From IMG/VR virus record IMGVR_UViG_3300037258_000641, positions 1 through 33,281 of that record: 33,281 bases of DNA; one strand, 5' to 3'. The DNA comes from a virus. Made by a program: the position numbers and the translations under genes. Positions 1 through 33,281 of this stretch are shown here, piece by piece (position 1 is the stretch's first letter; each line of letters begins with the position of its first letter). The notes beneath the pieces are model-generated. The model searched no databases, was not told the origin of the DNA, and was given only the letters and a program-made list of their open reading frames with translations.

Positions 1-168
1 TGAGTCCAGTGCCCATGGCCCAGTGGCTGGCTTCAGGGTCTTGTAGCCCTTCAGGGTGTTGTGGGAGACGAACAGTGGTGGCCTGCGCCTGAGCCCATTG
101 GCCCACAGCCAGCCAGCATGGTGGGCACCAAGGTAGAGCTCCCTGGGGTAGGCCCGCTCAGTCATCAT
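1..168 (-). CDS. DpdA-like / tRNA-guanine transglycosylase-like protein, N-terminal part, cut by window edge
   Basis: The reverse complement of the first 168 bases is an open frame of exactly 56 codons with no stop, so the gene continues beyond the window. It starts with two ATG codons (168 or 165). Visible motifs in order are ELYLGAHHAGWLW, LFVSHNTLKGYKTL and, at the very edge, GPWALDS. This layout (a Y-L-G-x-H opening, an LFVS strand, a K-x-L-x-P turn, then W-A-L-D-S) matches what I recall of phage DpdA-like proteins, where DSGGF carries the TGT-type catalytic Asp; here only D-S is inside the window. DpdA enzymes exchange guanine in DNA for a 7-deazaguanine. The start overlaps the end of the upstream leftward gene by 8-11 bases, implying translational coupling. 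The assignment is inference from 56 residues. Confidence 0.6.
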   Translation of the reverse strand, partial: MMTERAYPRELYLGAHHAGWLWANGLRRRPPLFVSHNTLKGYKTLKPATGPWALDS

Positions 169-355
169 CCTCACCCCTGGGCTTGGGGTCACCAGGCTTG
201 GGGTCAGCAGAGTGCGGGAACAGCCGGCCAGCACGGCCAGGCCGCATGCAGACCTTCCGGCCGCACACGGGGCAGGTGACTGGCCGGTTGCGGCGCATGC
301 CACCCTGGACGCCGCCCATTGACTGGCTGGTGCCCGAGCACAGGTGCTTGATCAT
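158..355 (-). CDS. small zinc-ribbon-like protein (65 aa)
   Basis: Unknown function. The protein carries TCPVCGRKVCMRPG at about residues 27-40 and FPH at 46-48, so C28, C31 and H48 (with C36 nearby) could bind one zinc ion. The tail is acidic and proline-rich and ends in EDDD. I chose ATG 355 because it overlaps the stop of the upstream gene in an ATGA; a longer in-frame start at 394 would run into that gene. A later in-frame ATG (M20, just before the zinc motif) is also possible. It lies in a tightly overlapped leftward run between the 132-aa gene and the DpdA-like gene. Confidence 0.72.
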   Translation of the reverse strand: MIKHLCSGTSQSMGGVQGGMRRNRPVTCPVCGRKVCMRPGRAGRLFPHSADPKPGDPKPRGEDDD

Positions 356-750
356 GACTGCCACCTCCGTGCGGCGGCCAGCTTGGCCTGCCACTCCTCA
401 CGCAACTGCTCACGGCTGACAGCATCCTGGCCGGTGTACCAGCCCAGGGGCCGGGTGACCTGGCCAGCGCCACGAGGGTTGCCTGGCCTGATGATCTGCA
501 CCCACAAGCCCCTGTGGATGTGGCTGAGGCTGGAGCTATACCGATGGTGCTGGTGGGCATGCCAGGTGGCCACATCGACATTGGCGCGGGGCAGCCTGGA
601 GGCATGGTGGGCCTCGCGGCAGTGAGCCCGCACGGCTGAGGTGTCGATCTCATCGCGGGTCATCAGCAGGGGGCTGCCAAAGGTGCTGCCATCAGCGGCA
701 GCAACCCCCGGCTGAGTGCCGGGGGCTGGCCTGGGCTGGCTGGTGGTCAA
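352..750 (-). CDS. hypothetical His-rich protein (132 aa)
   Basis: Not recognised. The first ~30 residues are Pro/Gly/Ala-rich and probably disordered. The rest has a His/Cys patch (HCREAHH, then WHAHQHH) that could bind a metal, a GLWVQIIRPG strand and a charged C-terminal helix (REQLREEWQAKL). The start is TTG at 750, which overlaps the TGA of the preceding leftward gene as TTGA. An internal ATG at 663 has no ribosome binding site in front of it. The gene is the second member of the leftward cluster that begins at promoter P1. Confidence 0.68.
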   Translation of the reverse strand: MTTSQPRPAPGTQPGVAAADGSTFGSPLLMTRDEIDTSAVRAHCREAHHASRLPRANVDVATWHAHQHHRYSSSLSHIHRGLWVQIIRPGNPRGAGQVTRPLGWYTGQDAVSREQLREEWQAKLAAARRWQS

Positions 751-944
751 CGAAGGCCCCTGATCCCGAGCTCCACGTCCACCCTGCGGGCGACCCGCTT
801 GGCGTCCAGGTACTCATCAGAGTCCTTGCTGGGAGCGGCGGCCATAGCGGCCTCCATCTCAGCCTCCAGCTTGAGCAGATCGCCGTAGGCCCACATCAGG
901 TACCAGCGGCGGATCTTGGGCTGGGCTGGGGCAGCAGTAGCCAT
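747..944 (-). CDS. small helical hypothetical protein (65 aa)
   Basis: Not recognised. The protein is a short basic segment (KIRRWYLMWAY) followed by a mostly helical, charged region ending in RRVDVELGIRGLR. ATG 944 is preceded by GGGAGACACCCCG, a usable ribosome binding site. An upstream in-frame ATG at 977 would add 11 residues; it sits about where transcription from promoter P1 should begin, so a leaderless start is an alternative. The much longer frame extending to 1556 on this strand reads through the promoter and the opposite gene and is not credible. Confidence 0.72.
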   Translation of the reverse strand: MATAAPAQPKIRRWYLMWAYGDLLKLEAEMEAAMAAAPSKDSDEYLDAKRVARRVDVELGIRGLR

Positions 945-983
945 CGGGGTGTCTCCCTGGGGTGTGGTGGATGTCATGGGGCA

Positions 984-1013
984 ACAGTAATGCCATACCC
1001 AATATGGTGTCAA
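984..1013 (-). promoter_or_regulatory. leftward promoter P1 with internal palindromic operator candidate
   Basis: Read on the minus strand: -35 TTGACA (1008-1013), 18-bp spacer, -10 TACTGT (984-989). The spacer contains CCATATTGGGTATGG, a CCATA-N5-TATGG dyad. It is one of four near-identical elements in the window (also at 6197, 8946 and 12761), all pointing left in front of leftward genes. The dyad between the promoter boxes is a natural repressor site. The promoter and operator role is inferred from box quality, spacing and recurrence. Confidence 0.72.
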
Positions 1014-1026
1014 CTCAGGAGGCCGC

Positions 1027-1404
1027 ATGTCCTGGGCTTGTGAGCATGGCCACTTCGCTGGGATGTGTCCTGAGTGCCTGGGAGGAAAGCAGGTGGACCC
1101 GCTGTCAGAAGCAGAGCGCCTGGGGGCTGAGCGGATCAAGGTCCAGGACCAGCAGGACAGGCAGAGCGACAACTGGCTCAGCAAGGACGAGGTGCGGGAG
1201 CTCCTCCGCGAGTGCGTGGTTGCAGTCAGGCCTGGCGAGATCCTGGTGATCGGGGTCAGCACCTTCTTCTCACCCAGGCAGTTGCGCGAGCTCCAGGAAA
1301 GCGCACAGGCCACTCTCGAGAACTGGGGCTCAGGCATCAAGGTCATGGTCCTGCCCGCCGCGGCCCTGGCCATCATCGAAGCCAAGGAGGAAGTGACCTC
1401 ATGA
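1027..1404 (+). CDS. hypothetical protein with N-terminal Cys/His knuckle (125 aa)
   Basis: The N-terminus (MSWACEHGHFAGMCPECLG) holds C5, H7, H9, C14 and C17, a probable zinc site. A charged helical linker follows, then a compact C-terminal domain with RPGEILVIGV (strand), SPRQLRELQESA (helix) and KVMVLPAAAL (strand). The RPGExLVI...tpxQ...VLP pattern resembles small proteins common in actinophage genomes whose role is unknown. ATG 1027 is preceded by AGGAGGCCGC, a strong ribosome binding site. The stop overlaps the next ATG as ATGA. It is divergent from the leftward gene at 747-944, with promoter P1 between them. Confidence 0.82.
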   Translation: MSWACEHGHFAGMCPECLGGKQVDPLSEAERLGAERIKVQDQQDRQSDNWLSKDEVRELLRECVVAVRPGEILVIGVSTFFSPRQLRELQESAQATLENWGSGIKVMVLPAAALAIIEAKEEVTS

Positions 1405-1649
1405 CGTTCTGGATCGATCCCAGCACCTATGCCACCTCCAGCACGGTGGCTTACCCCTGGACCACCAACATCAATTACCCACCCCAGCCCGCCATGCAGG
1501 CTGGGTGGAAGTGCACGGACTGCGGCACTGTCATGGCCCCCTGGATGGCAGCGCACCGCTGTGAGCCAGTCCAGATGACCACCACCTCGGGCACGGGCCT
1601 GCTGGCCAAGGGCGACAGTGATGCGGGCGAGGAGCCTGGCAGCGGGTGA
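1401..1649 (+). CDS. small zinc-ribbon protein (82 aa)
   Basis: Unknown function. A Tyr/Pro-rich first half is followed by GWKCTDCGTVMAPWMAAHRC: two Cys in a CxxC knuckle, then H and C at a spacing typical of small zinc ribbons whose third and fourth ligands come 12-15 residues later. The C-terminus is disordered and acidic. The start ATG overlaps the previous stop by four bases (ATGA) and its own stop overlaps the next start (GTGA), placing it in a translationally coupled three-gene run. Confidence 0.8.
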   Translation: MTFWIDPSTYATSSTVAYPWTTNINYPPQPAMQAGWKCTDCGTVMAPWMAAHRCEPVQMTTTSGTGLLAKGDSDAGEEPGSG

Positions 1650-1768
1650 ACTGGCGGCCTTACCTGCGGGATCTGCTGGACTTCGCCAGGCTGCTCGCGC
1701 TCGCGGTCCTGCTGGTGATGATCGTGGTCGGGGCCTACTGGCTGACCAGGCTTATCCTCACTGCCTAG
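1646..1768 (+). CDS. single-pass membrane peptide (40 aa)
   Basis: A GTG start overlaps the preceding stop as GTGA. The product has a basic/aromatic N-terminus (MNWRPYLRDLLD), then a hydrophobic stretch at about residues 15-31 (LLALAVLLVMIVVGAYW), then TRLILTA. This is a typical one-helix membrane peptide. The overlap and clean hydrophobic segment support it despite its length. Its TAG stop shares the CTAG at 1765-1768 with the stop of the convergent gene on the other strand. Role unknown; phages often encode such peptides near lysis or superinfection functions, but nothing here says which. Confidence 0.65.
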   Translation: MNWRPYLRDLLDFARLLALAVLLVMIVVGAYWLTRLILTA

Positions 1769-2142
1769 GCAGCCTCATCCAGGGTGTGGTCAATGCCAGC
1801 CTTGTCCAGGCCATCAGGCGTGTTCAGGTTCGGGCCACGGGCCCAGTTGCGGGCACGCCGGGCCTGGGATGAGGTCTGGGATGTGTAGTGCCAGAACTCG
1901 GTGGGATTGCCCTTCCCGTCCCGGCAGCGGTAGGTCCGCATCCTGTGGCCATGGGCCCTGAGGGAAGCCGCTGAAGCCTCCTTCTCACCCAGGAAGGCCT
2001 TCTTCTCGCACTCCGGGCAAGTCAGGGCCTCAGCCCTGATCACCTTCTCAGCGGGACGGAACTTGCGGGCCCGCTTCCTGCGGATGTGGGCACTGGGCTT
2101 CCTGCTCCCAGGCCGGCCAGCGCCGTTGGCACCTCTCGGCAT
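1765..2142 (-). CDS. basic zinc-finger-like protein (125 aa)
   Basis: The first ~40 residues are very basic and low in complexity (RKPSAHIRRKRARKFRP). Then comes a possible zinc site: CPECEKKAF near residues 42-50, H-x-H near 65 and YRCRDG near 72. This resembles a C2H2 or ribbon finger, and the basic N-terminus suggests nucleic-acid binding; both are inference. The start ATG at 2142 has GAGAGGAGCACAAG before it, a good ribosome binding site. No P-type promoter is visible upstream, so how it is transcribed is unclear. Confidence 0.75.
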   Translation of the reverse strand: MPRGANGAGRPGSRKPSAHIRRKRARKFRPAEKVIRAEALTCPECEKKAFLGEKEASAASLRAHGHRMRTYRCRDGKGNPTEFWHYTSQTSSQARRARNWARGPNLNTPDGLDKAGIDHTLDEAA

Positions 2143-2279
2143 CTTGTGCTCCTCTCGTCGGGTCTCCAGGGCACACGTCTTTCAGTTGGGCTGAATTTAA
2201 GCCCGCCTCCTGACACCACCGGCCATTGACACGCCGCAGAGAGGTGGGCACCCAAAATGCAGAACCCTGGGGCTCTGGC

Positions 2280-2927
2280 ATGACCGGCCTCCCTGGTGAC
2301 ATCACCACGATCACGGTCACTGGCCAGTACCTCGGGGTGACCTCAAACCCAGCCAGCGGGACCGTGATCTTCACCCCCAGCACGGTGCTGACCGACACTG
2401 AGGGCCAGGTCATCCTGACCGGCCTGCCAGTCACTGCCGTGCTGGATGACACTGGCTCGTTCTCGATCACGCTGCCCTGCACGGACAACGACTCCATCAG
2501 GCCGAACCCGTTTTACTACACGGTCACTGAGGCCATCGGCGGGTCTGGTGGTATGTACCCGCAGCCCGCTTTCAACGTGGTTCTGCCCTCATCGCTGGGT
2601 GCGTCCGTAGACATCTCAGCCCTGGCCCCAGTGCCCAGCATGGCCACGCCCAGCCCAGGGCTGTACGTGATCTCATTCAACGGCCAGAGCGGGTCTGTCA
2701 GCCTGCCCAACGGGACTGTGGAGCTCTCGGCCGGCCAGGCCAATGTGTCCCTGACCACCATCGCCGCAGGCTCGCTGGTCTACCTGACCACACAGGTGCC
2801 AGGCGGCACGGTCGGCAGCCCGTACATGGCCAGCCTGACCCCCGGGACCGGCTTCCAGGTGCGGTCCACCTCCAGCTTTGACACCAGCACTGTGGCCTAC
2901 CTCGTGCTGCCCCCTGACTTCGCCTGA
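2280..2927 (+). CDS. beta-rich secreted/tail-fibre-like hypothetical protein (215 aa)
   Basis: The sequence is dominated by short alternating strands rich in Thr, Ser, Gly and Val (TTITVTGQYLGV, GTVIFTPSTVLTD, ILTGLPVTAVLDDTGSFSITLP), the pattern of Ig-like or carboxypeptidase-regulatory-like beta sandwiches in phage fibres and decoration proteins. A second Thr/Ser-rich half (VELSAGQANVSLTTIAAGS, PGGTVGSPYMASLTPG) ends in LPPDFA. The start is uncertain: ATG 2280 gives the cleanest protein; GTG 2244 and TTG 2226 are in frame but lack well-spaced ribosome binding sites. Its position away from the tail genes leaves the role open. Confidence 0.78.
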   Translation: MTGLPGDITTITVTGQYLGVTSNPASGTVIFTPSTVLTDTEGQVILTGLPVTAVLDDTGSFSITLPCTDNDSIRPNPFYYTVTEAIGGSGGMYPQPAFNVVLPSSLGASVDISALAPVPSMATPSPGLYVISFNGQSGSVSLPNGTVELSAGQANVSLTTIAAGSLVYLTTQVPGGTVGSPYMASLTPGTGFQVRSTSSFDTSTVAYLVLPPDFA

Positions 2928-2977
2928 GCCTTCACCAGGCCCCCCCTTAGCCAGCACCTGGATGGAGGCTGCCCAAC

Positions 2978-3568
2978 TTGCCTGCCCCCTTCTACACCCC
3001 GTCCGAACTCGCCTACCTCAAAGCCGATGCCGAGGACCGGCGTGCGGCCCTCAAGGCCGCCACCGAACTCGTGGCTGGCACGGAGCGGCGGCAGTGGCCC
3101 CCCTGGGGTGGCTCCCGCGAAGACCTGGACGGCTGGCTGGCTGTGGCGCACCGCGCCTACGCCTGGCTGAGGGAGCGGGTCTCTCTGCAAGCCGTCGAAC
3201 TAATCCTCATCCCCGGCCAGCCAAGCACAGAAGGGAAACCCAGAATGACGACCAGCCTGAATTTGCAGGATGACCAGGAGGTGGCTTTCAGCCTCGGTGG
3301 TGTTGACGACAAGGGCGTCCAGGTCGATGCCCCCGCTGACACCTGGACCTGGAGCTCAGATGACGCCACAGGTGCCATCGTCACGCTCACGGTCTCAGAT
3401 GACACCACCTCCGCTGAGGTTGCCGCGGTCGCACCAGGCACCGCCACCATCACCGTGGTCGGCGGCAACACCGGCCTCCAGGGTGCTGAGGCCATCATCG
3501 TGACCGCTGGGCCAGCGGTCACGATTGACCTGGTGCCAGGTGAGCCTGAGCAGGAGCCGACCGCCTGA
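2978..3568 (+). CDS. two-part protein: helical domain plus Ig-like (BIG2-type) domain (196 aa)
   Basis: The TTG start at 2978 follows GGAGG with nine bases between, so I keep the long form. Residues 1-75 look helical (SELAYLKADAEDRRAALKA, then WLAVAHRAYAWLRERV). From about residue 90 an Ig-like domain follows (LQDDQEVAFSLGGVDDKG, TWTWSSDDATGAIVTLTV, VAAVAPGTATITVVGG), typical of BIG2-like folds on phage surfaces. An internal ATG at 3245, with AAGGGAAACCCAGA before it, could start the Ig part alone, so the gene may be a fusion or may make two products. It ends in a TGATG overlap with the next gene. Confidence 0.72.
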   Translation: MPAPFYTPSELAYLKADAEDRRAALKAATELVAGTERRQWPPWGGSREDLDGWLAVAHRAYAWLRERVSLQAVELILIPGQPSTEGKPRMTTSLNLQDDQEVAFSLGGVDDKGVQVDAPADTWTWSSDDATGAIVTLTVSDDTTSAEVAAVAPGTATITVVGGNTGLQGAEAIIVTAGPAVTIDLVPGEPEQEPTA

Positions 3569-3819
3569 TGGAGGATGCACCCGCGGCAGGCCCAGAGGAT
3601 GAGCTCAGCCCGGAGGAGATCACAGAGGCGTGGGAGGTCTACCGCCAGCGCCGCTGTGATCACTGCGGAGGAGTTCATGCCCGGGCCTGCCCACGGGTGC
3701 GCCGGCTGGAGTTCCACACCAACGGCGTCCTGGCCGCTGTCTCCTTCTGGCCACCTGGCAGGTGGCCAGAAGATGGCATCCAGTGGCCTGAGGACATGCC
3801 CGCTGAATCGGGAGCCTAG
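3568..3819 (+). CDS. conserved small actinophage-type protein with CDHCGG motif (83 aa)
   Basis: After an acidic N-terminus the protein has RRCDHCGGVHARACPRVRRLEFH, then VLAAVSFWPPGRWPEDGIQWPEDM. C-x2-C, H and C form a probable single zinc site, followed by two strands. I recall this HARACPRV...WPxGxW...WPED arrangement as a recurring small protein of actinophages without known function. The ATG overlaps the previous TGA by one base (TGATG), so the two genes are likely translated together. Confidence 0.82.
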   Translation: MEDAPAAGPEDELSPEEITEAWEVYRQRRCDHCGGVHARACPRVRRLEFHTNGVLAAVSFWPPGRWPEDGIQWPEDMPAESGA

Positions 3820-3860
3820 GTGTGCCGTTGCCGTACCCAGCAAACAGGAAGGAGGCAGTC

Positions 3861-3929
3861 ATGTTCCATCTTGCCCTGGCTCTGGCCGTGCAGCTTTCAC
3901 TGGTGCTTGGCGTTGGCCTGGCGCTGTAG
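3861..3929 (+). CDS. tiny hydrophobic peptide (22 aa)
   Basis: The ATG is preceded by GGAAGGAGGCAGTC, a near-perfect Shine-Dalgarno at six bases, one of the strongest in the window. The whole product is hydrophobic (MFHLALALAVQL, then SLVLGVGLAL) and long enough for one membrane helix. A 14-bp perfect hairpin begins nine bases after the stop. The strong initiation site argues that the frame is translated. It could be a functional membrane peptide or a leader peptide whose translation affects the hairpin; the sequence does not decide. Confidence 0.5.
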   Translation: MFHLALALAVQLSLVLGVGLAL

Positions 3930-3938
3930 CTAACAGGA

Positions 3939-3979
3939 CTGCGGCGGGGCCGTCGTCATGCACTTCGGCCCCGCCGCAG
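3939..3979 (+). terminator. 14-bp perfect hairpin, terminator-like
   Basis: CTGCGGCGGGGCCG (3939-3952) is perfectly complementary to CGGCCCCGCCGCAG (3966-3979), with a 13-base loop. It directly follows the 22-aa peptide gene. No T-run follows, as is common for hairpin terminators in high-GC phages, so termination is inferred. An attenuator-like role after the leader-sized peptide is an alternative. Confidence 0.6.
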
Positions 3980-4001
3980 GTCCAGACAGGAGGCGGGCCC
4001 G

Positions 4002-4223
4002 TTGGCCGTCAAAGTCACCTCCAGCCCCTCCGCTGAGCTCCCAGGGTCAGTGATTGGCTCCCCGCTGCACCTGCCCTATGTGATGCTCTGCACCCAGGGT
4101 GAGCGGTTCTGCGGGAAGACCTGGACAGCCAACACTGACCGGGATCTCCCGGTGATGCTGGCTGAGCGGCGCACACATGAAGCCACCTGCCAGGGTGGCC
4201 TGATCATCATTGGGACTGTGTGA
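4002..4223 (+). CDS. hypothetical Cys-containing protein (73 aa)
   Basis: TTG start with AGGAGG at 3988-3993, eight bases upstream, so the non-ATG start is well supported. The product has YVMLCTQGERFCGKTWTA and HEATCQGGLIII: C-x6-C and H-x3-C, enough for one zinc site, with the spacing of a small zinc ribbon. It ends GTV and its TGA overlaps the next GTG start as GTGA. Function unknown. Confidence 0.7.
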   Translation: MAVKVTSSPSAELPGSVIGSPLHLPYVMLCTQGERFCGKTWTANTDRDLPVMLAERRTHEATCQGGLIIIGTV

Positions 4224-4363
4224 GCGGCAAGAAGGCAGAGCCCACCATTGCCGACCAGCTTGACCCCAGGTCCCTGTCTCAGTTGCGGCGGCTGCGTGAG
4301 CAGCTAGCCCATCCCAGGCCTCAGCCACCCGAACCACCAGAGCAGGACTCAACCTCCAATTAG
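4220..4363 (+). CDS. small charged hypothetical protein (47 aa)
   Basis: The GTG start overlaps the preceding stop (GTGA), and the TAG stop (4361-4363) is followed six bases later by the next ATG. The product has a basic/helical first half (TIADQLDPRSLSQLRRLREQL) and a Pro/Glu/Gln-rich tail. The overlap pattern and even spacing support it as a real gene in the coupled rightward run; no family is recognised. Confidence 0.58.
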   Translation: MSGKKAEPTIADQLDPRSLSQLRRLREQLAHPRPQPPEPPEQDSTSN

Positions 4364-4369
4364 GAGCAT

Positions 4370-4549
4370 ATGTTCGGCATCCTCGCGGTCTTGTGCTTTG
4401 CTCTCTCGTTCCTGTTCCATGGCTTCAAGTTCTCTGGCAACTCATGGATCGATGCCACGTCCCTGCTCTACCTGGGCCTGGTCTTCCTGGCCCTGCACCT
4501 GCTCGGCTTCGCCGTCGCCGTGGTGGAGCGAATCCGCACGCGCAACTAG
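4370..4549 (+). CDS. two-helix membrane protein (59 aa)
   Basis: ATG 4370 follows TAGGAGCAT, a short-spaced ribosome binding site that uses the previous stop codon. The product has two hydrophobic segments, about residues 2-18 (FGILAVLCFALSFLFHG) and 32-52 (LLYLGLVFLALHLLGFAVAVV), with a basic C-terminus (ERIRTRN) that should stay in the cytoplasm. Similar two-helix proteins are frequent in actinophages. Its TAG stop shares the CTAG at 4546-4549 with the convergent gene on the minus strand. Confidence 0.75.
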   Translation: MFGILAVLCFALSFLFHGFKFSGNSWIDATSLLYLGLVFLALHLLGFAVAVVERIRTRN

Positions 4550-4641
4550 GGCCTGCTGCACTCATAGACCATCAGGCCAACGAGAATCACACAGGCCACG
4601 ACGATGGCGCCGACAATGATCGGGCCGATGATGTTGAGCAT
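4546..4641 (-). CDS. single-pass membrane peptide (31 aa)
   Basis: ATG 4641 is preceded by GGAGGAGACACCC, a strong ribosome binding site like those of the neighbouring leftward genes. The product is nearly all hydrophobic (MLNIIGPIIVGAIVV, then ACVILVGLMVYECSRP): one membrane helix with a short polar end. It is the last gene of the leftward cluster and meets the rightward gene tail to tail, both stops lying inside CTAG. A composite hairpin (4658-4734) lies between it and the gene upstream of it, so it may be poorly transcribed from P2. Confidence 0.6.
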   Translation of the reverse strand: MLNIIGPIIVGAIVVACVILVGLMVYECSRP

Positions 4642-4657
4642 GGGTGTCTCCTCCTTC

Positions 4658-4734
4658 TGACCGTTCCCCTTGAGTGCCCAGCCCCGTGTGTGTCCGACCC
4701 CAAACCCCGGCTGGGCACTCGCGGCGAGCGGTCA
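4658..4734 (-). terminator. composite hairpin element T-A (stop codon inside outer arm)
   Basis: Inner stem GAGTGCCCAGCC (4672-4683) pairs perfectly with GGCTGGGCACTC (4709-4720). Outer arms TGACCG (4658-4663) and CGGTCA (4729-4734) also pair. Between arms and stem lie TTCCCCTT and GCGGCGAG. The TCA at 4732-4734 is the stop codon of the gene at 4732-5340. The same layout recurs at 5375-5434 with a different inner stem. No T-run is present; termination or 3'-end protection is inferred. Confidence 0.6.
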
Positions 4735-5340
4735 GAGCTCCTGGTGCTCGATTCCGTCCACCATCAGCCAGTTGTGGGTGACCCGGCCGAACTGCTCACC
4801 CATGTCCTCAGCCCTGGCGGAGTCCACCAGCTTGGCGAACCAGGGGTAGCTGTGCCACTTGAGCATGGCCACCATGTGGGAGAACACCCCCTCATCCGGG
4901 GTGCCGCCGAAGCCGAAGACCTCGCGGATCTCCTCCAGGGTGAGGGTGACCCGGTGACGCCTGACGGTTGTGGTCTCCCACTCCAGGGAGGTCACCTGCG
5001 GCACGCCGTTCCGCTGGGCCTGGCGCACCTGGCAGTTGCCGACCTGGTGACAGGCCATGTTGCCAGCCAGGTTGATGACATCGAACGGGCCTTCCTCGGT
5101 GAAGCAGTACGCACACTCCACCGGGACCAGCACTGAGTTGCTGGTGATGGCATGGCCCACGGTGGTCCAGCGGCGGCGGCCACCTTCAGCCAGCCGCAGT
5201 GTGAAGCGGGTCATGCGCCCGCCATACTGCGGGTCGCTCCGGTCGGTGATCGGGACCTCCAGGGCGCTGGTCACGATGTACTGCTCGCCACCGATGATCA
5301 GGGCACCTGATGTGGTCTGGCCGGGCTGGTCTTCGTTCAT
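4732..5340 (-). CDS. hypothetical protein with Cys/His cluster (202 aa)
   Basis: Not recognised. The first ~70 residues look beta-rich (GALIIGGEQYIVTSALEVPI, MTRFTLRLAEGGRRRWTTV). The middle has CAYC, then ACHQVGNC, likely one zinc site (residues ~75-105). The C-terminal part is helical (LTLEEIREVFGF, HMVAMLKWHSYPWFAKLV). ATG 5340 follows CCGGAGGAACAG. The gene belongs to the leftward cluster below promoter P2 and ends inside hairpin element T-A, the same arrangement as the next gene upstream. Confidence 0.82.
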   Translation of the reverse strand: MNEDQPGQTTSGALIIGGEQYIVTSALEVPITDRSDPQYGGRMTRFTLRLAEGGRRRWTTVGHAITSNSVLVPVECAYCFTEEGPFDVINLAGNMACHQVGNCQVRQAQRNGVPQVTSLEWETTTVRRHRVTLTLEEIREVFGFGGTPDEGVFSHMVAMLKWHSYPWFAKLVDSARAEDMGEQFGRVTHNWLMVDGIEHQEL

Positions 5341-5374
5341 CTGTTCCTCCGGGTGGGTGTTGCGGGTGTGGGCT

Positions 5375-5434
5375 TGACCGTTCTCCTTGGTGCCTGGCCC
5401 TGAGCGCCAGGCCAGGCACCGCGGTCAGCGGTCA
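5375..5434 (-). terminator. composite hairpin element T-B (second copy, different stem)
   Basis: Inner stem GGTGCCTGGCC (5389-5399) pairs perfectly with GGCCAGGCACC (5410-5420); outer arms TGACCG (5375-5380) and CGGTCA (5429-5434) pair. The connecting bases TTCTCCTT and GCGGTCAG match those of T-A at seven of eight and six of eight positions. The TCA at 5432-5434 is the stop of the gene at 5432-5743. Outer arms and connectors are kept while the inner stem changes and still pairs, so the structure itself appears selected. Confidence 0.6.
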
Positions 5435-5743
5435 GGCTGAGCCCTGGCAGGCCAGGGCGAACAGGGTGGCCAGGTTGACCTCAGCCACTGGCTGGCCATC
5501 CTGGAGCACGGTGACGCAGAACTCGCCGCCGCCCAGGTGAATCCTGGGGCCAAGCTCCTCCTGATACCTGGCCCTGGAGGCATCCCAGGCGGTGCCCCAG
5601 TGGCCAGCGTTGTCGAAGGTGTCACCAGCCACCTGGACAGTGACCTTCTGCTCATCTGGCTCGTGCCAGTCCAGGCGCACGCCCAGCTTGGCGGCCAGAG
5701 CCTTGATCTGGTCCTTGGTGTCAATGCGCCGGATGTCCTGCAT
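5432..5743 (-). CDS. conserved hypothetical protein (103 aa)
   Basis: Key patterns are KALAAKLGVRLDWHEPDEQ near the N-terminus, VTVQVAGDTFDNAGHWG in the middle, then EFCVTVLQDGQPVAEVNLATLFALAC. I recall this LGVRxDWHEPDEQ...FDNA...VAxVNLATLFA arrangement from uncharacterised proteins of actinobacteria and their phages. ATG 5743 follows CTGAGGAGAAGC. The frame that overlaps it on the same strand (5425-5811) is a shadow. Nine bases separate its start from the stop of the upstream gene, so the two are co-transcribed. Its stop lies in hairpin element T-B. Confidence 0.82.
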   Translation of the reverse strand: MQDIRRIDTKDQIKALAAKLGVRLDWHEPDEQKVTVQVAGDTFDNAGHWGTAWDASRARYQEELGPRIHLGGGEFCVTVLQDGQPVAEVNLATLFALACQGSA

Positions 5744-5752
5744 GGCTTCTCC

Positions 5753-6160
5753 TCAGGCGGGGTCGTCGGGGTAGTTGTCCGGGTTGTCAGCCACCAGGGC
5801 CATGGCCTCAAGCTGGGAGAGCTTGAGCTTGGGCGTGTAGCCAGGGGTGGAGCTCGGCATGATGCCGTACTCCCTCAGGGTGGCCAGGGCGGCGATGCGG
5901 CGGCCATCAAGCTCAGCCTGCGGCAGGGTCCTGAACCACTGGTGACCATAGTTGTCATTGATCCGCTGGCCCTCGATGCGGAAACTGGCCACCATGCTCT
6001 GCCTGGAGCCGTAGTGGATCGTGACCAGCTTGCGGCCGACCTGGGCGATGACTCCCTCAAAGGGCGGCTCACCCTTGCGCCTGTTGATATCGAACACGAG
6101 CACTGGCTCGCCCAGGGTCAGGGTGGCCGCGGTGATCTGCTCACCCTTCAGGTTGTTCAT
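5753..6160 (-). CDS. conserved hypothetical protein, beta-rich N-terminal domain (135 aa)
   Basis: The first half alternates strands (TLTLGEPVLVFDINRRKGE, FEGVIAQVGRKLVTIHYGS, MVASFRIEGQRIN), like a small SH3-type barrel. It is followed by HQWFRTLPQAELDGRRIAAL and a C-terminal helical region. Function unknown. ATG 6160 follows ACCCGAGGAGCACAC. A longer frame starting at 6226 would translate promoter P2 itself and is rejected. It is the first gene after P2, with an expected leader of about 30 bases. Confidence 0.82.
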   Translation of the reverse strand: MNNLKGEQITAATLTLGEPVLVFDINRRKGEPPFEGVIAQVGRKLVTIHYGSRQSMVASFRIEGQRINDNYGHQWFRTLPQAELDGRRIAALATLREYGIMPSSTPGYTPKLKLSQLEAMALVADNPDNYPDDPA

Positions 6161-6196
6161 GTGTGCTCCTCGGGTGTGGGTCTGGTACTCCTGGCC

Positions 6197-6226
6197 ATCG
6201 TAATGCCATAACGGGTATGGCGTCAA
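6197..6226 (-). promoter_or_regulatory. leftward promoter P2 with palindromic operator candidate
   Basis: Minus strand: -35 TTGACG (6221-6226), 18-bp spacer, -10 TACGAT (6197-6202). The spacer holds CCATACCCGTTATGG, a perfect CCATA-N5-TATGG dyad. It lies between the gene it should drive (start 6160) and the hairpin that closes the preceding leftward gene, so it begins a new transcription unit inside the cluster. See P1, P3 and P4. Confidence 0.75.
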
Positions 6227-6239
6227 CTCCAGACACGGA

Positions 6240-6280
6240 CATGCCCGGGCTGGCGTGGTGGTCCTCCCAGCCCGGGCATG
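6240..6280 (-). terminator. 14-bp perfect hairpin, terminator-like
   Basis: CATGCCCGGGCTGG (6240-6253) pairs perfectly with CCAGCCCGGGCATG (6267-6280), with a 13-base loop. On the minus strand it begins seven bases after the stop of the DUF4192 gene and lies just before promoter P2, the classic position of a terminator separating two units. CGGTCA, the outer arm of elements T-A and T-B, is present at 6284-6289 around the stop codon, but the matching TGACCG arm is not. Confidence 0.65.
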
Positions 6281-6286
6281 GTCCGG

Positions 6287-7285
6287 TCAGGCGTGGAAGT
6301 TGCTCAGGGCCACTGACAGTGGTGGCGGCACGGCATCCTCGGGCTTCATGCCCATGGCCACTCCCTGCCTGAGGATCTGGGCCAGGGAGTAGTCCTCATT
6401 GGCGGGGAGCTCGGTGGCCCGGTCCAGGGCCACGTTGACCAGCGGCCCGTCACCAAGCTGCATGGCGACGATGGCCAGCAGGCAGCCCGGTGCCGGGGCC
6501 AGCAGGGCATCCACATTCCGCAGCAGATCGGTCCACAGGCGGCGGTGCTCCTGCTTCCAGGCCAGGTCCATCATGGCCCAGGCCAGGTCCCGCACCCTGA
6601 TGTCTGAGACCGCCAGGGCCAGGTCAGCCAGGGCCCGCGGGTCACTCAGGGTCCCGCCGCCACGGTAGAGCTCAACGGCCCGCTCCATGATCCCGCGCCA
6701 CCGGCCCAGGGCCGCCTCCACGTCCTCGTGGTAGATCTCCACCGCGGCCTCCATGGCCTCCTCGATGGCATCGGCCATGGCCTCGGTGGGGGTGAAGGCG
6801 ATGCTGGCCACCAGGTCGGCCCGGCTGCCTGAGCCAGTGAAACCAAGCTCCCCCAGGGAGGCAGCCACCTCATTGTCCGGGTTCAGGATCTTGCCCTGGT
6901 CGGGGTAGTCGTCACCCCGGACGTAGGACCAGTAGTGGTCACCCTCAACCCGCAGCAGGTCAGAGACGCCCACCACCGATGCGTCCAGGTTGCGCATGAG
7001 GGCATGCATGGTGGGCCAGACCTCATCCTCAGTGCCGTAGCCCACGCCGATCACGGTGAAGGCATCTGCATCCTCCAGGGTGGCCATGGCATGGTGGCAG
7101 ACATCCATGATGCCCGCCTCGTCAGGCAGGTCATACCGGAAGCCGATCACCATGCGGCCTTCTGCGCTGAAGGCACAGAGCGCCAGGCTGCGCTCAGGGG
7201 TGAAGCCGAACAGGCCTGGCATGCTGGTCAGGAAGTCATTGATCCGGCTCACTCTGATCTTGTGCTCCGGCCCGGGTTCGCTCAT
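6287..7285 (-). CDS. DUF4192 family protein (332 aa)
   Basis: The N-terminus fits DUF4192 as known from actinobacteria: INDFLTSMPGLFGFTPERSL (residues ~15-34), ALCAFSAEGRMVIGFRYDLP, then an alternating helix/strand core with FTVIGVGYG and VSDLLRVEGDHYWSYVRG. Later parts hold the long helical region and the typical end (PAPGCLLAIVAMQLGDGPLVNVALDRA, given here only as positions ~268-294). DUF4192 has no established biochemical role; it is usual in host chromosomes and occurs in some actinophages. ATG 7285 follows CAGAGGAGCACCCG. Length is normal for the family. Confidence 0.88.
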   Translation of the reverse strand: MSEPGPEHKIRVSRINDFLTSMPGLFGFTPERSLALCAFSAEGRMVIGFRYDLPDEAGIMDVCHHAMATLEDADAFTVIGVGYGTEDEVWPTMHALMRNLDASVVGVSDLLRVEGDHYWSYVRGDDYPDQGKILNPDNEVAASLGELGFTGSGSRADLVASIAFTPTEAMADAIEEAMEAAVEIYHEDVEAALGRWRGIMERAVELYRGGGTLSDPRALADLALAVSDIRVRDLAWAMMDLAWKQEHRRLWTDLLRNVDALLAPAPGCLLAIVAMQLGDGPLVNVALDRATELPANEDYSLAQILRQGVAMGMKPEDAVPPPLSVALSNFHA

Positions 7286-7349
7286 CGGGTGCTCCTCTGG
7301 GTGTGCGGGCGCTTCCCATTATCCATGCAGGGTGTGACAAAACGGCTGG

Positions 7350-7646
7350 TCAAGAGCCCTTCAGGGCCTCCTGGACCAGCTTGTTGACGGTGCGGTCGGA
7401 CAGGGCGAAAGTGGCCGGCCTGGCCTTTGGCTCATAGGTGAACTCAGCGACGCGGCCCCGAGGGCTGTAGCTCTCAACCCGGAAGTGGAACACCGGCACC
7501 TTGCGGCGCTTCAGGGTTGGGCCAGTGTGGTCAGACCTCAGCACCTCAGCCCAGACATCACCAGGGGCTGGCTCCTCACCAAGGCTGAGCTCGGCCGCAT
7601 AGAACGCGATGTTGGATGAGTCGCCAGTGTGGTGCAGCGGCTTCAT
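7350..7646 (-). CDS. hypothetical protein (98 aa)
   Basis: Not recognised. The product starts MKPLHHTGDSSNIAFYAAE, continues with a charged, strand-rich middle (VPVFHFRVESYSPRGRVAEF) and ends in a helix (RTVNKLVQEALKGS). The start is two bases after the stop of the upstream gene (7649-7651), so it is co-translated with it. Sixty-four bases separate its stop from the DUF4192 start; that gap has GCCCTTCAGGGC next to the stop and no clear promoter. Confidence 0.75.
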   Translation of the reverse strand: MKPLHHTGDSSNIAFYAAELSLGEEPAPGDVWAEVLRSDHTGPTLKRRKVPVFHFRVESYSPRGRVAEFTYEPKARPATFALSDRTVNKLVQEALKGS

Positions 7647-7648
7647 GG

Positions 7649-8173
7649 TCAGCCACCTCCAGTGTGGTAGAGGTAGCGAGCTCCAGGGGACTGGACAGCC
7701 CCGGGGAACTGGGCTGGGTCAACCTCATCGCTGACGATGCGGCCCTCATTGAACCCCATCGGGAAGTGGTGACCCGGGGGCAGGACCCACAGCCAGGACT
7801 GGTTGGCTGTGTCCAGCAGACGGGACTCAGCCGGGTGCAGGTTGACTGCCTCAGCCTCAGGCCCGGCGATGTCGTTCTTGATCCACTGGAGATGCCTCCA
7901 GGGGTGGACAGGGCTCTGGTCGTCCCGGCGCACGGAGATGCTCTCAACGGAGCCATCTTCCCGGCGCCGGACAGTGGCGATGTAGAGGTTGTTCCGCCAC
8001 ATCTCAGTCTCGGCACGGACCCTGGCCATGGCCTCAGCCACGACAGGGCTGGCAGCCTCAGCTTTCCGCAGGGCCGTGCTCCTGACCCGGCTGGCCCGGC
8101 CCATGCGCTGCCAGGGCTTGGGTGGGGTCCAGGGCTTGGGCGGGGTGCTGCCCTTCTTCCTGCTGGTGCTCAT
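7649..8173 (-). CDS. phage protein resembling DUF7694-type domain (174 aa)
   Basis: A basic, Lys/Pro/Trp-rich N-terminus (STSRKKGSTPPKPW) is followed by a helix and then a conserved-looking core: NNLYIATVRRREDG, SVRRDDQSPVHPWRHLQWIK, AEAVNLHPAESRLLDTANQ, WLWVLPPGHHFPMGF. The HPWRxLQxIKN...PAESRLxDTANQ...LWVLP series is one I recall from a domain common in phage genomes (named DUF7694 from memory); its function is not known. ATG 8173 follows ACACCCGAGGAGCTCC. The longer frame to 8317 runs through the neighbouring gene and is rejected. Confidence 0.82.
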   Translation of the reverse strand: MSTSRKKGSTPPKPWTPPKPWQRMGRASRVRSTALRKAEAASPVVAEAMARVRAETEMWRNNLYIATVRRREDGSVESISVRRDDQSPVHPWRHLQWIKNDIAGPEAEAVNLHPAESRLLDTANQSWLWVLPPGHHFPMGFNEGRIVSDEVDPAQFPGAVQSPGARYLYHTGGG

Positions 8174-8192
8174 GGAGCTCCTCGGGTGTGGG

Positions 8193-8414
8193 TCACTTAG
8201 GGCTGACAGAGATGTCCACGCGGGCAGTGGGCCGGTCCATGATGGGGCCAAGCCCGATGTCACGGAAGGCCTGGTTAGCTGCCGCCCAGGCGGCCTGCCT
8301 GTGGCCAGTGGGCTCAACCTTCACATCAAGCTCCAGGCTGAGTTCCGCATTCAGGCGGTCACCAGCCAAGTTGGTGTCATGGACGATGAGGCTGGCCACG
8401 TAGCGGCGGATCAT
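8193..8414 (-). CDS. small beta/helix hypothetical protein (73 aa)
   Basis: The product reads as two strands (RYVASLIVHD; AELSLELDVKVEPT) around a loop, a helix (QAAWAAANQAFRDIG) and a final strand (ARVDISVSPK). Function unknown. ATG 8414 follows ACCCGAGGGAGGCATCCG. It is the first convincing gene downstream of promoter P3, whose predicted transcript starts more than 500 bases earlier; the intervening sequence is described separately. Nineteen bases separate its stop from the next gene. Confidence 0.75.
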   Translation of the reverse strand: MIRRYVASLIVHDTNLAGDRLNAELSLELDVKVEPTGHRQAAWAAANQAFRDIGLGPIMDRPTARVDISVSPK

Positions 8415-8939
8415 CGGATGCCTCCCTCGGGTGGGGTGGGTGACCCTGCCTGCCCCCAGGGGTATGCCGCACGCACCTGGCAGGAGAGGTGCGCCGCCCC
8501 GCAGGTCCCTGGAGTCCTTGAGGCCCGAAAGCCCTTCTCAGCCAGAGTCCCCCTGGGGGGTCTGGAGACCAGAGGTGCGGCTGCCCGTCCCTCAAGCATG
8601 TCGGGGACCTCTGTGGGCCCACCTGGTTCCCGCCTGCCCCTGGTCTCCAGTGTCCCGCTGACGTGCGCCACAGTCAGCCTGGCAGCGTCTGTACGCTCTT
8701 AGTCCGGCTTCTGTGACCGGCCACCCACAGCAGTATTCCCCTGCTGCACCGCTGCGCGATTCATGCGCCCGCGGGAACGCTCTGTTCAGTTAGCTCCTCA
8801 GGGCCCAGGGCCCGCCGCATCTTGCCAGCCTTACCCCGCTCCCCGGCAGGTTCATGAGGTCAGCACCTGGCTGGTGGCTCATGCCCTCGGCGGTAGTGGT
8901 CCTGGCTGCCTTGCGGCCCCTGGGTCCCTGTGAAGTTGT
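8415..8939 (-). ncRNA. candidate structured untranslated RNA / long leader downstream of P3
   Basis: About 525 bases between the expected start of transcription at P3 and the gene at 8414 hold no convincing gene. In the leftward RNA I see a chain of local hairpins: CAGCAG/CTGCTG, GCTGAC/GTCAGC, GCGT/ACGC, a long one pairing CGGGAACC with GGTCCCCG around GTGGGCCCAC (plus strand about 8601-8631), TCTGG/CCAGA, CCCCCCAGGGGG and CGCACCT/AGGTGCG. Two frames of 19 and 21 codons overlap as ATGA (starts at 8820 and 8763) and an 86-codon GTG frame ends at 8411; none has convincing composition. Transcription and RNA function are inferred. Confidence 0.45.
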
Positions 8940-8945
8940 GGCACC

Positions 8946-8975
8946 ATCGTAATGCCATACTCGTAATGCTGTCAA
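8946..8975 (-). promoter_or_regulatory. leftward promoter P3
   Basis: Minus strand: -35 TTGACA (8970-8975), 18-bp spacer, -10 TACGAT (8946-8951). The spacer GCATTACGAGTATGGCAT retains an imperfect GCAT...ATGG dyad. It points away from the portal gene, whose ATG lies 29 bases to the right, and into the 525-base hairpin-rich region. Confidence 0.72.
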
Positions 8976-9003
8976 CCCACCAGGTCAGGACGGCAGGTGA
9001 GTC

Positions 9004-11496
9004 ATGGCGCCTGTCAGCCCCGCGAAGACCCGGGCGATCCTTCGTGCCATCAAGGCCACCAACCCTGAGGCTGGGGGATACGGCAGCGTAACGGCCCCAT
9101 CCATCGGGCCAGGCCCAAGCCCGCTGGTGCAGTCCTACGGTGACTGGGCCTCAGGCTCGGGCCGTACCCAGGGTGTCAGCCGTGACCTGCCCAGGGACCC
9201 GTTCACCTTCCTGAGCGGCATGTTCGGGCCGCTGGCACCCATCCAGACCGTGCCAGTTGACCAGCCTCCTCCTGGTGAGGCGCGGCCTGAGCCCAGGCGC
9301 CGGCAGTATCCGGTCGGCTGGGACATGCCGATGGGCATGCCCGGCACGGAGGGCTGGGGCAAGCTGGCCGACTTCTCCACCTTGAGGACACTGGCCGATC
9401 TCTACAGTGTGGCCCGGGCCTGCATTGATCTTCGCAAGGCTGAGCTCAGGGGCATCGGCTGGGATATCGCTCTCACCAAGTCCGCGGCCAAGGCTCTGCG
9501 TGGCTCCAGTTCCGGCATGGCCGACTTCGCCAAACGGCGTGAGCAGGCCGTCAAATTCTTCCGCCGTCCCGACCCCGAGTATGCCGATTTCTCCTCCTGG
9601 TTTGACACCATTCTGGAGGAGATCTTCGTCACGGACGCATTGTCCCTTTACATCCAGCCCGCCATGGGCAAAGCCAAGGGATTGCTCGGCTCCAGCGTGG
9701 CTGCTCTGGACGTAATTGACGGCTCACTGATCCGCCCTCTGGTGGACATTCGCGGAGGTAAGCCACCACCTCCCAACCCGGCTTATCAGCAATTCCTCTA
9801 CGGCGTTCCCAGAGTGGATTTGATGACCATTCTTCTGGGTTCCGACAAGCCAGGTGAGGAGGCACTGGTCGCAGAATACCGCGGCGACCAGTTGCTGTAT
9901 CTGCCATTCAACCAGCGGACCTGGACCGTGTATGGGCAGGCACCCATTGAGCGGGCCATTATCCCGGTCATGACCGGACTGAACAAGCAGGGTTACCAGC
10001 TTAACTTCTTCCAGGAGGGCTCCATCCCGGGCCTGTTCGTGTCCCCAGGGGATGCGAACATGACTCCAGCCCAGATCAGGGAGCTACAGGACGCGCTTAA
10101 TGCCCTGGCCGGGGACCAGTCATGGAAGCACAAGATTATCGTCCTGCCTGGGGGTTCAAAAGTGGACCCGCAGAAGCCAGTTCCGCTGGCTGACCAGTTT
10201 GACGAAATCATCATGACTCAGGTCTGCATGGCCTTTCAGGTTATGCCGATGGAGTTGGGCATCAGCCCGAGAGTCAGTGCCACACAGTCCTCAGGTGCCG
10301 CCAATCAGATGGCGAAAGCCAGCCAGGACATCCAGGAGCGCAAAGGCGTCGTCCCGCTCCTGCTGTGGCTCAAGTCCGCCATCTTTGACACCATCATCCA
10401 GAAGGTGTGCGGCCAGACCGACCTTGAATGGCAATGGGATGGTCTTGAGGAAGATGAAGACGCTGAAACCCTGACCGCATTGCTGGTATCTCAGGTGAGT
10501 GCTGGAATGCGCTCTATCGATGAGGCCAGGCAGGAACTGGGCCTGGACCCGTGGAATTTGCCGATCACGTCTGACCCAGGCTGGGCCACACAGCGTTCAG
10601 GCTACATTCCATTGTCGGCTATCAGCACGGAGCCTGCCCCTCCTGGCATGCTGCCAGGACAGGCACCACCAGCCGGCCAGCAGGCCGCCCAGCCGCCACA
10701 GCAAGGCCAGCAGGACCCATCCAAGCCACAGCAGAACCAGAACCAGGCCAAGCCGCAGTCAAAGCCTCAGCAGGCCCTGCCCTCAGGCAAGCCACGCTCT
10801 GCTCTGACAGCCCCCAAGCCAGACCGCAGCAATGATGCCACTCCAGCCCACGCTGGTGCGGCCAGCACGGCGGCGGCTAAGAAGCCAGCGGGCAAGGCCA
10901 TGGGCCGGGAGCTCGATCTGCTGCGCAGCTACCTGCGCAAGGGTGGCCCGGTGGGTGGCTGGCAGCCTCATGACCTGCCTGGCTGGCTCATGGCCACCAT
11001 CGAGGAGGATCTGGGCAAGGGCCTGTCGGTGGACCAGACGATTGCCCTGGCCCGCTCAGTGGCCAAAGACGCCACCGAGGTCACCAGCCACCAGGGCCAT
11101 GGGGACCTGACTCATGAGGTGTATGCCTACCTGGGCCGGCATTACCCCGGCTCAGTCCTGGAGTGGGTGAAGGAAGCCCGCTGGCACGGCCCGCAGCAGG
11201 TCCCGCTGGCTGACATCAACATGGCCAGGCGGCCAGGTGGGGGCCGGGATGAGTCCAAGGTGGCCCTGATCGCCCAGTCCATCGCTGATGGCCAGGATCT
11301 CGCCCCGCTGGTCCTGGTCCGCACTCCCGCTGGCGGCAAGCTGGACATCGCTGATGGCTGGCACCGCACCCTGGCCGCCCGCCACCAGCACCTGAAGTCC
11401 CTCAAGGCCTGGGTGGGGGACGTGGACACCTCCCATGGGCCCTGGGACGGGGAGATGAACCGCCACAAGCTCAACAAGATCCACCCAGATGCCTGA
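9004..11496 (+). CDS. portal protein with C-terminal ParB-like domain (830 aa)
   Basis: Residues ~110-540 are a phage portal core: VARACIDLRKAELRGIGWDI, RRPDPEYADFSSWFDTILEE, EYRGDQLLYLPFNQR, GQAPIERAIIPVM, NFFQEGSIPGLFVSPGD and IIMTQVCMAFQVMPMELGI are the familiar ring-forming and clip/stem-type motifs. A Pro/Gln/Lys-rich linker (~545-630) follows, then a helical part and, at ~733-805, a ParB/sulfiredoxin-like domain (VPLADINMARRPGGG, LVLVRTPAGGKLDIADGWHR). Usual portals are 450-550 residues, so the C-terminal third is an add-on. The portal forms the DNA gate of the capsid; the ParB-like domain may bind nucleotide or DNA (inference). It overlaps the next gene by eight bases. Confidence 0.93.
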   Translation: MAPVSPAKTRAILRAIKATNPEAGGYGSVTAPSIGPGPSPLVQSYGDWASGSGRTQGVSRDLPRDPFTFLSGMFGPLAPIQTVPVDQPPPGEARPEPRRRQYPVGWDMPMGMPGTEGWGKLADFSTLRTLADLYSVARACIDLRKAELRGIGWDIALTKSAAKALRGSSSGMADFAKRREQAVKFFRRPDPEYADFSSWFDTILEEIFVTDALSLYIQPAMGKAKGLLGSSVAALDVIDGSLIRPLVDIRGGKPPPPNPAYQQFLYGVPRVDLMTILLGSDKPGEEALVAEYRGDQLLYLPFNQRTWTVYGQAPIERAIIPVMTGLNKQGYQLNFFQEGSIPGLFVSPGDANMTPAQIRELQDALNALAGDQSWKHKIIVLPGGSKVDPQKPVPLADQFDEIIMTQVCMAFQVMPMELGISPRVSATQSSGAANQMAKASQDIQERKGVVPLLLWLKSAIFDTIIQKVCGQTDLEWQWDGLEEDEDAETLTALLVSQVSAGMRSIDEARQELGLDPWNLPITSDPGWATQRSGYIPLSAISTEPAPPGMLPGQAPPAGQQAAQPPQQGQQDPSKPQQNQNQAKPQSKPQQALPSGKPRSALTAPKPDRSNDATPAHAGAASTAAAKKPAGKAMGRELDLLRSYLRKGGPVGGWQPHDLPGWLMATIEEDLGKGLSVDQTIALARSVAKDATEVTSHQGHGDLTHEVYAYLGRHYPGSVLEWVKEARWHGPQQVPLADINMARRPGGGRDESKVALIAQSIADGQDLAPLVLVRTPAGGKLDIADGWHRTLAARHQHLKSLKAWVGDVDTSHGPWDGEMNRHKLNKIHPDA

Positions 11497-12271
11497 GGTG
11501 GCGGTCAAGCTCCAGCGGAAGCTCCCAGCCCGTGCCAAAGTCCCGCACTGGGAGCATGACGTGGCCCTGGCCCTGGCCGCGGCCAGGGAGCTCGCCCAGG
11601 CGCTCAGGGAGTCCATCTCCAGCAGGGGCCTGGCCCGCAACTGGCTGGCCCGCACAGACCTGCCTGGAGCTCACCAGGGGGCAGCGGCATTCCTGCGGGA
11701 CACGGCAGTGGGCCAGGCAACCGGGAGCGTGCTCACCGAGGTCCTGAACAGGCTCTGGGCCCGTGGTTACCACCTGGGCCGCCGCTCAGCCGCAGAGCTC
11801 CTGGACCAGCCACTGTCCCGGCATGATGCTGAGGAACTGGCGGACGTGCTGGAGCGGGGTGCTGAGGAACGGGTCCCTGGCATGGTGGCCACCAGGCTGG
11901 GGCGCCTGGGGACCGTGCTCAGGGAAGCCCCGGAGGACATCACAGCCGAGGAACTCGAAGCTGAGCTTGAGGATGAGCTCGGGGACACCACCTCATCCCT
12001 GATGGTGACCCAGACGGAGACAACCTGGTCACTGGCTGAGGGGATGCTGGGTTACTACGCCCAGGCCGGAACCCAGACTGTGGCCTGGCTGACCGCGGCC
12101 GATGAGCGGGTCTGCTACGTGTGCGACCTGAACCAGGACGACGGGTTCATTGCCCTGGGGCTGGCATTCAGCGGCTCTGGTGATGACCAGCCTCCAGCCC
12201 ACCCGCTGTGCCGCTGTGCTCTTGTCCCTGGTGATGTGCTGGGTGCACCGCTGCCGATCTCCTCCTTCTGA
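11489..12271 (+). CDS. MuF-like minor head protein (260 aa)
   Basis: The long helical N-terminal part leads to the hallmark C-terminal motif of the Mu gpF / SPP1 gp7 family: DERVCYVCDLNQDDGFIAL (residues ~202-220) and PPAHPLCRCALVPGD (~234-248), with two Cys pairs and a His that form the family's metal-like cluster. Such proteins enter the procapsid with the portal and help DNA packaging or ejection. The gene overlaps the portal gene by eight bases, the usual neighbour. A 12-bp hairpin follows the stop. Confidence 0.9.
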   Translation: MPEVAVKLQRKLPARAKVPHWEHDVALALAAARELAQALRESISSRGLARNWLARTDLPGAHQGAAAFLRDTAVGQATGSVLTEVLNRLWARGYHLGRRSAAELLDQPLSRHDAEELADVLERGAEERVPGMVATRLGRLGTVLREAPEDITAEELEAELEDELGDTTSSLMVTQTETTWSLAEGMLGYYAQAGTQTVAWLTAADERVCYVCDLNQDDGFIALGLAFSGSGDDQPPAHPLCRCALVPGDVLGAPLPISSF

Positions 12272-12275
12272 CAGC

Positions 12276-12314
12276 CAAGAAGGCCAGCACCCCTTTCAGG
12301 GCCTGGCCTTCTTG
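12276..12314. terminator. bidirectional hairpin terminator between convergent genes
   Basis: CAAGAAGGCCAG (12276-12287) pairs perfectly with CTGGCCTTCTTG (12303-12314), with a 15-base loop. It sits five bases after the MuF stop and 13 bases from the stop of the convergent leftward gene. A/T pairs at the foot of the stem give short AAGAA/TTCTT ends in either direction, fitting termination of both transcripts. Confidence 0.72.
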
Positions 12315-12326
12315 TGGATCAGGGTC

Positions 12327-12719
12327 TCAGATCACGTACACCTTGCCGTCCATCTGGAGGGGCAGGACGCCGTTCCTGGCAAGTGCCTTGGCCTCATATT
12401 CATCTGAGGCATAAGCCTCGCCCCTGGCTGCCATGACTTCTGCTGGTACGTGGTAGTGGCCCACGGTGCAGGAGTAGCTCCCATCCCCGCTCTGGTCATA
12501 GGTGGTGGCTGCACCGCATTCCACGGTGTAGACCCCATCCTCGCCCAGGACCGGAATCAGCCATGAGCAGGGCCAGGCTCCGGGGGTGTTCATGGCCTCA
12601 AAGCAGGCCTTGACCTGGGCAGCGGTCTGGTGTGAGCCATTGCAGGCCTCCCAGCCAGAGTGGCAGATGATCCGGTGGACAAGCGCGAAGCCGTCGTCAT
12701 CGTAATCGCCGAGGTTCAT
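12327..12719 (-). CDS. hypothetical Cys/His-rich protein (130 aa)
   Basis: The sequence has IICHSGWEAC with a nearby H (zinc-like), AWPCSWLIPV, then VECGAATTYDQSGDGSYSC and VGHYHVPAEVMAARG, ending VLPLQMDGKVYVI. The pattern C...SYSCxxGHxHVxxEV, followed by an Ala-rich helix and MDGxVxx, recalls a small protein seen in actinobacterial and phage genomes; the function is not known. ATG 12719 follows AGAGAGGAACCCAGGG. It is a one-gene leftward island driven by promoter P4 and closed by the shared hairpin at 12276-12314. Confidence 0.82.
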   Translation of the reverse strand: MNLGDYDDDGFALVHRIICHSGWEACNGSHQTAAQVKACFEAMNTPGAWPCSWLIPVLGEDGVYTVECGAATTYDQSGDGSYSCTVGHYHVPAEVMAARGEAYASDEYEAKALARNGVLPLQMDGKVYVI

Positions 12720-12760
12720 CCCTGGGTTCCTCTCTTGAGTTGTTTTGCCCTACAGCCCTG

Positions 12761-12789
12761 ACAGTAATGCCATATGCATACGCTGTCAA
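12761..12789 (-). promoter_or_regulatory. leftward promoter P4 with TATGCATA palindrome
   Basis: Minus strand: -35 TTGACA (12784-12789), 17-bp spacer, -10 TACTGT (12761-12766). The spacer contains TATGCATA at its centre. It lies between divergent genes (leftward start 12719, rightward start 12809) and should give a leader of about 35 bases for the leftward gene. Confidence 0.72.
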
Positions 12790-12808
12790 CTTAGTTCGGA
12801 GGATGCCT

Positions 12809-13102
12809 GTGACTGCACCTGCCCAGATGTTCGCTCTGCCCCGTTCCTTCGTCGGCTTCAGGCCCAAGCCGCCAGAGGAGTACCACGAGAAGGGCCTCAC
12901 CAATGCGGGGAGGGGCCCCGATTACGAGGGGGCCATCTTCGCTGATGGCACGGTGGCAGTGCACTGGCTCACTGGATACCGCTCCACCTCGGTGTGGGAG
13001 ACCTGGGCCGACTTCTGGCATGTGCATGGGCACAGCGAGTACGAGACCAGGATCGAGTTCAGTGATGGGCTCCCAGCCCCCCTGGTGATGTCAGGCGACT
13101 GA
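12809..13102 (+). CDS. conserved small phage protein (97 aa)
   Basis: I chose GTG 12809 because TCGGAGG lies six bases upstream; ATG 12803 is too close to that site, and ATG 12830 is a further option. The product has RSFVGFRPKPP, then YEGAIFADGTVAVHWLTGYRSTSVW and FWHVHGHSEYETRIEFSD. The pattern of a displayed strand (FxDGTVxxxWLT), an RSTSVW turn and an HGHxEYxT end is typical of small actinophage proteins without known role. It is divergent from the P4-driven gene and is followed four bases later by the next gene. Confidence 0.8.
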   Translation: MTAPAQMFALPRSFVGFRPKPPEEYHEKGLTNAGRGPDYEGAIFADGTVAVHWLTGYRSTSVWETWADFWHVHGHSEYETRIEFSDGLPAPLVMSGD

Positions 13103-13105
13103 GCC

Positions 13106-13747
13106 ATGACCTACCGGCGTGATTTTCTGGTGAGGCAGCCCCCAGCACGGAATGCAAAGTGTGTCGAAATAGGTCAGCTACGGGCAGCCAATGCATGGGA
13201 GTACAGCCTTCGGGAACGGCATGCTGGAGTTACCCAGCGTGGTTACAAAGCCAGCGAGTGCATGCATATCGAGGGCACCCTCTCGGAGGGTGCGGGTGCC
13301 ACAGGCTTTGACCGATTCGATGAGTGGGTCGAGAAGTGGGCATTCCGTCCAGGACCTAACCCGTCCAAGATTGGCGGGGACATCGGCTGTACCGGCATCA
13401 GGTCAACCCCTTACCCAGATGGGGTGCTGTTCGGGCATGAGGTGAAGCAGGACCCGGACAACAAGCCATTCCAACTGGTCATACCTATAGTCACGGATGT
13501 TCGGCAATACAAGGGAGATCCAGCCCGACACATGGCGGAGTATTACAGGCTGCCTGGGTGGCTCATTGGCAAGGACCTCAGAGATATTGGCCGCTACCAG
13601 GACTGGGGCAATGATAAATGCTGGGGCGCATACCAGAGGGAAACGAATCCTTTCGCCAAGGTGCCCTTTGACTACATCTGCGCCACATGTGCCTACTACT
13701 GGGAATGCGCGGTGCAGGGCTTGAATCCAGCGGTGATCAGGCCATGA
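13106..13747 (+). CDS. conserved phage protein, possible PD-(D/E)XK-like fold (213 aa)
   Basis: The order of motifs is EGAGATGFDRFDEW, GGDIGCTGIRSTPYPDGVLF, KPFQLVIPIVTDVRQY, LPGWLIGKDLRDIGRYQDWG, DYICATCAYYWEC. I recall phage hypotheticals with EGA-x-GE, D-x-G-x-(E/Q)VRST, (P)FxLV and GWxxGxD in this order, sometimes thought to have a restriction-endonuclease-like fold; a catalytic residue set is not clear here, so nuclease activity is a guess. Three Cys near the C-terminus may bind metal. Codons ending in A/T are more frequent than in the neighbours. It overlaps the next gene as ATGA. Confidence 0.82.
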   Translation: MTYRRDFLVRQPPARNAKCVEIGQLRAANAWEYSLRERHAGVTQRGYKASECMHIEGTLSEGAGATGFDRFDEWVEKWAFRPGPNPSKIGGDIGCTGIRSTPYPDGVLFGHEVKQDPDNKPFQLVIPIVTDVRQYKGDPARHMAEYYRLPGWLIGKDLRDIGRYQDWGNDKCWGAYQRETNPFAKVPFDYICATCAYYWECAVQGLNPAVIRP

Positions 13748-13992
13748 GTGACCTCAAGCCCGGCATGGTGGTGGAGCTCGGCTGGTTCCCGCCCCCAGGG
13801 GACCTCTACCGGCCCAATGCCTACGCCCATGAGGTGGGCCGGAAGACCTCCCTGCGCTGGTATGGGGATGACGGGGAGAACTACAAGGAGTGGCCGGCCC
13901 AGGTGGAGGCCATCACGGTCCTGCCTGGTGGTGAGCAGGTGGTTGCTAGGCTGCGGGTGCTCGCGGAGGAGCAGCCTCCGACTGTCCAATGA
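13744..13992 (+). CDS. small hypothetical protein, SH3-like (82 aa)
   Basis: The product opens SDLKPGMVVELGWFPPPGDLYRP, continues KTSLRWYGDDGENYKEW and ends VEAITVLPGGEQVVARLRVLAE. It is short strands with a conserved PGMxVEL opening, like a small SH3-type barrel. Function unknown. ATG 13744 overlaps the preceding stop as ATGA; an upstream in-frame start at 13687 lies inside that gene. The last codons overlap the first hairpin of the 13964-14304 array, so the array begins inside the gene. Confidence 0.75.
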   Translation: MSDLKPGMVVELGWFPPPGDLYRPNAYAHEVGRKTSLRWYGDDGENYKEWPAQVEAITVLPGGEQVVARLRVLAEEQPPTVQ

Positions 13993-14304
13993 TCAATCCT
14001 GAGTGCTCGCGGAGGAGCTCAGCCCTCCGACCTCGCGGCTTCATCGGAAACAGGACCTGCGGTGGGGTGGCCACCGACTAAGGACGGTTTCGCGTGGGCC
14101 CGCAGCGGGGTGACCGCTGACCTGACTTCACGCCCTCAGCGGGGCTTGCCCGCTGACTAGCTGCCGCAGAGGGCATTCCTCTGACTGCCGCTCATTGTGC
14201 CAAGCACCCGCGGAGGGGTGGCCTCCGGACAACTTTCGGCGTGCCCGGAGGCTGGCCTCCGACACCTACCGGGATATTGAGCACCCGCAGAGAGGTGTTC
14301 TCTG
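13964..14304 (+). repeat. hairpin array 1: nine short covarying stem-loops
   Basis: Nine 6-bp stems with 4-8 base loops, spaced 30-50 bases: 13964-13980, 14010-14029, 14060-14076, 14103-14119, 14137-14155, 14167-14183, 14211-14227, 14246-14261, 14288-14304. 5' arms are CGGAGG, CGGTGG, CAGCGG, CAGAGG or CAGAGA, and every 3' arm is the exact complement. The 5' flank is usually CCG or CTCG and the 3' flank usually AC or ACT; five loops are GGTGN. Stem positions 2, 4 and 6 vary and always compensate. No gene is seen between 13993 and 14335 and no T-run follows any stem. Role unknown. Confidence 0.72.
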
Positions 14305-14335
14305 AGTACGGCAAGCAATGTGCTGAGGTGTGGAA

Positions 14336-15115
14336 ATGTGCTTGAACTGCGGATGCCTCCTGCCTTCGCAGGATCATGGTGACCCAGCCAACCTGACCCT
14401 TGCTGACCTGGCCACAGCGGCTGATGCTGGTGGCACCACAGTGGAGGCTGCGGCCTGGAATATCCCCAGGACGCTCACGGTGGCGTCAACCCCGGCATGG
14501 CCACCCACCCTGGGTGCACTGACCACCAGGCCAGTGCTCATCTGGGATGTGGATGGCATCCTGAGCTTCACGGCGGAGGCCCTGTGCTCAGCCCTGAACG
14601 CCAGGTTCGGCACTCACTATGACCCGGTGGCCCAGCGGTTTTTCGCTGGCCGGGTGCTGTCCACCATGCTGCCCGCTGACCAAGCCGCCTGGCTCCTGGG
14701 CGAGATCGGGACTGGCTTTGACCTGCTGGGCTCCTGCGCACCTGACTGGCATGCCGCTGACACCATGATGGCGGCCATGGAGGCTGGCTACTCCAGCCAG
14801 ATCGTCACAGAGCGGCATCCTCTGCTGGCGGGGGAGACCCAGGCCTGGCTGTCAGGCTGGGGCATCAAGGCTCCCCCGGTGGTGGCTGTGGGCCTGGGCA
14901 ACAAGCCCAAATACCTGACCACCCGCTACGGGCCAGGCAAGCCAGCCCTCCTGATCGATGACAACCCCATGACCCGGACCACCATCGCCCGGGAGGGCCT
15001 GGATGTGTGGCTGCCGTCCAGGCCCTATGTGCCTGATGTGGTTCAGGACCACGTTCGTGTGTTTCCGGCCTGGGAGACTGCCCGCTACTGGCTGGGGCTG
15101 AGCCAGGCACCCTAA
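14336..15115 (+). CDS. HAD-superfamily phosphatase-like protein with N-terminal Cys motif (259 aa)
   Basis: Residues 1-45 hold MCLNCGCLLPSQDHGDPANL and a short helix, a module I recall from small actinobacterial proteins starting MCLxCGC...HGDPxN. From ~65 a HAD domain follows: VLIWDVDGIL supplies the nucleophile pair D71/D73, QIVTERHPLLAG a motif II Thr, NKPKYL a Lys, and LLIDDNP (D208/D209) motif III/IV. The layout resembles 5'(3')-deoxyribonucleotidases and polynucleotide-kinase-type phosphatases; substrate unknown. ATG 14336 lies seven bases after GAGG; GTG 14330 is also possible. It stands alone after hairpin array 1. Confidence 0.85.
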   Translation: MCLNCGCLLPSQDHGDPANLTLADLATAADAGGTTVEAAAWNIPRTLTVASTPAWPPTLGALTTRPVLIWDVDGILSFTAEALCSALNARFGTHYDPVAQRFFAGRVLSTMLPADQAAWLLGEIGTGFDLLGSCAPDWHAADTMMAAMEAGYSSQIVTERHPLLAGETQAWLSGWGIKAPPVVAVGLGNKPKYLTTRYGPGKPALLIDDNPMTRTTIAREGLDVWLPSRPYVPDVVQDHVRVFPAWETARYWLGLSQAP

Positions 15116-15159
15116 CCAGGTGCCCATCACCTACAGCACCCGCTACGCTACTGACCGTG

Positions 15160-15510
15160 ATGTTCTGGAACTGGGTGACCTGGGGTGGCCTGGGGGCCCT
15201 GACGGTCATTGAGACCATCGCCATCGACCTCGCGGCCAGGAAGCGGCGGGCTGCCCGCAGCAAGCGGGCTGCCCAGGTGTTCCCAGTCTCAGATGAGCAT
15301 GTGCAGCGGGCTCTGGAGATCGTTGGCGCCACCAGGGGTACCTGCCTGCTGACCCGCAAAAGCGGCCATGGCTATGCCTGGTGGCTGGCCCAGTCCATCC
15401 CAGGTGATGACCTGCTGGTGACCACTGGCTGGAGCCGCTCCCGGTCCAGGATCGAGCGGATGGCCCGGGTAGCCACCGACCAGAGATTCAGATTGTCAGG
15501 CCGGCTGTGA
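15160..15510 (+). CDS. membrane-anchored hypothetical protein (116 aa)
   Basis: The N-terminus (MFWNWVTWGGLGALTVIETIAI) is a probable signal anchor, followed by a very basic stretch (ARKRRAARSKRA) and a soluble part (VSDEHVQRALEIVGATRG, GYAWWLAQSIPGDDLLVTTG). Positive charges after the helix suggest the bulk is cytoplasmic. GTG 15157 directly precedes ATG 15160; neither has an obvious ribosome binding site. The stop overlaps the next GTG (GTGA). Confidence 0.7.
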   Translation: MFWNWVTWGGLGALTVIETIAIDLAARKRRAARSKRAAQVFPVSDEHVQRALEIVGATRGTCLLTRKSGHGYAWWLAQSIPGDDLLVTTGWSRSRSRIERMARVATDQRFRLSGRL

Positions 15511-15929
15511 GTTCCGATGACTTTGACCTGACCATCGTGCAGGTGGCTGAGCCCGTGCTTGGCATGCAGATCGGTGAGGCCGTGCTCATGACCCACCCGC
15601 GGTCAGTCTGTGAAGGCAGGGACACTCCCTGCTGCATTCACAGCCCCAGCGGCCATCACATGGCCACCTGGCCGATGAACTGGCGGGCCGACACCAAGGT
15701 CATGGAGCGGCTCTGCCCCCATGGCGTGGGCCACCCTGACCCTGATCACATGGCCTATGCACTGTCACTCACCCCGGAGCATGACTGCCCGGATGAGCCG
15801 CTGGTCACGCCCGCGGGCCTGGCGTGGTGGGCGGAGGAGAAGTGCCGCTACCCGCACCTTGAATGGCAGGGCGCCCATGGTTGCGATGGGTGCTGTACCC
15901 CGCCCGGGCCAGGCACTCAGCCAGCTTGA
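15507..15929 (+). CDS. conserved Cys/His-rich protein (140 aa)
   Basis: The core reads DTPCCIHSPSGHHMATWPMNW, ADTKVMERLCPHGVGHPDPDHM, then HGCDGCC near the C-terminus. I recall this CCxHxPSxHHMxxWPxNWRAD...MERxCPHGxGHPDPD...HGCDGCC series from many actinobacterial and actinophage genomes; it has at least one metal-type site but no known function. GTG 15507 overlaps the previous stop as GTGA. The 3' end overlaps a possible antisense gene (15805-16017). Confidence 0.85.
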   Translation: MSSDDFDLTIVQVAEPVLGMQIGEAVLMTHPRSVCEGRDTPCCIHSPSGHHMATWPMNWRADTKVMERLCPHGVGHPDPDHMAYALSLTPEHDCPDEPLVTPAGLAWWAEEKCRYPHLEWQGAHGCDGCCTPPGPGTQPA

Positions 15930-16017
15930 GTTCAATCACCTCAGGAGTGAGCCGCCTGTCCACCTCGGCCAGGCGGTCCAGCAGTCCGGCCAGTTCGGCT
16001 TCATAGTCCTCATCCAC
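15805..16017 (-). CDS. possible antisense helical protein (70 aa)
   Basis: GTG 16017 is preceded on the minus strand by GGAAGGAGGCCCCTC, a strong ribosome binding site. The first 45 residues are well formed and helical (DEDYEAELAGLLDRLAEVDR, then LTPEVIELKLAECLARAGY); the last 25 are low in complexity. It overlaps the 3' end of the opposite gene by 125 bases, and it could be shorter in reality if a stop were lost. The start site is the best support; no promoter of the P1-P4 type precedes it. Confidence 0.45.
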   Translation of the reverse strand: MDEDYEAELAGLLDRLAEVDRRLTPEVIELKLAECLARAGYSTHRNHGRPAIQGAGSGTSPPPTTPGPRA

Positions 16018-16049
16018 GAGGGGCCTCCTTCCCTCGCTTATTAGGTCCG

Positions 16050-16088
16050 CCGGGACGCCCTGGCGTGAGCCTGCCAGCCCGGTTTTTT
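16050..16088 (+). terminator. intrinsic terminator with T-run upstream of the protease gene
   Basis: CCGGG (16050-16054) pairs with CCCGG (16078-16082), and inside it CTGGC pairs with GCCAG; TTTTTT follows at 16083-16088. It is the only hairpin in the window with a classic T-run. It would stop rightward transcripts from the cargo region before the protease/capsid genes, implying that those genes have their own promoter or need antitermination. Confidence 0.65.
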
Positions 16089-16133
16089 CTCCCGCGCGTC
16101 CTCGCGCATCTACCCAACCTGCCCAGGAGGCAT

Positions 16134-19100
16134 GTGGCAACAGCCGTCGATGAGCTCACTTATGTCTCATTCCCTATTACCAAATGGGACAAGAATGATG
16201 ACGGCGATCTGGTGGTGTACGGAAAGGCCACCGATGGCAGTGTCGATTCTGACGAACAAATCGTGAGCCCGGAGTGGAGTGGGCCCGCGCTCAAGACCTG
16301 GATCGAGACTGGTGGCAATGTCCGCGTGCAGCACCAGGCACTCCGCGACCCTGCTGGTAAGGGCATCTCTGTCGAAATCGACAAGGACGGCGATGGCGGG
16401 CACTGGGTTAAGAGCCTGGTAGTCGAGCCAGTCGCTAAAAGGCTCGTGGAGAAGGGTGTCCTGACCGCCTATTCGGTCGGAATCGCCCGCCCGGTCATTA
16501 ACCGTGACCCCTCAGGGAAGGCCCGTGGCGGAATTGTCGCGGGCGGGCACCTGGCTGAGCTCTCCCTGGTGGACCGGCCTGCCAACAAGGCCTGTGGGTT
16601 CATCCTCGGCAAGAGCGATTCAGAGGGGCACCTGGAATTGACCGGCGAGCTCGAAGCCGAGCCAGAGTTCCTGGCCAAGGCCATCGCTGGGGAGGAGCTC
16701 CTCCTCAAGCAGGGCTCCGGGGATGACGGCTCAGGTGACGCCGGGGCCGCAGCATCCAACTCCGACGATGGCACCGATGGTGCTGATGGCGATGGCGGTT
16801 CTGACGCGGCCAGCACCGATGACGTGGATGAAGACGATGCCGTGAGCAAGGGCCTGCCTGATGAGGTGACCATCGCGGCCTACAAGGCTGAGCGGAAGTC
16901 CTGGACGGCCACAGAGCCCTCCGTGAAGGGCATCGCCATGACCGGGACTGAGTACCTGGCCAAGCGGGCTGAGTGGTCCAGGTGGCACCACTACGGCGAG
17001 GAGAACGGGTTCAACGGCACGAAGGAAGGTGCTGAGCGCTGGCTGGCCAAGCGGGACTTCAATGCCCGTGAGCGCCAGTCCGCTGCCTCCTCTGGCGCGG
17101 CAATGCCAGATGGGTCATTCCCCATCAAGAATGGCGATGATCTGGGAAATGCCATTCACCTGGCCGGTCACGCCAAGGACCCAGGTGCTGCCCGTGCGCA
17201 CATTAAGCGCCGTGCCGCTGCCCTGGGCATGAGTGGCCGCATTCCTGACTCCTGGAAGGGCACCGAGGAGGTCACATTCACCCCGCTGACTGGGGCTGAC
17301 TGGACCAAGGTCCTGGAGGCCCTGATTGACCAGGAAGTGGCCAAGGCCCTCCTTGGTGAGGACCGGGTGGAGGAACTCGGCAAGGCCGCCAACAATGACG
17401 GCACGGTGGGTGACAATTCCTCCAGCTTCTCTGGTGGCTCCAAGCCATGCCCAACGTGCAAGGGTGATGGCAAGATTCGCGGCGACAACATGAAGTGCCC
17501 GGACTGCAATGGCAGCGGCAAGGCTCCAGCCGGCAAGGCTGAGGATGCGGCCAGTGCCGATGAAGTCGGAGATGAGTCCTCCGCGACCGCCAAAGCCGAT
17601 GTCGGGTCGTCGGAGGATGACCCCTCCGCGGGCACAGAGGTCGAGCAAGCCGAGGTGGGCAAGGGTAGCAAGGACTGCGGTGGGTGCGGGAAGTCCTATG
17701 ACTCCGACACCGGCTACAAGTTCTGCGCGAACTGCGGCAAGAAGCTGCCTGGTGCCAAGAAGTCAGCCAAGGCCGCCAAGCGGGCTGCCCGTGAGGCCGC
17801 CATTGCTGACCTGGCCGCCACCGTGCTCAAGTCAGTGGAAGCTGGCCTGATCACGGCTGAGGCTGGTGATGAGGTCATTGCTGAGGCCGTGGCCGCAGCC
17901 GACCTGGGCAAGAAGCGCCAGCTTCCGGCCGATGTTCACCAGGCTGCCAGCCACCGGGAGCCAGATGGCACCTCCACTGTGGAGCGCCTGGAGCCACAGG
18001 CTGGCATCGCCACCGACCCGGACCCGGTTGCGGACAAGGTGCCCGCGTCAGTGGCCGCCAAGGGCCAGGAGCCGTCCTATGCCGTCCAGCGCATGCATGA
18101 CCTGATGTGCGCGGCCTATGACCCGGCTGAGACCCTGGCCAGCTACCCGGCCCTCAAGGGCATGGCTGATGCGGTTGACCCTGGCCCATTCCTGGACCAG
18201 GCCGTGGCGGCCATGGCCGATGGGGACACCCGTAAGGCTGCCGAATACGGCTCCCTGGTGGATGCTGCCCGCGCCGTCAAGGCTGCCGACCCTGAGGCTC
18301 TGGCTGATGCCGCTGCGATGCTCCACAAGAGCTTCAGCGACATGTATCCCAGCCTCAAGATCTCACCGTCCTCGGGCATCAGGCCAGGGTCCTACCAGAG
18401 GCCTTACCTGTCCTCTGGCCATTCGGCTGAGAGCGCGAGCTCCAACGGGTCGGCCAACATCCCGCCAAGCTCACACACTCCAGAGCCTGAGAACTTCCAG
18501 CGGCCACTGATCACCGCTGGTCATGAGGCAGACAGCCCAGCCAACCGGAAGGCCGATGGTGGCCCTCCAGGTGAGGGCCCCATGTCCACGACCGCGGACT
18601 TCAGGACCACCACTGGGAGTGCCAGGACCTACTACAGCAATGCCCAGCGGGATGCGGCCAAGGCGGCTCTCCAGGCGCTGCATGACCACATCGCTGGCTC
18701 CTTCCCTGACTTGTGCCCAATGGCATCGAGCAAGTCCGTGATGCCAGCAGACATGGGCGCGACCAACACCCCCCGGCCAGATGCCCCAGCCAGCCAGGGC
18801 GGTATCCCAGCAGTCAAGGCCGATGAGGTGGTGGAGCTCACCGTGCCGAAGGTCTCCGATGGGCCTGAGATCCAGCAGGCCATCGCGGATGCCATCCGCC
18901 GCCACCTGTCCCGGGGCAATGGGCTCCCGGAAGGGGTTACCGCAGAACAGCGGCCGATGACCCGCAAGCGGCTGGAGAAGGCCGCACAGCGGTTTGGCCT
19001 GGACCTGGTTGAGCGCCGCTCTGCCCCGGCAGAGACCGGCGTGCTGACCCCAGTGGTGGGACCAGCAGGGATCTCCATGGAGGAGATGAAGTCCCTGCTG

Positions 19101-19436
19101 TCCGACCAGATCACCCCGCTCATCGAGCGGCATGAGACCCAGATGGAAGACCTGCGCAAGCAGGTCGATGAGATCGGCCGTCAGCCTGACCCAGCAATGG
19201 CCCCCGTCCGGGGCGCACTGGCCAGGGCCCCCATGGACACCCCGCCCGTTCCCGTGGAGCGGCGGAGCCTGATCGATGAGGCAGCCGAGAAGACCGAGAA
19301 GTCCGCCGCCAGCCAGGAGGCCCACTACCGGGCCTACGTGGAGGCCCTGACCCGTAGCCCTGACCCAGCCGTCAGGGAGGCCGCAATGGCCACCATGGAC
19401 AAGCTCTCAGCCCAGGCTCACGCAGCCGCAGGCTGA
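16134..19436 (+). CDS. prohead protease-scaffold fusion with internal zinc ribbons (1100 aa)
   Basis: GTG 16134 is chosen for AGGAGG eight bases upstream. Residues ~1-160 are an HK97-type (S78-like) prohead protease: VRVQHQALRDP with H67, LTAYSVGIARPV with S114, AELSLVDRPANKAC near 142-156. Then come an acidic Asp/Ser/Gly-rich linker (~200-245), a domain GSFPIKNGDDLGNAIHLAG...HIKRRAAALG (~325-368), a DnaJ-like CPTCKGDGK...CPDCNGSGK ribbon (~439-462), a second ribbon CGGCGKSYD...CANCGKKL (~514-537), and long Ala/Pro-rich and coiled-coil parts (EEMKSLLSDQI, ~980-1020). The protease should cut scaffold and capsid; the remainder fits an internal scaffold. Far longer than usual proteases (~200). 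Confidence 0.9.
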   Translation: MATAVDELTYVSFPITKWDKNDDGDLVVYGKATDGSVDSDEQIVSPEWSGPALKTWIETGGNVRVQHQALRDPAGKGISVEIDKDGDGGHWVKSLVVEPVAKRLVEKGVLTAYSVGIARPVINRDPSGKARGGIVAGGHLAELSLVDRPANKACGFILGKSDSEGHLELTGELEAEPEFLAKAIAGEELLLKQGSGDDGSGDAGAAASNSDDGTDGADGDGGSDAASTDDVDEDDAVSKGLPDEVTIAAYKAERKSWTATEPSVKGIAMTGTEYLAKRAEWSRWHHYGEENGFNGTKEGAERWLAKRDFNARERQSAASSGAAMPDGSFPIKNGDDLGNAIHLAGHAKDPGAARAHIKRRAAALGMSGRIPDSWKGTEEVTFTPLTGADWTKVLEALIDQEVAKALLGEDRVEELGKAANNDGTVGDNSSSFSGGSKPCPTCKGDGKIRGDNMKCPDCNGSGKAPAGKAEDAASADEVGDESSATAKADVGSSEDDPSAGTEVEQAEVGKGSKDCGGCGKSYDSDTGYKFCANCGKKLPGAKKSAKAAKRAAREAAIADLAATVLKSVEAGLITAEAGDEVIAEAVAAADLGKKRQLPADVHQAASHREPDGTSTVERLEPQAGIATDPDPVADKVPASVAAKGQEPSYAVQRMHDLMCAAYDPAETLASYPALKGMADAVDPGPFLDQAVAAMADGDTRKAAEYGSLVDAARAVKAADPEALADAAAMLHKSFSDMYPSLKISPSSGIRPGSYQRPYLSSGHSAESASSNGSANIPPSSHTPEPENFQRPLITAGHEADSPANRKADGGPPGEGPMSTTADFRTTTGSARTYYSNAQRDAAKAALQALHDHIAGSFPDLCPMASSKSVMPADMGATNTPRPDAPASQGGIPAVKADEVVELTVPKVSDGPEIQQAIADAIRRHLSRGNGLPEGVTAEQRPMTRKRLEKAAQRFGLDLVERRSAPAETGVLTPVVGPAGISMEEMKSLLSDQITPLIERHETQMEDLRKQVDEIGRQPDPAMAPVRGALARAPMDTPPVPVERRSLIDEAAEKTEKSAASQEAHYRAYVEALTRSPDPAVREAAMATMDKLSAQAHAAAG

Positions 19437-19459
19437 CCCACCACACGCTCAGGAGGCAT

Positions 19460-21343
19460 GTGGCAGCAACTGATGTGCTCCCGTTCGGGGCGGCCTCACA
19501 GACCGCCCTGGACCGGGCGGAGGCGAACCCTAGCTGGTACGCCGACGCCAACGACGCGGCCAAGTATGAGGCCCCGGATGCAATGCTCAGCGACAAGATG
19601 CCCGTTCTGGTCAAGGGCGCTGGGTATTGCCGGCCAGGTGGCAATAAGCCACTGGATGACGATGACCAGATCTTCCGGAGGTCCATGAAGGCAGAGATGT
19701 CCTTCAGGACCGCCATCAAGCAGGGCCTGGAGAATCCCGCTGGGGTTATCAAGTCCCTGAGCCCAGAGTTTGCGGGCCAGTTCGGCGCTTTTATGCAGGC
19801 CGCTCCGCAGAATCAGGCAATGAGTTCACTGGTCTCCCAGCTTAATTCCCAGCTTGGCGACCTGCTGGGTAAGTCAATTACCCTGACGAGCCCATTGAAC
19901 TCCGGGTTCGTGCCCTTCGATCTCGTCGCCCCAAGTTCTCTCATCTATCCAGTCTATTCTCCTATCCGCAACAAATTGCCTAGGACTCCTGGGCAGGGCA
20001 CAAGCCGTCGTCGGAAGATTATCACTGGCATTTCCGGTTCACAGACCGGCTCCTCTGGTGGTAAATTCGTGCGGCTCGCCATCCCTGAATTGGTGCAGAC
20101 TGCTGGCAGTCCTGCGATTCAGGGTTCAGCGTCTCAGGTCACATGGCCCCTGAACCTCCCGGGAACGGGCTCACAGGACGCAGTTGACCTGAATATCCCG
20201 TATCGTTTCTGGGGATTGTCAGAGAATCTCAGTTGGCTTGCTCAGTTCAGCGGGCAAGGCTTCGAGGATATTTCTGCACTGGCCAATCTCCTGCTGCTCC
20301 AGGAGTTCATGCTGAATGAGGAAGCATCGCATTTGGGTGCCACCTCCATCGCCCTTTCCGCACCAGCCGCTCCAACCCTGACCGCAAGGGCCGCAAACTC
20401 AGGTGAGAGTGCCCTTACCGGAATCACCACCAATGTCTTCGTGGAAGTGACCGCGAATACATTCTTCGGGGAAACTGCTGCCGGTTCTTCGGCATCAGTT
20501 GCCTGGTCTTCTGGCCAGGTTGTGGACGTGCAAATCGCACCCGTTGCCGGTGCCCAGTGGTATAACATTTATGCCACAACCGGAGCATCGGCCGGAACAT
20601 ACCATCTATTCACCTCTCAGGTGGGCGGACTGTATTACACCCTCCAGGGTGCCCTGCCCACTTCTTCAGCCCAGCCCCCAGGCGCCGACACGGGCACCAG
20701 TTCAGCCAATGACCAGGAAGGACTCACCGCAGTCCTGAGTGGTCACAGTGCCTCTGGTGGTGGCTCAGCCATCTATCCGTCGTCATGGCAGGCGGGCTAT
20801 TTCAACCAGTCCACCGGCGACATTCTGAAGACCTCCGTGCTGAACAATGCATTCCAGCAGTTGTGGGATGGCACAGGTAATGCCTACGGTGCTTACCGGG
20901 CCGACCCAGCGGAGATTATCGGAGAGGGCGGCGATGTCATGCGCCTCTCCAATGATGTGGTCCAGCAGGGTGCAGCCACGAATTACCGTCTGTTCGTGGA
21001 ACAGAGTGAAGTCCCAGGCGTGCGGGTGGGTGCCGCGGTTTCAGAGTTCCAGAACCCAATCACGCGCTCGGTCGTAAAGGTCGTCGTACACCCATGGACA
21101 CCGCAGGGTAGCGTCTACCTGATGTCTTATACAATGCCATTCGCATGGTCCAATGTGTCGAATGTGATTGAGTTTGTCGCAGTCCAGGATTACCTGTCAA
21201 TCTCGTGGCCGGTAATTGATGCCAGCTTCCGCTATTCCATGTTCCTTTTCGGATCAATGGTAGTGAACGCTCCATTCTATTGCGGACTGGTGCAAGGCCT
21301 GCAAAAGTCGGACCGTTCAGGATCTGTCGGTACCTGGACCTGA
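19460..21343 (+). CDS. major capsid protein with inserted Ig/fibronectin-like domain (627 aa)
   Basis: It lies directly after the protease/scaffold gene, in the usual place. The early part (FRTAIKQGLENPAGVIKSLS, FVPFDLVAPSSLIYPVYSPI, RNKLPRTPGQG) and the late part (VEQSEVPGVRVGAAVSEF, VVVHPWTPQGSVYLMSY, GLVQGLQKSDRSG) read as an HK97-fold coat. Between them, about residues 300-410, sits a separate beta domain (APTLTARAANSGES, NVFVEVTANTFFGETA, AQWYNIYATTGASAGTYHLF) like fibronectin/Ig-type surface insertions. The GTG start follows AGGAGGCAT. Many codons end in A/T through most of the gene. A large hairpin follows the stop. Confidence 0.88.
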   Translation: MAATDVLPFGAASQTALDRAEANPSWYADANDAAKYEAPDAMLSDKMPVLVKGAGYCRPGGNKPLDDDDQIFRRSMKAEMSFRTAIKQGLENPAGVIKSLSPEFAGQFGAFMQAAPQNQAMSSLVSQLNSQLGDLLGKSITLTSPLNSGFVPFDLVAPSSLIYPVYSPIRNKLPRTPGQGTSRRRKIITGISGSQTGSSGGKFVRLAIPELVQTAGSPAIQGSASQVTWPLNLPGTGSQDAVDLNIPYRFWGLSENLSWLAQFSGQGFEDISALANLLLLQEFMLNEEASHLGATSIALSAPAAPTLTARAANSGESALTGITTNVFVEVTANTFFGETAAGSSASVAWSSGQVVDVQIAPVAGAQWYNIYATTGASAGTYHLFTSQVGGLYYTLQGALPTSSAQPPGADTGTSSANDQEGLTAVLSGHSASGGGSAIYPSSWQAGYFNQSTGDILKTSVLNNAFQQLWDGTGNAYGAYRADPAEIIGEGGDVMRLSNDVVQQGAATNYRLFVEQSEVPGVRVGAAVSEFQNPITRSVVKVVVHPWTPQGSVYLMSYTMPFAWSNVSNVIEFVAVQDYLSISWPVIDASFRYSMFLFGSMVVNAPFYCGLVQGLQKSDRSGSVGTWT

Positions 21344-21353
21344 GTCTGCTTTA

Positions 21354-21410
21354 CCCGTGCACTACAGGAATGGCACCAGGTCACATGCCTGGTGCCATTC
21401 CTGGCACGGG
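21354..21410 (+). terminator. large two-part hairpin after the major capsid gene
   Basis: AGGAATGGCACCAGG (21366-21380) pairs perfectly with CCTGGTGCCATTCCT (21388-21402), with a 7-base loop. An outer stem CCCGTGC (21354-21360) pairs with GCACGGG (21404-21410). It begins 11 bases after the capsid stop. No T-run follows. It may end or slow transcription after the highly expressed capsid gene, or protect its mRNA end. Confidence 0.72.
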
Positions 21411-21447
21411 GTGTCCCTCGGTAGCTCCTAGCAGAGAGAGCAGGGTC

Positions 21448-21792
21448 ATGTCCTTCCCAACCCCCCCGCCTGGTGAGGCTGTGGTCGCTCCGCCGACCAT
21501 CTTTGAATACCCACCACTGGCACCAGGCATCAACACACAGAACGCGCCCACGGTGACAGCACCGACGTTCCCGGCCACCACTGTGGCCGTGACTAATGGC
21601 ACGGGTTTGGATGTCGTCGCCTATATCACCAATGGGGCTGCATCCATGGGCACCATCAAGGTCAATAACATCAACCTTGGCCTGACCGTCGTAGCCACCA
21701 ATGGCAATGCCACCATCTACCTTCCTGCTGGTGCCTCATTCGTCTGCACCTATGCATCAGGCTCGCCTACCTGGGTGTGGGTGGCGGCCTAA
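21448..21792 (+). CDS. capsid accessory / decoration-like protein (114 aa)
   Basis: A Pro-rich N-terminus (SFPTPPPGEAVVAPPT) is followed by a small beta domain: TVAVTNGTGLDVVAYITNG, IKVNNINLGLTVVATNGN, ATIYLPAGASFVCTYASG, PTWVWVAA. The strand repeat and the place just after the capsid gene fit a head decoration or head-fibre protein; this is inferred from context. ATG 21448 follows GAGAGCAGGGTC. It is the first of three consecutive beta-rich genes with 3-base gaps. Confidence 0.75.
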   Translation: MSFPTPPPGEAVVAPPTIFEYPPLAPGINTQNAPTVTAPTFPATTVAVTNGTGLDVVAYITNGAASMGTIKVNNINLGLTVVATNGNATIYLPAGASFVCTYASGSPTWVWVAA

Positions 21793-21795
21793 GTT

Positions 21796-22068
21796 ATGGC
21801 ATCCTCCGCTCAGTACACGATTGGCACCAGTGCGACGCTGATTGCGTCGGCGGCGCAGGTGGCTGCGGCCGGCCCGGTGGGCTGGTGGTACCTCACCAAC
21901 GGCTCCGGTGGCGCGATCTACCTGGGCGGGCCGAACGTCTCCAGCACCAACGGTGCACAGGTGGCCGCCAGCACCACGCTGAGCGGCTACCTGTTCGCCG
22001 GGGACGCCCTGTATGCCGTGACCGCCGCGGGCTCCTCAACCGTTGGCGTGCTCCAGACCGGAGCCTGA
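21796..22068 (+). CDS. decoration-like beta protein (90 aa)
   Basis: The product has AQYTIGTSATLIASAA, GWWYLTNGSGGAIYLGGPNV, TNGAQVAASTTLSGYLFAGD, ALYAVTAAGSSTVGVLQTGA. It is clearly homologous to the last ~85 residues of the next gene, which share YLGGPxVxSxNGAQVxAS, FxGDxLYAxTAxGSxTxGxxQxGA. This shows a duplication within the locus. Such small domains occur next to capsid genes in actinophages, so a capsid-surface role is likely but inferred. Confidence 0.78.
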   Translation: MASSAQYTIGTSATLIASAAQVAAAGPVGWWYLTNGSGGAIYLGGPNVSSTNGAQVAASTTLSGYLFAGDALYAVTAAGSSTVGVLQTGA

Positions 22069-22071
22069 CCC

Positions 22072-22875
22072 ATGGCCCAGCCCAAGATCGCCACCTTGAT
22101 CGACAACTTCGCGGTCAATGACCTGGCTACGGTCTGGAACGGCTCCAGTGCCGGGGTGAGCATTGGTGGCCTCCAGGCCTCAGTGCCCTGCGTGGCCTCC
22201 TACGATGCCCTGTTCTCCACCACCACGTATGACCTGACCGGCAGTTCGGTGTTCTGCCAGGCCGTGCCCAGCCAGGGCGCCGACAGGGAGGGATTCCTGG
22301 AGGCCGACGTGGATGGCTCCAACTACGTCCAGATGGGTTACAGCGCGGGGACCCTGTTCGCAAAGATCGAGACCGCGGGCAGTGCCACGTTTACCCAGTC
22401 CACCACCTATGACCCGGTAGCGCATGCCTGGTGGCGCATCCGCGAAGCGACCGGGACGATCTTCTTTGACACCGCCCCGGATGGGCACACCTGGACCAAC
22501 CGCTGGTCATCGGCCTACACCATCACCATCACTGCCGTGAGCGCGGCCTTTGTGTCCGGGTTTTTCTCCACTGACGTGCCCACCACCAGTTTCGTGCGGG
22601 CATTCAACGTGGCCCCTGGCTCAGCCGTGGTCAGCCCAGGTGCGGTCCTGATTGGTGCTGCACCAGCATCTGGTTCGGCCCGGGTGGCCGCCCAGGTCAC
22701 CATCACCACGGGTGCGGTCCCGGTCTACCTGGGCGGGCCTGGAGTGACCTCGGCCAATGGAGCTCAGGTGCCAGCCAGTTCAGCCCGGCCAGTGGTCCTG
22801 TTCCCTGGCGACTCGCTGTATGCCTGCACCGCCAGTGGCAGCACCACCATTGGCATCTGCCAGAACGGAGCCTGA
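22072..22875 (+). CDS. concanavalin/LamG-like domain fused to decoration domain (267 aa)
   Basis: Residues ~1-180 look like a jelly-roll lectin-type domain of the LamG/DUF1349 kind: LIDNFAVNDLATVWNGSSAG, LTGSSVFCQAVPSQG, GSNYVQMGYSAGTLFAKIE, HAWWRIREATGTIFFDTAPD, SAAFVSGFFSTDVPT. Residues ~185-267 repeat the 90-aa protein encoded just upstream. A sugar-binding domain carried on a capsid-type anchor would place it on the virion surface, perhaps for weak attachment to glycans; this is inference. The TGA overlaps the next ATG (TGATG). Confidence 0.8.
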   Translation: MAQPKIATLIDNFAVNDLATVWNGSSAGVSIGGLQASVPCVASYDALFSTTTYDLTGSSVFCQAVPSQGADREGFLEADVDGSNYVQMGYSAGTLFAKIETAGSATFTQSTTYDPVAHAWWRIREATGTIFFDTAPDGHTWTNRWSSAYTITITAVSAAFVSGFFSTDVPTTSFVRAFNVAPGSAVVSPGAVLIGAAPASGSARVAAQVTITTGAVPVYLGGPGVTSANGAQVPASSARPVVLFPGDSLYACTASGSTTIGICQNGA

Positions 22876-23168
22876 TGACTCGCGTACGCCTGCCCGATGG
22901 CTGCACCGGGCTGGACATGGCCAACGGGAAGAAGTACACCGCCGAGAAGCCAGGCGGCACGGTGGAGATGTCCGGCAAGGACGCCCACTACATCGACACG
23001 TCATTCTACGGCCAGAAGCAGGCCGGGATCATGCGTGGTGGCCCTCAGTTCACCATCGGGACCAAGGCCGGGCGCTGGTGCCTGCCGTGCAAGCGGCTGT
23101 GGCAGGGCTGGTCTGTGGTGTGCCCGCGGTGCGGGACTGAGACGGCACCTGACAGGCCCGGGGACTGA
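22875..23168 (+). CDS. conserved zinc-ribbon protein (97 aa)
   Basis: The N-terminal part (RVRLPDGCTGLDMANGKKYTA, MSGKDAHYI) looks like a small beta unit. The C-terminal part has GRWCLPCKRLWQGWSVVCPRCG, a four-Cys zinc ribbon. I recall this GTKxGRWCxxCxRLWQxWxxxCPRCG ending from actinophage head-gene regions; no function is established. The ATG overlaps the previous stop by one base, so it belongs to the capsid accessory run. Confidence 0.85.
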   Translation: MTRVRLPDGCTGLDMANGKKYTAEKPGGTVEMSGKDAHYIDTSFYGQKQAGIMRGGPQFTIGTKAGRWCLPCKRLWQGWSVVCPRCGTETAPDRPGD

Positions 23169-23334
23169 AACCGGGCGGGCCGAACGGTGGGTACTTGCGG
23201 ATGGGTTAGAACGGCCCCGCAAGCTCGGGCCACCCGGGACCTTGGGCAAGCCCCGGCTGGCATTGGTGCGGACACAATGCGGCACCAGGCGGAGCCGGGG
23301 CAAGCAACGGACAATCTAGCACAACAGGAGGCAT
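23169..23334. other. intergenic region with hairpin at 23194-23223
   Basis: This 166-base gap has no gene that I can support. CTTGCGG (23194-23200) pairs perfectly with CCGCAAG (23217-23223). Further right are CCCGGG and GCAAGCCCCGG. The end carries the shared start cassette (AGGAGGCATGTGGCA) of the gene at 23335. The hairpin may be a terminator after the capsid accessory run; no T-run is present. Confidence 0.4.
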
Positions 23335-23841
23335 GTGGCAGCGGGCAAAGCTATCGCTTACGCCATGTCGGATATGGCCCCATCGGATGATGGGAAGATC
23401 AAAGCAGGCACGGTCAAGGTGCCTGAGGACCGTGGCGGGTGCGGCAAGTCTCACACGGTGGAGCTCGATGAAAAAGACCGCCCCAGGATCGTGTGTGAGG
23501 CCTGTGCCCCCATCCTGGTTGGCGGCCACTTTGGCTGGTCGGCCAGCCCGTCCGGCGTCCCGCTGACCCCTGATGAGCAGGGTGAGGTGGAGATCGCTGA
23601 GCGGGAGGGCCAGGTGGCCATGCGGATGGCCATGAAGGCCATGGGTGCCGCGGTGGCATCACAGGTGCAGGGCACCTCAGACGCGCCGAAACTCTCAGCT
23701 TCAACCCTGGTGGCCCAGTTGTCCTCCATGAGCACGGCTGAGCGGGCCGAGATTGCCGCTCTGCTCAAGGAGGATGACAAGCCTGTGGTCAAGCCTGAGC
23801 ACAAGGCTCCAGCCCGCCCAGTGGCCAGGAAGGCCAGCTAG
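23335..23841 (+). CDS. hypothetical protein with Cys motif and helical tail (168 aa)
   Basis: GTG 23335 has AGGAGG eight bases upstream. The N-terminal half has GGCGKSHTVELDEKDRPRIVCEAC, with C-x-n-C-x2-C suggesting a zinc site, and LVGGHFGWSASPSGVPLTPDE. The second half is helical (EIAEREGQVAMRMAMKAMGA, STLVAQLSSMSTAERAEIAA) and ends in a basic, Pro-rich tail. It is not recognised, but the CxxC...HFGW...LTPDE pattern is of a kind seen between capsid and connector genes of actinophages. It starts a two-gene unit. Confidence 0.8.
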   Translation: MAAGKAIAYAMSDMAPSDDGKIKAGTVKVPEDRGGCGKSHTVELDEKDRPRIVCEACAPILVGGHFGWSASPSGVPLTPDEQGEVEIAEREGQVAMRMAMKAMGAAVASQVQGTSDAPKLSASTLVAQLSSMSTAERAEIAALLKEDDKPVVKPEHKAPARPVARKAS

Positions 23842-23845
23842 GCCT

Positions 23846-24028
23846 GTGCGGTCCCGCCGTCGCTCCAGGCCGCACTGTGCTCGATGTGGCGGGCCCAAAC
23901 GGCATCCCTCGGTGGCCAGCATCACCTGCCATGAGTGCGGGGACCTCATCTGCCTCAAGCATGCGGTTGAGGACCCCGACTCAGGCGGGTGGCTGTGCAC
24001 GCGCTGCGACAAGGCCAAGCCGCAGTGA
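23846..24028 (+). CDS. small double zinc-knuckle protein (60 aa)
   Basis: GTG 23846 is four bases after the preceding stop. A basic start (RSRRRSRPH) is followed by CARCGG, ITCHECGDLICLKH and WLCTRCDK. Eight Cys/His ligands at these spacings fit a B-box or RING-like cross-brace with two zinc ions, compact for 60 residues. Such modules bind protein or nucleic acid. The function is unknown. The gene ends 15 bases before hairpin array 2. Confidence 0.75.
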   Translation: MRSRRRSRPHCARCGGPKRHPSVASITCHECGDLICLKHAVEDPDSGGWLCTRCDKAKPQ

Positions 24029-24043
24029 AGTGAGGCTAACGGT

Positions 24044-24228
24044 CAGAGAGTGGCTCTCTGCGGGTCCATGAAGGTAAATGGGATTCGTCAGGGACCGGCT
24101 CCCTGCGGGCGCTGGGCACCCAAGCATGATTCGTCAGAGGCTTTACCCGTCTGACCATCGTCAGAGGCCATGGGCCCCTCTGCGGGCACTGGGGTCAAAT
24201 CTCAGCCATGTCGGAGATGCCTTCTCCG
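24044..24228 (-). repeat. hairpin array 2: five stem-loops, inverted relative to array 1
   Basis: Stems at 24044-24060 (CAGAGA/TCTCTG), 24089-24105 (CAGGGA/TCCCTG), 24133-24155 (GTCAGA/TCTGAC, divergent copy), 24162-24182 (CAGAGG/CCTCTG) and 24212-24228 (CGGAGA/TCTCCG). On the plus strand four are flanked by GT on the left and CG[GA]G on the right, the reverse complement of the array 1 flanks (CCCG left, AC right). Stem bases differ but pairing is kept. The 246-base gap 24029-24274 has no supportable gene. Function unknown. Confidence 0.68.
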
Positions 24229-24274
24229 CGAGTGGCCTGAGCATACCGGGGACCAGGGGGGGTGAAGACCTCCC

Positions 24275-25306
24275 ATGCCTGAGCTCAACCCTGCTTCTGT
24301 GGCCGTGGCCGCTGGCACGCCTTATGTGACTCCAGCTATGTTGCTGGCGGCACCTACCGGAATTGTGTGGGAGTCAATTGGCGGCGGGGCCAGGCCCGAT
24401 GATCAGCAGCAGTTTGATGAGCAGGTCAATATCTGCCGTCGTGCCACCAGCATGATTGATGGCTATGTCAACCAGCCATTGAGGGCAACCATTGACTCGG
24501 AAACTCTCTTTGGTCCCGGGGATCTGCGTTTCCAGATGCAGCCGAATGGCAATGCCAGGTTGCTGCTTTCCCGCTCCCCAGTGACTCAGGTGCTGGGTGG
24601 GCAGTCTACGATTGCGAACTCCTTCCCGGCCCAGTGGACCCCTATCGGCCCGCAGTATTACAAGATCGAAAAGCCGTTGCTGGGGGTCTATGGCACCACC
24701 TCCCCGGGTGGGTCTGACAACTCAGGCCAGGCTGTCCTGCTCGCACCAGGATTCGCTGGCTGGCTGGCTGGCCGGTACGGGTACCAGGTTGAGACGGTCT
24801 ACATCAATGGCTGGCCTCACGGCAGCCTGATTGAGGCTGCCAGCCAGGGTGACATGGACATTGCCATTGATGACTGCACCGGCTGGGGCCCTCCGCCCCA
24901 GGCCGTCATGCAGGCAGGCTCCAGCATCACCACTGTCCCGCAACTGCCTGGTCAGGCCTTCATTGCCCAGCTAACCGCCTCAGGCACGGGCGCCACGGGC
25001 ACGATCTACGACCCAGGCCTCCAGGAAGTCTTCGCCACCGTGGCCGCCGCCGCTGTCAGCGGGCCTGGCCGGCTGACCCTGGCCACCCCGCTGGCCACGG
25101 ACCATGCCGTGGGGACCATGGTCTCCACCTTGCCGAACAGTGTCATCCAGGCCGCCATTCTTTACTGCGTCTACCAGGCCCTGATTCGCGGCAGCACGGC
25201 AACCAGCATTCAGGCCAGCCCGGGAACTGGCACTGGCATGAAAGACCCTGCTTCATATGCGGGTGAGGCTGAGCTTTTGATCCATCCTTACAAGAGGGTG
25301 ATTTGA
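24275..25306 (+). CDS. head-tail connector / adaptor-like protein (343 aa)
   Basis: Residues 1-110 look like a gp6-type adaptor: VTPAMLLAAPTGIVWESI, QQQFDEQVNICRRATSMIDGYVNQ with a long helix, then a strand-rich part (SETLFGPGDLRF, ARLLLSRSPVTQVLGGQ). A middle Ig-like stretch (DMDIAIDDCTGWGPP, AQLTASGTGATGTIYD) leads to a C-terminal helix (VIQAAILYCVYQALIRGS). These proteins form the ring under the portal to which the tail joins. Its place before the tail terminator candidate supports this. Codon use is AT-richer in the first ~130 codons. The stop overlaps the next TTG (TTGA). Confidence 0.85.
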   Translation: MPELNPASVAVAAGTPYVTPAMLLAAPTGIVWESIGGGARPDDQQQFDEQVNICRRATSMIDGYVNQPLRATIDSETLFGPGDLRFQMQPNGNARLLLSRSPVTQVLGGQSTIANSFPAQWTPIGPQYYKIEKPLLGVYGTTSPGGSDNSGQAVLLAPGFAGWLAGRYGYQVETVYINGWPHGSLIEAASQGDMDIAIDDCTGWGPPPQAVMQAGSSITTVPQLPGQAFIAQLTASGTGATGTIYDPGLQEVFATVAAAAVSGPGRLTLATPLATDHAVGTMVSTLPNSVIQAAILYCVYQALIRGSTATSIQASPGTGTGMKDPASYAGEAELLIHPYKRVI

Positions 25307-26214
25307 AAAAGCCGGCGCCCCCTGGCAAGGACAACAAGCCGGTGCCTCCAGTTAAGGCCAAGGCTCCTGTCAAAGCCAAGAAGCCGGTACCGGCCGCCAA
25401 GGCCAAGAAGTCCACTGCCGCCAAGCGGAAAGCGGCCAAGCGGCCCCACCTGGGCCCAGCCGCCCAGCGGGCCAAGGACCGCTCTGAGGCAGCCAAGGAC
25501 ATGCGGGATGCCGCCAAGGCCCGCCGTGGTGCGGCCCGGGCCACTGCTGAAGCCCGCAAGGCCTACCTGAATGTGGATGCCCCTGCGGCCAAGCGGGACC
25601 TGGCCCTGGCAGCCAGGGACCGGGCCCGCTCCCGCAAGGACCAGGCCTCAGCCAAGCACGAACTGGCTGCCAGCCACCGGAAGACTGGCCTGCTGCCCCG
25701 CCATGTGGCAGCCCACCGGGTGGAGAAGGCCAGGAAGAAGCGGGAGAAGGTCAAAGAGCACCGGGCCAAGCACAAGGAGGCCCGGCCAGGGCTCACCGGG
25801 CCCGCTCCCGGCGTGTCCAGAGAGCCCTGGGTGTTGGGCGGCAACGACTGGCACTCCGGCTGTGTCTCCGCTGCCGTGGCGAACAGCCTACTGCTCGCAA
25901 CCGGGCAAAGGGCCACGGATCAGGAAGTTCTCGACCTGCACCTGTCCGTAACCGGGGATGCCTGGGCTACGGCTGACATCCCGGCCGTGCTGACCGAGCT
26001 CCTGCGGGGTGGCCTGGCTGGCACCGTGCCCGCCGCGGTCAGCCAGGCCCCTTCCCTGGATGAGGCAGGCATCGTGGTGCTGGAGCTTGATGATGGCGTG
26101 CATGCCGCAGCCCTGTCTGAGGGGGTGCTCATCACCTGGGGTGAGGCAAAGCCAGTCTCGAGAACCTGGCTGGAGGAACACGCTCTTGAGGCCTGGCAGG
26201 TGTGGTGGGGGTGA
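25303..26214 (+). CDS. basic Lys/Ala-rich domain fused to C39-like cysteine-peptidase-like domain (303 aa)
   Basis: TTG start overlapping the previous stop (TTGA). Residues 1-165 are Lys/Ala/Arg/Pro-rich, first like a histone H1 tail (PVPPVKAKAPVKAKKPVP), then a long charged helix. Residues ~175-300 hold WHSGCVSAAVANSLLLATG (C187), DQEVLDLHLSV, VVLELDDGVHAAALSEG (H267) and ITWGEA. The Cys at a helix start and a His on a later strand followed by a Trp motif fit the C39/papain fold, whether active or not. I recall similar C-terminal domains in actinophage genomes at this place. Role unknown: perhaps a DNA-binding virion protein or a protease. Confidence 0.8.
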   Translation: MKKPAPPGKDNKPVPPVKAKAPVKAKKPVPAAKAKKSTAAKRKAAKRPHLGPAAQRAKDRSEAAKDMRDAAKARRGAARATAEARKAYLNVDAPAAKRDLALAARDRARSRKDQASAKHELAASHRKTGLLPRHVAAHRVEKARKKREKVKEHRAKHKEARPGLTGPAPGVSREPWVLGGNDWHSGCVSAAVANSLLLATGQRATDQEVLDLHLSVTGDAWATADIPAVLTELLRGGLAGTVPAAVSQAPSLDEAGIVVLELDDGVHAAALSEGVLITWGEAKPVSRTWLEEHALEAWQVWWG

Positions 26215-26217
26215 ACG

Positions 26218-26730
26218 GTGCCCATAAATTCGGTCTCGACCTATCTGGTTGACCTCCTCAACGGCCTGCCACTGCCTGGCCCAGCGGGCGCTGAAGGCAA
26301 CCTGGCCGCCTTTATCACCCCGCCAGACCCAGGCACCCTGACGGTCCCCACGGCCTACCTGTGGCCAATCAGCGGCGAGGAGAAGCGGCTCACCTCGCCC
26401 CGGGCCGGCGGGCCGAACGTGATCAGGCCCGGCTGGAAACACATCATCCACAAGGTGCCGCTGTTCCTGGCCTGGGTGGGCTTGGCCTCAGATCCCACTG
26501 CGGACACCAACTTTGCTGCCGTCATCGACGCCATCATGGCTGTGCTCAGGCCCAGCCCGGATGAGGTGGAGATCACTGACCCGGTAACGGGGCAGATCAC
26601 TTCCCTGATTCTGGGCATCGGGGAGGAACTCAGCTACGAATACTCCGTGGTCCACTCGCTGGCTGACCAGCGCCTGCTGCGCTATGACTGCCGCCTGACC
26701 ATCACTGCTGAGGAGTATTTCCAGAGTTAG
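26218..26730 (+). CDS. tail terminator / tail completion candidate (170 aa)
   Basis: GTG 26218, three bases after the previous stop. The protein has an N-terminal helix (STYLVDLLNGLPLP), central strands (VPTAYLWPISGEEKRLTS, HKVPLFLAWVGLAS) and a helix/strand end (FAAVIDAIMAVLRPSP, QRLLRYDCRLTITAEEYFQS). The order connector, this gene, tail tube is that of tail terminators (for example lambda gpU or SPP1 gp17 class), and the size fits. The call rests on context. Its 3' end overlaps the Nudix gene on the other strand by 29 bases. Confidence 0.78.
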   Translation: MPINSVSTYLVDLLNGLPLPGPAGAEGNLAAFITPPDPGTLTVPTAYLWPISGEEKRLTSPRAGGPNVIRPGWKHIIHKVPLFLAWVGLASDPTADTNFAAVIDAIMAVLRPSPDEVEITDPVTGQITSLILGIGEELSYEYSVVHSLADQRLLRYDCRLTITAEEYFQS

Positions 26731-27127
26731 CGGTGTACCAGCGGTGCCTGGTGGTCAGGTACCGCCTGGCTGGCTCATACATCCCTGGCATGACCCGGAT
26801 GGCCTCTGGGATGTCCACCCAGCGGACCTCCAGGAGCCCGCTGCCGGGCCGGGCCCTGGCCTCAGTGCCCCTGGTGGGCCAGGCGCTCACATATGCCACC
26901 CGCACGTCTGTCAGCGGGTGGGTCCGGTGGCCCAGGATGCCGCCTGCGGTCACCAGCAGGCCAGTCTCCTCTGCCACCTCCCGCACCGCCGTCCGCTCAG
27001 GCTCCTCATCACCCTCCGCCGAGCCACCGATGAACCCCCAGACCGGAGTGCCGTCCTGGCGGCGGCCTATGAGGGTGCTCCCCCCGCAAGTGATCACCGT
27101 CAGGGCCACCAGCCGGAAACGGTGCAC
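26702..27127 (-). CDS. Nudix hydrolase (141 aa)
   Basis: The complete Nudix box is present: G-x5-E-x7-REV-x-EE-x-GL as GSAEGDE...EPERTAVREVAEETGLL. It is preceded by a strand (VALTVITCGGSTLIGRR) and GTPVWGFIGG, and followed by RTHPLTDVRVAYVSAW and LEVRWVDIPEA. Such enzymes hydrolyse nucleoside diphosphates linked to another group; the substrate cannot be told. GTG 27127 is my choice; an in-frame start at 27181 would cover the next gene's start region. It is a lone leftward gene inside the tail genes, with no P-type promoter visible. Confidence 0.85.
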   Translation of the reverse strand: MHRFRLVALTVITCGGSTLIGRRQDGTPVWGFIGGSAEGDEEPERTAVREVAEETGLLVTAGGILGHRTHPLTDVRVAYVSAWPTRGTEARARPGSGLLEVRWVDIPEAIRVMPGMYEPARRYLTTRHRWYTANSGNTPQQ

Positions 27128-27167
27128 TGCCCGATTATGCCCCGCTAACCACCTCGCCTGGAGGCAT

Positions 27168-27482
27168 GTGGCTGAAGCCACCCCCTTGTACGTCTACCTG
27201 GGCACTGAGCCCAGGGTCTACACGCAGTACCTCGATGTCACCCCAGACGACGACGGCGAGGTCTCACCCAGGCCCCTTGAGGTTGAGCCTGGCCACGAGT
27301 ACGCGATGGAGCCCTGCCCAGGGTGGGACACCGATGGCCCGGGGGCCCTGGCTGTGCCACCTGCTGATGGCCAGTGGACCGGGGTGACCCCGCGCGGCGG
27401 GGTGCTGGACCTCACCAGGGCAACCAATGGCAATGGCGGACCTAAGGCCGCCCCAGCTAAGAAGAAGGGGGCGACAGAATGA
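27168..27482 (+). CDS. hypothetical protein before tail tube (104 aa)
   Basis: GTG 27168 uses the GGAGGCATGTGGC cassette. The protein has LYVYLGTEPRVYTQYLDVTP and DGEVSPRPLEVEPGHEYAME, then GVTPRGGVLDLTRA and a basic, disordered tail (GGPKAAPAKKKG). The short beta unit followed by a Lys-rich end, placed just before the tail tube gene, is seen in several actinophages, but I cannot name the family. It overlaps the tail tube ATG by four bases (ATGA). Confidence 0.78.
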   Translation: MAEATPLYVYLGTEPRVYTQYLDVTPDDDGEVSPRPLEVEPGHEYAMEPCPGWDTDGPGALAVPPADGQWTGVTPRGGVLDLTRATNGNGGPKAAPAKKKGATE

Positions 27483-28726
27483 GCACCGCCAGCGCCGTCT
27501 ACCCGGTTACCAGAAGGTTTATCGGGCTGGCCAAGGAAGCGACAGCGGGCACTGTTGTGGCGCCGAGCTACACCTACCCGATGACGAAGTTTACCCCGAA
27601 AGATAACGTCACTTATTTGAAGGATAATGCCTGGCGTAACTCCATGGCTGAGCTCTACAACCTGATCCAGGGTGTGGAGATCTCAGACCTGGATATGGGC
27701 GGCCCATTCTTCGGTGATGGCATTGGCTATTCCCTGGCCAACATCCTCGGGGATTACTGGCAGTCCGTGAATGGCACCCCAGGCACGCCGACCACCCTGT
27801 CGGCGGGCTACACCGCTGGTGCCACCACCATCAGCGTGACCTCCGCGACCGGCATTACCATAGGAACTACTATCGCTATCGGCACCCTGGCCACGAATGC
27901 TGAGGAAGTGCGGACAGCGACGAATGTGGTGTCCACCACGGTCACCTTGAGCTCACCGCTTTACCAGAACCATGCCTCAAGTGCGCCAGTGACGCCCTAT
28001 TCGGCTGTGACGACATATGTTCACAACTTCTCCCTGCTCAATTCAGGTACGGGCATGGGAGGATTCTCAGCGGCTCAGCCACCGACCTATACCTTCACGG
28101 ACTATACCGGGGTCACGGCATCAACTGGTGCCCGTAACTATGCCTACACCTGCATGTCAGAACTGGCATTGACGGGCACGGCCACGGAACTGCTCATGTG
28201 GGAGGGCAAGGGCACCGGGTTTGCCTCAGCCATCGCAGGGTCTACCCCAACGGCCACCCTGTCCACGGTCAAGCCCCAGGCCTCCTGGCCGTCCACCGTC
28301 AGCATCGCAGCTTCCCAGGTCAACACCATCGCTGAGTGGAAGCTGACCCTGACCAGGAAGCTTGATCCCAAGTTCACCAACAGTGGCCAGCAGACCCCAT
28401 TCGCCATCCCCCGGGGGGAGCTCGGCGCGACCCTGGCCCTCAACTACGACCCGGCCATTGATGAGACCCCATTCCTGCTGTACCTGAACAACACCCAGCC
28501 CATCCTGGCCATCACGGCGACCAATGGCCTGTCAGGTGCCAACCTGGTGCAGGCGGTTATCAATGTGCAGGTGGCCGCCTATGACACAGGTGAGATCGAG
28601 GACAGCAAGACCACGTTCGGCTATAACACCACGGTCATGGCAGTGGCCAACAGCACCAATGCTGGCCCATCTGGCGGGGTGTCCCCGGTCCAGATCGCAC
28701 TGACCAATTCAGTCGTCAGCTACTAA
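27479..28726 (+). CDS. major tail tube protein (415 aa)
   Basis: The N-terminal part has RRFIGLAKEATAGTVVAPSY, LKDNAWRNSMAELYNLIQGV, MGGPFFGDGIGYSLANILGDYW, as in long tail tube proteins of actinophages. At about residues 100-165 lies a Thr/Ser/Ala-rich inserted beta domain (GYTAGATTISVTSATGITIG). The C-terminal half has WKLTLTRKLDPKFTNSGQQ, and NVQVAAYDTGEIEDSKTTFGY. It forms the tail tube. Its place before the chaperone and tape measure genes supports the call. Codons are AT-richer over the first ~200 residues and GC-rich after. Confidence 0.86.
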   Translation: MSTASAVYPVTRRFIGLAKEATAGTVVAPSYTYPMTKFTPKDNVTYLKDNAWRNSMAELYNLIQGVEISDLDMGGPFFGDGIGYSLANILGDYWQSVNGTPGTPTTLSAGYTAGATTISVTSATGITIGTTIAIGTLATNAEEVRTATNVVSTTVTLSSPLYQNHASSAPVTPYSAVTTYVHNFSLLNSGTGMGGFSAAQPPTYTFTDYTGVTASTGARNYAYTCMSELALTGTATELLMWEGKGTGFASAIAGSTPTATLSTVKPQASWPSTVSIAASQVNTIAEWKLTLTRKLDPKFTNSGQQTPFAIPRGELGATLALNYDPAIDETPFLLYLNNTQPILAITATNGLSGANLVQAVINVQVAAYDTGEIEDSKTTFGYNTTVMAVANSTNAGPSGGVSPVQIALTNSVVSY

Positions 28727-28737
28727 GGGGATGATCT

Positions 28738-29145
28738 GTGCGCGTTGAATTGCGGGACGGCAACTATGCCGAAATGCGGGACAATCTGACAGCAGGAGAC
28801 CGGCGCAGAGCCAAGTCTGCCATCAAGGTGGTTGTGGGAGGTGATGACGACAAGCGGGAGTTCTATGGCGACCTGGAGGACCGGATCAACTATGCCCTCC
28901 TCCGTAGCATGATCATCGCCTGGTCATTCCCTCAGACTCTGCCCAGGAATGCGGCCACTGTTGAGCTAGCAGACCAGATCCTTGATGACCTCTCTATTGA
29001 GGACATTGAGGCCCTGTGTGATGCCGTCCGGCCGCACTATGACAGGGTGCTGAACGGCCCAAAACCGAAAGTCATCTCAGGCAGCGCCTCATCGACTGGT
29101 TCCTTGACAGGCCCGGTGCCTCATGCCCGGTCTCGGAAGACCTAG
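28738..29145 (+). CDS. tail assembly chaperone, short form (gpG-like, 135 aa)
   Basis: GTG 28738 follows AAGGGGATGATCT. The helical core reads AEMRDNLTAGDRRRAKSAIK, DDDKREFYGDLEDRINYALL, SMIIAWSFPQTLPRNAATVE, ILDDLSIEDIEALCDAVRPH. It lies between tail tube and tape measure, the standard place of lambda gpG/gpT-type chaperones. The last 26 codons after the slippery site (29058-29064) are Ser/Thr-rich and look unselected, as expected when a longer frameshifted product carries the function. Confidence 0.87.
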   Translation: MRVELRDGNYAEMRDNLTAGDRRRAKSAIKVVVGGDDDKREFYGDLEDRINYALLRSMIIAWSFPQTLPRNAATVELADQILDDLSIEDIEALCDAVRPHYDRVLNGPKPKVISGSASSTGSLTGPVPHARSRKT

Positions 29146-29324
29146 CGGAGTATTTCTTTTTCGCTGAGCGCTACCAGTGGCCGCCTGAGGTGGTGGATAA
29201 CCTTCCGGCCGATTTCGCGGACCTGGCACCAGAGATGGGCGTGGCCAGGGACCGAGCTCAGGACCTTGCCCAGGAGCGGGCATCCCGGCAAGCCGAACTC
29301 AGGGCACGGCGAGGGGGTCGGTAG
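28738..29324 (+). CDS. tail assembly chaperone, -1 frameshifted long form (gpGT-like, 195 aa)
   Basis: Reading is in frame from 28738 to 29064, then in the -1 frame from 29064 to the TAG at 29322-29324. The slip site CCCAAAA is split C-CCA-AAA in the zero frame, so both tRNAs can re-pair. After the shift the sequence has LRQRLIDWFLDRPGASC, PVSEDLAEYFFFAERYQWPP, VVDNLPADFADLAP and a charged helix, without stop: a good protein with no start of its own. This is the usual gpG-T arrangement needed for tail assembly on the tape measure. Frameshifting efficiency cannot be told. Confidence 0.85.
29058..29064 (+). promoter_or_regulatory. programmed -1 ribosomal frameshift site CCCAAAA
   Basis: The heptamer fits X-XXY-YYZ in the zero frame (C-CCA-AAA). 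It occurs where the short chaperone frame loses good codon character and the -1 frame begins to show it. No long downstream stem was clear by eye. Confidence 0.83.
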
Positions 29325-29327
29325 CTG

Positions 29328-29762
29328 GTGGCCACCATCGCTGAGGTCAACGACAAGCTCGCGCAGATGAAGGCCAAGGCTCCTGCTGCCGCCCGTGCCG
29401 CCGCCCTTGGCATGGGCCTGCTGATGACCTCAGAGACCCTGCTCACGCTGCGGACCTTCAGCCACCCGCAGGGGGAGCCGACCAACTCCCCGCCTGGCTC
29501 ACCTCCAGCCTGGGTGAGCGGGGCCCTGGCGGGCTCGGTCAGGCCGCTGCCACCCATGGGCTCAGGCCCAGTCTGGTCGGTGATTGTGGGCGGCACGACT
29601 GTCTACGCCCGCATCCAGGAGCTCGGTGGCGATGCAGGCCGGGATCTTGCTTCCCACCTGCCACCACGGCCCTACCTGAAGCCCACGGCGGAGAAGCTCA
29701 TCGCCACCGGGAAGGCCACCGATGGGGCGGTCAAGGGCTGGCTCCAGATTATGGGGACCTGA
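29328..29762 (+). CDS. HK97 gp10-like minor tail / tail completion protein (144 aa)
   Basis: GTG 29328, three bases after the stop of the long chaperone form. It has an N-terminal helix (VNDKLAQMKAKAPAAARAAA), then LLMTSETLLTLRTFSHP and a proline-rich loop, then WSVIVGGTTVYARIQELGGD and PPRPYLKPTAEKLIATGKA. The YARIQELGG...PPRPYLxPA pattern is typical of the HK97 gp10 / minor tail protein Z class. Such genes usually lie before the tube gene, so its position after the chaperone is less usual. The next gene starts three bases later. Confidence 0.83.
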   Translation: MATIAEVNDKLAQMKAKAPAAARAAALGMGLLMTSETLLTLRTFSHPQGEPTNSPPGSPPAWVSGALAGSVRPLPPMGSGPVWSVIVGGTTVYARIQELGGDAGRDLASHLPPRPYLKPTAEKLIATGKATDGAVKGWLQIMGT

Positions 29763-29765
29763 CCT

Positions 29766-32462
29766 GTGGCCGGCGAAGGGGTTCTGCCCCCGGCGATTCA
29801 GGAGTTCGTGGCCAACGCCACGAAGTGGGTCGCCGGCATTGACGAGATGATGGCCAAGGACGAGGAGCTCCTGGCCCAGATCGATGCCATCCAGGCCCGG
29901 GCGGCTGAGTTGGGTGCCTCCCTGGATGAGAGTGCGGCGGGGGCTGCCGCTGGAGCGGGTGCAGGAGGGGTTGAGGCCACCGCGGCGGCCGATGACGAAC
30001 TGGCCGCCGCCGAGGGCAGGGCATCCGCTTCCGCTGAGGTCTGGGCCGAGAGGTCCACCGCGGCGGAGGCGGCCATTTCTGCCCAGCGGGCCGCTGTGGA
30101 TGAGCTCGTTGTGGCCTCAGACCAGCTTGTCGTGGCCTCTGATGCGGCAGCGACCAGTATCGGCCGGGCCAGCAAAGAGCTCGACGGCATGGCGGCCAGT
30201 GAGGATGCGGCTGGCAAGGGCGCAGCCTGGGGCAGCAAGATCAAAATGGCCGCCCTCGGAGTCGCGGCTGGGCTTGGCTACAGCGTCATTGAGGCCGCCA
30301 AATTCCAGTCCGCGTTCGTCAAGCTCATGACCCAGGCCGGGGTGGCCAAATCCCAGTTCAGTGGGCTCCGCACTGGTGTGCTTCAGTTGGCCGGCCAGGT
30401 CGGCTTCTCGCCAAGCAGCCTGTCAGAGGCCCTGTTCCATGTTGAATCCTCGTTTGAGTCAGTCGGGATCACTGGCCCGAAAGCACTGAACCTGCTGAAG
30501 ACCGCCGCTGAAGGTGCTGCTACCGGCCACGCCAACCTGGTGGATGTCACCAATGCCCTGGATGCGACCATTGTCTCCGGGGTGCCTGGCATCCATTCCT
30601 ATAACGAAGCCATGGGCGTCCTGAATGCCACCGTTGGTACTGGTGACATGACCATGGAAGACCTGGCCAAAGCCATGTCCACTGGTGTTATGGCCGTGGC
30701 CAAGTCCTATGGCCAGTCCATTTACCAGGTGGGCGCGGCTCTGGCTGTCTTTGGTGACAACAATATCCGTGGCGCCAAGGCGGCAACTGACCTCCGGATG
30801 GCCTGGCAGGCCATGGAGGCCCCGCTCAAGACCGGCGATGACTGGCTGAAGAAGATCGGGCTGACCAGCACCCAGCTTGGTTCCACCATGGAACACCATG
30901 GCATGTCACAGGCCATTCAGCAGTTCGTCAACCACCTGAAGTCCTCCAAGGTCCCAGCCGCCGACTGGGGTCAGTACATGACCAACATCTTCGGCAAGCG
31001 GGCTGGTGTTGGTATTGGCATCCTGGTGGACCAGCTTGACCGGCTCAAGGGCAAATTCCCCAAGCTGAAGGAAGCCGCAGGCGACTTCGGGCAGGGATGG
31101 GCCAACACCCAGAAGACGGTGAGCCAGGAATGGAATGAGCTCAAGAGCTCGCTGGACACCCTGGTCATTGACTTTGGGTCCGAACTGCTGCCCGCAGCAC
31201 AGAAGGTCATCACCGTCTTCATCAAGCTGTTCCAGGCCATCGGCAAGCATCAGGAGCTCGCCGCCTTCGCTGGCGGCATCCTGGCCATCGTCGGGGCCAT
31301 GAAGCTCCTGTCAGGCGTCCAGGCCATGCTGGGCCTGGTCAGCGGGGCCATCGGGAAAATCGGGATGGCCGCGTCAGAGTCGGTTCCTGAGATCACAGCC
31401 ATGGACGTGGCCCTGGACGCCAACGTGATCGGTGTCATCCTGGTGGCCGTCCTGGCCCTGGCTTTGGGCCTGTATGAACTCTACAAGCACTGCAAGGTAG
31501 TGCGTGACGCACTAGCGGCCCTTGGTCATTTCCTGTCCGGGGCGTGGAATGCGGCATGGGCGGCAGCCTCGCGGGTCATTCACAAGTTCGTGACCGGGGC
31601 GCTGAAATGGGTGCAGCAGCAATTGCAGATGTTCCGTGCCTTCTGGGCCCGGAATGGTGCTGAGATTAAGCAAATCGCCACCGTAGAGTGGAATGACCTG
31701 AAGAATATCATCCGAGTTGCGATGGCGGTAATTCGTGTTTACATCGTCATTGCCCTGGCAATTATCAAAACGGCTTTTAAGGTTGCCTGGGATGCAATTC
31801 GTATCATAACGACAATGGTGTTCTCGGTCATTGGCCAGGTAATTCACATGGCGATGACGCTGATTCTCGGCATTGTCCAGATTGTGCTGGACCTGATCAA
31901 GGGCCACTGGGCGGCGGCGGGTCATGACCTGGTTCACCTGACCGCCACTTTGTGGAATGAAGTGCGCGGAATTACGAACACCATTCTGCATGGCCTGGCG
32001 ACCCTGGTTTGGACGCTCGGCAAGGACGTGGTGATGGGCTTTGCCCACGGGATTATGTCCGCTATTGGTGCGGTCCGGTCCGCTGCTTCAGCGGTCGCGC
32101 ACGCGGCGGAGGGAGCGCTCAAGGGAGTGCTGTCCATCCTCAGCCCGTCCAAGGTGATGATGGAGCACGGCCGGATGACGGTCATGGGCTTCGTCCAGGG
32201 CATCGTGCAGGCCACGCCGCTGGTGGATGCGGCCATGCAGCGGTTGGGAGCCCGGGCCAGCAATGGCCTGATCACTGCTGGAGCACGGCCAGGCCTGGCC
32301 ACGGCAGGTGGCACCAACATCAACGTCAATGTCAACCTGTCCGGGGCCATGGCTGGCCCGCAGGCCCTCCAGGGTCTCCAGCAGGCCATTCAGCAGGCCG
32401 TGCTGGACTACAGCGTCAAAAACCAGGGCAACGGCCTGATTCTGCCAGCCAGGGGGCGGTGA
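29766..32462 (+). CDS. tail tape measure protein (898 aa)
   Basis: The largest tail gene, after the chaperone pair. Residues 1-160 are a helical/coiled-coil part rich in Ala and Glu. Residues ~180-480 form a conserved phage TMP core (FQSAFVKLMTQAGVAKSQFS, FHVESSFESVGITGPKALNL, ATGHANLVDVTNALDATIVS). Hydrophobic stretches lie near 495-530, 555-578 and 641-712 (VIRVYIVIALAIIKTAFKVA). The motif LSILSPSKVMMEHGRMTVMG (~787-806) is typical of the C-terminal part of such proteins. It sets tail length. At ~1.5 A per residue the tail would be about 135 nm (inference). Codon use changes sharply within 31.6-32.0 kb. Confidence 0.93.
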   Translation: MAGEGVLPPAIQEFVANATKWVAGIDEMMAKDEELLAQIDAIQARAAELGASLDESAAGAAAGAGAGGVEATAAADDELAAAEGRASASAEVWAERSTAAEAAISAQRAAVDELVVASDQLVVASDAAATSIGRASKELDGMAASEDAAGKGAAWGSKIKMAALGVAAGLGYSVIEAAKFQSAFVKLMTQAGVAKSQFSGLRTGVLQLAGQVGFSPSSLSEALFHVESSFESVGITGPKALNLLKTAAEGAATGHANLVDVTNALDATIVSGVPGIHSYNEAMGVLNATVGTGDMTMEDLAKAMSTGVMAVAKSYGQSIYQVGAALAVFGDNNIRGAKAATDLRMAWQAMEAPLKTGDDWLKKIGLTSTQLGSTMEHHGMSQAIQQFVNHLKSSKVPAADWGQYMTNIFGKRAGVGIGILVDQLDRLKGKFPKLKEAAGDFGQGWANTQKTVSQEWNELKSSLDTLVIDFGSELLPAAQKVITVFIKLFQAIGKHQELAAFAGGILAIVGAMKLLSGVQAMLGLVSGAIGKIGMAASESVPEITAMDVALDANVIGVILVAVLALALGLYELYKHCKVVRDALAALGHFLSGAWNAAWAAASRVIHKFVTGALKWVQQQLQMFRAFWARNGAEIKQIATVEWNDLKNIIRVAMAVIRVYIVIALAIIKTAFKVAWDAIRIITTMVFSVIGQVIHMAMTLILGIVQIVLDLIKGHWAAAGHDLVHLTATLWNEVRGITNTILHGLATLVWTLGKDVVMGFAHGIMSAIGAVRSAASAVAHAAEGALKGVLSILSPSKVMMEHGRMTVMGFVQGIVQATPLVDAAMQRLGARASNGLITAGARPGLATAGGTNINVNVNLSGAMAGPQALQGLQQAIQQAVLDYSVKNQGNGLILPARGR

Positions 32463-32466
32463 GCTC

Positions 32467-33281
32467 ATGTCCCTGTCCCTGTCTGTCACAGCCACAGCAT
32501 CAGGGGCAGGGGTCACCAACGGCATCCTGATGCGGTGTGTGGTGCTCCGCAACCCGAATGCCACCCCCCTGGGAAACACCGCCACCCAGAGCGCTGCCGC
32601 GGCCCATGATGTCTCCCTGACCACGACCGTGGTCCATTCCCTGACCCTGGGCGCGAGCACCAATGGCACCAATGCCAGCCAGACCCCAGTTGGTGTCACC
32701 AGCTATTACGATGACCTGATCGATGGCACCAACACCTGCTGCTATGGCACCTTTACGGGTGGCACGACCACAACACCAGGAACTGAGCTCCTGGGCACCA
32801 ATGGCTCATTCCAGGGCTCCTGTGCGGCGGCGGAATTTAAGCCCGTCTCTGGCAGCCACCTATTCCAGGATGCATCCTCACCTGGGCCAGTGTCCTCCTT
32901 CTCAGCCCACACGGTTACGACGCCATCCTTCAGCCCGCCGGCGGGGAGCCTGATCGTAGCGCTTGTTTCCGCCAATGGCCTGTTCGGCCAGGCGGTCAGC
33001 ATGGGCATTACTGACTCCCATGGCCTCACCTGGACAGCGGCGGCTCAGGGGCATGCCACGACCATGCTGTATGCAGGGGTCTGGTATGCCACTGTCCCTG
33101 CCCTGGGTGCTCCTTATGTCATTGGCCATGCCTCCAGCGCGAGCTCAGTCAACTCGGTCACGATTACCTCAGGCACCACCACAACGGCCGGGGATGCCAT
33201 TGTGGTGGGCGCAACGGTTAATGGCAGCACGGACACGGTGCTGGCTGTCAGTGACTCCCAGGGGAATGACTACTCCCAGGC
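32467..33281 (+). CDS. minor tail protein, N-terminal part, cut by window edge
   Basis: ATG 32467, four bases after the tape measure stop, with GGGGGCGGTGAGCTC upstream. The frame stays open for 271 codons to the edge. The sequence is beta-rich and Thr/Ser/Gly-rich (SLSLSVTATASGAGVTNGIL, HSLTLGASTNGTNASQ). From about residue 140 it has FSPPAGSLIVALVSANGLFG, MGITDSHGLTWTAAAQG, MLYAGVWYATVPALG, SVTITSGTTTTAGDAIVVG. The PAGSLxVALVSANG...ITDSxGLTWT module is known to me from actinophage tail and surface proteins. The place after the tape measure suggests a distal or minor tail role. Confidence 0.82.
   Translation, partial: MSLSLSVTATASGAGVTNGILMRCVVLRNPNATPLGNTATQSAAAAHDVSLTTTVVHSLTLGASTNGTNASQTPVGVTSYYDDLIDGTNTCCYGTFTGGTTTTPGTELLGTNGSFQGSCAAAEFKPVSGSHLFQDASSPGPVSSFSAHTVTTPSFSPPAGSLIVALVSANGLFGQAVSMGITDSHGLTWTAAAQGHATTMLYAGVWYATVPALGAPYVIGHASSASSVNSVTITSGTTTTAGDAIVVGATVNGSTDTVLAVSDSQGNDYSQ

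Follow-up and report, generated by a model that had tools for sequence, protein, structure and literature searches.

An uncultured phage carries a family of hairpins that is real, conserved, structured, and, as far as we searched, previously undescribed. The DNA analyzed is the whole 33,281-nt IMG/VR virus record IMGVR_UViG_3300037258_000641, referred to here as the window. We prefer to read these hairpins, with somewhat less than even confidence, as lineage-specific, short, oriented REP-like palindromic DNA elements that fold, and are bound by a putative partner protein, as hairpins.

Array A and its genomic setting

The genes in the window include those for a portal protein (PF04860), a tape measure protein, MuF-like and polynucleotide-kinase-like proteins, and a head-protease-like protein of 1123 aa. 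A further gene is assigned as capsid-like because its product weakly matches a protein annotated as a major head protein. Other features were observed in passing. A minus-strand NUDIX gene (26702-27181) is found inside the plus-strand late gene block, and the gene at 5753-6226, also on the minus strand and adjoining a DUF4192 gene, encodes a domain like the C terminus of phage ProQ (PF24203, E 4e-9). Two perfect 13-bp palindromes, both with the loop GGC, are located about 250 nt apart at 3497-3525 and 3744-3772. A perfect 16-bp stem with a 7-nt loop (21365-21403) stands directly past the stop of the capsid gene.

Array A occupies the space between an 82-aa open reading frame (ORF; 13744-13992) and the kinase-like gene. 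The first-pass annotation of this DNA had reported nine perfect short stems in a gene-free gap, with stem positions 2, 4, and 6 variable. The nine stems are indeed present, each of 6 Watson-Crick base pairs with a loop of 4 to 8 nt, and the three positions vary as claimed. The gap is almost gene free, the one exception being the 3' end of the 82-aa ORF, which runs into the first hairpin. The units are listed below, the first coordinate of each being its stem start.

13964..14304, plus strand: array A, units a1 to a9 head to tail, start spacings of 46, 50, 43, 34, 30, 44, 35, and 42 nt
13964..13980, plus strand: a1, CGGAGG-agcag-CCTCCG, overlapping the 3' end of ORF 13744-13992
14010..14029, plus strand: a2, CGGAGG-agctcagc-CCTCCG
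14060..14076, plus strand: a3, CGGTGG-ggtgg-CCACCG
14103..14119, plus strand: a4, CAGCGG-ggtga-CCGCTG
14137..14155, plus strand: a5, CAGCGG-ggcttgc-CCGCTG
14167..14183, plus strand: a6, CAGAGG-gcatt-CCTCTG
14211..14227, plus strand: a7, CGGAGG-ggtgg-CCTCCG
14246..14261, plus strand: a8, CGGAGG-ctgg-CCTCCG
14288..14304, plus strand: a9, CAGAGA-ggtgt-TCTCTG

Shuffled sequence did not yield arrays of this quality. Dinucleotide shuffles of the 351-nt stretch (n = 2,000) averaged 0.74 stems and never had more than 5, compared with the nine observed, and stems of the CRGNGR type, of which array A has nine, averaged 0.011. Shuffles of the whole window all stayed at or below 7 stems per 350 nt. The flank and loop sequences that had been said to recur do so in part: AC follows the stem in seven of nine units, but a GGTGN loop and a preceding CCG are each found in only four. 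The units score 18 to 36 bits with covariance model R1, save for a8, which scores 9.9 bits because its 5' flank is shortened.

A coding repeat was rejected since the unit spacings are not divisible by three, and an intrinsic terminator was rejected since no T-run follows the stem, a lack that had been noted before and that we confirm. Array A does resemble a degenerate repeat array of the CRISPR-like or type III antitoxin-like kind, in that its hairpins are short, repeated, and oriented alike, with spacers that vary, and a type I-E array encountered in our searches (L209) yields weak R1 matches. However, the I-E repeat scores at background, the phage units are not near-identical, their spacing is irregular (30 to 50 nt), and they have no Rfam match. 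We consider such an array highly improbable, in agreement with the earlier statement that these are not CRISPR repeats.

Two further clusters and the shape of the unit

The remaining copies are clustered, not scattered. They make up array B and pair C, both of which are oriented opposite to array A.

24044..24228, minus strand: array B, five units (four perfect and one bulged), with an orthologous array in the related phage L218 at 1564-1731
24044-24060, minus strand: b1
24089-24105, minus strand: b2
24135-24153, minus strand: b3, with a one-base bulge and an atypical flank
24162-24182, minus strand: b4
24212-24228, minus strand: b5
17567..17583, minus strand: c2, CGGAGG-actca-TCTCCG, with an inner G-U, inside ORF 16065-19436
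17611..17628, minus strand: c1, CGGAGG-ggtcat-CCTCCG, inside ORF 16065-19436

Unit c2 was absent from the R1 training set and was recovered by that model at an E value of 0.0007. Pair C sits within the head-protease ORF (16065-19436), in a low-complexity linker that is shortened in the relatives L005 and L002 and unaligned in L009.

The aligned copies give the unit consensus AGYRCCCG-CRGNGR-N4..9-YCNCYG-AC, which on the other strand, head first, is (N)GTC-RGNGR-loop(4-9)-YCNCYG-CGGGYRCT. The unit consists of a conserved GTC head, a 6-bp stem in which the C of GTC is included, and a conserved CGGG tail, and it has a direction because the conserved flanks are nonpalindromic. These oriented flanks are common to A, B, and C, though A is on the plus strand, B and C are on the minus strand, and the genes are on the plus strand. 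The units are found in gaps between late genes, where they form head-to-tail arrays, and in the one low-complexity linker.

Pairing is under constraint

Compensated changes in the stems had been taken to imply selection for structure, and a statistical test of covariation supports a constraint on pairing. In the alignment, 14 cells changed on both sides compared with 4.1 in shuffles, and none of 500 shuffles was as high; with the L218 units added, the count was 17 compared with 5.5, again with 0 of 500 as high. Sliding the partner arms destroyed the signal. Watson-Crick pairs fill 100 of the 102 aligned pair cells and G-U just one, a scarcity that partly reflects the initial finding of units by perfect pairing. 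Stem position 4 can be A, C, G, or T, yet the partner base matches. The shuffles ignore kinship among the units, so the comparison with L218 described below is the stronger argument.

Perfect pairing had been the criterion by which the units were first identified, so the covariation test was redone with a pairing-blind definition that relied solely on invariant letters and flanks and left the pairing of positions 2, 4, and 6 unused. This found 10 array units, 9 of them with pairs at each of the three free positions and the tenth with one G-U. In the control, only 3 of 179 chance units in relatives were fully paired.

Palindromes in late-gene gaps might instead be a duplex-DNA operator array occupied by a dimeric phage regulator, with a role like that of mycobacteriophage stoperators or SAS/ESAS, and phage-wide site families are known (PMC3203893, PMC9283540). 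The matched partner at position 4 counts against this, since a two-fold operator has no need for pairing at a position that is itself nonspecified. Moreover, the spacer varies from 4 to 9 nt, and the sites are clustered and not start-associated. We regard an operator array as unlikely.

Array B is conserved in a related phage

The closest relative found, L218, was reached via the g24275 protein, whose gene adjoins array B. It shows 83% identity in the gene next to the array and 71 to 76% DNA identity (∼73% nt). L218 keeps array B at the orthologous gap, with five units in the same order (model E values of 6e-7 and 2.5e-5) and start spacings of 43, 43, 20, and 45 nt versus 45, 46, 27, and 50 nt in the window. 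Both arms have changed at five stem positions between the two phages, namely position 2 in b1/e1, positions 2, 4, and 6 in b2/e2, and position 2 in b4/e4. One stem pair of e4 has turned to G-U, on the gene-sense strand, and the b5/e5 stem is unchanged. Two of the five L218 units are broken, e1 by a deletion that cost inner pairs and e3 by loss of the second arm, so that constraint on individual units is not absolute. The GTC-side arm is intact in all 10 B units of the window and L218, including the broken or bulged b3, e1, and e3. As to whether relatives break the stems at the rate expected by chance, a question raised by the first-pass annotation, the five compensated positions say mostly no, but the two broken units weigh on the other side. 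Pairing constraint is thus supported by covariation, by the pairing-blind test, and by the L218 orthologs.

Perfect palindromes could also be maintained without selection, by template switching during replication that copies one arm onto the other. Such switching is reported to create and maintain hairpins (PMC8794818), and it predicts Watson-Crick over G-U pairs, as observed. It leaves unexplained why the GTC head and CGGG tail are conserved, why L218 shares the five-unit layout, and why the head-side arm persists in units whose other arm is broken. We think it quite improbable; mutational homogenization of the arms could nevertheless contribute part of the stem symmetry.

Array B has been in place since the split from L218, and mobility is therefore not visible. 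On the whole contigs of syntenic relatives (46 to 84% capsid identity), there was no array and no significant model match. The covariance model search that had been proposed for related genomes recovered array B in L218, but more distant relatives are without the array. Gap B is at most ∼20 nt in L005 and ∼50 nt in L009, which indicates that array B is an addition. Among the genomes searched, this phage and L218 are the only known carriers of the element.

Two observations on the relatives are separate from the hairpins. A stretch of ∼178 nt, largely noncoding and between two small genes (window 23161-23338, L218 702-877), is 89% identical in the two phages, and the coding DNA beside it is only 71 to 76% identical. 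It has no match in the other relatives examined and no Rfam family; it is a candidate for a structured RNA that is conserved or for a regulatory element. The capsid genes of L017, L018, L019, L020, L023, and L027 are broken by intron-like inserts of ∼260 to 1600 nt that recur near residues 158, 247, and 260 to 266.

Wider searches and host

Relatives were sought with neighboring proteins as anchors (PNK-like, g13106, capsid, g24275, and portal); no relative of the g13106 protein was found. Scans of related loci for hairpin clusters and for oriented elements gave no further array, and matches such as those in L042 and L054 were rejected as chance tandem repeats. Exact pattern scans found no true arrays in 42 viral stretches or among the genome stretches listed, and they returned one single-element match, inside a gene-dense stretch. 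The covariance model was also run on 17 related contigs, on 13 mixed genomes, and on ∼640 actinobacterial genomes (396 across the phylum and 250 from one order, with slight overlap), and it gave isolated matches only. No multicopy family of the unit was seen in the ∼640 actinobacterial genomes, where stricter filters and few candidates per genome, as applied whenever more than 40 genomes were searched, mean that dispersed degenerate copies could be missed. The best actinobacterial matches are isolated, score 29 to 35 bits, and are without strong neighbors. The exception, L209, is unrelated, being a chance match to a long type I-E-like CRISPR array on a Frankiales MAG contig.

The DUF4192 protein suggests that the host is an actinobacterium. 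Searches for the host gave single weak DUF4192 and tail-protein matches; the capsid has no match in the 396 actinobacterial genomes, and no closely related cultured phage was found.

Function at the DNA or RNA level

As a REP-like element, the unit would act as DNA, forming a hairpin or cruciform once the strand is exposed in replication or recombination. The hairpin would be bound by a putative protein that reads the GTC head and the shape of the stem, by analogy with TnpA_REP/RAYT-type proteins, which read a tag and hairpin. The arrays probably arose through copying of units and may now be kept in place by selection for the hairpin. Binding might serve a replication or recombination site or a transcription block, or the units may record past mobility alone. 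Neither the window nor 24 related contigs, all of them fragments, yielded a Y1/RAYT transposase (PF01797) in a search whose control was positive in 6 of 14 genomes; host factors are possible.

Covariation is also the classic signature of RNA. Hairpins in late mRNA (A) and antisense RNA (B and C), or hairpins recognized by the stem alone, might recruit or sequester an RNA-binding protein or determine how stable the RNA is. Folding energies of the perfect hairpins in isolation are about -6 to -13 kcal/mol, the G-U in the L218 unit falls on the gene-sense strand, the minus-strand NUDIX gene is upstream of B on that strand, and the window encodes the ProQ-C-like protein. However, A and B/C face opposite ways relative to the genes, G-U pairs are almost absent, and the sole G-U in the window (c2) lies on the noncoding strand. 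Fold z-scores of the whole regions relative to shuffled sequence are modest on the plus strand, at -2.2 (A) and -0.2 (B), and are -3.6 (A) and -1.7 (B) on the minus strand. We hold an RNA-level array to be possible but doubtful.

The opposite orientations, the units within a coding gene, and the near absence of G-U make a single transcript-level structure less likely, and we found no evidence for the processed RNA, or for the packaging signal, that had been proposed earlier. In GTAG REPs, G-T pairs are frequent and were read as a sign of RNA function (PMC3733652). The position of units inside the protease ORF counts for the REP-like reading, because intragenic copies are reported for REPs and Rickettsia RPEs (PMC3733652). 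We lean toward a DNA-level element over one mRNA structure, and no single fact is decisive.

Palindromes of the REP type have been described in bacterial chromosomes, and how those of the CGTC type arise and persist is unexplained. The literature searched yielded no account of REP-like arrays in phages, which is not proof of absence, and phages go unmentioned in the main REP catalog paper (PMC3733652). Orthologous, countable units in two phage genomes offer a small test system for three accounts of such palindromes, as selfish elements, as sites under selection, or as by-products of mutation, and for the question of whether phages help to disseminate them. A bolder proposal, to which we give a minor share of our confidence, is that the units represent a phage-borne class of tagged hairpin DNA, in head-to-tail arrays with selected pairing, that may be a structural recognition site, used in replication, recombination, or gene control by a protein of the phage or host that is dedicated to it.

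Comparison with known element families

The earlier view was that no named element fits. With Rfam 15, no family scored above the gathering threshold for the hairpins. Stoperators and SAS/ESAS are likewise multiple, short, largely intergenic phage sites, and ESAS are inverted repeats with a variable spacer. They differ in being fixed sequences or 17-bp imperfect repeats beside start codons, without covarying 6-bp stems or arrays of nine. SAS/ESAS are defined by the 13-bp GGGATAGGAGCCC next to start codons and by 17-bp imperfect inverted repeats (PMC3203893), and neither was seen in the phage unit sequences.

The GTAG-tagged REPs of the TnpA_REP/RAYT system share the plan of a tag plus a hairpin, and there the hairpin DNA is read by a Y1 protein; the phage unit, in contrast, has no GTAG tag and is flanked by CCCG and GTC. 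The CGTC-tagged REPs, which include Neisseria dRS3 and Rickettsia RPE-4/6 (Di Nocera et al. 2013, PMC3733652), come closer. They too have a short palindrome with a GTC-containing head and a distinct tail, loops of 4 to 5 nt in most units, and subfamilies with alternative complementary stem residues, as found here, and they occur as intragenic copies, and as clusters in some hosts, without a dedicated transposase. GTC is general in the head of the phage unit, and the stem is preceded by CGTC or TGTC in 6 of the 16 units in the window and in 4 of the 5 in L218. However, the CGTC-tagged REP stem is 8 to 9 bp and starts with A-T pairs, whereas the phage stem is 6 bp and starts with C-G, then R-Y, in all aligned units. 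The terminal CGTC (or TGTC/CCTC) of these REPs is unpaired, whereas the final C of the phage GTC pairs with G, and their tail is an unpaired CCA, whereas that of the phage unit is mostly CGGG or CGAG. REPs are also mostly head to head, and the phage units are head to tail, few in number, and in a phage. The earlier view therefore stands as to membership, with no Rfam family and with defining features of both tagged REP superfamilies lacking, but it passes over how close the tagged REP palindromes come in architecture (PMC3733652). The phage unit belongs to no catalogued family and is REP-like in its architecture.
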